From Acidihalobacter ferrooxydans (GTDB taxonomy: Bacteria; Pseudomonadota; Gammaproteobacteria; DSM-5130; Acidihalobacteraceae), in the NCBI RefSeq assembly GCF_001975725.1, contig NZ_CP019434.1:1141041-1205040 (forward strand): 64,000 nt of DNA, written 5' to 3'. Below are positions 1 to 64,000 of the stretch, one piece after another (positions within the stretch are counted from its first letter, which is position 1; every line of letters starts with the position of its first letter). The position numbers and the translations under genes are program-made. The notes under the pieces are model-generated. The model saw only the letters and a list, made by a program, of their open reading frames with translations. It was not told where the DNA came from and searched no databases.

Positions 1-197
1 GTGTCGGCAAGTTCATGTGTGTGGTCGGGCATCAAAAACTCCATCAGTCGCATTCAATGCAAGCATACAGCGGTTTACCAGAACGCAAGCCATCACGGCG
101 GTGCCAAAAAAGGCTCAAAAACGGGGTTTTTCCGAAACGTGCCGGCAGTGGCACGCCGATACACTGATTCACACCTCACAGACCATCGGGACAAACC

Positions 198-1160
198 ATG
201 TACGTCATTGCCCTGGATATCGGGTATGGAAACAACAAGCGCGCGATTGGACACGACGCCGACGCAAGTCCTCGTCTTGATCAATGGCCGTCGGTGATTG
301 CGCCTGAGCGCACTCGCCACCTCTCGGTCAATGGTGATGCAGGCAGCGGTCGACTTGTGCGGTTTAACAACAAAGGCTGGCTGGTTGGCGTCGACCTTGA
401 AGAGCCTGGTGCGCAAGACGTGCTGCACGAAGACTATGTCGGAAGTGACGACTGGCTGATTCACCTGCTGGCCGGGCTGCAGGGCATACCGACGGGTGCG
501 CAGGTCCTGTTAGTCGTCGGGCTGCCGGTGGACGAATGGATGCTGGGCGCGCACAACGAAAAGCTGCGTAGCGCCTGCGAGCGTGGCGCCAAAGAAGCCG
601 GTATCAACCTCAAGGCCATCAAAATCGTCCCGCAACCGCTGGGCGCGTTTGTCGATGCAAACGCCCGCTGTGACGGCCTCCTGGTCAAGCGGCGCGTCCT
701 GGTGGTTGATCCGGGTCGCTACACGCTCGACTGGACGCTGTTCGTCAACGGCAAGCTCAATTCAGAGGGTTCGGGTTCGGACCGGCGCGGCGCGGTCAGC
801 CGCATCATCGAAGGCGTTGCTAGGGAAATCCAGACCGGATTTGGGGCCAAGGTGGGCTATGGACGTATCCGCAAGGCGCTCGAAGACGACGGAGTCATCG
901 TCATTCGCGGCCAGCAGGTGGACTGTAAGAACCTGATTCAGGGTGTCAGCGCCCAGGTCGTTGACGAAGCCATGTCACGCATTCGCGAGACGCTGCGGGT
1001 GGAAGACGACGTAGACCGCATTGTGCTGGCCGGCGGTGGTGCGCGGTTCTATCAGCCGCGCCTGGAAGAGACCTTTGGCGCCGATTTGCTGGATGTCGCG
1101 CCGCGGCCGGTACAGGCGAACGTCAGAGGCTACTGGCTCTATGGCTCGCACAGCGTCTGA
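198..1160 (+). CDS. parM: ParM/StbA-type actin-like plasmid segregation ATPase
   Basis: A 320-residue protein with the actin-fold plan of plasmid segregation ATPases. The N-terminus has a phosphate-1-like motif (ALDIGYGNNK). The middle has a second phosphate motif (LVVDPGRYTLDW, about residues 174-185). The C-terminal third has an adenosine motif (IVLAGGGARFYQ). In this family ATP-driven filaments push plasmid copies apart. ATG 198 is chosen because the ALDIGYG motif follows at residue 5. It overlaps the next small gene by 20 bases, so a partner adaptor may be encoded there. No centromere-like repeat array was seen in the 197 bases upstream. The family call is firm; the exact subgroup (ParM, Alp or PRTRC-D) is not settled. 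Confidence 0.85.
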   Translation: MYVIALDIGYGNNKRAIGHDADASPRLDQWPSVIAPERTRHLSVNGDAGSGRLVRFNNKGWLVGVDLEEPGAQDVLHEDYVGSDDWLIHLLAGLQGIPTGAQVLLVVGLPVDEWMLGAHNEKLRSACERGAKEAGINLKAIKIVPQPLGAFVDANARCDGLLVKRRVLVVDPGRYTLDWTLFVNGKLNSEGSGSDRRGAVSRIIEGVAREIQTGFGAKVGYGRIRKALEDDGVIVIRGQQVDCKNLIQGVSAQVVDEAMSRIRETLRVEDDVDRIVLAGGGARFYQPRLEETFGADLLDVAPRPVQANVRGYWLYGSHSV

Positions 1161-1389
1161 TGGGCTGCTGCTGCGGGTTCGTCTGAAGGTCACCGGATCG
1201 TTGGCGCAGCATCTATCCGGTATGAGTCAAGCACAAGTGCGTGACGAGCTGCGTTTTTTGGCCGAGCTGGGCTACCGCACCCTGCATCAGGGCGCGGCCC
1301 TGCAGGCGCCGCCGCCACCCGAACCGAAGAAGGGTGGAGCAAAAAGCATGGACTGGCTCAATGACATTGATATTGACGAGGGATTCTGA
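1141..1389 (+). CDS. Small protein overlapping parM, possible segregation adaptor
   Basis: An 82-residue protein starting inside the end of the actin-like gene (ATG 1141, parM stop at 1160) and sharing its last base with the next ATG at 1389. The first half could fold as a small helical DNA-binding unit (residues 15-45). A proline-rich linker (APPPPEPKK) and an acidic tail (WLNDIDIDEGF) follow. Tight overlap on both sides suggests translational coupling. In ParM systems the gene after the ATPase usually encodes the centromere-binding ParR. That role is inferred from position only, as I do not recognise a ParR sequence signature. Confidence 0.6.
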   Translation: MARTASDGLLLRVRLKVTGSLAQHLSGMSQAQVRDELRFLAELGYRTLHQGAALQAPPPPEPKKGGAKSMDWLNDIDIDEGF

Positions 1390-1970
1390 TGAACACCACC
1401 GAAGAACACATTAGCACGCAAAGTCGGCTTGAAAGCGTGATGGACGACTTTTGCGAGGCCGCCGAACGCGAGATTCGCAGCTGGATGGAAGCTGGCGAAG
1501 CGCTATGCGAAGACGCGCGCGACACCGACAACAAGGCGCTGATGGCGATTGCGACCAGCCGCTGGAAAGGCATCCGGGCCGACATGGACCGGCTGCATGA
1601 CATCGGCGACAAATTCAAATCCATTGAACATCGCATTCGCGTATTGCGGCGGACTTATCGGGAAACGCTGCTGAGCCGGGATCAGGCGCGTCGCCGGTAC
1701 AAAGCCGAACTGACGCGCGACGCCGACGACGTGGTGCTGCGCCTGCTCGAAGCCGAGCACAAGCGCGGCATGCTACTGGGCGAGGCCGCGCACCTGTCGA
1801 TGCGCGCGCAAAGCGCAGCCCGCGAGCTTTACAGCCAGGTCTCCGTGCTCAGTGGGCACGGCCGGGTGGAACGCCTGCCGGGTCTCAACAACGTCGTTGC
1901 ACTCGAAGACAGGCAACAGAACTCAGAACACCTACAGGAACCCCGCACGGAGCAACACTTCAATGGATAA
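1389..1970 (+). CDS. Helical coiled-coil protein of unknown function
   Basis: A 193-residue, highly charged and almost entirely helical protein. Heptad-like Leu/Ile spacing and many Arg/Glu pairs between residues 40 and 150 indicate coiled coil. There is no signal peptide or membrane segment. It shares a base with the preceding stop and runs 8 bases past the next start (ATG 1963), so it belongs to the same translational unit as parM and the membrane protein. I do not recognise the family. A structural partner of the downstream membrane protein or of the partition filament is possible from context. Confidence 0.6.
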   Translation: MNTTEEHISTQSRLESVMDDFCEAAEREIRSWMEAGEALCEDARDTDNKALMAIATSRWKGIRADMDRLHDIGDKFKSIEHRIRVLRRTYRETLLSRDQARRRYKAELTRDADDVVLRLLEAEHKRGMLLGEAAHLSMRAQSAARELYSQVSVLSGHGRVERLPGLNNVVALEDRQQNSEHLQEPRTEQHFNG

Positions 1971-2925
1971 AAAAGGCAAGAACGACGAGGCATTCAGCGG
2001 CTGGACGGAAGACGGTCTTGACGATGTCGACGAGGGCTACCTGGAGCCGGAAGAGGCGCCGAAAACAGCGCGCGAAGGAACGGTCATTGACCACACTCCC
2101 GAGCCGGTGGAAGAAAATCTGAATGAACCGCTATTCAGCGGGAAAGGGGCGCAGGCCGAACACACCGTGCCGCCTTCGGCGCCAGACTGGAACGATGAGC
2201 CCGATGAAAAGTCATCCGGCCGGCGCATTCCCGCAGATAAGCTGAAAAAAGCGGTGGGCTTGGTCGCCGCGGTGGTGGTCGTCATTGTTGGTGGCGCGCT
2301 GTATCACAAGCATCAGCAAAGTTCGACGGCAAGCCCCATCGCATTGACGCCGGTTCACCCGTCAACGCCTGTTCACACGCAAGCGGTGTCACCGGCACGT
2401 ACTGCCGCGGACTCTGTTCACGCGAAGGCGGCGTCCTCGCCCGCGTCACCGGTTCACCCGCAGTCGGCCCCCGCTGTGGCGACGCCACAAAAGACATTCG
2501 CCACGGCGCCGTCTATGGCGACGCAGGCGCCGTCGAGCACACCGGTGTTGCTGGGTGCCGTGAGCGACATCAAATCCCAGCTCGCGACGCTAGAGACCCA
2601 ACTGGCGAATCAGCGCCAACAGGGCGTGTCCAAGAAGGCCATTGCCAGCATTGAGAAACAGGTCGGTGCTCTGCATAGCGCACTGACCTTGCTGCGGGTT
2701 CAGATTGCCGACCTCACGAACAAGATGAAAGTCGGTACTGCCGCGCATCCGGTGCTCGCTGGGTATCGCCTGATCGCCGTGATTGGAGACCAGGCGGTCA
2801 TCGAACAGGTTGCGACAAACCGGGTCGCCGTGCTGGGGACCAACGGCAATCTGGGCAACCTGACCGTGTATCAGGTTGGGAATGGTCAGGTCGTCACCAA
2901 CTACGGCGTATTCAGTGCCCAATGA
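1963..2925 (+). CDS. Single-pass membrane protein with coiled coil, TraP/DotF-like layout
   Basis: A 320-residue protein with an acidic cytoplasmic N-terminus (residues 1-85), one membrane segment (about 92-111, VGLVAAVVVVIVGGALY), a long Pro/Ser/Thr/Ala-rich linker, a coiled coil (about 205-250) and a compact C-terminal domain of short beta strands (GYRLIAVIGDQAVIEQ, VAVLG). This layout resembles the TraP and IcmG/DotF inner-membrane proteins of type IV secretion and plasmid pilus systems, but the sequence match is not decisive. The start is ATG 1963; an upstream in-frame extension would lie inside the previous gene. It ends a four-gene overlapping run from parM. Confidence 0.6.
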   Translation: MDKKGKNDEAFSGWTEDGLDDVDEGYLEPEEAPKTAREGTVIDHTPEPVEENLNEPLFSGKGAQAEHTVPPSAPDWNDEPDEKSSGRRIPADKLKKAVGLVAAVVVVIVGGALYHKHQQSSTASPIALTPVHPSTPVHTQAVSPARTAADSVHAKAASSPASPVHPQSAPAVATPQKTFATAPSMATQAPSSTPVLLGAVSDIKSQLATLETQLANQRQQGVSKKAIASIEKQVGALHSALTLLRVQIADLTNKMKVGTAAHPVLAGYRLIAVIGDQAVIEQVATNRVAVLGTNGNLGNLTVYQVGNGQVVTNYGVFSAQ

Positions 2926-3063
2926 AAGCGCGCGCCGAGAGTCCTTTTCTGATCATGGTGGCTATTGATTCCATGAAAACGCTCGCGTTGTTTATCAGCA
3001 ATTTGGCGCAGGCTTTATCTAGTGAAAAAGGTCGTCTTCATTAGCGCTAGAAGAGGCGCGAAC

Positions 3064-5115
3064 ATGGCACACCCATCGCTGCTTGAGCGCATCGAAAAAA
3101 GCACCTTATCGACGCTGTGCGATGGACTGGACGCCGCGCTCGAAGCCGTGGACGACACACTGTTCAAGCTCGCCGACAAGGCGGGCACGAACCAGGCTCA
3201 ATCGCTCTATTTCGAGGCCATGCGCACTGTTCGGCTGCACCGCGAGGCGATTGAGCGTCGATTTCGTGATGACGTATCAGCCGGATTCAAGGCGCTTCCA
3301 CGGCCGACCGAAACATTCAAGGACAATAATCAGACGCTACGGCTGGTCGAGACAGACGAACTTGAACGCACGCTGGCCGTGGCGGGCATGGCCGACCGGG
3401 TTGAGCGCGAACATCGCAATCCAATCGAACACCTGCGCGTCCGGTTCAACCGTGTCTTGCCCGATGATCGGTCGACCGATGACTGGCCGGTGGCGCCCCG
3501 GCGCATCGCACGGGTATTCGCTGAGGCGATGCGCGTGGCCGAGCTGGACATCGAGCCCGAGGTTGTCATGCTCAAGTTGTTTGATACGCACGTCATGAGC
3601 CGCTTGGGGCCGTTGTACGCTGACCTGAACGAGCTGTTCATGAAAGCAGGCGTGGGGCTGGACTTACCCGCTCAGGACGCCCCTGCGCCCCGGCAAACCC
3701 AGGCAGAGGATCTGCTCAAGGCGTTTTTCAGCGCACCGGCTGCCGCACCGGCTCCAACATACAGTTCCGGCGACCCAGGCGGCGGCTTTCCGGCGCTGCC
3801 CATGGCCCCCGGTGATATTGCCGCGGCGCTGTCTAACCTGCCCGCACCGAGGGCCACGACCGGGTTCACGCTGCCGGCCGCCGCCATCAAGCAGCACCTG
3901 GTTCAAACCCGCGAGTCTAGCGGACGGGCCTTGGGCCAGATGGACGAACGGGTCATTGATCTGGTTGCCATGTTGTTTGACGTACTGCTGGGCAATCCGG
4001 GGCTGACCACGGCGTACAAATCGGTTCTGGGACGCTTCCAGATACCGATGATTCGCCTGGCCCTGCTCGATCAGAGCGTGCTTTTGCAGCGTACGCACCC
4101 GGCCCGACGCCTGGTGAACGCCATTGCGCGGGCCGGCTATGGCGCGGCAGACGACGAAACAGACCCCGTGCTGGAACAGGCCGAACGAGCGGCTGAGACC
4201 TGCGCCGATTGCACCGATAGCGACGACTGGGAGCGGGCGGCCCGAGCCTTTGAGGCCGTACTTGAGCGCGCGCAAGACACCGAGGCGCAGATTCACGAGC
4301 GGGCCATACGACGCGAGGTGCGTGCCCAGAGCGATGCGCAGGTTCGTGCGGCGCTCGATGCCCTCAAAGGCAACGCATCGCTACCCGCGTTTGTCGACGA
4401 CTTCATGGATACCGTCTGGCGGGACTGGATGAAAACGATTTACAACGAAGAAGGGCTGGAGTCCACAGGCTGGAGCCGCGCGCTGGAAACGGCGTCCTTG
4501 CTGGTGTGGACGCTGCTGCCGAAGAAAACCGATGCGGACATTCAACAGATGGTTGGGGCGCTGCCGGGCCTGCTGCGCGAGCTGCGCGCGGTCATGCGCA
4601 CCCGTCACATGCCGCGTGCGGAGCGCACGGCATTTCTTGACCGTCTGGCGCATGAGCACGGGCGCATCAGTCGGCGTGGCGAGCACGAGACGCCCCCTGT
4701 CGCGGCGGAAGAACACGCTCCGGTGGTCGAACCAACATCCGGAGCCGAATCATTTCTGCAACGCAAAGCCAAAGAGATCCGCGAGCTGCTGGAAACCGGC
4801 GCCCTGGCGGCCTCTGGCGACACTGGCGCGGTTGCCGGCGACGTATTCGAATCGAGGGCGCTGAAGATGCCGGCGGGCACCTGGCTTGAGGTTTGCGAAG
4901 AAGGCGGCTCGTCGCGGCGAATGAAGCTGTCCTGGCGCAGCGAGATTACAGGGCTGTTGTACTTCGTCAACCACCGCGGGCTGAAAGAAGCCAAGTTGAG
5001 TACGGCGGAACTGGCCGAAATTCTGCGGGAAAACCACGCGAAAATCCTGCGCAGTGCGGCGCCGCAGATAGACGAGGCCCTGCCGGTGGCGGTCAGTCGG
5101 TTGAGGGAAAACTAA
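3064..5115 (+). CDS. DUF1631 family protein with C-terminal PilZ-like domain
   Basis: A 683-residue soluble protein matching the DUF1631 family pattern: a long helical N-terminal region rich in Arg and Glu, a low-complexity Ala/Pro segment (about 215-265), a helical core, and a C-terminal module (residues ~595-650, GTWLEVCEE followed by RMKLSWRSEITGLLYFVN) resembling the PilZ-like ending of the family. PilZ-like domains bind cyclic di-GMP in other proteins, but the RxxxR signature was not clearly seen. ATG 3064 is preferred over a GTG 42 bases upstream, since a weak GAGG lies before it. It is followed 3 bases later by the pilus block, so a pilus-related role is possible. Confidence 0.65.
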   Translation: MAHPSLLERIEKSTLSTLCDGLDAALEAVDDTLFKLADKAGTNQAQSLYFEAMRTVRLHREAIERRFRDDVSAGFKALPRPTETFKDNNQTLRLVETDELERTLAVAGMADRVEREHRNPIEHLRVRFNRVLPDDRSTDDWPVAPRRIARVFAEAMRVAELDIEPEVVMLKLFDTHVMSRLGPLYADLNELFMKAGVGLDLPAQDAPAPRQTQAEDLLKAFFSAPAAAPAPTYSSGDPGGGFPALPMAPGDIAAALSNLPAPRATTGFTLPAAAIKQHLVQTRESSGRALGQMDERVIDLVAMLFDVLLGNPGLTTAYKSVLGRFQIPMIRLALLDQSVLLQRTHPARRLVNAIARAGYGAADDETDPVLEQAERAAETCADCTDSDDWERAARAFEAVLERAQDTEAQIHERAIRREVRAQSDAQVRAALDALKGNASLPAFVDDFMDTVWRDWMKTIYNEEGLESTGWSRALETASLLVWTLLPKKTDADIQQMVGALPGLLRELRAVMRTRHMPRAERTAFLDRLAHEHGRISRRGEHETPPVAAEEHAPVVEPTSGAESFLQRKAKEIRELLETGALAASGDTGAVAGDVFESRALKMPAGTWLEVCEEGGSSRRMKLSWRSEITGLLYFVNHRGLKEAKLSTAELAEILRENHAKILRSAAPQIDEALPVAVSRLREN

Positions 5116-5118
5116 GCC

Positions 5119-5313
5119 ATGCAACAACGCTCCATCAAGACACTCATCCGCCGCTACATCCTCGCGCGAAAATTGTACCGTCAATCGATCGATGTCGCCG
5201 ACCGGTACCGTCGCCAGCGCGGCGCCCGGTTGTTGTCGGACTACCACGGCATCGCCATTCGCTTTGAACGCTGGCGGTTTCCCTGGATGCCAAAGCTGCC
5301 ATTCGACCCATGA
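5119..5313 (+). CDS. Small basic protein, unknown
   Basis: A 64-residue Arg/Tyr-rich protein three bases after the DUF1631 stop; its end overlaps the next start (ATG 5310). The N-terminal 40 residues form a strongly basic amphipathic helix (IRRYILARKLYRQS). A Trp/Pro-rich tail follows (RWRFPWMPKLPF). No family recognised. Position between DUF1631 and a pseudopilin makes it part of the same operon. Confidence 0.5.
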   Translation: MQQRSIKTLIRRYILARKLYRQSIDVADRYRRQRGARLLSDYHGIAIRFERWRFPWMPKLPFDP

Positions 5314-5810
5314 AGAAGCCCCCAGACTGCGAGAACGGATTCACCCTGATCAACCTACTGGTTGTATTGACGGTAGTGGGCGTGCTGGCGGGCGTGGGCA
5401 TCCCGAGCTATCGCAACGTTATTGCACAAAACCGGATGGCGTCGGAAATCAATGCCTTTACCGGCGCACTGCAGTTGGCTCGCGTTGAGGCCGTCGAGCA
5501 AGACGTTCCGGCGAGCCTCTGCGCGGTCGCGGCAAATTCCTCGACACTGACTTGCTCATCCCCGGGCACAACGGACTGGACGCACGGGTGGATTGTCTAT
5601 TCCGGGTCCTCTCCGGCGACCGGTCATGTGCTTCGTGTGCACGCGGCCCTGCAAGGCGGCGACCGCCTGGTTTCGAGCACGGGTGGGCGCATCGGATTCA
5701 ACCGGGAAGGCTTTGCGCACGCCATGAGAGTCGTGCTCACGCACGCGACAGTCCGGCAGTGCGTTTCGATCAACGACATTGGCCGCGTCAGAGAGGCATC
5801 CTGTTCATGA
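5310..5810 (+). CDS. fimT: FimT/GspH-type minor pseudopilin
   Basis: A 166-residue prepilin. A short basic leader ends in Gly before a type III signal (G/FTLINLLVVLTVVGVLAGVGIPSY), followed by a helix and a beta-rich Cys-containing C-terminal domain (CAVAANSSTLTCSS, WTHGWIVYSG), as in FimT/GspH minor pilins that prime pilus assembly. Processing would be by a PilD-type peptidase. The residue at mature position 5 is Asn, where nearly all type IV pilins have Glu. The stop overlaps the pilX start (ATGA). Confidence 0.85.
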   Translation: MKKPPDCENGFTLINLLVVLTVVGVLAGVGIPSYRNVIAQNRMASEINAFTGALQLARVEAVEQDVPASLCAVAANSSTLTCSSPGTTDWTHGWIVYSGSSPATGHVLRVHAALQGGDRLVSSTGGRIGFNREGFAHAMRVVLTHATVRQCVSINDIGRVREASCS

Positions 5811-6355
5811 GAAAGCCATCACCAGGTTCAAGCCAATCAGGCTTCGTGCTGATCCTGTCGCTGCTCATGCTGATTGTGCTCACGTTGATCTGTGTGAGCA
5901 TGATGAGCGGCGTGGTGTTGCAGCAAAAAATGTCAACCAACACGCGCGAGAAGGCGCGCTCCTACGCGGCGGCCCAAGCGGCGCTGACCTACGCGGCGGC
6001 CCAAGTACGCGAGCTGGGGTATCCGCCCACGCCGGTCAGTGGCTGCACCACATCGATTCCCGTGTGCGCCGCGCCGCTGTCCTCGCCGGCCCGGATTGCA
6101 AACGGCTTCTGGCCGTCGGGCCAGGGCCAGAACTACACCCCGGCCGGCATGCATATCTCGCCTGTCGGCGGGGCGGGCAGTTATTTTCACCCGCCGCGTT
6201 ACTACGTGCAGTACGCCGGGTTCGACGCAGCAAAGGGTGGTTATGTCTACAAGATTTACGCCGAGCAAAGCGGTGGCGGTACACGCGGCGCGGTGGTCAT
6301 CGAGTCCACCTACATTATGACTGGCGCCACGGCCTCAAAAATGCCTGAATCCTGA
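5807..6355 (+). CDS. pilX: PilX-type minor pilin
   Basis: A 182-residue prepilin-like protein. After a short hydrophilic leader comes a hydrophobic helix without Glu-5 (SGFVLILSLLMLIVLTLICVSMM), then an Ala-rich helix containing AAAQAALTYAAAQVRE, typical of PilX/PilW accessory pilins. The globular part holds a pair of Cys (CTTSIPVC). ATG 5807 overlaps the fimT stop. PilX works with PilY1 at the pilus tip, and pilY1 follows directly. PilV, PilW and PilE homologues are absent here, so the tip complex is minimal or completed from elsewhere. Confidence 0.75.
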   Translation: MRKPSPGSSQSGFVLILSLLMLIVLTLICVSMMSGVVLQQKMSTNTREKARSYAAAQAALTYAAAQVRELGYPPTPVSGCTTSIPVCAAPLSSPARIANGFWPSGQGQNYTPAGMHISPVGGAGSYFHPPRYYVQYAGFDAAKGGYVYKIYAEQSGGGTRGAVVIESTYIMTGATASKMPES

Positions 6356-6371
6356 GCGAAGAGACAACGCA

Positions 6372-9300
6372 ATGAAATACCTATCAAAAACTCTGGCATT
6401 AGTTGGGCTGATGGCACTGGTCTCGCCCGCGGCCCAGGCGGGCAGCCCCGTCTCCGTCATTCAGAATTTCCAGCACGGATCGGAGCAGGGTAGCCCGACG
6501 ATCAACTGGCAGCGGGCGATTGTCTATAACGCATTCCTCAACAGCGTGCCGCCGACCTATTCGCAAGCCTGCCTCACCCACAGCAACAACAGCGTCAGCG
6601 AGAGCACATCCAGCCAGCAGTCGGGGTCGAACGCGAGCGATGTGACCGTGACGAAAAAGAGCGATGGACTGCCGGGTTGCAACCGGGATTTTCAGGGCGC
6701 GGTCGGCACGGACGAGCACGGTCATGGCGCGCTGCAAATGACACTGGGCGAACTCAACGGCTTATCGTACTGGAACGAGACCTCCACGCTGGTTGACCCG
6801 CAACCGTTTTCGACCTCGAAGGGACTGGATTTGCGCTTCACCGAGCGCGTCTACGGGGGCGGGGGGCGGCAACTCGAACACGCATCAGGGGGGCACGGGG
6901 CTGTCGTTTTTTCTGCTCAATGGCGATCAAGTGCCGAGTGATTTCAGCTATCAGGACATCAACCCGGCCGGCGGCGGTTTCGGTCTGGGCTACACCTGCA
7001 ATAATGCAGGCTCTGGAACGTCCGAGACGTATAACGCAGGCGATCACAACGGACTGGTGGGCGCGTATCTGGGTCTGGGCATTGATGAATGGGGCGGTTT
7101 TTCAGACCCCGGACGTGTAACCGATACCGGGCCAGGCCAGACGTATCCGGCCTTTGTCCTGCGCGGCGCCGGGTCGGTGTCCAATGCAAACAACAGCGTC
7201 AATCCGTGGATGAATGGCCTGAGCAACACGCAAATTGGAGACATCTGCAAGACCGGCACATTTACGGCATCCGATGGCACAACCTACACACCCTTTGATT
7301 ATCCGTACATCGCCGGTCGGCAAATCTCGCTGGGACAGCGCAAGATGGCGAACCAGCAGAACACGAACAACAACTCGCCCTATGTACCGCCACAACTGTC
7401 AAAGGCGACACCACTGGGCGTCAAGATAACGATTAACCCGCAGAATATCCTCAATGCCTGGTACAGCTACAACGGCGGGGCGTACCAGCCCATCGTGACC
7501 AATTACGACCTCGTGAACAACAACGCCGGCCCGGCTTTGCCGGACAACGTACTGTTCGGATTTGCATCGGCCACGGCAGGCGGCTCGGGCGGCAACAACT
7601 ACCACGATCTGTCCTGCTTCCGGGCCGCGCCGCTGTCGCAATCACGCGGCTCGGTGGGCGCCAACACCCTAAAAGCCGGCGAGGAACAGACGAAAAACTA
7701 CCTGTATGTCGCTCGTTACAACACCATTCACTGGTCGGGCAATGTGCTAGCGTATCCGCTGAACTACGACGCCTCTACGCAAATGCTGGTGCCGGCCACG
7801 AACGCTAAATGGAGCGCGTCGTGCGATCTGACCGGCGGCGATTGCCCGACAACAGGGCAGAGCGGCGTGACGGCGCAATCGCCGTCCAACCGAGTCATGA
7901 TCACCAGCAATGGCGGCGGCGTACCGTTTGCATGGGCCGACCTGTCGTCCGGCCAGCAACAGGCGCTGGAGGCCAACTGGAGCCGGCTCACGCCGGCGCA
8001 ACAATCGGCTGATTTTGGAGGGAACCAGGCTACGTTCGGGCAAGACGTGCTCGATTACCTGCGCGGCGACCGCAGTCTGGAGGTCAGCGCCAATGGCAGC
8101 CGCGGCGTTTTCCGGCCCCGCACCTCTGTCCTAGGCGACATCATCACCTCATCGCCGACATTCGTCGGGGTGCCGAGCCACAATTATCCCGCTGCCGGGC
8201 ACTGGAAGAACTTGCTCTATCCCGCGCAATCCGAACCCGAAAACGCCCCCGGCGCGCAAAGCTACTCGCAGTTCGTAGCCAATGTCGGCAGTCGTCCAGA
8301 TGTCGTGTATGTCGGAGCGAATGATGGCTTCATTCACGGCTTCGCCGCCGGCCAGTTCGTCATGCAGAACGGCCAATGGGTTTATCAGGACTCGACTGCC
8401 AGCGGCGATACCGGCAAGGAACTGCTGGCGTTTCTGCCGAGCATCGGGCAGTTCAACTCGAACAACAACGCGAATCCGTCCGTCCTCCAGGACGCGGCCG
8501 ATTATGCGTCGGTGTTTTACGGGCATCAGTACATGGTCAACGCCACGCCGGGCCACGGTGATGTTTTCTACGGCGGCAAGTGGCATACCTGGCTCGTCGG
8601 CGGACTGGGCGCGGGCGGGCGCGGCCTGTATGCGCTGGACATCACGCATCCATCGCAGTTCAGTGAGGCCAATGCCGCGCATATCGTGATTGGTCAGTGG
8701 AACAATCCGCGAGTGAGCGGCACGCATGCCGATGGGGCGGGGTGGAATTATTACATCAACCAGGGCATGGGCTTTATTCACGGAACGCCGGTCATCACCA
8801 ACTTCAACAATGGTGAATGGGGTTTTGTGTCCGGGAATGGAACGCTCGGCTCAACAGGTATCGAGGGCATTATTATCGGCCTGATCAACCCGTCCACAGG
8901 CGCTGTCACGCTGCGTTATCTGGAAACGGGATGCAGCGCCACCGGCGGCAACTGCCAGCACATCGCCGGGGTGCCCGCCGGAATTCAGTATGTCACGCCG
9001 GTCGACATGAACGGCGATCACACCGCCGACTATATCTATGCCGGAGACAACTACGGCAATGTCTGGCGTTTCAACGTCACCAGCAACAATCCGAACAACT
9101 GGCGAGTGAGTTATTACGGCACAGGGCAGGCCACGCCGCTGTTTGAGGCCGGTCAGCCGATTACCACCGAGATAATGGCCGTGCGTGTGCTGGCCGGCGG
9201 ACAGCCGCGCCTGATGCTCGACTTCGGCACCGGGCGCCGGGTCGGGTTTACGCACTGGAGCCACACCGTCTATGCCACCGGCACGCAGCGCTTGTACGGC

Positions 9301-9912
9301 ATCATGGATTGGAACGTGGGAGCTTGGAATACCTTCAAGGCCGCCCCGTCTCCGAATTCGAACGGGATCGTCAGCCTCTCTCAGCTGCAGCAGCAAACGG
9401 TTAATGGCACGTTCATCCAAGACGGTACGAAATACCGCACCGTGAGTAACAACGCGGTCTGTTGGCCGGGCTCGACGGGGTGCGGGTCGGGGCCGCAATA
9501 CGGCTGGTATCTGAACCTGCCGGGGCGGGGCTACAACTACCCCGAACAAGTGACGTACAACCCGACGTTCATCAATGGGCTGTTTACGGTTAACACGACG
9601 GTTCCCGGATGGGATAACCCGGTGAGCTGCAACATCAAGGAACCGGGGTCGTGGACGATGGCGCTCAATCCGGCCACCGGCGGTTTGCCGCCGTCTGGGT
9701 TTTTCATCAACAATACGGGAACGGTCGTCACGAACGGGGGCGTGCCGGCCGCAGGGGCCGCCGTAGGCGCCGTTGGCACGCTCCGACAGATCAACTATGC
9801 GGGTAACCAGTACGCGGCCTTCGCAACCGCGCCAGGCGGTGTGGGCGTCATCCGCACCGTGGTAGGCGGTGGAGCAAACCTGAAGCGCATCAACTGGGTG
9901 GAAATCCGTTGA
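6372..9912 (+). pseudogene. pilY1: pilY1-type pilus tip adhesin split by a frameshift at a G-tract
   Basis: Together the two frames would encode about 1180 residues. The first part (6372 to about 6870) has a signal peptide (LVGLMALVSPAAQA). The second frame carries the PilY1 beta-propeller hallmarks: YVGANDGFIHGFAA near 8310, a YAGDNYGNVWRFNV blade near 9040 just after an Asp-rich VDMNGDHTADY loop, and PVITNFNNGEWGFVSGNG. The frames join at a run of G5-C-G6 (about 6855-6867); removing one G from the six-G run gives a continuous VYGGGGGNSNTHQGG reading. It follows pilX in the same operon. The gene is either inactive, phase-variable, or carries a sequencing error at this site. The second frame alone (from 6793) lacks a signal peptide. 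Confidence 0.8.
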
Positions 9913-9914
9913 AC

Positions 9915-10486
9915 CCTCTCATCCCCGCCTACACGGGGGGAACGCCAGCCGCCGAGTGCCGAAAACATGGCTCCCCTCTCATCCCCACCTACACGGGGGG
10001 AACGCCGTCGCCGTAGTCATAGGTCACGTCCAGCTTCCTCTCATCCCCGCATACACGGGGGGAACGTAGGCGTCGTGGTTCGACTCAGCAGGACCACCTC
10101 TCATCCCCGCATACACGGGGGGAACGAATTCGCTCATCATTTCACCGCCCGCGTCCACCTCCCATCCCCGCATACACGGGGGGAACCGTCATTACTGGAT
10201 GTGCTTAGGTGCTGAGGACCTCTCATCCCCGCATACACGGGGGGGAACGACACATTCACGCAATTCGTTTGTGAAGCTCACCTCTCATCCCCGCATACAC
10301 GGGGGGAACTGACTGGATGTACAACGCCATGTTCCTCTATGACCTCTCATCCCCGCATACACGGGGGGAACGGATGCCCAAGCGGATTTTCCAGCCCTCT
10401 CATCCCCGCCTACACGGGGGGAACGGACACTTGCGGCCGCTTTTACCCGGACGATTCCCTCTCATCCCCGCCTACACGGGGGGAAC
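9915..10486 (-). CRISPR. CRISPR array 1: 10 repeats, 9 spacers (type IV-linked repeat)
   Basis: Ten 29-base repeats start at 9915, 9975, 10037, 10097, 10158, 10219, 10281, 10343, 10396 and 10458. On the minus strand each begins GTTCCCCCCGTGTA and ends GCGGGGATGAGAGG, forming a short CCCC/GGGG hairpin. Variants: the first, second, ninth and tenth have GTAGGC in place of GTATGC (the second has a further change), the fifth ends GGGAGG, the sixth has a seventh G. Spacers are 31-33 bases except the eighth (10372-10395), only 24. The repeat family is shared with array 2 beside the csf genes. An A/T-rich flank on the high-coordinate side (from 10487) could hold the leader, which would put transcription on the minus strand. 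No cas1 or cas2 is nearby. Confidence 0.95.
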
Positions 10487-11489
10487 CCTTCTTCCAGTCC
10501 TTTGAAAAAAGAGCAAATTTTAGGGCCACTTCAAAGTACCGACTTTTTGACGCCTCACAGGGGAACGCTTTCTTGCCCACAAGCCGCCACCGGCCAATGA
10601 AAAAGCCGGTGGCGGCGCACGGCCAGAATCGATACTTGATACCGACCAGCGTGACGTTCTGCTTGGTCGTGCTATTGGGTTCGACCGCCGGCCCGATCGA
10701 GGTCTGGATAACCTGCGACTGGCCGTACTGGAACTTCGTGTGCATGTAGGACAGATACACGGTAAGGTTCGACAGGGGCGTGTAGTCCACCTCGACGCCG
10801 TACTGCGTCCACGGCTTGCTACCGAGGTAAGCGGTGTCATTTGAGATGTTGCTGGTCATGTAGGCGCCGCTGGTGTGGCCGGCCTTATACTTGACCTGCA
10901 GCACCAGCGGAATACCCGGCTGCGGCACCGCTCCAGCGAGGGTGAGCCCGACACCGTAGTATTGGTTGTAGTAATTCTCAGTGTAGCCACCGATGCCCTG
11001 TATCGCCCGGTGCCAACCGTGCTGACCGATGAACACGTTCGGGATGACAGCGAAATCCTTGATCGGCGAGAACCCACCGCGGATGGCGACATGCCCGTCG
11101 GCGGAGAACGAATGCGTCGTGGACGACGATGGCGTGAGCTTACCGGTTGACGTGTTTTGCAGGTAGCCATTGTAGGTCGTGTCGCCAGCACCGGCGTTAT
11201 AGGCCACGTTGTAGCCAAAATACGAGCCCATGCCGGAATACCCAAGATGGAACGCCGTGATGTTGCCGGTCTGGGTATCCAGCGGGTTAGGCAAACCCGA
11301 ACCGCTCGTGGCGTGTTCGGCATAGTTTTGGTGGAACTGGCCGGCGCCGATGCTGATGCCGCTCATGGCCTGCTGAATGGGCTTGGGCACGGGGCCGAAG
11401 AAGTTGCCGACGCCATAGGCGAACGCGCTCGTGGACAGTCCGGCGCCCAGGGCGGCGGCCAATGCAAGGGACAGGTGTTTCTTGTTCAT
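10443..11489 (-). CDS. Outer-membrane beta-barrel protein, C-terminus running into CRISPR array 1
   Basis: A 348-residue frame. Residues 1-24 are a signal peptide (ALAAALGAGLSTSAFA). The rest alternates short amphipathic strands rich in Tyr/Gly, as in porin-like barrels. The natural end should be near TLVGIKYRFW (about residue 292), since barrel proteins finish on an aromatic residue. Here the frame has no stop there; it continues through a perfect hairpin and the array's flank, and stops only inside the last spacer/repeat. The last ~55 residues are therefore not barrel sequence. Ligand unknown. It lies 23 bases after traB on the same strand. Confidence 0.75.
   Translation of the reverse strand: MNKKHLSLALAAALGAGLSTSAFAYGVGNFFGPVPKPIQQAMSGISIGAGQFHQNYAEHATSGSGLPNPLDTQTGNITAFHLGYSGMGSYFGYNVAYNAGAGDTTYNGYLQNTSTGKLTPSSSTTHSFSADGHVAIRGGFSPIKDFAVIPNVFIGQHGWHRAIQGIGGYTENYYNQYYGVGLTLAGAVPQPGIPLVLQVKYKAGHTSGAYMTSNISNDTAYLGSKPWTQYGVEVDYTPLSNLTVYLSYMHTKFQYGQSQVIQTSIGPAVEPNSTTKQNVTLVGIKYRFWPCAATGFFIGRWRLVGKKAFPCEASKSRYFEVALKFALFSKDWKKGSPRVGGDERESSG
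10583..10616 (-). terminator. Perfect 12-bp hairpin at the end of the outer-membrane protein gene
   Basis: GCCGCCACCGGC and its exact complement are separated by a 10-base loop. It sits where the barrel protein should end. On the minus strand no T-run follows (TTGTGGGC), so termination may be weak and transcripts could continue into CRISPR array 1. Confidence 0.5.
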
Positions 11490-11512
11490 AGAGTGATACT
11501 CCGTTGGGTGGG

Positions 11513-12706
11513 TTATTTCAGAGACGTTGATTGTGTCACATGTCTGGAATCATGCAAGTGCACGTTGTTGGCGACCACCAGCGGCCGGCCGTACAGCCGC
11601 GCCCAGGCGCGCGCGGCGTTGTTCTGGGTTTTGTTTTCATCAAGCCCAGGCTTGGCCCATCCGTGATTCGAAGGGGCCAAAATGAGGGTCGGCGGGTGCG
11701 CGGTCATGAACGACCAGGCCACCGGCCAGACCAGCAGTTGTTCGTAGCAAACGATGAGGGAAACCGGCGTGTGCCCGACATGGGCCGGGCCGAACCGCCA
11801 CCAATGGGCCGGATACCCGTGCAGCCATTCGGTCACAGGAATCGGCTGACGGGCGCTCAGCACGCCCGTGTGCCGGCCGAGCGCCAGAAATCCGTCCAGC
11901 TTGCCGTGCGGAGTGACCAGGGTATCCCCGAGCAGCACGGTGACGCCGCGCGTGCGGGCCGCTTGTGCCACGGGCGCCCAGGCGATCGCGGCCAAGCCGT
12001 TCCATTGGCCGCCGATCATCTCCGGGGTCAAGAGCACGCTGCCGGAGGGCAGGGTGGAGAGCTTGCGCAGCACCTGGTTGCGTAGTGCGACCTGGCGGTC
12101 AACCCAGGCCATCGCCGTGTGCGGTGAATGGCCCGAGGCGGTGTTCATGCCGACCCAGTGCGCCGGACTTGGCGCCGGGTGGTAGCCCGCCCAGGCCAGT
12201 GGCGCAAGCACCGCCAGTGCGGCGGCCGACAGCGGCCGGCCGAGCGAGCGCGACGCCAGCCCCATCATCAGCACAAAGGTCAAGCCCAGTCCCGCGAGTC
12301 CCCAGCCGGGAAACGCGGCGGTGGCCGCGAACAAGGGCGAGGCCATGCCGAAGGCACCCAGTGGCGGCACTGCGCAGGCCAGCACGGCCAGCGCCCAGGC
12401 CAGCCCCGTGTGCGTGCGCACCATCGCGGCGAGCATCAAGGCCCCGCCGCTGACCAGCACGGCGCCGATAGCCAGAACAGGCGCGAGAACCCAGGCCTGA
12501 TGCGTATAGAAATCCATCACGGCGAGGGGCACCGACGACAAGGCGCTGGCGAAATAGCCTACGGCCAGCGCGAGCCGCCCGCGACGCGAAAACATCGGCC
12601 ACAGCACGGGGAGCAGCCACAGCACGGCAAACACATTCGGCGGATGCCAGGCGAGCGCGCCAATGGCGATGCCGGACAGAAAAGCGATGACGGTGATCCG
12701 AAGCAT
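11513..12706 (-). CDS. traB: TraB-like conjugal transfer protein with nitrilase-fold domain
   Basis: A 397-residue protein. The first ~190 residues hold five or six membrane segments. The C-terminal part is a carbon-nitrogen hydrolase domain with a candidate Glu (LLTPEMIGG) and the nucleophile region LIVCYEQLLVWP. This arrangement, related to apolipoprotein N-acyltransferase, matches the TraB protein of IncP-type plasmids, whose biochemical role is not settled. ATG 12706 (MLRITVIAF) is preferred to a GTG 57 bases upstream because the membrane segment begins directly. The outer-membrane gene follows on the same strand. Confidence 0.75.
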   Translation of the reverse strand: MLRITVIAFLSGIAIGALAWHPPNVFAVLWLLPVLWPMFSRRGRLALAVGYFASALSSVPLAVMDFYTHQAWVLAPVLAIGAVLVSGGALMLAAMVRTHTGLAWALAVLACAVPPLGAFGMASPLFAATAAFPGWGLAGLGLTFVLMMGLASRSLGRPLSAAALAVLAPLAWAGYHPAPSPAHWVGMNTASGHSPHTAMAWVDRQVALRNQVLRKLSTLPSGSVLLTPEMIGGQWNGLAAIAWAPVAQAARTRGVTVLLGDTLVTPHGKLDGFLALGRHTGVLSARQPIPVTEWLHGYPAHWWRFGPAHVGHTPVSLIVCYEQLLVWPVAWSFMTAHPPTLILAPSNHGWAKPGLDENKTQNNAARAWARLYGRPLVVANNVHLHDSRHVTQSTSLK

Positions 12707-12839
12707 ACCGAAAGGCTGCCAGAGAGAACCGTCGGCTGGAGCGCAAAAAAGGGCGAAAATCACGCCTTATTCAAAGCGATTGCGCTCATCGCTTGAACGC
12801 GGTCAGCGTTTGGGCTATGTAGGACAGAACACGGTATCC

Positions 12840-12988
12840 GCAGACCGTTACTGCGAAACATCTCGGGCCGAGCGCCCGGCTTTTTCCCTATCCAGGGAAC
12901 GCCTTCATTCTCGGGTCCGCCCATGCGCGCTTTTGGCCGCATCGGTGGACCCGAGGCAGCCGCACCTAACGCGGCCATGGAGGCGATC
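12840..12988 (+). promoter_or_regulatory. Multi-hairpin leader with TATCC motif
   Basis: Successive hairpins precede the small gene at 12989. The first is CGGGC/GCCCG (12864-12878), followed by TATCC at 12889-12893 inside CCC/GGG. Next comes a longer CGGGTCC.../GGACCCG stem near 12913-12956, then GCCGC/GCGGC just before the start. The arrangement recurs before several other genes of this region. Confidence 0.45.
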
Positions 12989-13210
12989 ATGAAGTACACG
13001 TTGAGCGAAGCCAGCAAGAGTGTTCTGCGCATGCTGGCGCGCAAGGACCCGGTTCAGGCCGGCGAAATCTTCGACGGCCTGGAATACACCGGGCCGGATC
13101 AGATCCACTTTTTTCTCGCATTGGCGCAAGAGCAGGGCACCTTCGTGCCATCTGCGCGCCGTACATGGGCTGTTCCAGCCCATCTTCTCAATCAGATTGC
13201 GAGCCACTAA
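12989..13210 (+). CDS. Small helical protein, possible winged-helix
   Basis: A 73-residue protein. The start is ATG 12989, with GGAGG five bases upstream; an ATG at 12977 lacks such a site. The sequence (SKSVLRMLARKDPVQAGEIFDGL, then HFFLALAQEQGTF) has the spacing of a small winged-helix DNA-binding fold, but no named family is recognised. Helical leaders lie on both sides. Confidence 0.55.
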   Translation: MKYTLSEASKSVLRMLARKDPVQAGEIFDGLEYTGPDQIHFFLALAQEQGTFVPSARRTWAVPAHLLNQIASH

Positions 13211-13374
13211 CCCCTAAGCAAAAAACGCCGGCAGAAATCCTCTGCCGGCGCCCTATCCATGCGCCCATCAGAGGCCGTCTCGCACGGTGCAGGTTCTGCG
13301 CCGCGCCAGAATTTTTCCGTATCCAGCACGGTTCGTCTGGACAAATCATCCCCTGAGAAGGAAAGGAGGCGCAC
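13211..13374 (+). promoter_or_regulatory. Multi-hairpin leader with two TATCC motifs
   Basis: A 10-bp perfect hairpin (CGCCGGCAGA/TCTGCCGGCG, 13226-13250) is followed at once by CCC-TATCC (13254-13258), then further GC-rich stems, a second TATCC at 13320-13324 and a strong AAGGAGG before ATG 13375. No coding potential was seen in this stretch. The first hairpin might also terminate the previous gene, but no T-run follows it. Confidence 0.5.
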
Positions 13375-13581
13375 ATGCGCTGCATCTATGAAAACGTGGA
13401 AAAGGCCATCCATTCGGCTCAGTTTCTGGTCAATGACCTGGCCGAGCTGAGAAAGCAGGTTGGCGATGTCCCTGAGCTGCTCTGGTGCTTGAAGCACGCC
13501 GAGCAAATCAACGATTACCTCGAACGACTGAACCGGCCGTTTGACAAAATCTCCGCCAAGGAGCGGGAGAAAGCCCTATGA
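13375..13581 (+). CDS. Small helical protein, unknown
   Basis: A 68-residue helical protein with an AAGGAGG site seven bases before ATG 13375. It has heptad-like Leu spacing (FLVNDLAELRKQVGDVPELLWCL). Its stop overlaps the next start (ATG 13578), which indicates translational coupling with the zinc-ribbon protein. No family recognised. Confidence 0.6.
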   Translation: MRCIYENVEKAIHSAQFLVNDLAELRKQVGDVPELLWCLKHAEQINDYLERLNRPFDKISAKEREKAL

Positions 13582-14291
13582 GCATGAGCATCGATGACGC
13601 GGTTCAGATACTTGAGCGCATCAAAAAACTTCGCAAGGGTTACAAGCTGGAACTGGTTGTTGCCCTGGATGGCGCCGGCGCGGCAGGCGGTACACCATGC
13701 GTGCCAGTTGAAAGAATCTACGAAGGACTGGACTTCGATAAAGGACGGCTCCTGATCAAACCTGCGGAACCGGTGGTTTCGCTTTCTCAAATTGCAGCCG
13801 TCAAGAAGCGCACAGAAGTCGTTATTCGGGTCGAAGGCCCTGACGATGATGACAACCTGCGTTGCACGGTTAACGGGCAGGAAATCGCCCGTGGCATTGA
13901 GGCGCTCGACATCGGCAAAAAGCTTGGGCATGTGCTCAAGGTGCCGGTGATACGAGAAAAAAGAACGGGCCACCTACCAAGAGTTTATGTTCAGGCCAAT
14001 AAGGTCACACCTGTCATCAGGAAAGACTACCGTTGCAAAAACTGCGGCCAAACATGGACAACGGCGGAAGAAGAGTTCGAAAACGATGAGTGTCCTGAAT
14101 GCGCCACCATCGAAACGCCCTACTTCAGGAAACAGGTTGGAATCTTGGTTGAAAAAGCAGAGCTGGGTAAAACCCCGGATATCTGGTCCGTCTACGTGCG
14201 AGGAAAAGACGGCCTCAGCGAGTGGAAGGAAGACTTCGATTCGCGCGGAAAAGCGAGTGAATACGCAGACAGGTTAGCTAAAGAAGTCTGA
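13578..14291 (+). CDS. Zinc-ribbon-containing hypothetical protein
   Basis: A 237-residue soluble protein. The N-terminal helix and a beta-rich middle give no family. Residues ~150-175 form a four-Cys ribbon (YRCKNCGQTW ... ECPECAT) that should bind zinc. Overlap with the upstream gene (ATG 13578, stop 13581) marks a two-gene operon ending at the hairpin at 14299-14331. Function unknown; a nucleic-acid-binding role would suit the ribbon but is inference. Confidence 0.6.
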   Translation: MSMSIDDAVQILERIKKLRKGYKLELVVALDGAGAAGGTPCVPVERIYEGLDFDKGRLLIKPAEPVVSLSQIAAVKKRTEVVIRVEGPDDDDNLRCTVNGQEIARGIEALDIGKKLGHVLKVPVIREKRTGHLPRVYVQANKVTPVIRKDYRCKNCGQTWTTAEEEFENDECPECATIETPYFRKQVGILVEKAELGKTPDIWSVYVRGKDGLSEWKEDFDSRGKASEYADRLAKEV

Positions 14292-14298
14292 GCCATGA

Positions 14299-14331
14299 AG
14301 CATCCAGGTCATTTGGCCCGGGTGCTTTTTG
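14299..14331 (+). terminator. Intrinsic terminator
   Basis: AAGCATCC and GGGTGCTT form the stem, followed by TTTT, eight bases after the stop at 14291. Confidence 0.6.
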
Positions 14332-14419
14332 CTTGAGCAAGCCGTTCGTACAACGTGTGTTGAGCAAACACATACCGGATGCTGGTGAAGGCTTCTTGTA
14401 TTTGCCAGTCTATTTATTA

Positions 14420-14501
14420 ACCCCGCCGGGGCGCATATGCCCCGTTCGGGGCAGACGTGCGCCTTTGGACTGTACCTGAGCGTTCAGGTTTGGAGGACAG
14501 C
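14420..14501 (+). promoter_or_regulatory. Hairpin leader before the PemK-like gene
   Basis: Two compact GC hairpins (CCCCGCCGGGG near 14421 and GCCCCGTTCGGGGC near 14440) and an ACCTGAGCGTTCAGGT stem near 14473, then TGGAGGA before ATG 14502. It has the same tandem-hairpin style as the other leaders here, but without TATCC. Confidence 0.4.
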
Positions 14502-14840
14502 ATGAAAGAAGGCGACATTGTTCTCGCCGCATTTCCTTACATGGAAAGCGAGACAAAGAAATTCCGGCCGGCCCTGGTCTGGAAAACCACGCCGGTATCA
14601 GCAAGCTTGATTTTCATCTCAAGTCAAAAACTTGTTGCGGCATACCCAACAGAAGTGGTGCTGAGCAAGGAAGAATCAAACCTAATTGGCTTGTCTCGAA
14701 CCAGTAAGGTCGATTTTGGCAAGCGGGTCACCGTTCATGTGGTAGACGTAAAGAAAACGCTTGGTCATATCGCCAGGCTTCCGAAAAAGACTTTGCGTCG
14801 TTTTGCGCTGGCGGCAGACGCCGCGGGCTTGATTGACTAA
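14502..14840 (+). CDS. PemK/MazF-like protein
   Basis: A 112-residue protein of the size and pattern of MazF/PemK toxins, which cut mRNA. The first strand reads GDIVLAAFPY, followed by a KFRPALVWK segment like the RPALVI motif, and later KVDFGKRVTVHVV. The catalytic region is not certain. TGGAGG lies eight bases before ATG 14502. No obvious antitoxin gene is adjacent: upstream is only a hairpin leader, downstream a terminator. It may be a solitary toxin-fold protein used for another role. Confidence 0.65.
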   Translation: MKEGDIVLAAFPYMESETKKFRPALVWKTTPVSASLIFISSQKLVAAYPTEVVLSKEESNLIGLSRTSKVDFGKRVTVHVVDVKKTLGHIARLPKKTLRRFALAADAAGLID

Positions 14841-14848
14841 AAATCTCT

Positions 14849-14884
14849 CAATGCGTCGCCCTGTTCGGGGCGACGCATTTTTTT
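14849..14884 (+). terminator. Strong intrinsic terminator
   Basis: An 11-bp stem (ATGCGTCGCCC / GGGCGACGCAT) with a short loop and seven Ts, nine bases after the PemK-like stop. Confidence 0.85.
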
Positions 14885-14900
14885 GCTCACTGAATGGTGT

Positions 14901-14931
14901 TGTTCACCCCCGCGCACGCGGGGAAGACATG
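14901..14931 (-). repeat. Solitary CRISPR-repeat-like hairpin (type I-E-like)
   Basis: On the minus strand this reads GTCTTCCCCGCGTGCGCGG then GGGTGAAC. That is close to the familiar type I-E repeat pattern GTGTTCCCCGCG...CGGGGATGAAC, with about three mismatches over 28 bases. No second copy sits at spacer distance. It differs from the repeat of the two arrays in this window. It overlaps the stop codon of the small minus-strand gene at 14904. Confidence 0.5.
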
Positions 14932-15143
14932 GCAAATTGCTTGACGTATTTCGCGACAAGGCACCGTTTTTCGAGAACACCCGATGTGTTGCGTACCTCT
15001 TCCTGCTGTTCGGGAGACAAGAAGACCGTAAACGCAAGATTGTGCTCAACGGTGTCGTCGTCATCATAAGGCAGCGGCACATTGCCGGCCTGTCGCTCGG
15101 CAACACGCGCTTCATAGCCAGGCTCTTCGAGTGGGTAAAGCAT
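14904..15143 (-). CDS. Small acidic hypothetical protein
   Basis: A 79-residue protein. GGAGAA lies shortly before ATG 15143 on the minus strand, so this start is preferred to one 48 bases upstream. Sequence features: a Pro/Glu-rich N-terminus, an acidic DDDD run and a helical C-terminus. The last residues (SSPRARG) and the stop are formed by the CRISPR-repeat-like hairpin. No family recognised. Confidence 0.5.
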   Translation of the reverse strand: MLYPLEEPGYEARVAERQAGNVPLPYDDDDTVEHNLAFTVFLSPEQQEEVRNTSGVLEKRCLVAKYVKQFAMSSPRARG

Positions 15144-15227
15144 AGGTTTCTCCGTGTGATTTGGCATAAGCCTAACATCGATGAATGACAATGCAACATG
15201 GCATTTAGCTGTTTCACGGTGGCTCAG

Positions 15228-15285
15228 CCGTTTTCGGGATCATTTATCGAGATTATTTGATCCTGAAAAGTGATCCCGAAAACGG
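15228..15285. repeat. 15-bp perfect inverted repeat
   Basis: CCGTTTTCGGGATCA at 15228-15242 is repeated as its exact complement at 15271-15285, 28 bases apart. The spacer carries a partial copy of the right arm (TGATCCTGAAAA). Size and spacing fit a bidirectional terminator, a regulator site or the relic of a small mobile element. Confidence 0.6.
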
Positions 15286-15705
15286 TGAAAGCCAGGGTGG
15301 ACGCATCGTGGTGTGTATTTACCCTCTCCACGCGGGGAATACTCGGATCTGGCATAGACGCCAGAGCATGAGGGAAGTGGCATGCCCATATATCAATCAT
15401 GCCCAAACACTTGCGCAATCGGTCGATGATCTGCTATATCTGCCTCAAATCGTCCTCGCGAACGCATCGCGAACACTGAGGCCGGCTCCGCTGGCCTGAC
15501 AGACCGGGAAACCGGGCATCAGATAACGGCATTCGCCGTACTCATTCGCGCCGAACGGCGCACTTCCTATTTTTTGTGTCCGCAGGATACCTGTGCGCGC
15601 GTTTTGCGTGTCTGGGTTTTTTGCGTGCGCGTTTCAAAAGCGACCAGCAGTACAGGGAGAAGCTGGAAGCCATGGGGCAATTAAGGTTGCTCGATTAATC
15701 CATAA
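15286..15705. other. Non-coding stretch with hairpins
   Basis: Together with 15144-15227 this is about 600 bases without a gene I can support. It holds a second, degenerate CRISPR-repeat-like sequence at 15313-15347 (TTTACCC...CGCGGGGAATAC), and GC hairpins near 15480-15600 (GCCGGCTCCGCTGGC; CGCCG...CGGCG). A short frame near 15620-15690 ends AMGQLRLLD but has no clear start. Confidence 0.4.
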
Positions 15706-15735
15706 TCAAAAAAGCCCGCATCAAGCGGGCTTCTT
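15706..15735 (-). terminator. Intrinsic terminator
   Basis: On the minus strand AGCCCGC TTGAT GCGGGCT is followed by TTTTT. It lies 20 bases after the stop of the small gene at 15755. Confidence 0.8.
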
Positions 15736-15754
15736 CTTTGGCTGGGGCTTCTGC

Positions 15755-15946
15755 CTAGATCCCGTGCTGTTCGCAAAGTGCCTGTACTTGCGGGTCTTCG
15801 AAGAGTGCCTCCAGCAGCATGCGATGCTTTTTGGCGCGTTCCGGGTTTTCTTTACGGGTGCGTTCGTGCCGGCGGGCGAGGACGCGACCGCGTACCTCTG
15901 GGCGCTTGCGATAGCTGGAAAAATCGATGGTCTTTTCGGTGTTCAT
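15755..15946 (-). CDS. Small basic protein, unknown
   Basis: A 63-residue Arg/Glu/Lys-rich helical protein. GGAGAA lies seven bases before ATG 15946 and a clear terminator follows, so it looks like a complete single-gene unit. The N-terminus (TIDFSSYRKRPEVRGRVLARR) and C-terminus (LFEDPQVQALCEQHGI) match nothing I can name. Confidence 0.65.
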   Translation of the reverse strand: MNTEKTIDFSSYRKRPEVRGRVLARRHERTRKENPERAKKHRMLLEALFEDPQVQALCEQHGI

Positions 15947-16079
15947 TTCTTGTTCTCCGTTGTTTGGTTAAGTAATGCCATCATCCTAGCATGCCTTTCG
16001 TGGCACGCCAGCATGGATTTCAAAGGATCGGCGGGGATTCCCGCGCAAATTGGTTGAACAAAAGCATACAACGTTTTCC

Positions 16080-16257
16080 GCATTAGCAAGCATCCCAACA
16101 CGCATCCGATAGCCCAGAACCCAAACCGTATCCGTGCGCCCGCGCACATACGGCCTGGTTTTTCGCACGCCGGCACGTAGTCCGGCCTATTGACTCTCGA
16201 ACGCCCGGTCTTCACGACCGGGGCAATCCGCTTGCGCTTGCAAGACAAGGAGGCATC
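16080..16257 (+). promoter_or_regulatory. Multi-hairpin leader before the nrd block
   Basis: It begins with the stem CCGTAT...ATACGG (16126-16152), which contains TATCC. GCCGGCACGTAGTCCGGC, then CGCCCGGTCTTCACGACCGGGGC and a GCTTGCGCTTGCAAG stem follow. AAGGAGG lies before ATG 16258. With 15947-16079, the ~310-base gap holds nothing else I recognise. Confidence 0.45.
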
Positions 16258-16392
16258 ATGAAGAAAAAAACACCGGGAATGAAAAATCCCGTTGCCAAAG
16301 CAGTCAGGACCCCGCGGTTTAGAGCGCGCGTGGTTCGCGACCAAAAAAAATGGGCATCAAGAAACGCCTGCCGCGGCTGGAGTGTGTCATGA
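16258..16392 (+). CDS. Small basic protein coupled to nrdB, ArfA/DUF7230-like N-terminus
   Basis: A 44-residue protein with a strong AAGGAGG site. Its stop overlaps the nrdB start (ATGA at 16389). The stretch NPVAKAVRTPRFRARVVRD resembles small basic proteins of the DUF7230 type and the ArfA ribosome-rescue pattern (short helix, then FRxRVV). The usual Lys/Arg-rich end is replaced after an A8 run by an unrelated tail, so the 3' end may be frameshifted. It may serve mainly as a translational leader for nrdB. Confidence 0.5.
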   Translation: MKKKTPGMKNPVAKAVRTPRFRARVVRDQKKWASRNACRGWSVS

Positions 16393-18392
16393 GTGAACTC
16401 AACTGGGATGACCCACTGACCTCTGCCGCCGCCAGCGCCCCGCCCACTAACGCCGCCGGCACGCCGGCCGAATCCCCCGCTGCCGCACCGACACGCGGCG
16501 CCAAGCCCGTGCGCGCCGAAGACAAGCGCGTGGTCAACGGCATGGCCGACATCAACCAGCTCGCCCCGTTCAAATACCCCTGGGCGTGGAAATACTTCCT
16601 CAACGCCAACAAGAACCACTGGACGCCGCTGGACATCAACATGGCGCAAGACGTTCACGACTACCACCACAAACTCACCGTCGAAGAACGCCACGTCTAC
16701 GAAAACGTACTCGCCTACCTCACCACGGCCGACATACTCGCTATGCGCAACGTCGCCATCGCCGTGATGGAAAAGATGAGCGCCCCGGAGCTGCAGATCT
16801 ATCAGGCACGCCAGGCCTACGAAGAAGCCCTGCATTGTTACATTGAAGGAACGGAGGTTTTGACTTTAGATGGATTCATAGACTTCCGTGATGTTCATGA
16901 GAACACTTTGGTGGCACAGTACCATGAGGACGGTCGCATAGAGTTTGTCAAACACTTGGGTTTGACAAAGGATTTTTTTGAAGGCGATCTTATCGAATTC
17001 AAAAATGGAGCAGTCCATAGTGTCGTGACACCAAATCACTGGTGCTGCTATCGACCGGCAAACAGGAAATCAGAAGGGCCTCTGCTAAGAGCGAAAGCCC
17101 AAGACCTTCCCAAGATGGCATTCCTACCGACCTGCGCAACAAATGGTGAGTCGGGGGAGTTGTTATTCGAAGATCGTCTGAAGGTGGCGTATCAAGCCGA
17201 CGGCTACAAGCAAGGAAACTCTGTTAGCTTCCATTTCAAAAAAATTCGCAAAATTGAACGACTGGAATGGATACTAAACGGTCTAGGAATCGCATTCACG
17301 CGCGGTGACTATGAATCCGGCACGCAGATTCGTTTTTACGATGAGAATGGATTGTGTGGCGATAAGGATTTTGATTGGGTCAAATTGTCCGACATCACTT
17401 ACGGATGGGCGCGTGATTTCGTTGGCGAGCTGCTTAATTGGGACGGATCTGTGCACAAGAACACCGGTTCTTTGCGCTATTTCAATAACAATGTTAAAGC
17501 CGTCGACAAGGTTCAGGCAGTTGCGACCATGGGTGGTTATCACCCGCGGGTGCATGCAGGCGATAAAGGCTTGCTGACAGTTTGCTTTGTGGATCAAAAC
17601 TACGTGTCAGCACAATCTCTGGAACGTAACAAGGTTACATATAATGGGTATGTCTACAGTGTAGGCGTTCCGACTCGCAACCTCGTGGTACGTTACAACG
17701 GCAGTGTTTTGATCTCGCAGAACACCTGGACCTACCAGCACTGCATCGAGACCATCGGCCTCGACCAGGGCGAGATCTACAACCGCTACCGCGTCGTGCC
17801 CGAGATCAACGCCAAAATCCGCATGACCCAGCAGCGCCTCGACGCCGTGTGCAGCGCCGATATCGACCTGCACGACCGCGAACAGCTGCACACCTTCCTC
17901 ATGTCCTACATCTTCTTCGCCGCCGTGTTCGAAGGTAGCTGGTTCTACAACGGCTTCAGCCCCATCTTCGCCCTCCAGCGCCGCGGCCTCATGAAAGGCA
18001 CCGCCGAGCAGCTGCAATACATCATGCGCGACGAAGTCATGCACGCCAGCTTCGGCATCCGCGTTGCCAAGCAACTCATGCAGGAAGAAAACATCCGCCC
18101 CGACCCCCAAGCCCTGCGCGACATGTGGGACCAGGCCGAAGCCGCCGAAACCGGCTACGCCGGCTACATCCTGCGCGACCCGATTCTTGGCTACTCCGCA
18201 GACCTGCACGTCGACCAGTTTCGTTTTGTCGCCAACACACGGATGCGGCAACTGGGGCTGGACGAGCCTTTCCCGGGCGCGCGTGAATCACTGCCCTGGC
18301 TTTCCGAGCAGGCCAATCTTCGCAAGGAGAAGAACTTCTTCGAGACCACGGTCACCGAGTATCAGACCGGTGGCGCCCTGAGTTGGGATTGA
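16389..18392 (+). CDS. nrdB: Class Ia ribonucleotide reductase beta subunit with an in-frame intein
   Basis: A 667-residue precursor; removing the intein (residues 150-445) leaves about 371 residues, normal for NrdB. The mature protein carries the di-iron and radical elements: an EEALH motif split from TWTYQH by the intein, then EGSWFYNGFSPIFAL and DEVMHASF. It makes the tyrosyl radical that NrdA uses to reduce ribonucleotides. The intein sits between the His ligand and the position equivalent to the radical Tyr four residues later. ATG 16389 is chosen for the typical MSELNWDDPL start. nrdA follows after 246 bases. Confidence 0.93.
   Translation: MSELNWDDPLTSAAASAPPTNAAGTPAESPAAAPTRGAKPVRAEDKRVVNGMADINQLAPFKYPWAWKYFLNANKNHWTPLDINMAQDVHDYHHKLTVEERHVYENVLAYLTTADILAMRNVAIAVMEKMSAPELQIYQARQAYEEALHCYIEGTEVLTLDGFIDFRDVHENTLVAQYHEDGRIEFVKHLGLTKDFFEGDLIEFKNGAVHSVVTPNHWCCYRPANRKSEGPLLRAKAQDLPKMAFLPTCATNGESGELLFEDRLKVAYQADGYKQGNSVSFHFKKIRKIERLEWILNGLGIAFTRGDYESGTQIRFYDENGLCGDKDFDWVKLSDITYGWARDFVGELLNWDGSVHKNTGSLRYFNNNVKAVDKVQAVATMGGYHPRVHAGDKGLLTVCFVDQNYVSAQSLERNKVTYNGYVYSVGVPTRNLVVRYNGSVLISQNTWTYQHCIETIGLDQGEIYNRYRVVPEINAKIRMTQQRLDAVCSADIDLHDREQLHTFLMSYIFFAAVFEGSWFYNGFSPIFALQRRGLMKGTAEQLQYIMRDEVMHASFGIRVAKQLMQEENIRPDPQALRDMWDQAEAAETGYAGYILRDPILGYSADLHVDQFRFVANTRMRQLGLDEPFPGARESLPWLSEQANLRKEKNFFETTVTEYQTGGALSWD
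16836..17723 (+). other. Intein in NrdB with LAGLIDADG-like endonuclease core
   Basis: A 296-residue insertion beginning with Cys (CYIEGTEVLTLDGF) and ending VLISQN before Thr, giving the Cys-1, Asn-last and Thr+1 needed for splicing. The penultimate residue is Gln rather than the usual His. A homing-endonuclease-like motif is present (DFVGELLNWDGSV); a second motif is not obvious. Codon use is visibly more A/T-rich than the flanking extein, which supports horizontal arrival. Confidence 0.88.
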
Positions 18393-18398
18393 GTGGAT

Positions 18399-18495
18399 GA
18401 GTACCGTTTTGGGACTCATCTGATGAATAAACGAGTACCGTTTTGGGACTCATGAGACCCGATTCGGGATTTGATGTGTACTTAATTTGGGACAC
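18399..18495. repeat. Direct repeats between nrdB and nrdA
   Basis: GAGTACCGTTTTGGGACTCA occurs at 18399 and again at 18433; a degenerate copy (GTGTACTTAATTTGGGACAC) lies at 18476-18495. Each unit has an inner GAGT/ACTC dyad. This could be the relic of an IS21-like element end or regulator sites for nrdA; neither is proven. Confidence 0.55.
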
Positions 18496-18498
18496 AAC

Positions 18499-18525
18499 AG
18501 GCGCCTTCGGGCGCCTTCTTTTTCC
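18499..18525 (+). terminator. Intrinsic terminator after nrdB
   Basis: AGGCGCC TTCG GGCGCCT followed by TCTTTTT, about 107 bases after the nrdB stop. Confidence 0.8.
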
Positions 18526-18638
18526 AGCCGAGCACTCCATCACGTCGCCGATAAACCCAATGCGCCCGCCGCGTATTCGGTTTATCCGCCCAAAGACGCG
18601 AAGTCTTTTTTAACCCAAGCCGATGGAGGCTTATCATC

Positions 18639-22592
<3,954 letters not shown>

Positions 22593-22657
22593 CGCCCCGC
22601 GTAGGCGCGAATGAAAACGTTCTCGCCCACGCGAGGGGATGTCCCAAACCACCTTGC

Positions 22658-22687
22658 GACCCGGAGATAATTTCCGGGTCCCTTTTT
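22658..22687 (+). terminator. Intrinsic terminator after nrdA
   Basis: GACCCGGA / TTCCGGGTC stem with loop GATAA(T) and CCTTTTT, 66 bases after the nrdA stop. The stretch from here to 22943 has no gene I can support; a further TATCC next to a CCGG-TCTCT-CCGG hairpin lies at 22882-22886. Confidence 0.8.
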
Positions 22688-22943
22688 CAGCCGGCCTTCG
22701 GATCAGCTGAAAAAGGCGAACTGCCGAAAAGCCGGAAAAAAACAGGCTAATGGCACGCGATGCTTGAGAAGGCTTGATCAAAAGGTCAAGGCAGGCTAAA
22801 AAGCAGTCATGGCATCCATGGGCCACCTTCCATGGACGTTGAACGCCGAGACGGCGTTTTCAGGCATCTCGCCGATCCATCTATCCGGTCTCTCCGGAGC
22901 ACGCATTCGAATCACGTCTCTTTGACGCTCTCCTATCGCTTTC

Positions 22944-23140
22944 ATCCAAGGCAGCTCAACGTGCTGCGCTGAATGGATTCAACAAGACCGCCCCTCTTTA
23001 ACGGGGCCTATCCTTCCGGCTGCATGCCGGATATCACCCGTCTGTGGGGAGTTTTCCCCAGACAGGCGGGGAATCCTCCGTCCGCTACCATGGACGGGAA
23101 ATCACTCTTTTTGGGGTTAGCGGCCCAAAAGGAGAGCGTA
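22944..23140 (+). promoter_or_regulatory. Structured leader A (paralogue of leader B)
   Basis: About 195 bases with a conserved stem series: GGCAGC...GCTGC; CCCC-TCTTTAA-CGGGG followed by TATCC (23009-23013); CCGG-CTGCAT-GCCGG; a long GTCTG-GGGGA/TCCCC-CAGAC stem inside CCCG/CGGG; CCGTCC/GGACGG; and a final TTTTGGG/CCCAAAA stem just before the ribosome site GGAG. The first 75 bases match leader B (23700) almost exactly. Later stems differ in sequence but keep pairing. Confidence 0.6.
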
Positions 23141-23329
23141 ATGTTCAACAAAGCGACGTTGCGGTTTCTTGAAACCGCGAAAACAGAGGAAATTTTAGAG
23201 ATAAAAAGGCGTGTCGAGCAGGTCTTGTGCGCAAGAAGCAGTGACTATGAGACAAGAATGGCAGCCAAGGAATACCTCAGTAAAATAAACTCAGAGTTCA
23301 AAGCGCGGCGAGAAATTGATGAAACCTGA
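23141..23329 (+). CDS. Small hypothetical protein behind leader A
   Basis: A 62-residue helical, charged protein (EEILEIKRRVEQVLCARSS) with GGAG before ATG 23141. Upstream in-frame codons run through the hairpin leader and are not coding. No family recognised. Confidence 0.55.
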   Translation: MFNKATLRFLETAKTEEILEIKRRVEQVLCARSSDYETRMAAKEYLSKINSEFKARREIDET

Positions 23330-23345
23330 ATTTCATTCCGGGTAG

Positions 23346-23603
23346 TCAAACTACCCGGAATCCTTTCTCCGATTGTTTTGAATGCAATTCAAGAAGCCTT
23401 TCCCACTCTTCATTATTACCTCGTATTGCGGCCGCCAGTAATTTTGCGGTGATTTTGTCCGACTCTCGTTTAAGAATCCATCGAGCGGTTAATTCTGAAA
23501 TGGTTTCGAACGATAAATCGAATTTTTCTGCGGCTTGAAAAAGTTCAGATGAACTCATGGACTCGGGGTGTGCAAATAGTCTTTCGTAAAGAGATTCTGT
23601 CAT
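23346..23603 (-). CDS. Small hypothetical protein, convergent with its neighbour
   Basis: An 85-residue helical protein starting at ATG 23603 (MTESLYERLFAHP). The 17 bases between it and the plus-strand gene contain a CCGGGTAGTTTGACTACCCGG hairpin near 23337-23358 that may terminate one or both. No family recognised. Confidence 0.5.
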   Translation of the reverse strand: MTESLYERLFAHPESMSSSELFQAAEKFDLSFETISELTARWILKRESDKITAKLLAAAIRGNNEEWERLLELHSKQSEKGFRVV

Positions 23604-23699
23604 GGCTGGGCACTCTCGCCTGAATGATTGTGGCAAAAGGATACCTTGACTGGGAAAACATACAACAGTGATCTGATTTACCTGAAAACCCTTGCTCTC

Positions 23700-23898
23700 C
23701 ATCCAAGGCAGCTCAACATGCTGCGCTGAATGGATTCAACAAGACCGCCCCTCTTTGACGGGGCCTATCCTTCCGGTATGCATGCCGGACTTTCACCCGC
23801 CCACGGGAGCGTTCTCCTGTCGACGGGGGAATTCTCTCATCCACTACGTGGACGGGATACTTTTTTCTTCTGGGAGTAGTGGCCCTGGAGAAAACACC
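23700..23898 (+). promoter_or_regulatory. Structured leader B (paralogue of leader A)
   Basis: The same stem order as leader A: GGCAGC/GCTGC, CCCC-TCTTTGA-CGGGG plus TATCC (23766-23770), CCGGTATGCATGCCGG, ACGGGAG-CGTT-CTCCTGT within CCCG/CGGG, TCCAC-TAC-GTGGA, and a last stem in which TTCTTC can pair with the ribosome site GGAGAA. Substitutions relative to leader A are compensatory in the third and fourth stems. Confidence 0.6.
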
Positions 23899-24336
23899 AT
23901 GAAAAACGTTCTCGTTTTTATCGTTCTGTCCGTTTTGTCGGGCGCCGCCATGGCGCAGTACAACCCTTACGTGTATCACCAGGGGTTGAACCAGCAAAAC
24001 GTCATCATTGGCACGGTCGTCGCAGACCGCTCGGTAACCGGTCAGGGTGGAAGCACTCTGGGCCGAGTCTTCGGCGGGGTCGCCGGCGCCGCCGCGGGTA
24101 ACCGCGTCGGCCACGGCTTCGGTCGTCAAGTGTCCACCCTCGCTGGTGCTCTCATCGGCGGACTGGTCGGCGGTGACGTGCAACAGCATCTGACGGCCCA
24201 ACAGGCCGAAAACATCACCGTCCAGCTCCAGGACGGCCGGTATATCGCCGTCGTGGAAGCGTCCTACATACCGCCGGGCACGAAAGTGCAGGTGGTGTAT
24301 CAGAACAACGGAAAAGTCCGAGTCTTCCCGTTGTAA
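23899..24336 (+). CDS. Glycine-zipper outer-membrane protein, SlyB-like
   Basis: A 145-residue protein. Residues 1-20 are a signal peptide (FIVLSVLSGAAMAQ) without a lipobox Cys. Residues ~50-95 form a glycine zipper (RVFGGVAGAAAGNRVGHGFGR, then LAGALIGGLVGG). A small beta domain follows (ITVQLQDGRYIAVVEA). This is the layout of SlyB/glycine-zipper-2TM envelope proteins. On plasmids such proteins may help maintain the envelope or act in entry exclusion, which is inference. GGAGAA precedes ATG 23899. Confidence 0.75.
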   Translation: MKNVLVFIVLSVLSGAAMAQYNPYVYHQGLNQQNVIIGTVVADRSVTGQGGSTLGRVFGGVAGAAAGNRVGHGFGRQVSTLAGALIGGLVGGDVQQHLTAQQAENITVQLQDGRYIAVVEASYIPPGTKVQVVYQNNGKVRVFPL

Positions 24337-24344
24337 TCCTTCTT

Positions 24345-24415
24345 TCTCCCGCTGTCCCGGGAATGCGCAATTTGTTTTGCGCCTCCCGGACAGGGGAGGC
24401 GTGTGGAGGAATTCA
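24345..24415 (+). promoter_or_regulatory. Hairpin leader C, copy 1
   Basis: A nested hairpin: CTGTCCCGGGA pairs with TCCCGGACAG (one bulge), enclosing GCGCAA/TTTTGCGC; GGGAGG follows, then GGAGGA before ATG 24416. A near-identical copy lies at 24897. Confidence 0.55.
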
Positions 24416-24589
24416 ATGGAACTCTGGAAAATTCATAAATACGCCGAAACAGCAAGTCTTGCTGAGTTGTTGGCAAAAGAACGCGAATTAGACGCTGCAA
24501 TTAAAACGGGCAAAGTGGTATCAACCAATGCTGAGCATGTCTTGCGATTATTGCGCGAATACATTGAGCTCAAGCAAATGTTTGGCTAA
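24416..24589 (+). CDS. Small helical protein behind leader C
   Basis: A 57-residue charged helical protein (ASLAELLAKERELDAAIKTG) with TGGAGG before ATG 24416. Its stop overlaps the end of a minus-strand gene by four bases. No family recognised. Confidence 0.55.
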   Translation: MELWKIHKYAETASLAELLAKERELDAAIKTGKVVSTNAEHVLRLLREYIELKQMFG

Positions 24590-24834
24590 CTATCCCAGCC
24601 TGGCACGCCGTCCATGATGGCGTCCAAAGCCTGGTCATGCCCCCGGCAGAGCGTTGCCTGTTGGCGGAACTCGTGCTCGAACATCTGATCAATGGCCCGA
24701 CTGAAGGCGTCGCGACTGTGCAGGCAATCGATCGATACGCCTGCAGCGGCTAAGCGTTTGGCCCAGAGTTCTCGGCCGGCCTTTGTGACGTGCAGTCGAC
24801 CGGTAGCTATATCGATCAGAAAAAGTTTTGTCAT
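24586..24834 (-). CDS. Small hypothetical protein
   Basis: An 82-residue protein starting at ATG 24834, with GAAGGAGAAG upstream on the minus strand. Sequence: a short hydrophobic start, then helical segments ([17 protein letters not shown]). No membrane segment or known family. It ends tail to tail with the preceding gene. Confidence 0.55.
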
Positions 24835-24896
24835 AGTGCTTCTCCTTCTATTGATTCAATCAATGAATCAATACTAACACGGTTAAATACCATGCA

Positions 24897-24964
24897 ACCC
24901 GCTGTCCCGGGAATGCGCAAACTGTTTTGCGCCTCCCGGACAGGGGAGGTGCGTGGAGAGAAAA
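24897..24964 (+). promoter_or_regulatory. Hairpin leader C, copy 2
   Basis: Nearly identical to 24345-24415, with three or four changes, two of which fall in the apical loop. It ends GTGGAGAG before ATG 24965. Confidence 0.55.
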
Positions 24965-25057
24965 ATGATTGTATTTCTTGCGGCCGCAAGCATCGGGGGA
25001 GGGCTTCTTATTGCCCTTCCCATCATCTCTTTGGGACGCCGTCTGGGCGTCCTGTAA
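24965..25057 (+). CDS. 30-residue membrane miniprotein behind leader C copy 2
   Basis: ATG 24965 opens a 30-codon frame encoding one hydrophobic helix ([20 protein letters not shown]) ending RRLGVL. Support comes from the duplicated leader with a ribosome site at the correct distance. It is too short for similarity to decide. Confidence 0.45.
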
Positions 25058-25069
25058 GACCATCAGCAC

Positions 25070-25194
25070 GCACGGGGAAACCCGTGCGCGCTTTGCATAA
25101 CCGCCGCACCGGTCACGCAAAGCGTTTGGCTTTTTCCAGGGACGCCAGCCCTTTTCACTGGCGACAATCAAACCCATTCTCGAAGGAGAAAAAC
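25070..25194 (+). promoter_or_regulatory. Hairpin leader before ssb
   Basis: CGCACGGG-GAAA-CCCGTGCG, then GCTTTGC...GCAAAGC around ACCGGT, and CGCCAGCCCTTTTCACTGGCG; AAGGAG precedes ATG 25195. It belongs to the tandem-hairpin leader style of this region. Confidence 0.45.
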
Positions 25195-25644
25195 ATGCAG
25201 ATTTTTATGGCAATGGGACATCTGGGCAAGGACCCGGAGGTCAAGTATCTCAATTCCGGTTCCGCCGTGGTCAACTTCTCGCTCGCAACGAGCAAGAAGT
25301 GGACGGACAAAAACACCGGGGAGCGGATGGAGCGGACCGAGTGGCACCGTATGGTGGCATTCAACAAGCTGGCCGAGGTCATCGGTGAATACTGCCACAA
25401 AGGTTCCAAGATATTCATTCGTGGGGAACTTCAGACCCGCAAATGGACGGACAAGGACGGCCAGGATCGTTACACCACGGAAATCGTGGTGAACGAAATG
25501 GAATTCGCCGGTGGTGGCTCCAGTGGGCAATCCGACCCGCAGCAGCGTCCGCAGCGGTCCTCAAGCCGGCCGCAGCAAAGCCGACCGCAGCAGCAGCCGG
25601 AACCGGCCGGAATGCCGGATTTCGACGACGACGTGCCGTTCTGA
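25195..25644 (+). CDS. ssb: Single-stranded DNA-binding protein
   Basis: A 149-residue protein. The OB fold covers residues 1-105 ([50 protein letters not shown]). A Gln/Pro/Ser linker and the acidic tip DFDDDVPF, which recruits repair and replication partners, follow. Start ATG 25195 with GAAGGAG. Plasmid ssb genes usually lie in the leading region and protect incoming single strands; recT and a primase follow here. The N-terminus is shorter than in chromosomal SSB. Confidence 0.95.
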
Positions 25645-25698
25645 ATCGACACCCAAGTCATTTTTCAAACGGCCCCTTAACGGGGCCAAGGAGCTTTC

Positions 25699-26694
25699 AT
25701 GGCAAACGAAATGCAACAGCGACGTGAGGTGCCGCCTTGGCGTCAGATGATTCTCAAAAGCAAAGACCCGTTTCAGGAGATCGCCCGTCGTACCGGACTG
25801 GATTTCTCTTCGGAGCAAGTCTTTGCCGTTCAGGCGTGCCTGAACAATTCCATGCTGGCCGAAACCGCCAACAAAAACCCGGACTCGCTGCGCCTGGCCC
25901 TGCTGAATTCGGCCGCGGTGGGTATCAGCATCAATCCGGCCGAAAAACTGGCCTATCTGGTGCCGCGCGACGGTCAGGTGATCCTCGATATTTCGTATCG
26001 GGGGCTCATCAAAATTGCCGCCGATATCGGCGCCATCAAATGGGCCAAAGCCGAGCTGGTCTATGCACAAGACCGGTTTGTCTCGCGCGGGCCGGGCCAA
26101 GCCCCGCTCCATGAATACGACCCCTTCGAAAATGAACGGGGCGAATTTCGCGGCGCCTATTGCCTGGCGAAACTGCCCGATGGTTCGATGCTCGTAGAGT
26201 TCATGAAGGCCGCGGACATCTGGAAGGTCCGGGACATGAGCATGCTCTACGCCCGCAAGAAAAAGGGACCCTGGGTCGACTGGCGCGATGAGATGATCAA
26301 GAAAACGGTCATCAAGCGCGCTGCCAAAACGTGGCCGCATAGCGGCGGGCGCCTGGCCGAAGCCATCCAGATCCTCAATGACCAGGGCGAAGGCCTGCCG
26401 GCCATAGAGGGAGAATCGACGCCGGTCGCTCCGCCCAATCCGGACAATGCGTCGGAACAGACGCGCAAAACCGTTTCGATGCTCGTCGAGCGTGCGGTAG
26501 CCTCCAAGATGTGGGCGGCCGCCGAGCAGTACGTGACCGACCGGTTTGAACATCCGGACGACCGTGCTTACGCCATCCGCGCAATTCGCGCGGCGAAAAG
26601 CCAGCATGCGCAGGCGGAAGAAATTCCGCCCGAAGACATTCCGCCGCCGGTGGATGACATCCCGCCGCCTGAAGGCGACGCCATCAACGAATAA
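25699..26694 (+). CDS. recT: RecT-family single-strand annealing recombinase
   Basis: A 331-residue protein with RecT/Redbeta-type core segments: LRLALLNSAAVGISINPAEKLAYLVPR, ILDISYRGLIKIAADIGAIKW, and TVIKRAAKTWP at about residue 205. The C-terminus is an acidic, Pro-rich tail (EIPPEDIPPPVDDIPPPEGD). RecT proteins anneal complementary single strands. No exonuclease partner (RecE/lambda exo) lies next to it, so it may act with SSB, encoded immediately upstream, on transferred DNA. Confidence 0.88.
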   Translation: MANEMQQRREVPPWRQMILKSKDPFQEIARRTGLDFSSEQVFAVQACLNNSMLAETANKNPDSLRLALLNSAAVGISINPAEKLAYLVPRDGQVILDISYRGLIKIAADIGAIKWAKAELVYAQDRFVSRGPGQAPLHEYDPFENERGEFRGAYCLAKLPDGSMLVEFMKAADIWKVRDMSMLYARKKKGPWVDWRDEMIKKTVIKRAAKTWPHSGGRLAEAIQILNDQGEGLPAIEGESTPVAPPNPDNASEQTRKTVSMLVERAVASKMWAAAEQYVTDRFEHPDDRAYAIRAIRAAKSQHAQAEEIPPEDIPPPVDDIPPPEGDAINE

Positions 26695-26702
26695 TCCATT
26701 AC

Positions 26703-26735
26703 ACCGGGTCAGTTTCTACTGACCCGGTCTTTTCT
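26703..26735 (+). terminator. Intrinsic terminator after recT
   Basis: ACCGGGTCAG-TTTCTA-CTGACCCGGT followed by CTTTTCT; a 10-bp perfect stem nine bases after the stop. Confidence 0.85.
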
Positions 26736-26836
26736 CCAATCACCCACGCGCGTTGCGGCGCACGCCGGTGATTGTCTTTTGCCAATCAGCCTCTTTCAAG
26801 GATCGACGCCCTCCTGCGTCGAACAAGGAGGCAGAA

Positions 26837-27241
26837 ATGCACGTACTACACAGAACACCGGTCAAGGACTGGTATACCGCGGAGCTGGATTTTGAAGGGA
26901 CATTATTGGCTCCGGAATATCTTGATCTGGATTGGAATCCAGAACAAATCGAATTGCTTCAAGTGAACCTGCTTGAAGCATCCATGCGGGATCTCGCCGA
27001 TCCCCGCACATCGCAAGCCACCGCCGAAGACATCCTGAGCTGGGTCATCGAAAACCGAGGCGGCCCCTTCGGTTTCAAGACCTGCGCGGCGCTTTCCGGG
27101 CGTCAGTACGGGCTTGAGCCCGAAGCGGCCGCTGAGGTGATCGCTGAAAAAGCCCAGGAAATCATGAAGCGGAGGTTCGAGCATGAACAGCAGCATGAAC
27201 AACGTTCCCATATCGGAACGCGCCGCCGGGAGGTGGCCTGA
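26837..27241 (+). CDS. Hypothetical helical protein upstream of the primase
   Basis: A 134-residue protein starting at ATG 26837 with AAGGAGG upstream; a CGACGC...GCGTCG hairpin precedes. No family recognised. It ends inside the primase gene (start 27183), a 59-base overlap in another frame, so the two are probably co-translated. Confidence 0.55.
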   Translation: MHVLHRTPVKDWYTAELDFEGTLLAPEYLDLDWNPEQIELLQVNLLEASMRDLADPRTSQATAEDILSWVIENRGGPFGFKTCAALSGRQYGLEPEAAAEVIAEKAQEIMKRRFEHEQQHEQRSHIGTRRREVA

Positions 27242-28265
27242 AATTTACGAGGCTCTGGCTCCGGATCTTCATCCGGCGCTAGAGGAATACGGCAAGCATG
27301 TGGCATGCCCCGTTCATGGCGGAAAGGACGGCTTCCGGCTGTTCGACAAGAATGAGCGGGCATTGTTCGGCGCTGCCGTCTGCAATACGTGTGGCATCAA
27401 GGAAAACGGCATCGTGGTGTTGTCCTGGCTCTACGGATGGAGCAGCGTCGAAACGATTCGGCGGGTTTCTGAAGTGTTGTCCGGGATGCCGCCCAGGGCC
27501 GGCGAGCCTATCCAGGCGCTGCTTGAAAAAGCACGCGAAAAGAAAAAGCTCGATGCCCAGCGGGCGGTTATTTCTGCCCGCAAATGGTGGTCCGATGCAT
27601 TACCCGCCACCTCATTCAAAGCGCGGACTTTGCGCCGCTACCTATACGAGCGCGCCCTGTCGTGGGGCCAGGTGAGTCATCGGTTCACCGATGATTTCCG
27701 GTTCCACCCGGCGTTGCCGTATTACGAAGGCGGTCATGAGGTTGACCGGTTCCCGGCGCTGCTGAGCCTGGCTCGGAATGCCGATAACGCGGTTGTTTTC
27801 ATGCACCGAACCTGGCTTGCCAAAAACGGTCATGGCAAGGCGCCTGTTTCATGCGCCAGAAAAGCCACGACGTTTTTCCACCCCCATCAAGGGGCCGCCA
27901 TTCGTCTTGGCGGGCATGTTTCGTCGGGACTGCATGTAGCCGAGGGTATTGAAACAGCGCTTTCGGTGTCATTGGCAACGGAAGACACCTGCTGGTCATT
28001 GGTCAACACGACCTTGATGGCTCAGTGGGTACCCCCGAAAGGGGTCAACTTTGTCACGATATGGGCAGACAAGGACGCCAAAGGCGCGGGACAGGAAGCA
28101 GCGGAAACCCTGGCGCGTCGGCTTCGTGCAAACGAACTCATGGTGTCCATTCGCGAGCCCGAATGCCCCATTCGCAAGAACGCGAAGTCTGTTGACTGGA
28201 ACAACGTCCTTGACGAGTATGGCCCAGAGGCGTTTTCAGGTATGTATTTCTGGGGGACGCCGTGA
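27183..28265 (+). CDS. Plasmid primase with zinc finger and TOPRIM domain
   Basis: A 360-residue protein. Zinc-binding residues lie at about 39-65 (CPVHGGKDGFRLF ... CNTCG). The TOPRIM domain is at about 235-320 (LHVAEGIETALSVSLA with the catalytic Glu, and TIWADKDAKGAGQ with the DxD-like pair). This is the plan of short plasmid/phage DnaG-like primases. It would prime synthesis on the transferred strand or at the plasmid origin. The start codon may be either of two nearby Met codons. The stop overlaps the next ATG. Confidence 0.88.
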   Translation: MNSSMNNVPISERAAGRWPEIYEALAPDLHPALEEYGKHVACPVHGGKDGFRLFDKNERALFGAAVCNTCGIKENGIVVLSWLYGWSSVETIRRVSEVLSGMPPRAGEPIQALLEKAREKKKLDAQRAVISARKWWSDALPATSFKARTLRRYLYERALSWGQVSHRFTDDFRFHPALPYYEGGHEVDRFPALLSLARNADNAVVFMHRTWLAKNGHGKAPVSCARKATTFFHPHQGAAIRLGGHVSSGLHVAEGIETALSVSLATEDTCWSLVNTTLMAQWVPPKGVNFVTIWADKDAKGAGQEAAETLARRLRANELMVSIREPECPIRKNAKSVDWNNVLDEYGPEAFSGMYFWGTP

Positions 28266-28543
28266 TGGGTGGCATTCTCAACGCAACGGTGATTGAAACC
28301 GACATCGGTCTTCGAGAGCCGGGTGTCATCCACCCGTTTTCGCTGCCGCACGAAGTCGGCTCCGCGGAGGAATGGACTCAGTCAGTGCGTAATTTGTGGC
28401 GCAAAGACCCAGGGTTCAGGCAGTACGCTTTGATGATAGCGCACTACGCCGCAGAGCATCCGGTAGCCTATCGCGGCCCTTATGCCGAACAGGCGAGGGC
28501 GACCATTGAAGCTTTGATCAAACGAAACAAGAACGGGCGCTGA
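28265..28543 (+). CDS. Hypothetical protein coupled to the primase
   Basis: A 92-residue protein whose ATG overlaps the primase stop (TGATG). Helical C-terminal half (AEEWTQSVRNLWRKDPGFRQ). No family recognised. A terminator hairpin overlaps its last codons. Confidence 0.55.
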   Translation: MGGILNATVIETDIGLREPGVIHPFSLPHEVGSAEEWTQSVRNLWRKDPGFRQYALMIAHYAAEHPVAYRGPYAEQARATIEALIKRNKNGR

Positions 28544-28560
28544 AAGGCGCTCGTTCTTTT
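28531..28560 (+). terminator. Intrinsic terminator
   Basis: GAACGGGCGC-TGAAAG-GCGCTCGTTC then TTTTC; the stem includes the stop codon of the gene ending at 28543. Confidence 0.75.
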
Positions 28561-28696
28561 CAAATGAGGGCGTCTCGCGCTCGGTCATAGACAAGCGACA
28601 GCACGCTTTTCCATGACGCCATTGGCCGGCACGAGGCCAAACAGAATGGATTAAGACGCAGCTAACCGGCCAGGAGTCGGTTCTAAAGGAGCATGA

Positions 28697-28804
28697 AATG
28701 AACAGCATCTTTCAAATCGAAGAGGAAGATATCGCCCGTCTGGTCGGCCACTATGGAGAGGCGTCAGGTTGGGTAAACGTAGGGCCTATGCGCTGTACAT
28801 CGTA
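28697..28804 (+). CDS. 35-residue miniprotein
   Basis: ATG 28697 is preceded by AAGGAG and a hairpin-rich stretch (28561-28690, including GGCCGGCACGAGGCC). It reads MNSIFQIEEEDIARLVGHYG before a short tail and stop. It overlaps the next frame. Either a true miniprotein or the front half of a frameshifted gene with 28769-28942. Confidence 0.4.
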
Positions 28805-28942
28805 GCGGACAAGAAAAACCTCAAGGTTCAGTCCTTTGCCAGAACCCAAGAGCATAAAAGCTTGGCGGAATTCGCTGTATCGCGTCGGTGCGTCGAAGAC
28901 GCCGGCGGGGAAGACCCAGAAGATCGGGGCGAAACCGCCTGA
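28769..28942 (+). CDS. 57-residue hypothetical protein with TTG start
   Basis: A TTG at 28769 with GGAGAGG eight bases upstream opens a frame with a sensible sequence (AYALYIVADKKNLKVQSFA) and an acidic tail (EDAGGEDPEDRGE). It overlaps the preceding miniprotein by 36 bases. No family recognised. Confidence 0.4.
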   Translation: MGKRRAYALYIVADKKNLKVQSFARTQEHKSLAEFAVSRRCVEDAGGEDPEDRGETA

Positions 28943-29010
28943 ATTTAGAGCCTATCGGGAAAATTCTATTCACCAGCATTATTGTTGATGAATAGCACTT
29001 GGAGAGAAAA

Positions 29011-29694
29011 ATGCCAAATCACGTAATCAATCGGGTCGTCGTTGTCGACGGCGACCCAGAAACGCTTCGTCCGTTTATTTCCACGACCGAAGAAGAAGGC
29101 ACGTTTTTCGATTTCGAAAAGCTTGTACCCATGCCGAAAGAACTGAAGATTGAAGAGTCTTCTATCGGAAAAAACGGGTACGATATTTTCCACGGGAATG
29201 AGAATGCCCCTGTTCTCCGTTACCCATGGATGCAGGAAAAAATCTGCGAGTACCGCAAGCAGTATCCAGATGAGGCTGGACGCTCTGATCAGGAAATTGC
29301 GCAGATCCTCTACCGCGGTACGGAAGAAGAACGCATTGGCAACATCTATGCGGATAATCTCAAGAAGCACGGTGCAAAAACCTGGTATGACTGGTCCTGT
29401 GCTCATTGGGGAACCAAGTGGAATTCGTACCACTTCTCAGAAGTCGATGGTCTGAAGGAGTTCACGTTCGACACCGCATGGTCGCCGCCTGCACCGATTT
29501 ACAGCAAAATCGCTGAGATGCTTCCGGAACACCGGATTATTGTCGGATGTTTTGATGAGGGATCATGCTTTGCCTGTCTTTTTGTGATCGAGGATGGGCA
29601 TGTTGAAGACATGGACATCGACACCGGCGATCCAGCGTTTTACGCCGCATGCTATGGCATGAACTACTCCCGCCAACCTTACGGTATGGCGTGA
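29011..29694 (+). CDS. DUF1281/YubB-like plasmid protein, 3' end replaced by an IS
   Basis: The N-terminus (MPNHVINRVVVVDGDPETL) and the phrase FDFEKLVPMPKEL are typical of YubB ferredoxin-like-fold (DUF1281) proteins common on conjugative plasmids, function unknown. The WYDWSCAHWGTKWN segment is also characteristic of that family. ATG 29011 has GGAGAG upstream. The IS at 29660 cuts the gene; the last 12 codons come from the IS. Joining 29659 to 31499 restores a frame ending at 31539, eight bases into the next gene, giving 229 residues. Confidence 0.7.
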   Translation: MPNHVINRVVVVDGDPETLRPFISTTEEEGTFFDFEKLVPMPKELKIEESSIGKNGYDIFHGNENAPVLRYPWMQEKICEYRKQYPDEAGRSDQEIAQILYRGTEEERIGNIYADNLKKHGAKTWYDWSCAHWGTKWNSYHFSEVDGLKEFTFDTAWSPPAPIYSKIAEMLPEHRIIVGCFDEGSCFACLFVIEDGHVEDMDIDTGDPAFYAACYGMNYSRQPYGMA

Positions 29695-30974
29695 GTTTCG
29701 CGTTTCAACGCAGGTGCCATCGTCTCCGATGGTCTTATCCCGCTCCACGCCTCGGACGGTTCCCGCCCGGAGCCGGATTCTCCGGCCAGTCTCATTTTCA
29801 GCCAACGCAACAACACCCGCGCCGCATTCTCGTCCCGGCTACAGGCGGCGCCACAATGCGGGCATTGATGCCAGCGATCCGAGAGCGTTTTCTTCTCATC
29901 CGGCAAGCGCCAGCAGGCATGACAGCGCTGCGTGGGCTTGAGCGTCCGCGTCGGCGCTTCCTCATACCACGACCCAGCCTCTTCCGCTTTGGTCCTGGTC
30001 AGTTTGAGGAAAGCGCCCGGCGCGGCGGCATGAATCTCACGGTTGAGCCCTCTTTTGCGTGCGCCGCCGTGATGCACCATGTTCTTTACGTCCAATGCCT
30101 CTGTGGCGATGGCGCCAAAGCGATTCACCAGCCATGCGCTGGTTTGATGCAGGAAGTCTTTGCGACTTCGGGCTATCTTGGCGTGCAATCGGGCCAGATG
30201 CTGAATGGCTTTGCGCAGGTGCCTGGAGACGGGGAAGTGTTTCTTTCGGCCGCTGATTTTCTGCGCCATGCGGATTTTCCGTGACACGTCTTGTCCAAGG
30301 CGCTTGAGTTCCGTCAACTGGCGCCTGAGATGGCGGGGATTGGGTACGGTCTCGATGCCCTGCTGGTGCGTGGCGACGGTCAGAAACGTCTCAAGGCCCC
30401 AATCGAACGCGCAGGTCTCGACACCACGTTCACGCGGTATCGCTTCGACTTCGAGCGTGACTGACGCATACCACTTGCCAGCCTTGTGCAGAATCTCGCA
30501 CGTTTTGCATTCGCCCTGCGTCCTCGCCTTGCCGCGCACCGGTACAAGGCCGACGCCTTGCAGATACAGCCTGCCGTGTTTTCCGCTCTCGCCGGGGTGC
30601 AGTTTCCAGCCGTCGCCGTGGGTCTTGTAGCCCCAGCCTGAATAACGGTGGAGGCTCTTGAATCTCGGAAAGCCTGGCATTTCGCCATTCTTCACCCGTC
30701 GGAAGAAATGCCGAAAAGCCCGATCCAGGCGCTTGAGCGTGACCTGCTCGGACTGGGCATTCATCGACCGCAACCCGGCGCTGTTCTTGCGCCATTGGGT
30801 GAGTGCCTTGCATTGGTCAGCAAACGACAGGCCCTTGCCGGTTTCTTTGTACACGCGGATGCGCTCTTCCAGCGCCGTGTTGTAAAGGCGCTGATGCAAA
30901 CCCAGCATGTCCTGCAGCCGGGCTTCTTGCTCGGTATTGGGATACAGGCGATAGGTCACTTTGCGGTTCGGCAT
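29679..30974 (-). CDS. tnpB: TnpB RNA-guided nuclease of the IS200/IS605 element, copy 1
   Basis: A 431-residue protein. The N-terminus is the usual YRLYPNTEQEARL. RuvC-like catalytic residues are visible as Asp in FDWGLETFL (about 192) and in RDENAARVL near the C-terminus. The zinc ribbon is CHACW ... CPHCG. TnpB uses an RNA made from its own 3' end plus flank to cut DNA and preserve the element at its donor site. The stop is only ~20 bases from the IS edge, so the guide would come from the flank just below 29660. Confidence 0.92.
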   Translation of the reverse strand: MPNRKVTYRLYPNTEQEARLQDMLGLHQRLYNTALEERIRVYKETGKGLSFADQCKALTQWRKNSAGLRSMNAQSEQVTLKRLDRAFRHFFRRVKNGEMPGFPRFKSLHRYSGWGYKTHGDGWKLHPGESGKHGRLYLQGVGLVPVRGKARTQGECKTCEILHKAGKWYASVTLEVEAIPRERGVETCAFDWGLETFLTVATHQQGIETVPNPRHLRRQLTELKRLGQDVSRKIRMAQKISGRKKHFPVSRHLRKAIQHLARLHAKIARSRKDFLHQTSAWLVNRFGAIATEALDVKNMVHHGGARKRGLNREIHAAAPGAFLKLTRTKAEEAGSWYEEAPTRTLKPTQRCHACWRLPDEKKTLSDRWHQCPHCGAACSRDENAARVLLRWLKMRLAGESGSGREPSEAWSGIRPSETMAPALKRETHAIP

Positions 30975-30997
30975 AACGCCAATTATACTTGGTTACC

Positions 30998-31414
30998 ATG
31001 ACGACGCAATCGCTAAGTACTTTGCATCATTGCGTTTACAACCTTAACTATCATTTGGTTCTGGTCACGAAATATCGCCGCAGGTGCATGACAGGCCCCA
31101 TGCTGGACCGTCTGGAGGCGATCTGCCGCAACACGGCCGAGAAATGGGAGTGCGAGGTCCTGGAATTTAACGGCGAAGCAGATCATGTGCATCTTCTTCT
31201 GGCGTTGACGCCCAAGGTGTTGCCCTCGGCATTTGTGAACAACCTGAAAACGGTCACCAGCCGATTGTTGCGCAAAGAGTTTGCCGAACACCTGAAACGA
31301 TACTACTGGAGCAAGCCGGTATTCTGGAGCCGCAGTTACTGCATCCTGACCGTGGGCGGCGCTCCACTGTCCGTGCTCAAACAATACATCGAACAACAGG
31401 AAAGGCCGGAATAA
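30998..31414 (+). CDS. tnpA: TnpA Y1 single-strand transposase, copy 1
   Basis: A 138-residue enzyme with the HUH pair in EADHVHLLLAL and the catalytic Tyr in LKQYIEQQ. It cuts and rejoins single-stranded IS ends during replication or transfer. ATG 30998 is chosen over an upstream TTG. Divergent from tnpB with 23 bases between starts, so promoters overlap. Confidence 0.92.
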   Translation: MTTQSLSTLHHCVYNLNYHLVLVTKYRRRCMTGPMLDRLEAICRNTAEKWECEVLEFNGEADHVHLLLALTPKVLPSAFVNNLKTVTSRLLRKEFAEHLKRYYWSKPVFWSRSYCILTVGGAPLSVLKQYIEQQERPE

Positions 31415-31531
31415 TCGCCCTACGAGCGATAGCGCCGCTTCACCACCCCCTGAACCGCTACGCGGTTACAGGCGGAGCACTGCGGCGCCTTTTGGTAGCT
31501 GAAATCAACTACGGAACAGAGGAAGACCACG

Positions 31532-31888
31532 ATGCCTGATTTTTTTCAAACCAGAATGGGTGAAACCTTTTATCAAGGGACAATGCCCAGAATTGCCGAT
31601 GCACTTGAGCGTATTGCAAATACGCTTGAAGCAAAAAACGGCGGAAAACCGAATGAAGACTCCGGGCTTCTCAGTGAGAAACTGCGCAGCGCGATCATCG
31701 AGGCGTGCACTGAAGATTTCTATGAGAGCCTATCCAGTGATCGCCGCTTTCGTTATGAGGTTGCGGAGCATGGCTTTTCCGGTTTTTCAAACATGACGGA
31801 CAAAGAATTGTTCAAGCGGTTCTTTGGCGCCGACCTGGAAGAACAAGAGAAGTACCGGTGGATTGCTGAAGAACTGAGAAAACTCTGA
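31532..31888 (+). CDS. Hypothetical helical protein
   Basis: A 118-residue helical protein (RIADALERIANTLEAKNG near residue 20). Before the IS inserted, its ATG overlapped the end of the DUF1281 gene by eight bases, so the IS has cut it off from its operon promoter. No family recognised. Confidence 0.6.
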   Translation: MPDFFQTRMGETFYQGTMPRIADALERIANTLEAKNGGKPNEDSGLLSEKLRSAIIEACTEDFYESLSSDRRFRYEVAEHGFSGFSNMTDKELFKRFFGADLEEQEKYRWIAEELRKL

Positions 31889-31907
31889 GTTTTAGCCGGT
31901 CCACAAA

Positions 31908-31942
31908 AGCCGCTCCGGCATCACGTCGGAGCGGCTTTATCC
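31908..31942 (+). promoter_or_regulatory. Hairpin followed by TATCC
   Basis: AAAGCCGCTCCG ... CGGAGCGGCTTT, a 12-bp stem, immediately followed by ATCC so that TATCC lies at 31938-31942. It stands between the gene ending at 31888 and the leader of the MazF-like gene. Either a terminator without a T-run or the first hairpin of a leader. Confidence 0.5.
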
Positions 31943-32119
31943 ATGCGGGCCAACAAAAGGACGGCAATAAGACCATCGGGTGATGCAAGGATGAGTTTGC
32001 ACTATTGCCCGACCGAAAGAACGAAAACGATCCCCTGCGCGGAGAGGTTATCTCCTGGCGGGGAGTGCCTCTATCTGTCTGCGCAGGTTTTTCTTGAGCT
32101 AACGGAGAGGATGGCACGG

Positions 32120-32488
32120 ATGAAAATAAACGTTTTGGATATTGTCTATTGTGACTTTCCATTCAGAAACCAACAAGCCAGCAAACGCCGATATGGTCTT
32201 GTTTGCGAGGTCATCGATGGTTTTCATGGTGTGCGTTATGAGATAGCCTATGGCACATCAAAGAAAGTTTCCAGATCAGGAAGAAGACCGACCGAATTTA
32301 TCGTAGATCAACCAGAAGTTATGGCGTTGTTAGGTTTGACAAAACCAACGTCTTTTCACTTGGACTACCGGGTGAAACTGGCGGAAATCGATATATTTGA
32401 GGTTGTCGGAAGAATTCCAAATATTCCGCGGCTTAGGAAAGAACTTTATATAGCCGCGGAACAGGCGATGAAAAGAAGCGAAGGGTGA
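32120..32488 (+). CDS. MazF/PemK-like protein
   Basis: A 122-residue protein with a toxin-fold start (INVLDIVYCDFPFRNQ) and KRRYGLVCEV in the place of the RPALV strand; the segment FHLDYRVKLAEI is also usual. GGAGAGG lies nine bases before ATG 32120. The family is broad and no antitoxin is adjacent, so toxicity is uncertain. It is a distant paralogue of the gene at 14502. Confidence 0.55.
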   Translation: MKINVLDIVYCDFPFRNQQASKRRYGLVCEVIDGFHGVRYEIAYGTSKKVSRSGRRPTEFIVDQPEVMALLGLTKPTSFHLDYRVKLAEIDIFEVVGRIPNIPRLRKELYIAAEQAMKRSEG

Positions 32489-32507
32489 CCACTTCGCTTC
32501 TTTTTTT
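32474..32507 (+). terminator. Intrinsic terminator
   Basis: GAAGCGAAG/CTTCGCTTC stem with seven Ts; it overlaps the stop region of the MazF-like gene. Confidence 0.85.
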
Positions 32508-33036
32508 ATACATTGCTTTCGAGAAGCCTTAACAAGGTTTTCCGGCCTTCTTTGACTGCCCTCTGTTCTTGTTCACGAAGAATCAAAGGCGTTATGCGTT
32601 TGGCATTCAGAGCTTGAAAGTACGCGTTCTTTTCAGTGATTGAATCAAGTGGCTGTTGATAGTCGTAATAATAGGTGCCGACCGCAGTGCTCAATATCCA
32701 GTCCTTGCTCTCCTGGGTAAAATTCCGGATAAAAGCAAGCATTTCGTCAACTGATATAACTTGATTATTTTGATGTGCGGTGCGTAGTTCGCTTTTTATC
32801 TCGGTTCGCGCAAGATGCGAATCAAAATCAAACCCGGACTGCTGACTGGCTTTTAGATCCTTGAAAAAAACGAATTCTTCTTCGTCCATGTCGTCTTCGT
32901 TGTACCGTTCGAAAAAATAAATACCAACAGCCAATCTCAAAGACCATTCTTTGTTTTCGCCCGTGGCCTTTGAAATTCTGTCAATCAGCTCGTCGGTACT
33001 TGGTGTCAACACTATGTGATTTGCGCTTTCTGCCAT
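32506..33036 (-). CDS. Hypothetical protein with duplicated helical unit
   Basis: A 176-residue acidic protein starting at ATG 33036 with AAGGAA upstream. Two related segments seem present: EWSLRLAVGIYFFERY (about 32-47) and DWILSTAVGTYYYDY (about 112-126), so it may consist of two copies of one fold. No known family. Confidence 0.55.
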   Translation of the reverse strand: MAESANHIVLTPSTDELIDRISKATGENKEWSLRLAVGIYFFERYNEDDMDEEEFVFFKDLKASQQSGFDFDSHLARTEIKSELRTAHQNNQVISVDEMLAFIRNFTQESKDWILSTAVGTYYYDYQQPLDSITEKNAYFQALNAKRITPLILREQEQRAVKEGRKTLLRLLESNV

Positions 33037-33208
33037 GACGCGTTCCTTCTGGGGTACTTAAAGCAGATATTAACATCAACCCGAAGCGTTGCAACGCGAG
33101 AGACGTTATCGCAAAGCCTTCCCTGGGCTTCGCCATACCACCCCATCCGACGGGTTTGGTCGGAATACAACACAAATATCTCTGGCCTGCAGCCAGCAAG
33201 GAGGCGTC

Positions 33209-33766
33209 ATGCCTAGACCCACGAGGGAAAGGCGCAAGCGTCTGCTTGCCGCCTATGCCTTTGCAAAAACAGCCCACACCGGGCAAAAGCGCCGGTATAC
33301 CGGAGCCGCGTACATTGTACATCCTTTGTCGGTGGCAAAACGGCTATCGGCCTACACACAAGACGAAGCGCTGCTCAGCGCCGCCTTGTTGCACGATACG
33401 GTCGAAGACACCGACGTGTCCGCGGCCGACATACAGTGTGCGTTTGGACATCGCGTTGCTTGTTTGGTTGAACAGCTAAGCAATCCATCTCGCTTTCTCG
33501 ATAAGCGGCGTTGTGTGCGAAAAGCCATCGACCGTGCGCATATCGCGCAGGTCAGTGCCGATGCGCAAACCATCAAGGTGTTCGACATTATCGATAACCT
33601 GTCGGACGTGGTTCAGCACGATCCGCAGTTTGCCCGGATTTACCTGGCCGAAAAACGCCTGATGCTGGACGCAATGACAAAGGCGCCAGCACACGTAAAA
33701 AGTCTCGGCTGGTATCACTGGAAGTGCGCGGCATCACTGTTGCCAGAGCCAATTCAAGCGGCTTAA
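33209..33766 (+). CDS. HD-domain protein, SpoT-type/small alarmone hydrolase-like
   Basis: A 185-residue protein with HD-superfamily metal motifs in the RelA/SpoT arrangement: AHTGQKRRYTGAAYIVHPLSV (first His), LLHDTVEDTDV (His-Asp), and KVFDIIDNLSDV (late Asp). There is no synthetase or TGS domain, so it resembles single-domain (pp)pGpp hydrolases (MESH1-like). AAGGAGG precedes ATG 33209 and a hairpin leader lies upstream (33100-33195). A plasmid alarmone hydrolase could blunt the host stringent response; that is inference. Confidence 0.75.
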   Translation: MPRPTRERRKRLLAAYAFAKTAHTGQKRRYTGAAYIVHPLSVAKRLSAYTQDEALLSAALLHDTVEDTDVSAADIQCAFGHRVACLVEQLSNPSRFLDKRRCVRKAIDRAHIAQVSADAQTIKVFDIIDNLSDVVQHDPQFARIYLAEKRLMLDAMTKAPAHVKSLGWYHWKCAASLLPEPIQAA

Positions 33767-33796
33767 GCACAAACAACTCATCAAAAGGAGGCCCCT

Positions 33797-34807
33797 ATGG
33801 GAGCCACAATTACCTGCGCCCGTTGTGTCGGCGCCATCAAAAGCGAAGACGGCAAAATCTTCTACGCTCTCTTTGAGAAAACCTACGAGAGAAATTGCTA
33901 TCCACACACACCCCATTGGGAGTGCGTCGGATTCGGCCCCGGAGAGGCCATGGTTCGGCAAATCTTCAACTTCGGCTCCGAGACATGCGGCGGCATGCTC
34001 AGGGGGCCGAGCCGGAACCTGACGCCATCCGGGTACATCGGGACCTGGTTGAACGAACTGTCCCACCCCAAACGGTTGAGGGACATATCCATCACAATGA
34101 AAGTCGTTGACAAGGAGTTCGTTTCCACCGGGGAGATACATGCCAACTCCTTGCCCTACATAAAGGAGAGGCTTGCCGGAAACGGATTTGGCGTTGTCGC
34201 GGACCTGTTGAATACCGGCGGCTATCGCATCGACCGGCTTTCAGAGGAAGCCGAAGTGCTCCATCTCATCCTCAACGGAAGCATGGGGTGGCGGTTCATC
34301 AGTCCCAACGATTTAACAGACGAGCCGGCATTCGATTTGGGCTGGAATCCCCCGAAAGGGGAGGCGCCAACCTATGAGCTGACCGGTGTATACCGCATCG
34401 ACCAAAGCGACATCATCGTTGTCCAAAAAGACGATGGAACGCTGGGAATTGGCGATCACCAATACGCCATTGAAGATGCGTTCATTAAGGCGTATGGCAA
34501 TATTGAGGTCAGTCACCCAGGGCACTGGAGAAAAGCCCTGAAAGACCTCAAAAAACATTTCGAGGAAATGCCAAGCCTTCCTGATTCGGCGCGAATCACG
34601 GTCGATCGTGAAAAGGTCGAACGAGGATTTCCACAATCGGCCGATAATCTTGTCAGCCACATGGGTTCGACATCAGGCATTCTTGGGAAGATCCCTGTGT
34701 ACGAGCGAAACGACCTCTTCTATGCAAGAGAGGGCGTCAGCATTCAGGTGTTTGACGAAAAGCCTAAAGAGCGGATTCAAAAGCCAGAGCAATTGGCTTT
34801 GATCTGA
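33797..34807 (+). CDS. Large hypothetical plasmid protein
   Basis: A 336-residue protein with AAGGAGG before ATG 33797. The N-terminus carries a CxxC (TCARCVGAI) and further Cys/His that could bind metal. The rest alternates helices and strands without recognisable motifs. It ends 20 bases before a strong terminator. Unknown function. Confidence 0.6.
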   Translation: MGATITCARCVGAIKSEDGKIFYALFEKTYERNCYPHTPHWECVGFGPGEAMVRQIFNFGSETCGGMLRGPSRNLTPSGYIGTWLNELSHPKRLRDISITMKVVDKEFVSTGEIHANSLPYIKERLAGNGFGVVADLLNTGGYRIDRLSEEAEVLHLILNGSMGWRFISPNDLTDEPAFDLGWNPPKGEAPTYELTGVYRIDQSDIIVVQKDDGTLGIGDHQYAIEDAFIKAYGNIEVSHPGHWRKALKDLKKHFEEMPSLPDSARITVDREKVERGFPQSADNLVSHMGSTSGILGKIPVYERNDLFYAREGVSIQVFDEKPKERIQKPEQLALI

Positions 34808-34826
34808 AATCGAACTTTCTGCACAA

Positions 34827-34857
34827 AGCCGAAGAGATGATCTCTTCGGCTTTTTTT
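34827..34857 (+). terminator. Intrinsic terminator
   Basis: AGCCGAAGAGA-TGA-TCTCTTCGGCT with seven Ts. Confidence 0.9.
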
Positions 34858-35028
34858 ATGGGTATCCAAATAGTCAGTTGGGCGGAGATCCGATACCCGC
34901 CACTCGCTAGCCGCGGGGAGATCCAGGGGGAGGGGGCTGATCAAGGTGGTGCACAATTGCCCCGCCCATTTATCGCGCGATTAATGTGATAGGTGTTTAG
35001 GTGATGTGCACAACGGCGAGAATGTACC

Positions 35029-36219
35029 TTACCGCTTGCGTCGAAGACCGAGCGTGATGGCGTTCTGTCCGAACTTGTTGCTGATACCATCAAGCGCCTG
35101 AAAAAGCCGCACCCGGCGTGGTGTCTGCACGTGCTCTGGCGGGCCAGGTCGCTCGTCGAACAAATCGCCCTGCGATGGCGCGTTATGCTGCCAGCCACTA
35201 AGACCGAGTCCAAGCAGTCGTACGGGTTTCCCGGCCAGGGCGCTTTCCTGATAAAGCGCCCATGCCTGGCGATAGAAAACAGTGTCGTCGGCGGTGGGTG
35301 CAGGCAGTTTTCGTTGTCGGGTGAGTGTCTTGAAGTTTCCCAGGCGGATTTTGAGCGTGATGGTCGTGCCCTGGAGTCCTTCGCGGCGCGCCGGGCGACC
35401 GACTTCCTGCGCAGCCCACAGGAGGGTTTCTCGCAGGCGCACCGGGTCGACGATATCCTGCTCGAAGGTGGTTGCCTTGGAGATTGATTGGCGAACTGAA
35501 TGGGGTTGCACTTGATCGGAACCGCGACCGTATGCCTGGCTGATGATGGCCCGCGCAAGGCGAAGTCCAAGGCGTTTTTCAAGCAAAGCGGGATCAGCCT
35601 GTCGGATATCCACCATACGTTCGAGGCCCATCTGCCTGAGCGTCGGCGCAGTCCGGGGTCCGATGCCGCGCAGCGCAGAGATGGGCATGGGATCGAGAAA
35701 GGCCTGTACTTCGTTCGGATGGACCGCCATAAGTCCATCGGGTTTGCGGTATTCCGAAGCGAGTTTGGCGATGAGGCGGTTTGGACCAATGCCCACAGAA
35801 GCGGTGAGACCCACGGTGTGCTTGATGAGGCGCTTGGCCTGCCGCCCGATGGTTCCCGGTGGGCCGATGAGGCGTTCGAGGCCAGACACGTCGAGATAGG
35901 CTTCGTCGACGGAGGCTTGCTCCACCACCGGTGAGATAGTCTCAAGCGCGGCCATGATCTGCTTGGATACCGCTGCATAATGCGCCATGCGCGGGCGCAC
36001 GTAGACGGCGTCATCAGGCAAGCGCTGTGAGGCCTGGGAGATAGGCATGGCAGACCGAACGCCATACCGACGGGCTTCGTAGGAACAGGTTGCGACGACG
36101 CCGCGTTGACTGGGCGCTGCGCCGACCACAAGCGGGCGGCCTTGCCACTCGGGGTGGTCGCGCTGTTCTATCGAGGCGAAGAACGCATCGAGATCAATAT
36201 GCATGATCCATCGGAGCAT
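35029..36219 (-). CDS. dinB: DNA polymerase IV (Y-family)
   Basis: A 396-residue polymerase. Palm motifs: HIDLDAFFASIEQR (metal Asp at about residue 9) and SVDEAYLDVSG (catalytic Asp-Glu at about 103). Finger segment SYEARRYGVRSAMP, helix-hairpin-helix region RGIGPRTAPTLRQMG, and a little-finger domain to the end (KIRLGNFKTLTRQRKL). It performs error-prone bypass of damaged DNA. Length is slightly above E. coli DinB (351). No clear LexA box in the upstream 60 bases. An in-frame ATG at 36204 is an alternative start. Confidence 0.93.
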   Translation of the reverse strand: MLRWIMHIDLDAFFASIEQRDHPEWQGRPLVVGAAPSQRGVVATCSYEARRYGVRSAMPISQASQRLPDDAVYVRPRMAHYAAVSKQIMAALETISPVVEQASVDEAYLDVSGLERLIGPPGTIGRQAKRLIKHTVGLTASVGIGPNRLIAKLASEYRKPDGLMAVHPNEVQAFLDPMPISALRGIGPRTAPTLRQMGLERMVDIRQADPALLEKRLGLRLARAIISQAYGRGSDQVQPHSVRQSISKATTFEQDIVDPVRLRETLLWAAQEVGRPARREGLQGTTITLKIRLGNFKTLTRQRKLPAPTADDTVFYRQAWALYQESALAGKPVRLLGLGLSGWQHNAPSQGDLFDERPGPPEHVQTPRRVRLFQALDGISNKFGQNAITLGLRRKR

Positions 36220-36545
36220 GGTCTGATCCGCTGGCTGGCGTGTTGTTAAGCATATCGTCTCACAGACTGGAACGCAGGGTTCTTTTCAGTCCGGCCCCCA
36301 ACTTTAGTCTTTGGGATTCAGCGTGGATATTGATAGATTGTGTCTTTCATTGAAAGGTGTCCGGGAAATCGTTTTAATACAGGGGCTAGAGAACACCGTT
36401 TTCAATCTAAGGAGGCCAATGTTGATATCCGGGCGCCGCAGTTGGTTTTCTCGCTCGATGTCGATATTCCTTGAAGATGGGTGTAAGTTTTTGGATGTAT
36501 CAGCGACTAACTATTACTAATTTCAACGTGAAAAGGATACGACAC
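36220..36545. other. Intergenic stretch with a possible miniprotein
   Basis: No conserved gene. A 33-codon frame (36419-36520) has a strong AAGGAGG six bases before its ATG and reads MLISGRRSWFSRSMSIFLED before a short tail; coding value uncertain. The region between 36300 and 36420 is A/T-rich. Confidence 0.3.
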
Positions 36546-37058
36546 ATGAAAAAGACAGCAAAAATGGTAACCATGAGCATCGTATTTGCGTCGATGGCTA
36601 TGGGGATAACAACAGCTGAAGCCGCCATGCCTGGCAAGGCGACCTCCATGGAAAAGATGCATATGTATTTTGTGCACCATAATTTTGGGTTTGCCCGAAA
36701 TTTTTATCAATTCCATCCTGGACCGCACTGGGATCTAATGCACGCCTCCGCGCTCCATTTGACCGCAGCGCAGATTAAACGGGAAAAAATGCTGACAATG
36801 AGCATGATGCATGATACCAAGCAAGGAATCGCGGCGCTTAAGAGCGCCTATCGGCAGTACCGTGAGTATGCCAAGCAACCCAACCCTTCCATCAGGGTGT
36901 TAATACATGACGTTCAGGCGGTTGGACGCGCCCAAGCCTATCTTGGTTACGAAATGATTCCGTATCACATGAAGGGATACCGACTGCTTGATCCCGCGCA
37001 ACGGGTTATTTATCACCGACTCGCCCATGAAAATTGGATTCGCATGATGAAAAAATGA
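36546..37058 (+). CDS. Periplasmic Spy/CpxP-like protein
   Basis: A 170-residue exported protein. Signal peptide residues 1-26 (MSIVFASMAMGITTAEAA), then a Met/His-rich helical domain with one LTxxQ-type motif (LHLTAAQIKREKM, about residue 75). Met and His clusters (MMHD, MHMYFVHH) suggest metal contact. Spy/CpxP proteins are periplasmic chaperones or sensors in envelope and metal stress. Only one LTxxQ motif is clear, so the subfamily is uncertain. Confidence 0.6.
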   Translation: MKKTAKMVTMSIVFASMAMGITTAEAAMPGKATSMEKMHMYFVHHNFGFARNFYQFHPGPHWDLMHASALHLTAAQIKREKMLTMSMMHDTKQGIAALKSAYRQYREYAKQPNPSIRVLIHDVQAVGRAQAYLGYEMIPYHMKGYRLLDPAQRVIYHRLAHENWIRMMKK

Positions 37059-37560
37059 TGCATAGCTAAGAAGTTCTAGTTCTAAGCGCAGGATAGCAAA
37101 TTGATGCTCGGTCCCCAGAAGCAGAAGAAGTTTAGCGAGAAGATTCGCAAGCTTCGCGAAAATCGCCCATCACGCGCGAGAAACCTGGTTGTTCCTCCTT
37201 CTCCTAGGTATGACGCCGTGTTCGCGGCGGGGATGGCATGGCTTGATAGCCAGGCTGGACCTGAATTATCGGGGGCAAAGAGAGTGGTGGAATTTTCCGA
37301 CGACGCTCGGGGAATTTGATTAGCCACCCCAAAGCACCGCGATATGCAAAAAACCAAAGTGACCGCGGCTTCTGGTGTAGCGCGAATCCAGAGATCAAAA
37401 AACGCTTTCTTTGCGCGGCTCGACCCGCTTTGAGGGCGATGCACGAGCTGTTTTGGGTTGCTTTCCTTCGCAGTTCGTTCGCTGCGTGGTGGCCGACGAT
37501 TTCCGTTGACGGGCACTGCCGATGTTTTTGAAAACCTATAACTCATTATTATTCCTAGGT
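37059..37560. other. Stretch without a supportable gene
   Basis: Short frames exist on both strands (for example 37104-37319 plus, starting MLGPQKQKKFSEKIRK), but none has a ribosome site or family. A broken older gene is likely. Confidence 0.3.
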
Positions 37561-37563
37561 TTT

Positions 37564-37686
37564 GGACGGATGGGGTCGGCTGAAGTCGGCAAATGGACAG
37601 ATGAAAGGCTCATCTGTCCAGTTGTCTAAAAAGTATAATATAATCAATGGCATAATCTGGACAGATTGAGTATTTTCTGGACGGAT
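37564..37686. repeat. Cluster of GGAC(A/G)GAT repeats around an A/T-rich core
   Basis: Copies at 37564, 37595, 37659 and 37679 (plus) and 37612-37619 (minus). The second and third form a perfect 10-bp hairpin (GGACAGATGA/TCATCTGTCC). A TATAATATAATC-rich core lies at 37633-37647. It resembles iterons at a replication or regulator site, but no rep gene is adjacent. Confidence 0.45.
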
Positions 37687-37743
37687 GTGCCAGATGAGTT
37701 GCGGAACGCATCGGCAACCGCTTCAAACAGAGATGTTTGGTTC

Positions 37744-37868
37744 ATAACGCAAGCTGCAGATCAAAAGCATCCACCATCAGCTGTAAGCTGACATCACCAC
37801 GAAAGCGGTTAGCCGAGAGCCGGTAAACAAAGCGGGCGGATTGGCCGCGCGGGTTATTTTCAAGCCCC
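37744..37868 (-). pseudogene. recJ: recJ remnant, C-terminal end
   Basis: On the minus strand this reads LGLENNPRGQSARFVYRLSA then NRFRGDVSLQLMVDAFDL and a stop. The pattern xxVYRLxxNxFRGxxSLQLxVxxx is the end of the RecJ OB-fold domain. The rest of recJ is missing here; a fragment of its front half lies at 40984-41215 on the same strand. Confidence 0.65.
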
Positions 37869-37880
37869 AAGTCGGCATGA

Positions 37881-37926
37881 ACGCCCTACGGGCGATAGCA
37901 CCGCTTCACCCCCCCCCTGAACCGCT
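37881..37926 (+). mobile_element. Remnant of the right end of the same IS200/IS605 family
   Basis: CGCCCTACGGGCGATAGCAC followed by CGCTTCACCCC and CCTGAACCGCT matches the stretch at 31418-31460 of the intact IS with a few changes, then diverges. It touches the recJ C-terminal remnant. Confidence 0.7.
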
Positions 37927-37931
37927 TGGAG

Positions 37932-38246
37932 TTATGCGGCGTATGAGCGGTTTGAGGATCGACGTAGCATAACGTGTTGAAGTAGGATTTTCGCTTGGCG
38001 ATCAGCGCCGACAAAAGAAAGGCGGTGCCGTATCGTATCTAGCCCAAGATCCACAATAAGAAAACCAAAGCACTCATCAGCAAAGGACGGGGACATTTGA
38101 ATGTCGCCCATATCAAGCACGACTTTGTCGTGCCGGGAGAGATCAAGAAGCAGTTTTTCGCGTACAAGCGCACCCATTGCCCGAGTGGAGAATTTCTCGG
38201 TGAGGTCCTTGATTGAAACAAAAACTGTCTTAGAAGAAGTCGTCAT
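37932..38246 (-). CDS. STAS-like (DUF4325) protein
   Basis: A 104-residue protein with the DUF4325 layout: VSIKDLTEKFSTRAMGALVREK, then HDKVVLDMGDIQMSPSFADECFG and a C-terminal helix. These STAS-like proteins are usually encoded next to a GHKL ATPase, as here: its start (ATG 38246) overlaps the ATPase stop at 38230 by 17 bases. The pair is probably a signalling or defence module; function is not established. Confidence 0.7.
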   Translation of the reverse strand: MTTSSKTVFVSIKDLTEKFSTRAMGALVREKLLLDLSRHDKVVLDMGDIQMSPSFADECFGFLIVDLGLDTIRHRLSFVGADRQAKILLQHVMLRRSSNRSYAA

Positions 38247-39076
38247 TATCGAAACCCTCAGCAAGGGGCCAGCTTTCATAGACCGCAGTAACATCTAATG
38301 GACGGTCGGTACGCCATTCGAAAATTATCAGCGAACCTTTCCACGGTGTTTTAGTACTTCTAACAGAAATTCCGTTGCTAGAACAGAGGGCAAATTCCGT
38401 GCCAGATATGACTATGAGCCTGCCTCCATTACTTACCAATACATCTCGAGCAAGAGCAAGGCCATACCCAGAATGATCGTTCAGTTTCCCGGTTACACCA
38501 AGTTCAGTGGCTAAAAGACAAGCGTTCTCATGGACTAATCTTGGCGAAACACTTGGGTTTCCGCTTAGAGTATGCCGTATGCCTTCGCCAGCATCAGCTA
38601 TAGCGATTTGAGCCAAATTGCCACTGGGCCATGCCTGAGCACAAGCTTGCCCATATAGCCCTGGGCTCGATTCTCCTGCGTGATCAAAGCAGTTATTTAA
38701 GAGTTCAATCATGGCGATATGGAGGCTTTGGCTGGAATCTGCATCCACAGATGGAGATTGGCGCCCTAGAATGTTTGCTAGGTGATTAGCGCTAGTATCT
38801 ACGCAAGCCTTATCCGTGAAAGATTGAATTGGTAAAAAACGACCTAACGGATTCCTTTGGTTTACGGCGATAGGGCTTTTTAGGCCGGCGGCTGTCCAAA
38901 GATTCATGCGAGTTGCATAAGCTTCAAGATTTCCTGGCAATTTCAACCCATTAAAGCCGCGTGACTTAGCAAGTAAAGCTGTAGTCACAAAGTGATAGGG
39001 CCTTAGGAAGCTTGGCGCTTTACACTTTTTATGGTCGCTCAGTTGTTCAAGGCTAATCAGCCATGATTCGATATCA
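38230..39076 (-). pseudogene. GHKL-type ATPase interrupted by IS copy 2
   Basis: The remaining sequence has the ATP-binding boxes of histidine-kinase-like ATPases: IAMIELLNNCFDHA (N box), IAIADAGEGI (G1) and GYGLALARDV (G2). IS copy 2 separates it from its first codons. Joining 39076 to 40916 restores MKQTNLDIESWLISLEQLSD, a 287-residue protein starting at 40932. As it stands the frame has only an IS-derived start. No phosphoacceptor His domain is visible, so it is not a classical kinase. Confidence 0.75.
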
Positions 39077-39095
39077 TGAACTACTCCCGCCAACC

Positions 39096-40391
39096 TTACG
39101 GTATGGCGTGAGTTTCGCGTTTCAACGCAGGTGCCATCGTCTCCGATGGTCTTATCCCGCTCCACGCCTCGGACGGTTCCCGCCCGGAGCCGGATTCTCC
39201 GGCCAGTCTCATTTTCAGCCAACGCAACAACACCCGCGCCGCATTCTCGTCCCGGCTACAGGCGGCGCCACAATGCGGGCATTGATGCCAGCGATCCGAG
39301 AGCGTTTTCTTCTCATCCGGCAAGCGCCAGCAGGCATGACAGCGCTGCGTGGGCTTGAGCGTCCGCGTCGGCGCTTCCTCATACCACGACCCAGCCTCTT
39401 CCGCTTTGGTCCTGGTCAGTTTGAGGAAAGCGCCCGGCGCGGCGGCATGAATCTCACGGTTGAGCCCTCTTTTGCGTGCGCCGCCGTGATGCACCATGTT
39501 CTTTACGTCCAATGCCTCTGTGGCGATGGCGCCAAAGCGATTCACCAGCCATGCGCTGGTTTGATGCAGGAAGTCTTTGCGACTTCGGGCTATCTTGGCG
39601 TGCAATCGGGCCAGATGCTGAATGGCTTTGCGCAGGTGCCTGGAGACGGGGAAGTGTTTCTTTCGGCCGCTGATTTTCTGCGCCATGCGGATTTTCCGTG
39701 ACACGTCTTGTCCAAGGCGCTTGAGTTCCGTCAACTGGCGCCTGAGATGGCGGGGATTGGGTACGGTCTCGATGCCCTGCTGGTGCGTGGCGACGGTCAG
39801 AAACGTCTCAAGGCCCCAATCGAACGCGCAGGTCTCGACACCACGTTCACGCGGTATCGCTTCGACTTCGAGCGTGACTGACGCATACCACTTGCCAGCC
39901 TTGTGCAGAATCTCGCACGTTTTGCATTCGCCCTGCGTCCTCGCCTTGCCGCGCACCGGTACAAGGCCGACGCCTTGCAGATACAGCCTGCCGTGTTTTC
40001 CGCTCTCGCCGGGGTGCAGTTTCCAGCCGTCGCCGTGGGTCTTGTAGCCCCAGCCTGAATAACGGTGGAGGCTCTTGAATCTCGGAAAGCCTGGCATTTC
40101 GCCATTCTTCACCCGTCGGAAGAAATGCCGAAAAGCCCGATCCAGGCGCTTGAGCGTGACCTGCTCGGACTGGGCATTCATCGACCGCAACCCGGCGCTG
40201 TTCTTGCGCCATTGGGTGAGTGCCTTGCATTGGTCAGCAAACGACAGGCCCTTGCCGGTTTCTTTGTACACGCGGATGCGCTCTTCCAGCGCCGTGTTGT
40301 AAAGGCGCTGATGCAAACCCAGCATGTCCTGCAGCCGGGCTTCTTGCTCGGTATTGGGATACAGGCGATAGGTCACTTTGCGGTTCGGCAT
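39096..40391 (-). CDS. tnpB: TnpB RNA-guided nuclease, copy 2
   Basis: Identical protein to the copy at 29679 (431 residues, RuvC Asp in FDWGLETFL, zinc ribbon CHACW/CPHCG). Its guide would come from the flank just below 39077, inside the interrupted ATPase gene. Confidence 0.92.
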   Translation of the reverse strand: MPNRKVTYRLYPNTEQEARLQDMLGLHQRLYNTALEERIRVYKETGKGLSFADQCKALTQWRKNSAGLRSMNAQSEQVTLKRLDRAFRHFFRRVKNGEMPGFPRFKSLHRYSGWGYKTHGDGWKLHPGESGKHGRLYLQGVGLVPVRGKARTQGECKTCEILHKAGKWYASVTLEVEAIPRERGVETCAFDWGLETFLTVATHQQGIETVPNPRHLRRQLTELKRLGQDVSRKIRMAQKISGRKKHFPVSRHLRKAIQHLARLHAKIARSRKDFLHQTSAWLVNRFGAIATEALDVKNMVHHGGARKRGLNREIHAAAPGAFLKLTRTKAEEAGSWYEEAPTRTLKPTQRCHACWRLPDEKKTLSDRWHQCPHCGAACSRDENAARVLLRWLKMRLAGESGSGREPSEAWSGIRPSETMAPALKRETHAIP

Positions 40392-40414
40392 AACGCCAAT
40401 TATACTTGGTTACC

Positions 40415-40831
40415 ATGACGACGCAATCGCTAAGTACTTTGCATCATTGCGTTTACAACCTTAACTATCATTTGGTTCTGGTCACGAAATATCGCCGCAG
40501 GTGCATGACAGGCCCCATGCTGGACCGTCTGGAGGCGATCTGCCGCAACACGGCCGAGAAATGGGAGTGCGAGGTCCTGGAATTTAACGGCGAAGCAGAT
40601 CATGTGCATCTTCTTCTGGCGTTGACGCCCAAGGTGTTGCCCTCGGCATTTGTGAACAACCTGAAAACGGTCACCAGCCGATTGTTGCGCAAAGAGTTTG
40701 CCGAACACCTGAAACGATACTACTGGAGCAAGCCGGTATTCTGGAGCCGCAGTTACTGCATCCTGACCGTGGGCGGCGCTCCACTGTCCGTGCTCAAACA
40801 ATACATCGAACAACAGGAAAGGCCGGAATAA
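40415..40831 (+). CDS. tnpA: TnpA Y1 transposase, copy 2
   Basis: Identical to the copy at 30998 (HUH motif in DHVHLLL, catalytic Tyr in LKQYIEQQ). ATG 40415. Confidence 0.92.
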   Translation: MTTQSLSTLHHCVYNLNYHLVLVTKYRRRCMTGPMLDRLEAICRNTAEKWECEVLEFNGEADHVHLLLALTPKVLPSAFVNNLKTVTSRLLRKEFAEHLKRYYWSKPVFWSRSYCILTVGGAPLSVLKQYIEQQERPE

Positions 40832-40983
40832 TCGCCCTACGAGCGATAGCGCCGCTTCACCACCCCCTGAACCGCTACGCGGTTACAGGCGGAGCACTGC
40901 GGCGCCTTTTGGTAGAGGTTGGTTTGTTTCATTAGGTGGCAATCCACGTTTTCCTTATGAGGAAAATTTGTGCGATATGTTAA

Positions 40984-41215
40984 ATGAGATGATGGTCTGT
41001 GATAACCACCTGCAGGCCGAGCGCGCGGGCGGCGTCGACACCCCTCGAATGCGCTGATGCCGTTATCGACGGTCACCAGCAGATGCGCGCCGTCGCTCGG
41101 CATTCCTTGCCAGCGCAGCCGCAGCATCAATGCCGTGCAGTGTCTCAAACGGCGGAATGTCGGAAAGTCCGGCCATGGCGTCGGTAGCGGCACCACGCGC
41201 CATAACCGGACATTG
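40984..41215 (-). pseudogene. recJ: recJ remnant, N-terminal half with deletion and frameshifts
   Basis: The minus strand encodes, across two or three frames, GLSDIPPFETLHGIDAAAAL, then HLLVTVDNGISAFEG and VDAARALGLQVVITDHHL. The last two are the RecJ/DHH signature (VTVDNGIS ... TDHHL). The usual GDFDADGAT motif between the parts is missing, so an internal deletion is present. The frame closes just after DHHLI. Confidence 0.7.
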
Positions 41216-41321
41216 GTATTTCAAGCAGGAGGGTCCGAAACAGCGCACATTGCAGACACATTGAACCAATCTGGATAAGTTTTGTCTAGGTTGGTGTTGT
41301 TGGTCAGCAATGGATGTAAAC

Positions 41322-41798
41322 ATGCGTATCAGCCAGAGTGTGGAATGGGCGGTTCATTGCTGTGTGACGCTGGGCTGGTTGGGTGCTTCACTTCCGATCT
41401 CAACAGCCAGACTCGCCAAGCACTTCGATCTACCCCCCGCCTACCTGAACAAAGCACTTCAAGCGCTGGTGCGTTCAGGTGTCCTGGTTTCACAAGCAGG
41501 ACCGCATGGTGGCTTTCGCCTAGCCCGGCCGCCGTCGTCTATTAGCTTGTGGGATGTGGTATCGGCAATCGATGGCATTGACCATTCATTCCGTTGCACG
41601 GAAATACGCCAGAACGGTGGCGCAAAGCCCGATGAATGCACACGGCCTTGCGGTATCGCCCAAGCAATGTACGACGCCGAAGATGCCTGGCGTGAGTCGC
41701 TTAAAAACAAAACCATTGCTGACATGATGGCTGCAGCTCCGGCCGCTGCAGCCGAGCGAACTATCCGAAGCTTCGCCGTTTCCATTTCTCATTCTTGA
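41322..41798 (+). CDS. Rrf2-family transcriptional regulator
   Basis: A 158-residue protein. Winged helix at 1-65 (RISQSVEWAVHCCVTLGWLG, LPPAYLNKALQALVRSGVLVSQAGPHGGFRLARPP). The C-terminal half has three spaced Cys (FRCTEI ... DECTRPCGI), the pattern that holds an Fe-S cluster or senses thiol chemistry in Rrf2 proteins. It stands 47 bases before an MFS exporter on the same strand and probably controls it. ATG 41310 is an alternative start. Confidence 0.88.
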   Translation: MRISQSVEWAVHCCVTLGWLGASLPISTARLAKHFDLPPAYLNKALQALVRSGVLVSQAGPHGGFRLARPPSSISLWDVVSAIDGIDHSFRCTEIRQNGGAKPDECTRPCGIAQAMYDAEDAWRESLKNKTIADMMAAAPAAAAERTIRSFAVSISHS

Positions 41799-41845
41799 GT
41801 TTTCTGCCAGCCATATGGCCCGTTATTTTTTCGAAGGTAATCTAG

Positions 41846-43054
41846 ATGAAAAATATCCGGAATAATGCGCGCCTTGCTGAGCCCCCACCAGCGGGCGCAG
41901 TGTGCGAAGTACGGCGGCATGGTTTGGGTATGGCCGCAATCCTTGCGACAGGCACCTTCGCGGTCGGGACGGATGCATACATCATCGCCGGATTTCTACC
42001 GGAGATGGCGCAGACGTTTGCCGTCTCGAATGCGGCGGCAGGCCAATCTCTCACTGTTTTTGCCATCTGTTATGCGGTGATGTCTCCAATCCTTGCCACT
42101 CTTACGACAAAACTCCCAAGGCGACCGCTGCTGATCGCTGCGCTTGTGCTACTCAGTGCGGCAAATATATTCGGGTCATTGTCTAGCACACTATGGCAAC
42201 TGCTCGGCGCACGCGCGTTGGCCGCGTTCGGTGCGGCGATCTATACGCCGAACGCTGGCGCAGTCGCCGCGAGATTGGTCAGTCAAGAACAACGTGGTCG
42301 GGCGCTATCGATTGTCATTGGAGGGCTGACGCTCTCAACGGCTCTTGGGGTGCCGCTGGGCAGTCTGGCGAGCCACTGGCTGGGTTGGCGCGCTGCCTTG
42401 ATGATCGTATCAGGACTTTCATTATTGGCAGCGGTAGGTATCGGCTGGTCGCTTCCGAAACTGTCGGGGCAGGCCGCGGTTCCGCTAAAGGAACGTCTGG
42501 TGGTCGTCCGCCACCCAGGCGTCAGATCTGTACTGCTACTGACCATTCTGGGTATGGGGGCCACCTATACGGTCTATGCATACAGTCTTCCGGTAATGGC
42601 CGAGGTCGGTGTGAACCGCCCCGAAGCGGTGTTCATGCTTTTTCTATACGGAGTGGGGGCTGTGTTCGGCACGCTGGCCAGCGGTCATGCGACTGATCGA
42701 TACGGGCCTCGGCGCATCCTGTTTGCCAATTACGCCATGATGACGACAGCGTTTATGCTCTTTGCGTCAACGGTTGGACAAGATCATCTACTGACAGTGC
42801 TAGTAGCAGGTTTCGCCTCATTTTTTTGGGGTGCAACTTCTTTCGCACAGACACCGCCACAGCAGCACCGCTTGATTGCGTTGGAGCCGAAGCAATCTGC
42901 GTTAGTGCTATCACTCAATGCTTCGGCTATTTACATAGGCATTGGGCTCGGCACTATGCTTGGCGGTATTGCCATAATTCATGGCGCGCAAGCGATATTC
43001 TTGACAGCCGGAGCTATCGCTATATGCGCCTTCTTATATGTGTTGGGAACGTGA
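41846..43054 (+). CDS. DHA1-type MFS efflux transporter
   Basis: A 402-residue protein with twelve hydrophobic segments, MFS motif A-like loops (TTKLPRRPLLI after segment 2; ATDRYGPRRILF in the second half) and a motif C-like GGLTLSTALGVPLGS. This fits drug/metabolite exporters of the AraJ/CmlA group in the inner membrane. Substrate unknown. Likely operon with the Rrf2 regulator, so induction by redox or electrophile stress is plausible. The 295 bases downstream hold nothing recognisable. Confidence 0.88.
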   Translation: MKNIRNNARLAEPPPAGAVCEVRRHGLGMAAILATGTFAVGTDAYIIAGFLPEMAQTFAVSNAAAGQSLTVFAICYAVMSPILATLTTKLPRRPLLIAALVLLSAANIFGSLSSTLWQLLGARALAAFGAAIYTPNAGAVAARLVSQEQRGRALSIVIGGLTLSTALGVPLGSLASHWLGWRAALMIVSGLSLLAAVGIGWSLPKLSGQAAVPLKERLVVVRHPGVRSVLLLTILGMGATYTVYAYSLPVMAEVGVNRPEAVFMLFLYGVGAVFGTLASGHATDRYGPRRILFANYAMMTTAFMLFASTVGQDHLLTVLVAGFASFFWGATSFAQTPPQQHRLIALEPKQSALVLSLNASAIYIGIGLGTMLGGIAIIHGAQAIFLTAGAIAICAFLYVLGT

Positions 43055-43349
43055 TTGATCTCGGCCAGCCGAAGCAACTTTTGAAATTAGGTACTCCAAG
43101 CTCACCACCTGAGCGGATTTATTGAATTTGGTCTGGTTAGCTATTCACAGCGGACGTTGGCCGATAGGTTGGCAATGGCTGCCAGGGGTCGACAGCGGAA
43201 ATCAACCTGATCGGAAAGCGAACATTACTTCGCAACCCACTTGGTCGGCACCAGAAACACATTATTCAAGATACTGCAGGTAGCTAAATCGGGGCGGTCA
43301 AAACACACCCTAATCCGGATACCCTTTTTTTCATCCAATCAAATCCAGC

Positions 43350-43826
43350 TCAAGACCACCGGGTGACCGGCCGTTCTTCGCTGTCCTTGAACCGGCCGAG
43401 CACAATCAGCACCAGGTCGATGACCGCCCAGATGACGAAACCACCCTGGGTCAGAAGCTGAGCCACGCCCGTCTTGTTTCGGCCCACATAGAACCGGTGC
43501 GCGCCGAAAACCCCCAGGAACAGACAAAAGAGAAACGCGGCCAGGGCGCTTTTGTCGCTGGGGCCCGTTGGACTGTGGGCTGTCGGATTGGCTGGCGTGA
43601 GCGCGTGTTCGGCCAATGAGGGGCCCAGTTTGACGACGCCATAGACGGGCGCCGCTTCGCTATCGGGCTTTTCCATCCGAACGAAGGAGCAGTCCGACGG
43701 TAGCCAGAGCTTGTGCACCGAGCCGTCAGGCGCGGTGAAATCTATCCGGTTCGAAGTGTCTGCGATAGTCCAACCATCGTCGAGGTTGAGCTGGCGGCAG
43801 GCCTCGATGTCTTTGATATCCTGCAT
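43350..43826 (-). CDS. TM2-domain membrane protein
   Basis: A 158-residue protein. The N-terminal ~85 residues are soluble. Residues ~92-150 form a TM2 domain (LAAFLFCLFLGVFGAHRFYVG with the usual FGAHRFYxGR, then WAVIDLVLIVLG). Role of these domains in bacteria is unknown. ATG 43826 is chosen over one 18 bases upstream. Confidence 0.8.
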   Translation of the reverse strand: MQDIKDIEACRQLNLDDGWTIADTSNRIDFTAPDGSVHKLWLPSDCSFVRMEKPDSEAAPVYGVVKLGPSLAEHALTPANPTAHSPTGPSDKSALAAFLFCLFLGVFGAHRFYVGRNKTGVAQLLTQGGFVIWAVIDLVLIVLGRFKDSEERPVTRWS

Positions 43827-43921
43827 GTGTGTGTCTCTTTTCAATGAACGATGGGTCTAGTTTATTGGTTTCGAGAAATTTGCAAGCGCACCGCGCTGGT
43901 GTTATCAGAGACAGACTGTCT

Positions 43922-45238
<1,317 letters not shown>

Positions 45239-45347
45239 AAGAATAATCGACCTTAAAGCGAAAAGAGCGTATGAGTCTAGCGAGACGCCCCAAAACGCAA
45301 GAGGCGGCAAGCCTGTGCTATGGGCTATACGACAAACACAGGCCGGG

Positions 45348-45893
45348 TTAACGGCCCAAGCGATTGCGCCAGGCCAAACGAGCCAAATCCGATTCGTCGT
45401 TTAGGCCCGTCTTCACTTGGTCTTCTGTGGGGTCCCAATCCAATCTGCCCGCAATACGCGCGCGAATCTGTGGCATTGAATCAGTTATGGCGTTATGAAT
45501 GATGTCGGGAGACAACGGAACATCAGGGCGCAAAATCACCGCTTCCCTGACGAACCACTCAGGATCTTTCAGCGCGCGCATGATTTGTAAATGGCTCATC
45601 TGGTAATCCATTCGCAAAACAAAACCACAGCGAACGCAGCCTTCTGGATCGGTTAACCCGCGCTCAATTTGCATGGGCGTTGGGCGATAAGTTGTGAGCC
45701 TTGAAAAACCGGAACGGACCAAGCTGTATCTATCGGTCAGCCCGCGTTCGACCTGTTCCGGGCTAGGGATGAAGGCTTGGTTCCAGACGTAATCGGCGCG
45801 CCTACAGGCATCGTCTGGGGAAAGAAAAGGTTCGGACTCAAGGCTGGAAGCAAAACCGGATGTGGATGCCTGGTGTTTGTTATCGATAAGCAT
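45348..45893 (-). CDS. LRV/HEAT-like repeat protein
   Basis: A 181-residue protein with about five degenerate 24-28-residue repeats of the type PSPEQVERGLTDRYSLVRSG (also TPMQIERGLTDPEGCVRCGF and SHLQIMRALKDPEWFVREAV). The xxVRxxxxxR spacing is that of leucine-rich-variant/HEAT-like solenoids that bind proteins or nucleic acid. Partner unknown. Confidence 0.65.
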   Translation of the reverse strand: MLIDNKHQASTSGFASSLESEPFLSPDDACRRADYVWNQAFIPSPEQVERGLTDRYSLVRSGFSRLTTYRPTPMQIERGLTDPEGCVRCGFVLRMDYQMSHLQIMRALKDPEWFVREAVILRPDVPLSPDIIHNAITDSMPQIRARIAGRLDWDPTEDQVKTGLNDESDLARLAWRNRLGR

Positions 45894-45920
45894 AGCAACA
45901 CCCTCTATTTGAGTTCTTAA

Positions 45921-46559
45921 TCATGAGGCCATCAAAGCGGCCAAGCCGACAGCGAATTCAGGCGCCCCTCCGTATGAGGGGTGCCTGACCGCACCGGCCA
46001 GGGGCAGCCCGCTGCGCTGGATTGCGTCGGCAGCCACTCGTCCTACCGCAACGATGCGGGCATTCGGATAAAGGGAGGCAAAGCGGGACAGAATATCCAC
46101 CCCAGCCGCAACTTCGGCGGAGGTCGGCTTTCGGTTGGATGACTCGATATTTGGCTTATGAGGATGCCAGGGAAAGGCGTTCCACAGCACTGTGCTGTCC
46201 GCAAGGCCTAGCCTGTAAAGCGTCTTCCACACCGTGGTCGCTGATGGCTCGGACCAAGGGCGCGAACGACTTGACAATCTTGCCGCGGTATCAATGCGCG
46301 GGATCTGCCTTTCGCACAGCAATCGCTCGCTGGTAAACGGAACGCCTGACCAGGCGCAGCCCTGATAGCCAGGAGCCTCGCCGCACAGGATGAGCTTGGC
46401 GTCGCAGTCCATGTGTTGAAGCAGACGTTCGCGACGAGCGAGATAGCCGCCATGGTCTTGGTAAAAACAGTTTATTTCGTTCCAAGGGTTAAAAACATGG
46501 TCGGCGCGATATCCGACGAGCATCGAAATGAATGCCTTGTGTCTTGTGTTTTTATTCAT
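45921..46559 (-). CDS. Uracil-DNA glycosylase-fold protein
   Basis: A 212-residue protein with UDG-superfamily landmarks: LILCGEAPGYQGCAWSGVPF (motif like GExPGxxEDxxGxPF), TVLWNAFPWHP in the middle, and PLAGAVRHPSYGG near the end (the HPS motif). It probably removes a deaminated or damaged base. ATG 46559 overlaps the ATP-grasp stop by eight bases. Confidence 0.75.
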   Translation of the reverse strand: MNKNTRHKAFISMLVGYRADHVFNPWNEINCFYQDHGGYLARRERLLQHMDCDAKLILCGEAPGYQGCAWSGVPFTSERLLCERQIPRIDTAARLSSRSRPWSEPSATTVWKTLYRLGLADSTVLWNAFPWHPHKPNIESSNRKPTSAEVAAGVDILSRFASLYPNARIVAVGRVAADAIQRSGLPLAGAVRHPSYGGAPEFAVGLAALMAS

Positions 46560-47346
46560 GAACGATCTCCATCCATCGCGCATGAAGCCATGCGGCATAC
46601 TCGCGCGGAGAGATCGCGTCAGAGTAGTAGCCTGTCGCCCAGCCGTCATTAATTTCGACTAGAACAACCGAGCCGTTCAAAACAACGCCATAATTTGAAT
46701 CGCCAATCCGCAGGGTTTCCAATTGCTGATTGGCTGCGATAGCGACATCCATAGCGTACGCCGCAGGCGCGTCAGGCCATGCATCAATCATGGTGCGTAT
46801 CTGCGCAATTAATGGTTCGCTCAAATACCATTCGTAATCGCCCGTGTATTGAGCGAACCCAAGCATTTTGCCGTGTAGGACGTAAACTCTATATTCGGAG
46901 AGCCATTCTTGCACGGGGGAACACCAACATGGCGTATCGGCCGGCAAAGCTAATCCGCTACGTTCAAATCCAGGGTAATTGACAATTGCGTCGAATGCCT
47001 TGATCTCGACAGGTTTTACGAACAAACCACGATGAGCTTTGCCAAGCGTCGTTTGATCAAGCGACCGCATTAAAAATGCTCGAAGTGCGATGGGGTAGCT
47101 CCCAAGACACGGTTCAACAATAGCGTTTCTTCGCATCCATACTCGCGCGAATTCAACCGACCCAACTGGCGCGGCCTCTTTTGGAATGCTTTTATCCGTC
47201 GCGATTTCCTGGATGGTTTTGCGATAACAAGAAAAATCATCCAAAGCGGCAGCCATCAATATCGCGCGAGATTCTGGCGAATTAGCGTATTCGCGTTGGA
47301 TTAAGAAATGGCCGTATTGGTCAGTTTTTCCAAGCATCTCTAACAT
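46552..47346 (-). CDS. ATP-grasp domain protein (DUF4343-like)
   Basis: A 264-residue protein with ATP-grasp traits: FVKPVEIKAFDAIV (Lys-containing strand), SEYRVYVLHGKMLGFAQY and VVLVEINDGWATGYY, which carries the late Glu-Asn metal ligands. This matches DUF4343/R2K-type ATP-grasp proteins, often found with phage or plasmid genes; substrate unknown. ATG 47346 is chosen because upstream in-frame codons run through a hairpin leader. Confidence 0.75.
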   Translation of the reverse strand: MLEMLGKTDQYGHFLIQREYANSPESRAILMAAALDDFSCYRKTIQEIATDKSIPKEAAPVGSVEFARVWMRRNAIVEPCLGSYPIALRAFLMRSLDQTTLGKAHRGLFVKPVEIKAFDAIVNYPGFERSGLALPADTPCWCSPVQEWLSEYRVYVLHGKMLGFAQYTGDYEWYLSEPLIAQIRTMIDAWPDAPAAYAMDVAIAANQQLETLRIGDSNYGVVLNGSVVLVEINDGWATGYYSDAISPREYAAWLHARWMEIVHE

Positions 47347-47349
47347 CCG

Positions 47350-47560
47350 CAACAAAACCGGAGCCGTCGATAGGACGGCCCCGGAACAAGACCTTCTCGC
47401 AGGTCCCGCGGCCAAATCAACTTCCGGAGGATATACATAGAAGCCTTTGGCTGCCGGTGTTACGCACCGCCGGCTGGCGCTCCGATACTGGATACCCCCT
47501 CGGAAGCGGGGGGCCGTAAAACTGATAACCGCACAGTCGCATGAAGCGACGTTTATGCAA
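47350..47560 (-). promoter_or_regulatory. Multi-hairpin leader with TATCC
   Basis: On the minus strand: CCCCC-GCTTCCGA-GGGGG directly followed by TATCC (47494-47490), then GCCGGCGGTG...CACCGGC, GGCCGCGGGACC and GACGG...CCGTC stems before the ATP-grasp start. Same hairpin-TATCC order as leaders A and B, on the opposite strand. Confidence 0.5.
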
Positions 47561-47636
47561 GCGCACGCACAGTCTGTCTGACCCAAAATAAAATCGGTGG
47601 TGAAAAAGCGCTATATACCGCCGGTATTTACACGTC

Positions 47637-49394
47637 ATGACCTATTGCGGGGCTGGCATGCTGCGTCTTATGAAACAGCGCATGCCATCAACGCCCCGTT
47701 GGCCGCCCGTCGAAGGCGGGCTGCCTGCCGTAGGCCTGGACGAGCTACTGGAAAGCCAATCGGAGCTGCTTACGATCCTGCGCCATTCGGTCGGTGAAGA
47801 AGACGCCCTGTGGCAGGCCCACTACTGGCCGGTAATCCAGCGCTTTGCGAGTTGGGCACATCTGCTGCCGGCCTCGCGCGAGCACCACCACTACGGCGCC
47901 GGCGGTTTGTGGCGGCATTCACTGGAAGCGGCACGCGCGGCGGCCGACTTGTTTGAACGGCATGTGGTGGGACAAAACCTGCCGCGAGAAGAACGCATTC
48001 GGTATCGACGCGGTATGCGCTGGGCCTGTGTGTGCGGCGCTTTGTTGCACGACTGCGCAAAACCCATGACCGATGTTGAGGTCACCGATGATGCCGGGCG
48101 TGTCTGGAACCCTGTTCAGGGGAGCTTGACGGCCTGGCTGAAAGCGACGGGCGCCACCCGCTACACCTTGCGCTGGCGAACCGGAAGAGCCGGCCAACAC
48201 GCCATCGGCGCGGCCATCATGTTGCCGCGCGTCATGGGGTGGCCCGCGCTGATCTGGTTGCAAAGCCAATGCGGTCAAAGCGTGTTGCTGGAGCTGACCA
48301 ACGCGCTCATGGACGACACGCGACAAGGGCTTCTGCCGGAGGTCATTCATGAGGCCGACCGGCTGTCCGTGGCCGACGACCTGAGTCGTCGCCCCGATAT
48401 CAACGAAGACCATCGGATCACCGGCGTCGCGGCCGAAGGGCATATTCTTGATGCGGCCCGGTCGTTGATACGCGAAGGCCGGTGGCGCATCGGCGGAAAG
48501 GTCTGCGCCTTGGCCGACGATGGCGATGTGTTGCTGGCCTGGCCGCGCGCGGGAACGGACATCGGCAACTGGCTGGCCGAGCATCAGATTCCAGGAGTGG
48601 TCAGAACGCCGGAGTCGGTTGCCAATGTGCTGCTGGATACGGGCAAGGCGATACCGTGTGGTGATGAATTGCACTGGAAGTTTCGCTCGCAGGAAGGCGT
48701 GGTGATCTCGGGGCTGCGCATCAAAGCCGGGACGCTGGAGCTGGAGGGCGCCCCCGTCGGCGGGCGCTGGGTTAACGACGAGGCCGCCAGTACCCAGGAA
48801 AAGACCGCGCCAGCCTCAAAACCGAAAGCGGACACGGAACCCGAGCCGGAACCCGCACAGGAAGCGGCGCCGTTGGACAAAGACCTCCACCGCAAAATCG
48901 CATCGTGCCCCGTGGCCGCGGCGATATTCGACGACCTGGCCCGCGGCGAAAAGCCCATTGACTGGTTGTATCGCTTTGAAAGCGATTGGCACCTGCGCTA
49001 CCCGGATGCATTCAAGGGCTGCGGCATGTCGCCCATGCAGGCGGCCAAGGAGTTGGTTGCCGCGCAACTGGCGGACTCCGATGGCAAACGCATTGCCCAG
49101 GAGACCGGCGACACACGCGGTGTACGACTGCGTTTCACGGGGAACCCGTTGCCAACAGAAGCGGCATTCGAAGCCTTGCCCCACTGGTTCGAAAAACAGA
49201 CCGAAGGTGTTGTCGACATTCGGGGTATCCGGTTTATCGAATCCGGCCGCGCACGCCGCTGGGCGGCTTTGTTCGGTGACCCGGAAGAGGTGATTCATGC
49301 CCTGCTCGACGCGCAGCGCATTGTCGAAGGCAGCATGAAAGACCGTGGGAACAAGTCCTACGTTCGACTGGAGAAAAACTCGGATGAAGCATAA
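47637..49394 (+). CDS. traI: MobH-type relaxase TraI (TraI_2 domain)
   Basis: A 585-residue protein. N-terminal TraI_2/HD-like domain with HHHYGAGGLWRHSLEAARAA (about 88-107) and LLHDCAKPMTD (about 138-148); C-terminal domain with FESDWHLRYPDAFKGCGMSP. It should nick the origin of transfer and lead the strand into the recipient. traD overlaps its end. Other Met codons near 47658 and 47670 are possible starts. Confidence 0.9.
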   Translation: MTYCGAGMLRLMKQRMPSTPRWPPVEGGLPAVGLDELLESQSELLTILRHSVGEEDALWQAHYWPVIQRFASWAHLLPASREHHHYGAGGLWRHSLEAARAAADLFERHVVGQNLPREERIRYRRGMRWACVCGALLHDCAKPMTDVEVTDDAGRVWNPVQGSLTAWLKATGATRYTLRWRTGRAGQHAIGAAIMLPRVMGWPALIWLQSQCGQSVLLELTNALMDDTRQGLLPEVIHEADRLSVADDLSRRPDINEDHRITGVAAEGHILDAARSLIREGRWRIGGKVCALADDGDVLLAWPRAGTDIGNWLAEHQIPGVVRTPESVANVLLDTGKAIPCGDELHWKFRSQEGVVISGLRIKAGTLELEGAPVGGRWVNDEAASTQEKTAPASKPKADTEPEPEPAQEAAPLDKDLHRKIASCPVAAAIFDDLARGEKPIDWLYRFESDWHLRYPDAFKGCGMSPMQAAKELVAAQLADSDGKRIAQETGDTRGVRLRFTGNPLPTEAAFEALPHWFEKQTEGVVDIRGIRFIESGRARRWAALFGDPEEVIHALLDAQRIVEGSMKDRGNKSYVRLEKNSDEA

Positions 49395-51192
49395 CGCCAA
49401 TTTTTACGAGCCCCCCTTCAGGCCGCCCTATGAACAACAGGCGGCCTGGGGTTGGGCGATTGCGTCGGCAACCACGCTGGCGACCACCTTTGCGTTTCAT
49501 TTACCGCTGGTTGCCGGAGTCTCGGCCACGGCCGTCGCGGGAACAATCGGCGCCTGGCGCTGGTATCAGGGTGAACCGTATGCGCTCAACAGAAAGCGGT
49601 TGATGCAGGCGGACAAGCTCTGGTTTATCAGTCGGGACAAGGCAAACCAATGGTATCAATGGGCCTCCGCGCAAAATAAGCTCTGGTTGGGACGAGGCTA
49701 TGAGGTCACGCCGCAAGCGGCTGAAAAAATCCGCATTATCACAAGCCGGGGCCTGAATGAAGCGCTCGGTCAGGCGCCTGGTCAGGACTCACCGATGGGC
49801 TGGATTCAACAAATCGAACCGGCCAAGCCCATTGTGGTGGACTTCGGCGACCTGGACGGCCATGTGATCATTGTGGGGTCCACGGGGCGGGGTAAAACGC
49901 GTTGTTTTGATCACATTATCGGCCAGGCCATCGCACGGGGAGAGCCGGTCATTGCGCTAGACCCCAAGGGTGACAGCGACCTTGAAGAAACGATGCGCGA
50001 CGCCTATCGCCGGGCCGGACGCCCGGAGGCGTTTGCGGCCTTTCGGCCCGCGCGCCCGGAAAACAGTGTGCGCATCGATCCGCTGGCGAATTGGGGGCGA
50101 GCGACCGAGGTTGTCTCGCGCATCATCGCGCAGGTTGAAGCCGACGGTTCCTTCAAGGCCTTCGTCTGGCGCGTGATGAACAACATCGTGCAGGGCGAAA
50201 TCGCCGCGGGGCGCAAACCAAACCTGCTGAGTCTGCGTCGCCTGGTCGAACGCGGCATCGACGGGCTCCTGCTTGAAGTGCTCAAAACCTATTGCACGGA
50301 AAATGCCAAGCCGGAGGAATACTTAGGCTACGTCAACAACGCGATGACCAAAAACGGCCGCGAGGTCGACGGCTACGTGGAATTTTATGAACGCGTACTG
50401 GTCCGGCGAGCGCCCAGTCTGTCTGTCGAGGGACTGATCGCAGACTACCGTCACGACAAGGAGCATTTCTCGAAAATGGTGGTCTCGTTGACACCCATTC
50501 TGTCGATGCTTACCACACCGCCGCTGGATGAGCTGCTCTCGCCGCAACCGCGTGCCGGTGATAACCGCGAGATCATCACGATTGACAAGGTCGTCAAACA
50601 GGGCCGCGGACTGTATGTCTCGCTCGCCTCGCTATCGGACCCCACGGTCGGTTCAGCGATCGGTTCGATTCTGCTCTCGGACGCGGCCGCTTTGGCCGGC
50701 GAACGCCTGGAGTCGGCTATCACCGAACCGCGCGTGACCCTGCTGGGCGACGAGATAGCCGAAATCACGAACGACCAGCTCACGCAGATTCTGAACAAGG
50801 GCCGTGGCGCCGGTATTCGTGCGGTGATCGCCACGCAAACGCTCGCTGACCTCGAAGTGCGCCTGGGCTCAAGAGCCAAAGCGCTGCAACAGGTCGGCAA
50901 CCTCAACAACATCATCGTCTTTTCTTTGAAAGACCCGGATACGGCCAAGCAGATTGCCAGCAGTTTTCCGAAATACCAGGCGCGGCAAATCAACCGTTCC
51001 TACTCGCAGTCCATTCAGGCTCATCCAGGGGACACCTGGGGCGGGGGGTACGGGGAAAGTCTGCAGCAACAGGACGTGGATCTACTGCCCGCCGACCTGC
51101 TGATGCGGCTGCCCAAATTGCACTACGTGGCGCAATTCTCGGACGGTCGTGTGGTCAAGGGCCAGATACCGATTGTAGGAAATCCAAAATGA
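49384..51192 (+). CDS. traD: Type IV coupling protein TraD
   Basis: A 602-residue ATPase. Two N-terminal membrane segments (about 20-60), Walker A GSTGRGKT (about 160-167), Walker B region TLLGDEIAEI, and the motif LNKGRGAGIRAVIATQTLADLE typical of SXT-type TraD proteins. It links the relaxase-DNA complex to the secretion channel. ATG 49384 lies inside the end of traI. Confidence 0.93.
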   Translation: MKHNANFYEPPFRPPYEQQAAWGWAIASATTLATTFAFHLPLVAGVSATAVAGTIGAWRWYQGEPYALNRKRLMQADKLWFISRDKANQWYQWASAQNKLWLGRGYEVTPQAAEKIRIITSRGLNEALGQAPGQDSPMGWIQQIEPAKPIVVDFGDLDGHVIIVGSTGRGKTRCFDHIIGQAIARGEPVIALDPKGDSDLEETMRDAYRRAGRPEAFAAFRPARPENSVRIDPLANWGRATEVVSRIIAQVEADGSFKAFVWRVMNNIVQGEIAAGRKPNLLSLRRLVERGIDGLLLEVLKTYCTENAKPEEYLGYVNNAMTKNGREVDGYVEFYERVLVRRAPSLSVEGLIADYRHDKEHFSKMVVSLTPILSMLTTPPLDELLSPQPRAGDNREIITIDKVVKQGRGLYVSLASLSDPTVGSAIGSILLSDAAALAGERLESAITEPRVTLLGDEIAEITNDQLTQILNKGRGAGIRAVIATQTLADLEVRLGSRAKALQQVGNLNNIIVFSLKDPDTAKQIASSFPKYQARQINRSYSQSIQAHPGDTWGGGYGESLQQQDVDLLPADLLMRLPKLHYVAQFSDGRVVKGQIPIVGNPK

Positions 51193-51443
51193 AGAGTCAG
51201 AAACGAACCCGCCCCATCAAGCCGCAGCGCGCGCCCTCGCGTCGGGACTGGCCGAGCGGTCTGCGCAAAATCGCCCGGCGGATGCGTCTGTACGACGAAC
51301 TTGAACTGCTGCGGACTATCTCGCCTTCGACGACGCAATGGTTGTTGCAGCACTGGAACAAACCACAAGGCAAGCGGGCACTTGAGATCATCAAAAGGCA
51401 AGGCGCCGCGGCCTTTGTCGAGCTGAATCAGGAATCGCTTTAA
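51189..51443 (+). CDS. Small basic protein in tra operon
   Basis: An 84-residue basic protein (TRPIKPQRAPSRRDWPSGLRK) with a helical C-terminus; starts within the traD stop (ATGA) and ends one base into the next gene. No family recognised; ICE tra operons often have a small gene here. Confidence 0.6.
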   Translation: MKSQKRTRPIKPQRAPSRRDWPSGLRKIARRMRLYDELELLRTISPSTTQWLLQHWNKPQGKRALEIIKRQGAAAFVELNQESL

Positions 51444-52021
51444 TGGCGGCAGACGGCATCCTGAACAACGAAAAAGAACGCCGGAAACGTATTCTGGGGT
51501 TCGGCTTTCTGGCGGTTATTGCCGTGCTGCTGCTCTCGCCCTATCCCTTGTTGATGCATCTGCAGCAAACGCAGGAGAACATGGTTATCCAGGCCTTCGG
51601 CGATGGCGTGGATCAATGGATTGCCGGGATTGCCTCAAGTATCAGCCGGGCAACCGGCATCATCCAGGCGGCACAGTCCGCGCGCGGGTTTTGGGGCCAG
51701 CGCCTGGACGTGATTGCGCTGGGTGTTTATATCGTCAGTTGGCGTGTCATGTACGCGCTTTTGGCCCTCTCACTGGCCGCGCCCTTACTGGCCGCTGCGG
51801 TATGGGATGGGTTGATGAACCGGCGCATTGCACAGTGGCGGTACGAGTACACGAGCAATCGCTTGCACTATCTCTCTCGCGGCGCCATCGGCTGGTTTGT
51901 GGACGTGCTATTGCTTTTGCTCGTCTTCCCGTTGCCCATGCCGCCCGAAGCGCTGGTCGTGGTCATGTTTTTACTCGGCGGCGCACTGCATCAGTGGTCC
52001 GCCTCATTTCAGAAACGTTAA
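51443..52021 (+). CDS. DUF4400 inner-membrane protein of conjugation operon
   Basis: A 192-residue protein with four hydrophobic segments (about 17-35, 85-110, 115-135, 150-185) and a soluble periplasmic loop. Size, topology and position after traD match the DUF4400 membrane protein of integrative conjugative elements, whose exact role is unknown. Confidence 0.75.
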   Translation: MAADGILNNEKERRKRILGFGFLAVIAVLLLSPYPLLMHLQQTQENMVIQAFGDGVDQWIAGIASSISRATGIIQAAQSARGFWGQRLDVIALGVYIVSWRVMYALLALSLAAPLLAAAVWDGLMNRRIAQWRYEYTSNRLHYLSRGAIGWFVDVLLLLLVFPLPMPPEALVVVMFLLGGALHQWSASFQKR

Positions 52022-52040
52022 CCAACGGAGAATCGTTCGC

Positions 52041-52802
52041 ATGAAGAAAAAAATCCTGGTTGCCGCCCTGGCGACCGTCATGACTGCGCCGGCCTTTGCC
52101 GGCGTTCCGGCCCTCATCGAAAAGATCCCAGGCCATCCCGTTGTGCTGCAATCGAGCCCGGTTCCCGGCACTTCTTTGCGGGCCTTTTTGATCAAGGCCG
52201 GCACGCACATGGGCGTGGTGTATACCGGGCCGAAAGGGGACTATCTGTTTGCTGGCGGCGAAATCATGACCCGAACCGGGCCGGTCAACATCGCTCAGAA
52301 GCTGTTTTCCGACTATTACGCCACGCATGACTTCAGCGCGCTCGCCAAGACACTGAAGCAGAAAGCGACCACGGTGCATCAGGGTCATGCTGGCCCGATG
52401 GTCTATGTCTTCTGGGACCCCAGCTGTATTTTCTGCCACAAGCTCTGGGATGAACTGCAGCCGGCCATCAAGGCAGGCAAGATCCAGGTGAACTGGGTGC
52501 CGGTGGGTTTTCTCAAGCCATCGAGTCCGGCCAAGGCGGCGACCATCCTGGCGGCGCCCTCGCCACTGGCCGCCATGCGCACCGATGAGCGGCGGTTCAA
52601 GGTTCGCGTAGAAGAGGGCGGGATTACGCCGCAAAAGCATGTGCCGGCCAAATACGTTCAGGAGATGCGCGCCAACACGCACCTCTTTGAGACCAGCGGC
52701 ATGCAGGGTACGCCCAGCATTATTTACCAGGGCGCAAAACGGCAATGGCATGTCATCCCCGGCTTTACGACAACCGATGCCCTGCTAAAGGCGGCACACT
52801 AA
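52041..52802 (+). CDS. Periplasmic DsbC/DsbG-like thiol-disulfide protein
   Basis: A 253-residue exported protein. Signal peptide 1-20 (VAALATVMTAPAFA). Dimerisation-like N-domain with YTGPKGDYLFAGGEI. Thioredoxin fold with the active site FWDPSCIFCHKLWDEL (CIFC, about residue 131) and a cis-Pro region GTPSIIY. It should isomerise or form disulfides in transfer or pilus proteins; several encoded pilins and PilY1 have Cys pairs. ATG 52041 with CGGAG upstream. Confidence 0.88.
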   Translation: MKKKILVAALATVMTAPAFAGVPALIEKIPGHPVVLQSSPVPGTSLRAFLIKAGTHMGVVYTGPKGDYLFAGGEIMTRTGPVNIAQKLFSDYYATHDFSALAKTLKQKATTVHQGHAGPMVYVFWDPSCIFCHKLWDELQPAIKAGKIQVNWVPVGFLKPSSPAKAATILAAPSPLAAMRTDERRFKVRVEEGGITPQKHVPAKYVQEMRANTHLFETSGMQGTPSIIYQGAKRQWHVIPGFTTTDALLKAAH

Positions 52803-52862
52803 GTCGGCGTTGCGGGGCGTTCTCGTGATCCGCGAGCGCGAGCCTTTAACCGGGGTGCGTCC

Positions 52863-53645
52863 GTGAGCCCTCTCATCAAACCCAGGAAAGCAGAACCCGG
52901 CGCCCTGCGCCGGTGGACGCGGCAGAGTGTTGAGCTGTTATCGCGCAGACCGGCGCTGACGCTGCTAACCGCAGCATCGTTTGCGCTGGTGGCCCTTGCG
53001 CCGCAATCGCTGCTGTTTCCATTTGTGTCGTTTGTCGAAGCCGGGTGGCTGATGAGCCTGGCGCGCGCCGCGGATCACAGCGTGCCAGCCTACGATGTCT
53101 TTCGAGCCTCGTTGAAAGACCTGTTCGGGTACTCAAGGGACATCATGCTGCGAGTATTGATGGTTATTTTGGTCGTCATCGCTTACAAGCTGGCTGCGGG
53201 GCCGGGCACGGGTGCAGTCACGTCTACGGCGTCTTGGCCGCCTGTCCTGAATCGTCTTCTGGCCGGTATCACGGTTGATCAGTTCAACTCGTTTGCACCG
53301 GTTTTCTTGTGGGGGCTTTTCCTTTCGATGTTGACCGGTTACGCCGGGTTCGATCTGACGATGGTCACGGCCGTTAAAGCGTTGGTGATGAACCTGCGTG
53401 CCGGGTCCTTATTGTTTGCGGCCGGGCTGCTTCCCTCGTTTCTGTCCGATCTGGTCGGCGCGCTGCCGGTATGGGCCGGGGCGGTCGGCACGATTTTGCT
53501 GCTTGGATACAGCATGTTTCTTGTCGTCATGGGGTATGTGAGCGCCCGCGAAATCTTTGAGGGGCAAGGCGAAAACAACCCCGCAAAAGCGTTGGAAAGA
53601 AGCGCGGAAGAAGGGAAACAGGGTAAGAAGGCAGCCCTCATCTAA
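52863..53645 (+). CDS. Polytopic membrane protein of tra region
   Basis: A 260-residue protein with about six membrane segments starting at a GTG (52863). Charged ends face the cytoplasm. No family recognised; position after the DsbC/G-like gene suggests a role in conjugation. Confidence 0.6.
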   Translation: MSPLIKPRKAEPGALRRWTRQSVELLSRRPALTLLTAASFALVALAPQSLLFPFVSFVEAGWLMSLARAADHSVPAYDVFRASLKDLFGYSRDIMLRVLMVILVVIAYKLAAGPGTGAVTSTASWPPVLNRLLAGITVDQFNSFAPVFLWGLFLSMLTGYAGFDLTMVTAVKALVMNLRAGSLLFAAGLLPSFLSDLVGALPVWAGAVGTILLLGYSMFLVVMGYVSAREIFEGQGENNPAKALERSAEEGKQGKKAALI

Positions 53646-53672
53646 CGAATTTTTTTCACACAGGGCAATACA

Positions 53673-54098
53673 TTGTCAGCACGAATCAAAAGCTTGAATC
53701 AGTTGGGGGCCGGGGCCTGGCGCGTTCACCACGACCCGCGCCAGGTGCGCAAGCCCAGGCGGCTGCAGACCGGGCCACGGTCATCGCCGCCGGAGACTAT
53801 CTTGAGCGCGGCGCTGAAAAAACGCTTCGGGTCCGCAGTGACCCTGCAATATCGCGGTGCGGTGGCCGGTCGACGGTTCGTGCTCGACGCGGCGATTGTG
53901 CAGGCCCTGATCGCCATCGAGGTTGACGGCTGGCAGCATCATGGACGTTTCCTTTCGGACTTCAAGCGCGACCGGGAAAAAGACCGCGCCCTGACTCTGG
54001 CAGGCTGGCGCGTGCTGCGATTCACGGCCGGTGAAATCCGCGGTGACGTGCAAAAGTGCGTTCAGGTGATCGAGCGCGCGCTATGGATGAACCGCTGA
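53673..54098 (+). CDS. DUF559/VSR-like endonuclease-fold protein
   Basis: A 141-residue protein with the restriction-endonuclease-like core of DUF559: PPETILSAALKKRFG, then VLDAAIVQALIAIEVDGWQH (Asp and Glu-x-Asp metal ligands), and RDREKDRALTLAGWRVLRF. Such proteins are related to very-short-patch repair nucleases. TTG start at 53673. It ends the tra operon. Confidence 0.7.
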   Translation: MSARIKSLNQLGAGAWRVHHDPRQVRKPRRLQTGPRSSPPETILSAALKKRFGSAVTLQYRGAVAGRRFVLDAAIVQALIAIEVDGWQHHGRFLSDFKRDREKDRALTLAGWRVLRFTAGEIRGDVQKCVQVIERALWMNR

Positions 54099-54179
54099 AA
54101 ACTTAATCGTCCAGCCACAATTGCACGATGCGTCCATTCTGGACGGCCATGTGCGCGCGGGTGGAAAGAATGCGGGCCG

Positions 54180-54584
54180 TGTTGGATACCAGGTGCGGTG
54201 GTCGCCCCACGCAAACCGGCGCGTCATCAGCCAGCGACAGACCCTTGATGCGCGTCTGACCCATGCCGATGGCCGTTATCCCAAGGTGATGAAGACGCTG
54301 GCCAAGACCGATCTGCTGCTCCTGGACGACTGGGGACTGAACCCCTGGATACCGAGTCGCGGCGTGACTTGCTGGAACTGCTCGACGACCGTCACGGCCA
54401 ACGCTCGACCCTGGTCACCAGTCAGCTACCCGTCGATCACTGGCACGAGATCATCGGCGATCCGACCCTGGCCGATGCCATCCTCGACCGTCTCGTGCAC
54501 AACGCCTATCGGATCACCCTCAAGGGTGAGTCCATGCGCAAACGGCGAGCCAGGAACTTGATCGTCTCCACCGACTCCGAGTAA
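54180..54584 (+). pseudogene. istB: IS21-type istB remnant with frameshift
   Basis: Two frames together read [20 protein letters not shown] (Walker B) then [20 protein letters not shown] and [20 protein letters not shown], the C-terminal half of the IstB ATPase. The frame is broken near 54340. The Walker A half and istA are absent. Confidence 0.85.
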
Positions 54585-54621
54585 CAATGCAGACCCTGCG
54601 TCGCTTCGCTCCGACTGCCCC

Positions 54622-54714
54622 GGCCGAATCACCGTGGAGCCGGTGGCCGAATCACGCTGGAATCACCGGCCGAATAATCCTGGAATCGGTGGCCGAATCG
54701 CGTGGAATACGCAG
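54622..54714 (+). repeat. Four 23-bp tandem repeats beside the istB remnant
   Basis: GGCCGAATC or GGCCGAATA begins at 54622, 54645, 54668 and 54691; each unit continues with a TGGA(A/G) element. IS21 elements carry multiple end repeats that bind the transposase, so this is probably the right end of the lost IS. From here to 54852 nothing else is recognised. Confidence 0.7.
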
Positions 54715-54852
54715 GATATTGGCCGGGTTTCATGGACATAGAAACCTCATGTGTGTTTGAGGTCTATTTTCCGCGTGTCCGAAATAATGCAAGCGGCCGA
54801 ATAACCGCAGGATAGGCGGTTACTCGGTCAATCGAAGGGCCAAATTGATTAC

Positions 54853-55003
54853 CCTCTCATCCCCGCATACACGGGGGGAACTTGCTCCAACTCTTGCATG
54901 AGGCAGGCCATCTCCTCTCATCCCCGCCTACACGGGGGGAACTGCAGCCGCTGCATCAGCGCGATCCATGCCCGCCTCTCATCCCCGCGTACACGGGGGG
55001 AAG
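54853..55003 (-). CRISPR. CRISPR array 2: 3 repeats, 2 spacers
   Basis: Repeats at 54853-54881, 54914-54942 and 54975-55003 with two 32-base spacers. Same repeat as array 1: on the minus strand GTTCCCCCCGTGTA ... GGATGAGAGG. The third differs at its outer end (CTTCC for GTTCC) and has GTACGC. It lies directly downstream of the csf operon on the same strand, 83 bases after csf5, so it may be read from the operon. Confidence 0.93.
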
Positions 55004-55085
55004 TGCGCCGCCGTCCAGATCGATTTGCGCGTGTTCGACATGCAAAAAAGAGATGCGCTTGGAAACCGGGACGACAGCGGACATC

Positions 55086-55610
55086 TCAGGCAGCCTCCGA
55101 TTCCAGCGCGTTTACCGGCACGACAACCGGCATGCCAAAGCCAAACGCCTTTGACCGGCCGACGCCGCGCCCCATCGTCTCTTCCGCCGCCGCCGCATCG
55201 GTGATCGTCGCATCAAAGTGCAGATGCCAGGCCCATACCGGGTGACGCTTAATCTCGGATTTGACCGTATCGGCCCGGTGAATGGCGATGTCGCCAAACC
55301 CCGGCATACGCCCATCCAGCCAGTCCTTCAATTGGTCCTGGTCGACCAGGCGTTCACGCTTGCCGCGGGTCACCGCCCGCACGAGCAACAGCACGGCCAC
55401 ACGCTGGCCTGCGACAAACTGTCGTACAGGCAAGCTATGCTCGGTCGGCAGGTCTTTACCTCTCACCAGGGTTTCTCCGTCCCCTATATTTATGTACAAG
55501 AAGTCGCGTTCGGCTTTCTCCGGAACGCCGAGCGCCGCCCAAACAGCCTTGTGTATCTGGTTTGTTGTCCGCGCCTCGCCGGGCAATCTGATTGTCGCTT
55601 CTCTGAACAT
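55086..55610 (-). CDS. csf5: Csf5/Cas6-family crRNA-processing endoribonuclease
   Basis: A 174-residue protein. The C-terminal glycine-rich loop GRGVGRSKAFGFGMPVV is like that of Cas6e-type nucleases. A candidate catalytic His occurs within HPVWAWHLHFDA. The N-terminal RAMP fold starts FREATIRLP. It should cut the repeat transcript below its hairpin, leaving an 8-base handle ending GATGAGAGG-like sequence. ATG 55610 has GGAG upstream. Last gene of the csf operon, next to array 2. Confidence 0.85.
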   Translation of the reverse strand: MFREATIRLPGEARTTNQIHKAVWAALGVPEKAERDFLYINIGDGETLVRGKDLPTEHSLPVRQFVAGQRVAVLLLVRAVTRGKRERLVDQDQLKDWLDGRMPGFGDIAIHRADTVKSEIKRHPVWAWHLHFDATITDAAAAEETMGRGVGRSKAFGFGMPVVVPVNALESEAA

Positions 55611-55621
55611 TGGATTCTCCA

Positions 55622-55759
55622 TCAAGTGATGCTGTCATTTGGGTCAAACACATCCGGTTCATAGATCGTGACACCGTCTTTGTCGTACGCAAGGAGCCTG
55701 ACAATATCGGACCGTCCATCGGCGAAAAACGGGAACCGTTTTGGAATAGCCTTGAACAT
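55622..55759 (-). CDS. 45-residue protein between csf4 and csf5
   Basis: MFKAIPKRFPFFADGRSDIV, then an acidic end (YEPDVFDPNDSIT). It starts 11 bases after the csf4 stop and its stop overlaps a potential csf5 start. The ribosome site is weak. It could be a small type IV accessory protein, or only a spacer that couples csf4 and csf5 translation. Confidence 0.45.
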   Translation of the reverse strand: MFKAIPKRFPFFADGRSDIVRLLAYDKDGVTIYEPDVFDPNDSIT

Positions 55760-55769
55760 CCAATCTCGG

Positions 55770-58067
55770 TTATATCGCGCAACCGTTTTTTTTGCTGGCT
55801 TTGCCCAATACCGGGTCGTCCTTGAGGAACTGAGTCCGTTCATACTGGCTCAGTGGGTTCGCGCGCGGGTCGAGTATCCAGATGTTGCCGACATCATCCG
55901 GGTCACGAATAAGGCGACCGATGCCTTGACGCGCTTTCGAAAACCCGATGTATCCATTGCGTACGTGCTCATAGCTCGCCAGCTGACTTATGTCCTTGGC
56001 CCGCTCGGGGTTCATGACATTCATTGCGAGTAGGCGATCCTGACGAAGCTTGTGCCCATGGATGCGTACCGGGTCGATTGGCGGATACGGCGAGCGAGTC
56101 AAAACCACGTCCTTGATGATCTGCGTGCCGTCTGCCGCGCGCAGGCTGATGCCGTGCCATGCGGCAGGAGTGATGAGCAATCGCCCGGCAGGCGCGCGGC
56201 GCAGTTCATCAATTCGTTCCGCCAGCGCCTCATAGCCGCGCTCGGTATGCCAGAGCGCATTCAGACGAATGCCGGTCTTTTCAACCATGGCCCGGAGCGC
56301 TTCGGTTTCCTTGTATGACCCGGTGAGCACCAAAGCGGCCGCGGTCTGCTCCTGCGCAGACTGTTCGATGAGGCACAATGCGGATACGGCCAGCGAGAGC
56401 CAGGCTGGATTGAGAACAGCCTGCGGCTTGTCCTCAGGATCATCATCGGTATCTTCCGGTTTAAGAAACACGTCCGGCCACGGCTGGTATTTTAACGTTT
56501 TCGCATTGAGCGAAACCGGACAATAAATATGATTGACGACGCCGTAGCCGTCGCGCCTGTTTTCGATGCGGTCGCATTGCGGTTCGATGATTTTCTCGCA
56601 AAGCACCCTGCATGCCTGGTTCAAGCCGAACGCGATCCGCGTGGTAGAAAAATCCCCGTTCGCTGAGGTCAAGGTAGCCGATGTGAAAAGGACGGTGTCA
56701 TGATGCGATTCCATCACCTTGCCCTGTTTGGTTACCCCCTTGGACGCGGCCCAGTGGCGTCCGATGATACGAGCGGGGTACATATCGCGAATCTGATACG
56801 AACCCCAGGATCTGATCGGGGTGTAGGCAATAGCGCAGATGGTTTCGCGCGTTGCGCCCTGGTCGAAAGTCTCGTAAGCATGGGACCAGTCTTCCGCGTC
56901 GTCTGAGAAATCCGATGTATGACCCGCAAGTGCAGAGACTTTTGTTGCGATGTGCCCCAGTGCGGACAATAACGCCTCCCGCGTGGGTTGCTCTATATCG
57001 CCGCTGTCAAAGCCCAGGATACGGTCTTCCGGCTTCGTTACGCTATCGTCGCCAAACCTTTTCTTGACCAGATCGTCGAGCAGGGCAATCGATTTGTCGC
57101 AGGCTGAGATAGCCTGATTGGCGGCGTCTTTAGCTTCGGCTGTCCACGGCCCGTTCTTGAGCGCTGCGGCAAGTTTGAGCTTGAGCGTGCGCGGTCGCAT
57201 GCGCCGCGTCGTCATGCTTTCGGCCATCCCTTCAATTTGATCCGCCTCATCGAAGACGGTGATATCGATAGGCTTTTCACCATCGAGAACCTTGTGCCAA
57301 TGGCGGGCGTCGATGAGTCCCATGGCGTGCGTATGCAAAAGGACACGGGCATCCTTGGATGCATTTTTCGCGCGTAGGTAACACTGATTCAGGTGCCCGG
57401 CGATATTTTTGTTGTCGATCCAGATATCGTCGGCCGACACACCTTCCGGAATGGCGTACGCATCCTTGATGAGCCCGGATACGCCCGGAATATCCGCCTC
57501 CACTGCGGCCAGCCATTTTGAGAATGCGACCCAATCGGGGTTTTTCAGCATATCGGGGTTTTCTTTCCGGATAGCCTTGATGACTTCGAACCCGCGAGGC
57601 ACGCTGACATAGGCCCGACGCGCCCGGATAAAGGCCGCGTAAACATCCCCAAGCCCCATTCGGCGCACAACCTCTCGCATGACCGCAATGTCGGAACGGC
57701 GGTCTTCCGGGTGCGACCAGTCAGGTACGCGTTGGGCACGTCGCGCGGCATCGCCCCACATTTGATCTTGCAGCGCCAGCGTGTGCGTAGAGATCCCCAC
57801 GCGCTTGTCATACAGCTGCGCAAAAATGGCGACGGGGATTAAATAGCCCAGGGTTTTGCCGGTGCCGGTGCCGGCCTCGATGAGGCCAACGCCCGTTCTC
57901 CGCGTCCAATCGGTGTCCGTGTTTTTCCCGCGCCCTGTGAGCAGCAAGTCGGTGATGCAAAGTGCGTACTCTAGTTGCTGGTTACGCAGCGAGTAGCCAG
58001 TCAGTTCAGGCAGAATATTCCTGAACGCGTTCTCGACAAGCGATTTGATGTTGACCTGCGCATCCAT
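55770..58067 (-). CDS. csf4: CRISPR-associated DinG-family helicase
   Basis: A 765-residue XPD/DinG-type SF2 helicase. Walker A EAGTGTGKT at 64-72, Walker B FDEAD in DITVFDEADQIEG, and motif VI GIGRLIRDPDDVG near the C-terminus. The four Cys that bind the Fe-S cluster in XPD and classical DinG are not seen, as usual for CasDinG. In type IV-A systems this 5'-3' helicase is recruited to the target and is required for interference. Its start lies three bases after the csf2 stop. Confidence 0.93.
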   Translation of the reverse strand: MDAQVNIKSLVENAFRNILPELTGYSLRNQQLEYALCITDLLLTGRGKNTDTDWTRRTGVGLIEAGTGTGKTLGYLIPVAIFAQLYDKRVGISTHTLALQDQMWGDAARRAQRVPDWSHPEDRRSDIAVMREVVRRMGLGDVYAAFIRARRAYVSVPRGFEVIKAIRKENPDMLKNPDWVAFSKWLAAVEADIPGVSGLIKDAYAIPEGVSADDIWIDNKNIAGHLNQCYLRAKNASKDARVLLHTHAMGLIDARHWHKVLDGEKPIDITVFDEADQIEGMAESMTTRRMRPRTLKLKLAAALKNGPWTAEAKDAANQAISACDKSIALLDDLVKKRFGDDSVTKPEDRILGFDSGDIEQPTREALLSALGHIATKVSALAGHTSDFSDDAEDWSHAYETFDQGATRETICAIAYTPIRSWGSYQIRDMYPARIIGRHWAASKGVTKQGKVMESHHDTVLFTSATLTSANGDFSTTRIAFGLNQACRVLCEKIIEPQCDRIENRRDGYGVVNHIYCPVSLNAKTLKYQPWPDVFLKPEDTDDDPEDKPQAVLNPAWLSLAVSALCLIEQSAQEQTAAALVLTGSYKETEALRAMVEKTGIRLNALWHTERGYEALAERIDELRRAPAGRLLITPAAWHGISLRAADGTQIIKDVVLTRSPYPPIDPVRIHGHKLRQDRLLAMNVMNPERAKDISQLASYEHVRNGYIGFSKARQGIGRLIRDPDDVGNIWILDPRANPLSQYERTQFLKDDPVLGKASKKNGCAI

Positions 58068-58069
58068 GA

Positions 58070-59182
58070 TCAGTCCTCCGTGCCGCCAACTGCGACATCA
58101 AGCATCTTGAGTTCACTGTTTTCGCGTACGCCGGGCCATTCGGGGAAGCCACGCTCGGCCTGCATGTCGTAGCTCGCGAGTGCATCGCTCAGCAAGGTTG
58201 ACCCGCCGTTTTCCTCAAGAACAAAACCCTCTGAGTCAGACATGACCACGCTTCCGACCAGGGTCGCGGGGTTGTAATCGTGAACGGGCTTGACCTTAAC
58301 CTGATAGTGCATGTGGACCCATCCGCAATCATGATGCCAATGCCCGCCCAGTCTTGGCATGGACGCACCCGCACGCAGCGCCGCCAGAACAACGGCCAGT
58401 TCGTTTTGCGAGGCCCCGTACAAGGACATTCTGTGCTCGAACGCCGTGCCCGCAGGGAAATACTCGTAGCCCATATACAGATTCTGGATAGGTGTATGTC
58501 CGGTCTTTTTCGAGTTTTCGGCTTCGCGAACGGCGGTTAGCTTGACGGATGCAAGCTCATCGTTTCCGGCCTTCTTGGCCGCATCGATTTCCTTTTTCAG
58601 TTCCTTGATCTGCTTGTCGATTTCCTTCTTGTTGCTGCTATGCGTGCGGTCAAGGAACAACCGCGCCTCAATGCGGCGACGGCTGTTTTCGTCGAACTGC
58701 GAAATAATCTCGGGGGTGCGCACCGCGTCGTTGACCCGGACACCGCCGACAAATGGCGGCACGATATTGCGGTCCAGCGGGTAGAGGTTGCCGGCGCCGA
58801 ACCGCGATCCGATTCGAAACGAGCCGAACGCGGATTCGACGGGGTTAGTCCCGCGGAGTTTCTGCAGCGCACCGACATCGACAGTGCCGCCCGCAAAGGC
58901 TTCCGCCCCACCGGCTGCCAGCAGATAATAGGTTTCTCCGGGCATGGATTGCGCCGGCAAATGACGCATGATGTCGCGCGTCAAGGCTCGGCGGAGAAAT
59001 CCGAGCACGCCAGAGGCAGGATAGTAGGGCTGCTGCTGTTCAATCGAGGGCGCCTTCGGATACAGACGCGGCAAACGAGACGGATTATGCTTGTCAGCCC
59101 CGCACTTGACCATCGTAACCGTCAGCGGCGTTATCGCGGTCACTGAGCCTTCGAAGAAAACATTTATTGCATGATCAGACAT
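58070..59182 (-). CDS. csf2: Csf2 (Cas7-family) backbone protein
   Basis: A 370-residue RAMP protein. Typical Csf2 start (FFEGSVTAITPLTVTMVKCG), then RLPRLYPKAPS ... YYPASGVLGFLRRALTRDIM, and later FRIGSRFGAGNLYPLDRN. It forms the helical backbone of the crRNA complex. A charged helical insertion (KKEIDKQIKELKKEIDAAKK, about 205-225) is notable. ATG 59182 is chosen because the RAMP strand begins directly. Confidence 0.9.
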   Translation of the reverse strand: MSDHAINVFFEGSVTAITPLTVTMVKCGADKHNPSRLPRLYPKAPSIEQQQPYYPASGVLGFLRRALTRDIMRHLPAQSMPGETYYLLAAGGAEAFAGGTVDVGALQKLRGTNPVESAFGSFRIGSRFGAGNLYPLDRNIVPPFVGGVRVNDAVRTPEIISQFDENSRRRIEARLFLDRTHSSNKKEIDKQIKELKKEIDAAKKAGNDELASVKLTAVREAENSKKTGHTPIQNLYMGYEYFPAGTAFEHRMSLYGASQNELAVVLAALRAGASMPRLGGHWHHDCGWVHMHYQVKVKPVHDYNPATLVGSVVMSDSEGFVLEENGGSTLLSDALASYDMQAERGFPEWPGVRENSELKMLDVAVGGTED

Positions 59183-59213
59183 GGGTTTCACCTTTTCGTA
59201 TGAGTGGATAAAA

Positions 59214-60188
59214 TCAAGCGTCGTTGATGATTGCGTTGACGATGTTGGTTTCAGCCGGCGTGGTCGGATACAGTTCACGCAGGCGACGACCAGGAAGACG
59301 TTCGCGCAGGATTTCGCGCACGCGTCGTTCCAATTCTCTGTTGCTTGGGGATTTAAGCAATTTCAGAAACGGTTTTTTCGCCTCAACCGGGAAGTCCTTA
59401 AAAACCTCCGCGTAATACCGGTATCGCGAGAAATTTATTAAGCCCAGGCTTTCCTTCTCGACAAAAACCATTTCGGGGCAATTCTTTGAATTGACTCGAT
59501 TGACTCGCAATAGCGATGCCGTTTTGCGAAAGCCAGGCGCCATTTTGAACAACAGATATCGACCGGTGGGGCGTTTGTGACCGGCAACGATTGCCATTGC
59601 GATATCCGACAATGACTGGTCGGTGGTTTCCAGACCAAATGATTTGACGCCGGAGATAAATTCGTCGACGGGAAGCCCGCATATCTTTCCTGAAGAATCC
59701 GGGTTCAAGACGACCTTGTGTGTCACGCCGTCCATGCGTTGCAACTGTTCGGCGCGGTACCAGGGCCCCGAGATCAAGGGGTGCTCCTTATACTGGTTGT
59801 ATCGTTTGCCGGATTTTTTCTCGAACTCGTCGTCAAACAGGTTGCCGGCGTTAAGAAAAATCACAACTTCTGATTCGTCAACGTAGATTCCGGCAACCCC
59901 ATTCATGGGGTTATAGACAAAACCATATTCCCCCGATTTTTCGTTTTTCTTCGGGTTTTTAACGCCAAATACCGGGTGCGAGATCGACAGCACCTGGTCA
60001 GCCGGATGCCGACCATTGACGCCAAGCACATCTAATACCTTGGACTTCGTATCTGGCGTCACCTGGTCGGGCGGCACGATCTTGTGACCGAATTGGTCAT
60101 ATAGAAGAAACAGCGCCTCTGCCATTTCGAATTGCACATGCGGCACTTCGACCTGACCAACGATTCGACTTTCAATCAACATGAACAT
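59214..60188 (-). CDS. Csf1/Cas8-like large subunit without zinc finger
   Basis: A 324-residue protein between csf3 and csf2, the place of the large subunit. There is no CxxC pair; only two isolated Cys, so the zinc finger of classical Csf1 is absent. Segments such as NPMNGVAGIYVDESEVVIFL and a basic C-terminal helix bundle (RELERRVREILRERLPGRRL) are visible. By position it should recognise the PAM and cap the crRNA 5' end. Assignment rests mainly on context. Overlaps csf3 by 17 bases. Confidence 0.65.
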   Translation of the reverse strand: MFMLIESRIVGQVEVPHVQFEMAEALFLLYDQFGHKIVPPDQVTPDTKSKVLDVLGVNGRHPADQVLSISHPVFGVKNPKKNEKSGEYGFVYNPMNGVAGIYVDESEVVIFLNAGNLFDDEFEKKSGKRYNQYKEHPLISGPWYRAEQLQRMDGVTHKVVLNPDSSGKICGLPVDEFISGVKSFGLETTDQSLSDIAMAIVAGHKRPTGRYLLFKMAPGFRKTASLLRVNRVNSKNCPEMVFVEKESLGLINFSRYRYYAEVFKDFPVEAKKPFLKLLKSPSNRELERRVREILRERLPGRRLRELYPTTPAETNIVNAIINDA

Positions 60189-60891
60189 CCTCCTTCAGGA
60201 TCAGTACATGGGTCTTGGGTACGTCAGGCACCGCACATAATGTTTTTGGTGAATGCTTATAGCTGGGCTGCCATGACTGAGTGTCGGTATTGTGTCGAAC
60301 AGCGTCAGAACCACCCAGCGCATGCCATATTTCCAGTGGAATCGGGCGCATCGGGCGCTTGTGGACATCGACCAGGGACCGGTCCTCGTCGATGAGCGAC
60401 ATGGAAACATCGGCAATCTCACCGGTTCCGATATGGCGACGCTTACCGATTCCAGGAATCAACTGCATCAAGTGCTCACAGTGCTCGGCATCGCCCGACC
60501 CGAAATACGTCAGGCGGGTCTGTTCATACAGACCTTCGGCATTAAGCACGCAAAAGGCGGAACGATTGTCCACCATCGCCAATGTGCCAGTGCTTGAGTT
60601 GCTGAAATTGAGTTTTTCGTCCTTCCACTTGATTCCGGGTTCATCGAGGTCCCGCTTCGAAAGATGTTTCGAAACACCGACTTCAAAAAACACCGGGGGC
60701 CGATGGACCACCGGCAGCGAACCGTGGAAAACACCATCAGTGCAGTCAAGCGGCAGATCGCGAATCCGGCCGATATCACCTGTCTGCATCCAGACAACCC
60801 ACGACAGCAGCGCATCGAGCGTGGGGTAAAAGGGCTGCGCGATTAACGGTGATTTCAGCCTCACGTCCAAGGCAAAAGGGCGGTGCTCCAT
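60172..60891 (-). CDS. csf3: Csf3 (Cas5-family) protein
   Basis: A 239-residue RAMP protein starting FALDVRLKSPLIAQPFYPTL, with DALLSW and a glycine-rich loop LIPGIGKRRHIGTGEIADVS at about 142-161. Csf3 binds the crRNA 5' handle together with the large subunit. First gene of the operon; a perfect dyad lies just upstream (60921-60944). Confidence 0.8.
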   Translation of the reverse strand: MEHRPFALDVRLKSPLIAQPFYPTLDALLSWVVWMQTGDIGRIRDLPLDCTDGVFHGSLPVVHRPPVFFEVGVSKHLSKRDLDEPGIKWKDEKLNFSNSSTGTLAMVDNRSAFCVLNAEGLYEQTRLTYFGSGDAEHCEHLMQLIPGIGKRRHIGTGEIADVSMSLIDEDRSLVDVHKRPMRPIPLEIWHALGGSDAVRHNTDTQSWQPSYKHSPKTLCAVPDVPKTHVLILKEDVHVD

Positions 60892-61210
60892 AAAGGTCCT
60901 CGCTTACGTTAAGTGAATGATTTCAGGATATATACATCCTGAAAAATGCAAGCACAGACACTCTAGCGAACGAGGAACACCGTCCGATGAGCAAATAACC
61001 CCGATTTTTGGCTCTTTTTGAAAACAGTGAGTGAAATACAGCGTAAACAAACGAAAGAAAGCGAAACACAACGCAACACAACGCAACCTCATCCAATAGA
61101 TCGCAGGCGCTTCCGAAAAGACTTAAAAAACGGCGTTATTCGAAACCCACTGGCCGCCCAGGTCACCGCACAATGCGCGCATGAAAACCACATCAAACAG
61201 GTTGGAGCGC
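60892..61210. promoter_or_regulatory. Divergent promoter region between csf operon and pilus genes
   Basis: It holds the operator-like dyad next to csf3. Toward the pilus side is an A-rich stretch with repeated ACAACGCAAC units near 61066-61087. No clear -35/-10 pair could be fixed by eye. Confidence 0.5.
60921..60944. promoter_or_regulatory. Perfect dyad operator upstream of csf3
   Basis: TTTCAGGAT-N6-ATCCTGAAA, nine-base arms around ATATAC, 30 bases before the csf3 start. Size and symmetry fit a dimeric repressor site covering the csf promoter. Confidence 0.6.
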
Positions 61211-62275
61211 ATGGACCCTATTGCCCACAGGCTCGTTGAACTCAATCACAACACGCCCTTTACAGACGCCAACCTGGCTCCCGGACAACCGCTGATGATC
61301 CGAACTCCGGCGGGGTATCAGCCGGCCGATGACGAGCCACTGGACGCGCAGGCCATTGAGACCTTTCTGGCTTTGCCGGGCATGGCGGGGGAGGGCTGGC
61401 GCGAACGCATGCAGAACAACGGGGGGTCCTGGGGGTTTGCCAGAACAACGCGCACGAGCCGGTTGCGTATCAGTCTTTATGAGACCGGCGGTGAGAAGCA
61501 CACGTTGCGGGTGGCGATTCGTCGGCTACCTCTGCATGCGCCGGATTTTGAGGACATCGGGCTGCCCTCCCACATTACCAATGTTGTCGAACAGGGCCGC
61601 GGGCTGTTTCTAATTACCGGACCCACGGGCGCCGGCAAATCAACCACGCTGGCCTCGCTTTTGGAGCGCATCAACCGTTCGCACGCGCTGCACATTCAGA
61701 CCATCGAAGAACCCATCGAGTATGTCTTCAAGCCGAACAAGTCGGTGATTTCGCAGGTTGAAGTGCCGGTGAATGTTGACAGTTTCGAGCACGGCGTGCA
61801 TGCCGCGCTGCGTCATCGTCCGGACATTATTGCAATCGGCAAAATGCGCGACCGGCAGACCGTCAGCGCTGCCTTGCAAGCCGCCTCCAGCGGGCACTTT
61901 GTTTTGGGCACGCTGCATACCGCGTCGGTGGACGAAACCGTCGATGCCGTTTTGCAGTTCTTCGACGGACAAGAGTCCGAGCAAAAACGAATGCTTCTTG
62001 CCAGTGCGCTCATCGGAATCATCAGTCAAACATTGTTGCCGGATGTGCGCGGTGAAAAGCTGGTTCTTGCGCATGAGCTGATGTTGATGACGCCGGGCAT
62101 TGCCAACTTGATTCGGCAGAACAAAATCCAGCAGCTTTCCGGAGCCATCGAAGAGGGGCGGTCCTCTGGCATGTGTACGCTTAACGATTCTTTGAACCGC
62201 CTGGTCAGAGAGGGGCGCGTCAGCAAAACGGCTGCGTTTCGAGCCGCCTACACACGCGAGGGGCTGAACCTTTGA
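61211..62275 (+). CDS. PilT-like secretion ATPase
   Basis: A 354-residue ATPase of the PilT/VirB11 class. Walker A GPTGAGKSTT (about 134-143), Asp box TIEEPIEYVF, Walker B-region PDIIAIGKMRD, His box GHFVLGTLHT. Length and the LITGPTGAGKST context fit PilT/PilU retraction motors. In this element it may drive a conjugative pilus. An in-frame ATG at 61181 is an alternative start. Confidence 0.88.
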   Translation: MDPIAHRLVELNHNTPFTDANLAPGQPLMIRTPAGYQPADDEPLDAQAIETFLALPGMAGEGWRERMQNNGGSWGFARTTRTSRLRISLYETGGEKHTLRVAIRRLPLHAPDFEDIGLPSHITNVVEQGRGLFLITGPTGAGKSTTLASLLERINRSHALHIQTIEEPIEYVFKPNKSVISQVEVPVNVDSFEHGVHAALRHRPDIIAIGKMRDRQTVSAALQAASSGHFVLGTLHTASVDETVDAVLQFFDGQESEQKRMLLASALIGIISQTLLPDVRGEKLVLAHELMLMTPGIANLIRQNKIQQLSGAIEEGRSSGMCTLNDSLNRLVREGRVSKTAAFRAAYTREGLNL

Positions 62276-62742
62276 AACGGGCGATAGTGATCGGAGCTTT
62301 GTTGCTGACGCCCGTGTTAGCGCAGGCGCAGATGGCAAAACCAACCTGGCCGACCTACGCCTGTTTGATGCGTGCCGCACACGCCTATCACCTCAGCCCG
62401 TGGGCCATCATCGGCATTATGAAAGCCGAAGGCGGCAAGCCGGGCCAAATCGTTCGCGATGCCAACGGCACTTTCGACATGGGGCCGATGCAGATCAACT
62501 CGCTCTGGCTGCCGCGCCTGGCATCTCAAGGCATCACCGCGCAGGAGCTGGCCTCCAATGGCTGTTTGAACGTCAAGGTTGGAGCGGCCATTTTGCGGCT
62601 CAACATCAACCAGGCCGGCGGCAATCTGGTCAAGGGAATCGGCTGGTATCACTCCCGCATACCCACACTGGCGCAGCAATACCGATTGCGCGTTTCACGG
62701 CAGTTGGAACGCATCGCCAATACCCCATCGTCATCGAACTGA
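62272..62742 (+). CDS. Lytic transglycosylase of transfer/pilus system
   Basis: A 156-residue exported protein. Signal peptide 1-19 (VIGALLLTPVLAQA). SLT fold with catalytic Glu in IIGIMKAEGGKPG, then FDMGPMQINSLWLPRL and GIGWYHSRIP. It would open peptidoglycan for the pilus or DNA channel (VirB1/PilT class). TTG start overlapping the ATPase stop. Confidence 0.88.
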   Translation: MKRAIVIGALLLTPVLAQAQMAKPTWPTYACLMRAAHAYHLSPWAIIGIMKAEGGKPGQIVRDANGTFDMGPMQINSLWLPRLASQGITAQELASNGCLNVKVGAAILRLNINQAGGNLVKGIGWYHSRIPTLAQQYRLRVSRQLERIANTPSSSN

Positions 62743-62759
62743 AGGACTGACTTTCAAAC

Positions 62760-62948
62760 ATGGATGTAGCACGGAGCACGCGCGAAGACTTATGGACATT
62801 GATTATCGATGCGGGCAAGGCCCCTTCCCTGGAAGACGCCGGGCGTATTTTGGCCGCCGGTCTTTCCGCGCTGGCTGTTGAAGAACCCCAAAACGACGTA
62901 TTGCGCCAAGCGGCGCAGGATTGGTCATGGCTGATACCGCGAAAATAA
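62760..62948 (+). CDS. Small helical protein, unknown
   Basis: A 62-residue acidic helical protein (DLWTLIIDAGKAPSLEDAGR). It overlaps the next gene by 22 bases. No family recognised. Confidence 0.5.
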   Translation: MDVARSTREDLWTLIIDAGKAPSLEDAGRILAAGLSALAVEEPQNDVLRQAAQDWSWLIPRK

Positions 62949-63196
62949 GTGACCTGCTCGAAGCACTGGACCGGTTGTCGCCGCGCATCCCTGTGCAAAT
63001 CGACTTGTGGTCGGTGCGCGAAATTGCCGCCTATCTCAAGCGCTCGGATGCAGTGGTACGTGACCGCATTGTAGCCATCCCGGATTTTCCGCCGGCGATT
63101 CGTCTGCCGACCGCCAGTGGTATTGGCCGCGGGCAACCACTATGGAAAGCGCGCGATGTTATCGCGTGGGCAGAGAACTATCAGGAACGCGATTAA
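62927..63196 (+). CDS. AlpA/excisionase-like HTH protein
   Basis: An 89-residue protein with a MerR-like/AlpA winged helix in its second half: LWSVREIAAYLKRSDAVVRD, PPAIRLPTASGIGRGQPLWKARDVIAWAE. Such proteins act as excisionases or activators of element genes. An integrase lies nearby at the window edge, which suits that role. Confidence 0.7.
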   Translation: MADTAKISDLLEALDRLSPRIPVQIDLWSVREIAAYLKRSDAVVRDRIVAIPDFPPAIRLPTASGIGRGQPLWKARDVIAWAENYQERD

Positions 63197-63290
63197 GGCA
63201 AAGGGTGACACTTTTGGTCACCTCATTGTCACTTTCTGACAATCAGCGAAGGAGGAAAAAAACAAAATACAACATCAAGCAACATATCTC

Positions 63291-63306
63291 TGGTACGGAA
63301 AATGCA
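63291..63306 (+). promoter_or_regulatory. Sigma-54 promoter of pilA
   Basis: TGGTACGGAAAATGCA matches the -24/-12 consensus with GG and GC spaced by ten bases, 45 bases before the pilA ATG. Chromosomal pilA genes are RpoN/PilR dependent. Confidence 0.75.
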
Positions 63307-63350
63307 ATAAATGAGTTTCTGTCACTCAACGTTAATTAAGAGGTTGTTCC

Positions 63351-63785
63351 ATGAAGAAAAATATGCAGCAGGGTTTCACCCTGATCGAACTCATGATTGT
63401 GGTCGCCATCATCGGCATCCTGGCCGCCATCGCGATCCCGATGTACTCGAACTACGTGGTCAAGTCCCAGGCGTCTGCCGGCCCGGTGGTCTCATCCGGC
63501 GCGCGCACCGCCGTCGCCGAGTGGTATTCGACCAAAGGCACTTTCACCGGGGCCAGCAATGCTTCATTGGGTCTGGCGTCACCGTCAAGTATTTCGGGCA
63601 AATATGTCAGCTCCGTGTCTGTCACGAACGGCAAGATCACCGTCACCTACAGCGGTAACACCAATACGGCGCTGTCCGGTAAAACGCTGGTCGAATCACC
63701 GTCTTCCAGCAATGGTTCGGTGCAGTGGTCGTGTACGGGTAGCACGGTCAACACGGCCAAGTACCTGGGATCGTTCTGCCAGTAA
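63351..63785 (+). CDS. pilA: Major type IV pilin
   Basis: A 144-residue prepilin with a six-residue-class leader ending MQQG, then [20 protein letters not shown] and [12 protein letters not shown], with Glu at mature position 5. The C-terminal part is Ser/Gly/Thr-rich and ends in a Cys pair loop (WSCTGSTVN ... GSFCQ). It forms the pilus fibre. A sigma-54 promoter precedes and a terminator follows, so it is a single-gene unit. Confidence 0.95.
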
Positions 63786-63820
63786 AAAATGCCCCGCTAA
63801 GAAAAAAGACTATGTGCTTG

Positions 63821-63850
63821 ACCGCTATCCGTTTGGATGGCGGTTTTTTT
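63821..63850 (+). terminator. Intrinsic terminator after pilA
   Basis: ACCGCTATCC-GTTT-GGATGGCGGT with seven Ts. It may also slow transcripts from the convergent integrase gene. Confidence 0.9.
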
Positions 63851-64000
63851 ATGCCAATTTATCGGCCAGATCCTCTACCTTGGGCGCGTAGTAGACGTTC
63901 TGCAGGATACGCAGGTCGCGGTGTCCACTGATACGCGCCAGCTCCATGACGTTGAAGACCTTCGAAAGCCGGGTGAGCGCTTCACGCCGCGTGTCGTGGA
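63849..64000 (-). CDS. Tyrosine recombinase/integrase, C-terminal part
   Basis: The last 49 codons of a gene that continues beyond the window. They read HDTRREALTRLSKVFNVMEL then ARISGHRDLRILQNVYYAPK, with the conserved HxxR, GH(R) and catalytic Tyr of phage-type integrases. It may integrate the element or resolve plasmid dimers. The attachment site is not in view. Confidence 0.85.
   Translation of the reverse strand, partial: HDTRREALTRLSKVFNVMELARISGHRDLRILQNVYYAPKVEDLADKLA

Follow-up and report, generated by a model that had tools for sequence, protein, structure and literature searches.

Can a type IV-A CRISPR system do without the zinc finger of its large subunit, and does a system of this kind form a lineage of its own? 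In the solved IV-A1 and IV-A3 complexes, the zinc-finger domain of Cas8 contacts the PAM. The question is raised by an operon in the window analysed here, a stretch of 64,000 nucleotides from Acidihalobacter ferrooxydans. The operon consists of six tightly packed ORFs, all on the minus strand and running from 60891 to 55086. These genes, the CRISPR arrays that share one repeat, and the landmarks of the host ICE are as follows.

60172..60891, minus strand: csf3 (Cas5-like), 239 aa, the operon's first gene; PADLOC Csf3_0_IV, E=4.2e-27
59214..60188, minus strand: large-subunit gene, encoding 324 aa; probably a Cas8/Csf1 that lacks the zinc finger, judging from its position and collinear similarity to Cas8
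58070..59182, minus strand: csf2 (Cas7-like), 370 aa from the likely start; PADLOC Csf2_0_IV, E=1.3e-38, and alignment with IV-A3 Csf2
55770..58067, minus strand: dinG/csf4 helicase, 765 aa; PADLOC Csf4_0_IVA, E=3.1e-76
55622..55759, minus strand: small ORF of 45 aa, counted from the likely start, with a stop codon that overlaps the probable start of cas6
55086..55625, minus strand: cas6e-like endoribonuclease, 179 aa; Pfam CRISPR_assoc, 1.9e-10, and PADLOC Cas6, 1.1e-11
54853-55003, minus strand: array C, 3 repeats of 29 nt and 2 spacers of 32 nt, just downstream of the operon and missing from the first-pass annotation
9915..10487, minus strand: array B, same repeat as C, 10 repeats, 9 spacers, and a leader; its spacer B8 matches IncQ repC
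1,088.5 kb of the genome, ~107 kb from the operon: array A, same repeat, beside virB/trb genes
47637..52021, plus strand: conjugation genes of the host ICE, encoding a TraI_2 protein, a TraD/TraG coupling protein, and DUF4400 (Pfam)
62272..62742, plus strand: SLT lytic transglycosylase (Pfam SLT) bounding the cargo slot on its far side, collinear with contig C4 of genome G002

The operon is a genuine and apparently intact DinG-type (IV-A) CRISPR system. All of its reading frames are intact, and Shine-Dalgarno-like sites lie upstream of csf3, the large-subunit gene, and dinG. The longest csf2 ORF spans 59278-58070 and the longest small ORF 55843-55622; ATG 59182 and ATG 55759 were preferred as the starts because they avoid long overlaps. 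Csf2 also matched the NCBIfam model cas7_csf2 at 5.5e-10, under that model's curated cut-off. The conserved histidine of Cas6 is present in an IHK motif. The small ORF matched no family in Pfam, NCBIfam, or PADLOC and is possibly just a coupling ORF, and an Rfam scan of the operon gave no match. The first-pass annotation had given the order of the first five genes as found here and had named the last one csf5; the Pfam and PADLOC matches identify it as Cas6e-like, and Csf5 proper was rejected.

The hallmarks of IV-A are present: a type IV csf2, a type IV csf3, CasDinG, Cas6, a CRISPR array, a location in a mobile element, and spacers that target plasmids and other mobile genetic elements. The traits of IV-A2 are absent, as a large-subunit gene is present and a Pfam scan found no HNH domain, and the zinc-finger N-terminal domain of IV-A3 Cas8 is absent as well. 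Pfam, PADLOC, and the ORFs yielded no marker of IV-B, IV-C, IV-D, or IV-E (CysH, a Cas10-like protein, RecD, and a Csf3-Csf1 fusion, respectively), and csf3 and the large-subunit gene are separate ORFs.

Csf2, Csf3, and DinG share at most ~27-33% identity with anything found. The DinG tree splits the system from an IV-A1-like pair (G236 and G237) at 100/98 and places it outside the Aeromonas-Klebsiella(-Raoultella) clade; the remaining DinG proteins, that pair aside, are likewise assigned to PADLOC family Csf4_0_IVA. The protein has no IV-A1 N-terminal extension, its Walker A motif (GTGTGKT) starting at residue 66 compared with 164 in G237, and its best solved relative is 8s35, the DinG of the IV-A3 complex (E=7e-16). 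In the Csf3 tree, the system joins Methylobacter at 81/91. The Csf2 tree gives no firm position, only one outside the Alteromonas-Aeromonas-Klebsiella group (91/87). The system falls inside the IV-A3 clade in none of the three trees, where supports are weak and branches long. A scan of GTDB with Csf2 patterns returned one Klebsiella relative, a result of those patterns that gives no measure of rarity. Taken from these sequence comparisons, the system looks like a diverged lineage, deep and single, inside IV-A and outside the IV-A1 group. The distinct DinG-bearing type IV lineage proposed in the first-pass annotation is supported, and the trees and the large subunit show neither a clear placement within IV-A1 to IV-A3 nor an ordinary Csf1. 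The same ICE-borne IV-A variant with a finger-free large subunit may have been described before.

Two other features had been taken as signs of novelty. One was the gene order, which loses its weight because almost every IV-A locus examined has a different one: it is large subunit-cas6-dinG-csf3-csf2 in IV-A3, csf3-large subunit-cas6-csf2-dinG in Methylobacter, and large subunit-cas6-csf3-csf2-dinG in Sulfuricystis. The order of this operon was not seen in any other examined IV-A locus, which alone means little. The other was a charged helical insertion in Csf2. The insertion is present, but it was rejected as a special feature because it aligns with a stretch common to IV-A3 Csf2; the lysine-rich helical segment also occurs in Csf2 of Aeromonas, Klebsiella, and Raoultella and partly in that of Halomonas. 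It apparently corresponds to the thumb helices α8/α9, which in IV-A3 enclose the non-target strand against the C-terminal domain of Cas8 and touch DinG (PMC11519345).

Comparison with the nearest systems shows a mixture of shared and divergent traits. Like type IV-A3 (K. pneumoniae plasmids; 8rc2, 8s35-8s37), the system has the thumb-helix stretch of Csf2, a Csf3, a Cas6e-like Cas6, a DinG without the IV-A1 N-terminal domain, and spacers against plasmids. Unlike IV-A3, its large subunit has no zinc finger and is ~60 aa longer, the gene order is different, Csf2 is only ~28% identical, and the cassette is ICE-borne; moreover, our alignment shows no conservation of the arginine-rich Csf3 loop that K. 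pneumoniae requires, in a region that aligns poorly. The plasmid IV-A system of Methylobacter sp. YRD-M1 provides the nearest Csf3 (31% identity, the best plasmid relative) and the best local DinG match, and its large-subunit gene likewise directly follows csf3. However, that large subunit has a CxxC..CxxC finger, and cas6, csf2, and dinG come after it. Plasmids of Halomonas sp. KO116 and Pseudomonas paraeruginosa encode a DinG of the same PADLOC family and a finger-free candidate large subunit beside csf2; they differ in a Cas6f-type Cas6 and in the candidate gene being divergent from csf2. No clear similarity was found between these candidates and our large subunit.

The large-subunit gene lies between csf3 and csf2. 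Its product contains only two cysteines, Cys170 and Cys237, which are far apart, so the four-cysteine finger is absent, as had been noted on first reading. The protein has no match in PADLOC or NCBIfam, its Pfam match is at chance level, searches against PDB sequences gave chance matches only, and no relatives were found in plasmids, IMG/VR, or four genomes of the same family. AlphaFold gave no usable model of the protein alone or together with one Cas8 relative (pLDDT 32 and 31, respectively). A profile of IV-A3 Cas8 scored it no higher than shuffled sequences; this profile was equally blind to true Cas8 proteins from other lineages that do carry the finger.

Short blocks of the protein, the NPKK and RKT motifs among them, are nevertheless collinear with IV-A3 Cas8. 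Pairwise and multiple alignment pair HPVFGVKNPKK..GVAG with APELMGVENPKK..GVGA in the K. pneumoniae protein (BLAST E=0.033), and RKTASLL with RKTGALM of Aeromonas Cas8. These motif alignments were spotted after the fact, and the middle blocks were placed differently by different alignment programs. Residues 179-323, in the C-terminal half, align with the Cas8 of G002, a genome of the same family (shuffle P=0.0028). Counting against homology, profile comparison with hhalign reached only P=0.018. When ~120 non-panel proteins were compared with a panel of eight Cas8 proteins, the large subunit ranked first. With a pI of 10.4, its C-terminal part is markedly basic, like that of most Cas8 relatives. 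By local alignment, K155 of IV-A3 Cas8 corresponds to K222 and K79 to K81, and the region with Y51 is missing. In IV-A3, the target strand is pinched by K155; protection drops markedly in the K155A mutant but not with K79A or Y51F (PMC11519345). On balance, the large subunit is a probable Cas8 homologue, with moderate support for the homology.

The genome holds 22 copies of this shared repeat, grouped in the three clusters A, B, and C, with 19 spacers in total; the repeat folds into a 6-bp hairpin, and arrays A and B have a common leader sequence. Array A, being beside virB/trb genes, is likewise in conjugation-gene surroundings, and we infer that the three arrays are parts of one large ICE. 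The genome's sole Cas1 is a Cas4-Cas1 fusion at 3.27 Mb, so no adaptation module lies near the IV-A system. Part of the window is collinear with contig C4 of G002, which represents a related ICE. There, a IV-A cassette occupies the same slot in the same orientation, between TraD/DUF4400 and the SLT gene. It differs in its zinc-finger large subunit, its order (cas6-array-csf2-dinG-csf3-large subunit), and its repeat, and the two DinG proteins are just 23% identical. Two dissimilar IV-A cassettes in one slot of related ICEs suggest that whole cassettes are exchanged as cargo at this site.

The spacers point to mobile elements as targets. Spacer B8 (33 nt) agrees with IncQ repC at 32/33 positions (E=9e-5) in ~700 plasmid records; the other spacers together yielded a single weak match once B8 was set aside. 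Two matches fall on the ICE's own genes: A6, of which A7 is a duplicate, matches the trbC/virB2 pilin gene (27/32; chance expectation ~2e-5), and B3 matches a lipoprotein gene located between array A and the window (29/33; ~4e-7). Because these matches are imperfect, with 4-5 mismatches, they were read not as self-targeting but as aimed at alleles in related, presumably rival, ICEs. Neither spacer of array C had a protospacer match beyond chance. Conjugative plasmids are also over-represented among the targets of published type IV spacers (PMC11656645). On its 5' side, the repC protospacer is flanked by AGC, compared with AAG in IV-A3; a single good protospacer is too few to define a PAM, and AGC fits a changed PAM without proving it.

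The evidence can be read in other ways. An unrelated DNA-binding protein might have replaced Cas8, which would mean a new fold for PAM recognition or strand opening. Such a replacement would be in keeping with a finger-less protein that no profile detects, that at 324 aa is longer than most Cas8 relatives, and whose structure prediction is uninformative. It is harder to reconcile with blocks that follow the order of IV-A3 Cas8, NPKK and RKT among them, and with the first rank over decoys against the Cas8 panel; the profile, moreover, misses true zinc-finger Cas8 proteins of other lineages too. We consider replacement quite unlikely. Conversely, the system could be an ordinary member of IV-A3 whose Cas8 merely lost its finger, with no separate lineage involved, and the Csf2 thumb-helix stretch, the DinG architecture, and the best PDB match are all IV-A3-like. 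The three trees disagree, with Csf2 outside the Alteromonas-Aeromonas-Klebsiella group, Csf3 nearest to Methylobacter, and DinG outside the Aeromonas-Klebsiella-Raoultella clade, although long branches temper all three points; this placement is unlikely.

The cassette might also be a decaying, non-functional remnant left behind in the ICE: a degraded IS21 remnant adjoins it, array C holds just two spacers, and the repeats differ at one position. Decay would hardly leave all frames intact and tightly spaced, ribosome-binding-like sites before three genes, an undamaged Walker A motif and Cas6 histidine, and 19 spacers over three arrays with a near-exact plasmid match among them, and we regard it as very improbable. 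The reading that we favour, and hold to be probably correct, is that the large subunit is a Cas8/Csf1 that lacks the N-terminal zinc finger and keeps the central and C-terminal parts for DNA handling.

Under this Cas8 reading, Cas6e would cut the pre-crRNA from all three arrays of the ICE, as the identity of their repeats suggests. By analogy with IV-A3, the complex would comprise the crRNA, Csf3, several Csf2 copies, the large subunit, and Cas6. It would open the target DNA while a lysine of the large subunit pinches the target strand, and the basic C-terminal domain together with the Csf2 thumb helices may steer the non-target strand to DinG. DinG would then unwind the DNA and repress genes of rival elements without cutting, the spacer matches indicating plasmids and related ICEs as targets. 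In IV-A3, the PAM is held by the zinc-finger domain of Cas8 and the thumb of Csf3 (PMC11519345). Here, PAM reading would shift to Csf3 and the remaining loop of the large subunit, so the PAM is perhaps relaxed or different. Strand handling thus looks kept and PAM reading changed, because K155 and K79 find counterparts and the finger region and the Csf3 arginine loop do not. That the protein, by reading the PAM finger-free or by replacing Cas8, sets the system apart as a new IV-A variant whose PAM is altered or relaxed is a tentative possibility.

A functional finger-free system would reveal whether a finger is needed at all and what takes over PAM reading in its place. The repC and pilin spacers offer targets that can be tested directly. 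If the finger-free proteins encoded beside csf2/cas6 in Halomonas, P. paraeruginosa, Paracoccus, and Sulfuricystis are of the same kind, then "Cas8-less" systems would have a Cas8 after all. Given its repC, pilin, and lipoprotein spacer matches, this IV-A system looks like a weapon in conflicts between rival mobile elements.

The CRISPR array (54853-55003) beside the window's csf operon adjoins a remnant (54254-54717) with 79% similarity to the IstB gene of IS21-like elements, and a DUF559/Vsr-like nuclease gene (53673-54098), a homologue of which (67% identity) is found elsewhere on contig C4 of the same-family genome G002. Short direct repeats of 23 bp (GGCCGAATCA...) are positioned immediately outside the array, at window 54620-54702. 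The repeat of the window's arrays recurs in a pair of CRISPR arrays on another contig of G002, C6, located at about 5.0 kb and at 17.6-17.8 kb of locus L082. No recognisable csf operon was observed near either of them in the 20 kb of sequence examined, and both are possibly orphan arrays. Elsewhere in the window, the ribonucleotide reductase large subunit (18639-22592) is split by an intein containing Hint and LAGLIDADG domains.

In plasmid IV-A systems, candidate large subunits lacking the zinc finger are encoded beside csf2 or cas6:

L005:6050-6847, minus strand, candidate large subunit without zinc finger
L012:3377-4045 (P. paraeruginosa plasmid), minus strand, candidate large subunit without zinc finger
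L015:12745-13470, minus strand, candidate large subunit without zinc finger
L014:6864-7505, candidate large subunit without zinc finger

The P. paraeruginosa IV-A locus is also adjoined by a Cas1f gene (L012:8674-9543), which gives this type IV system an adaptation gene of its own. None of the four candidates was matched by the PADLOC Cas8 models, and those of Halomonas and P. paraeruginosa are homologous to one another. Finger-free large subunits of this kind may be present in systems believed to be devoid of Cas8.
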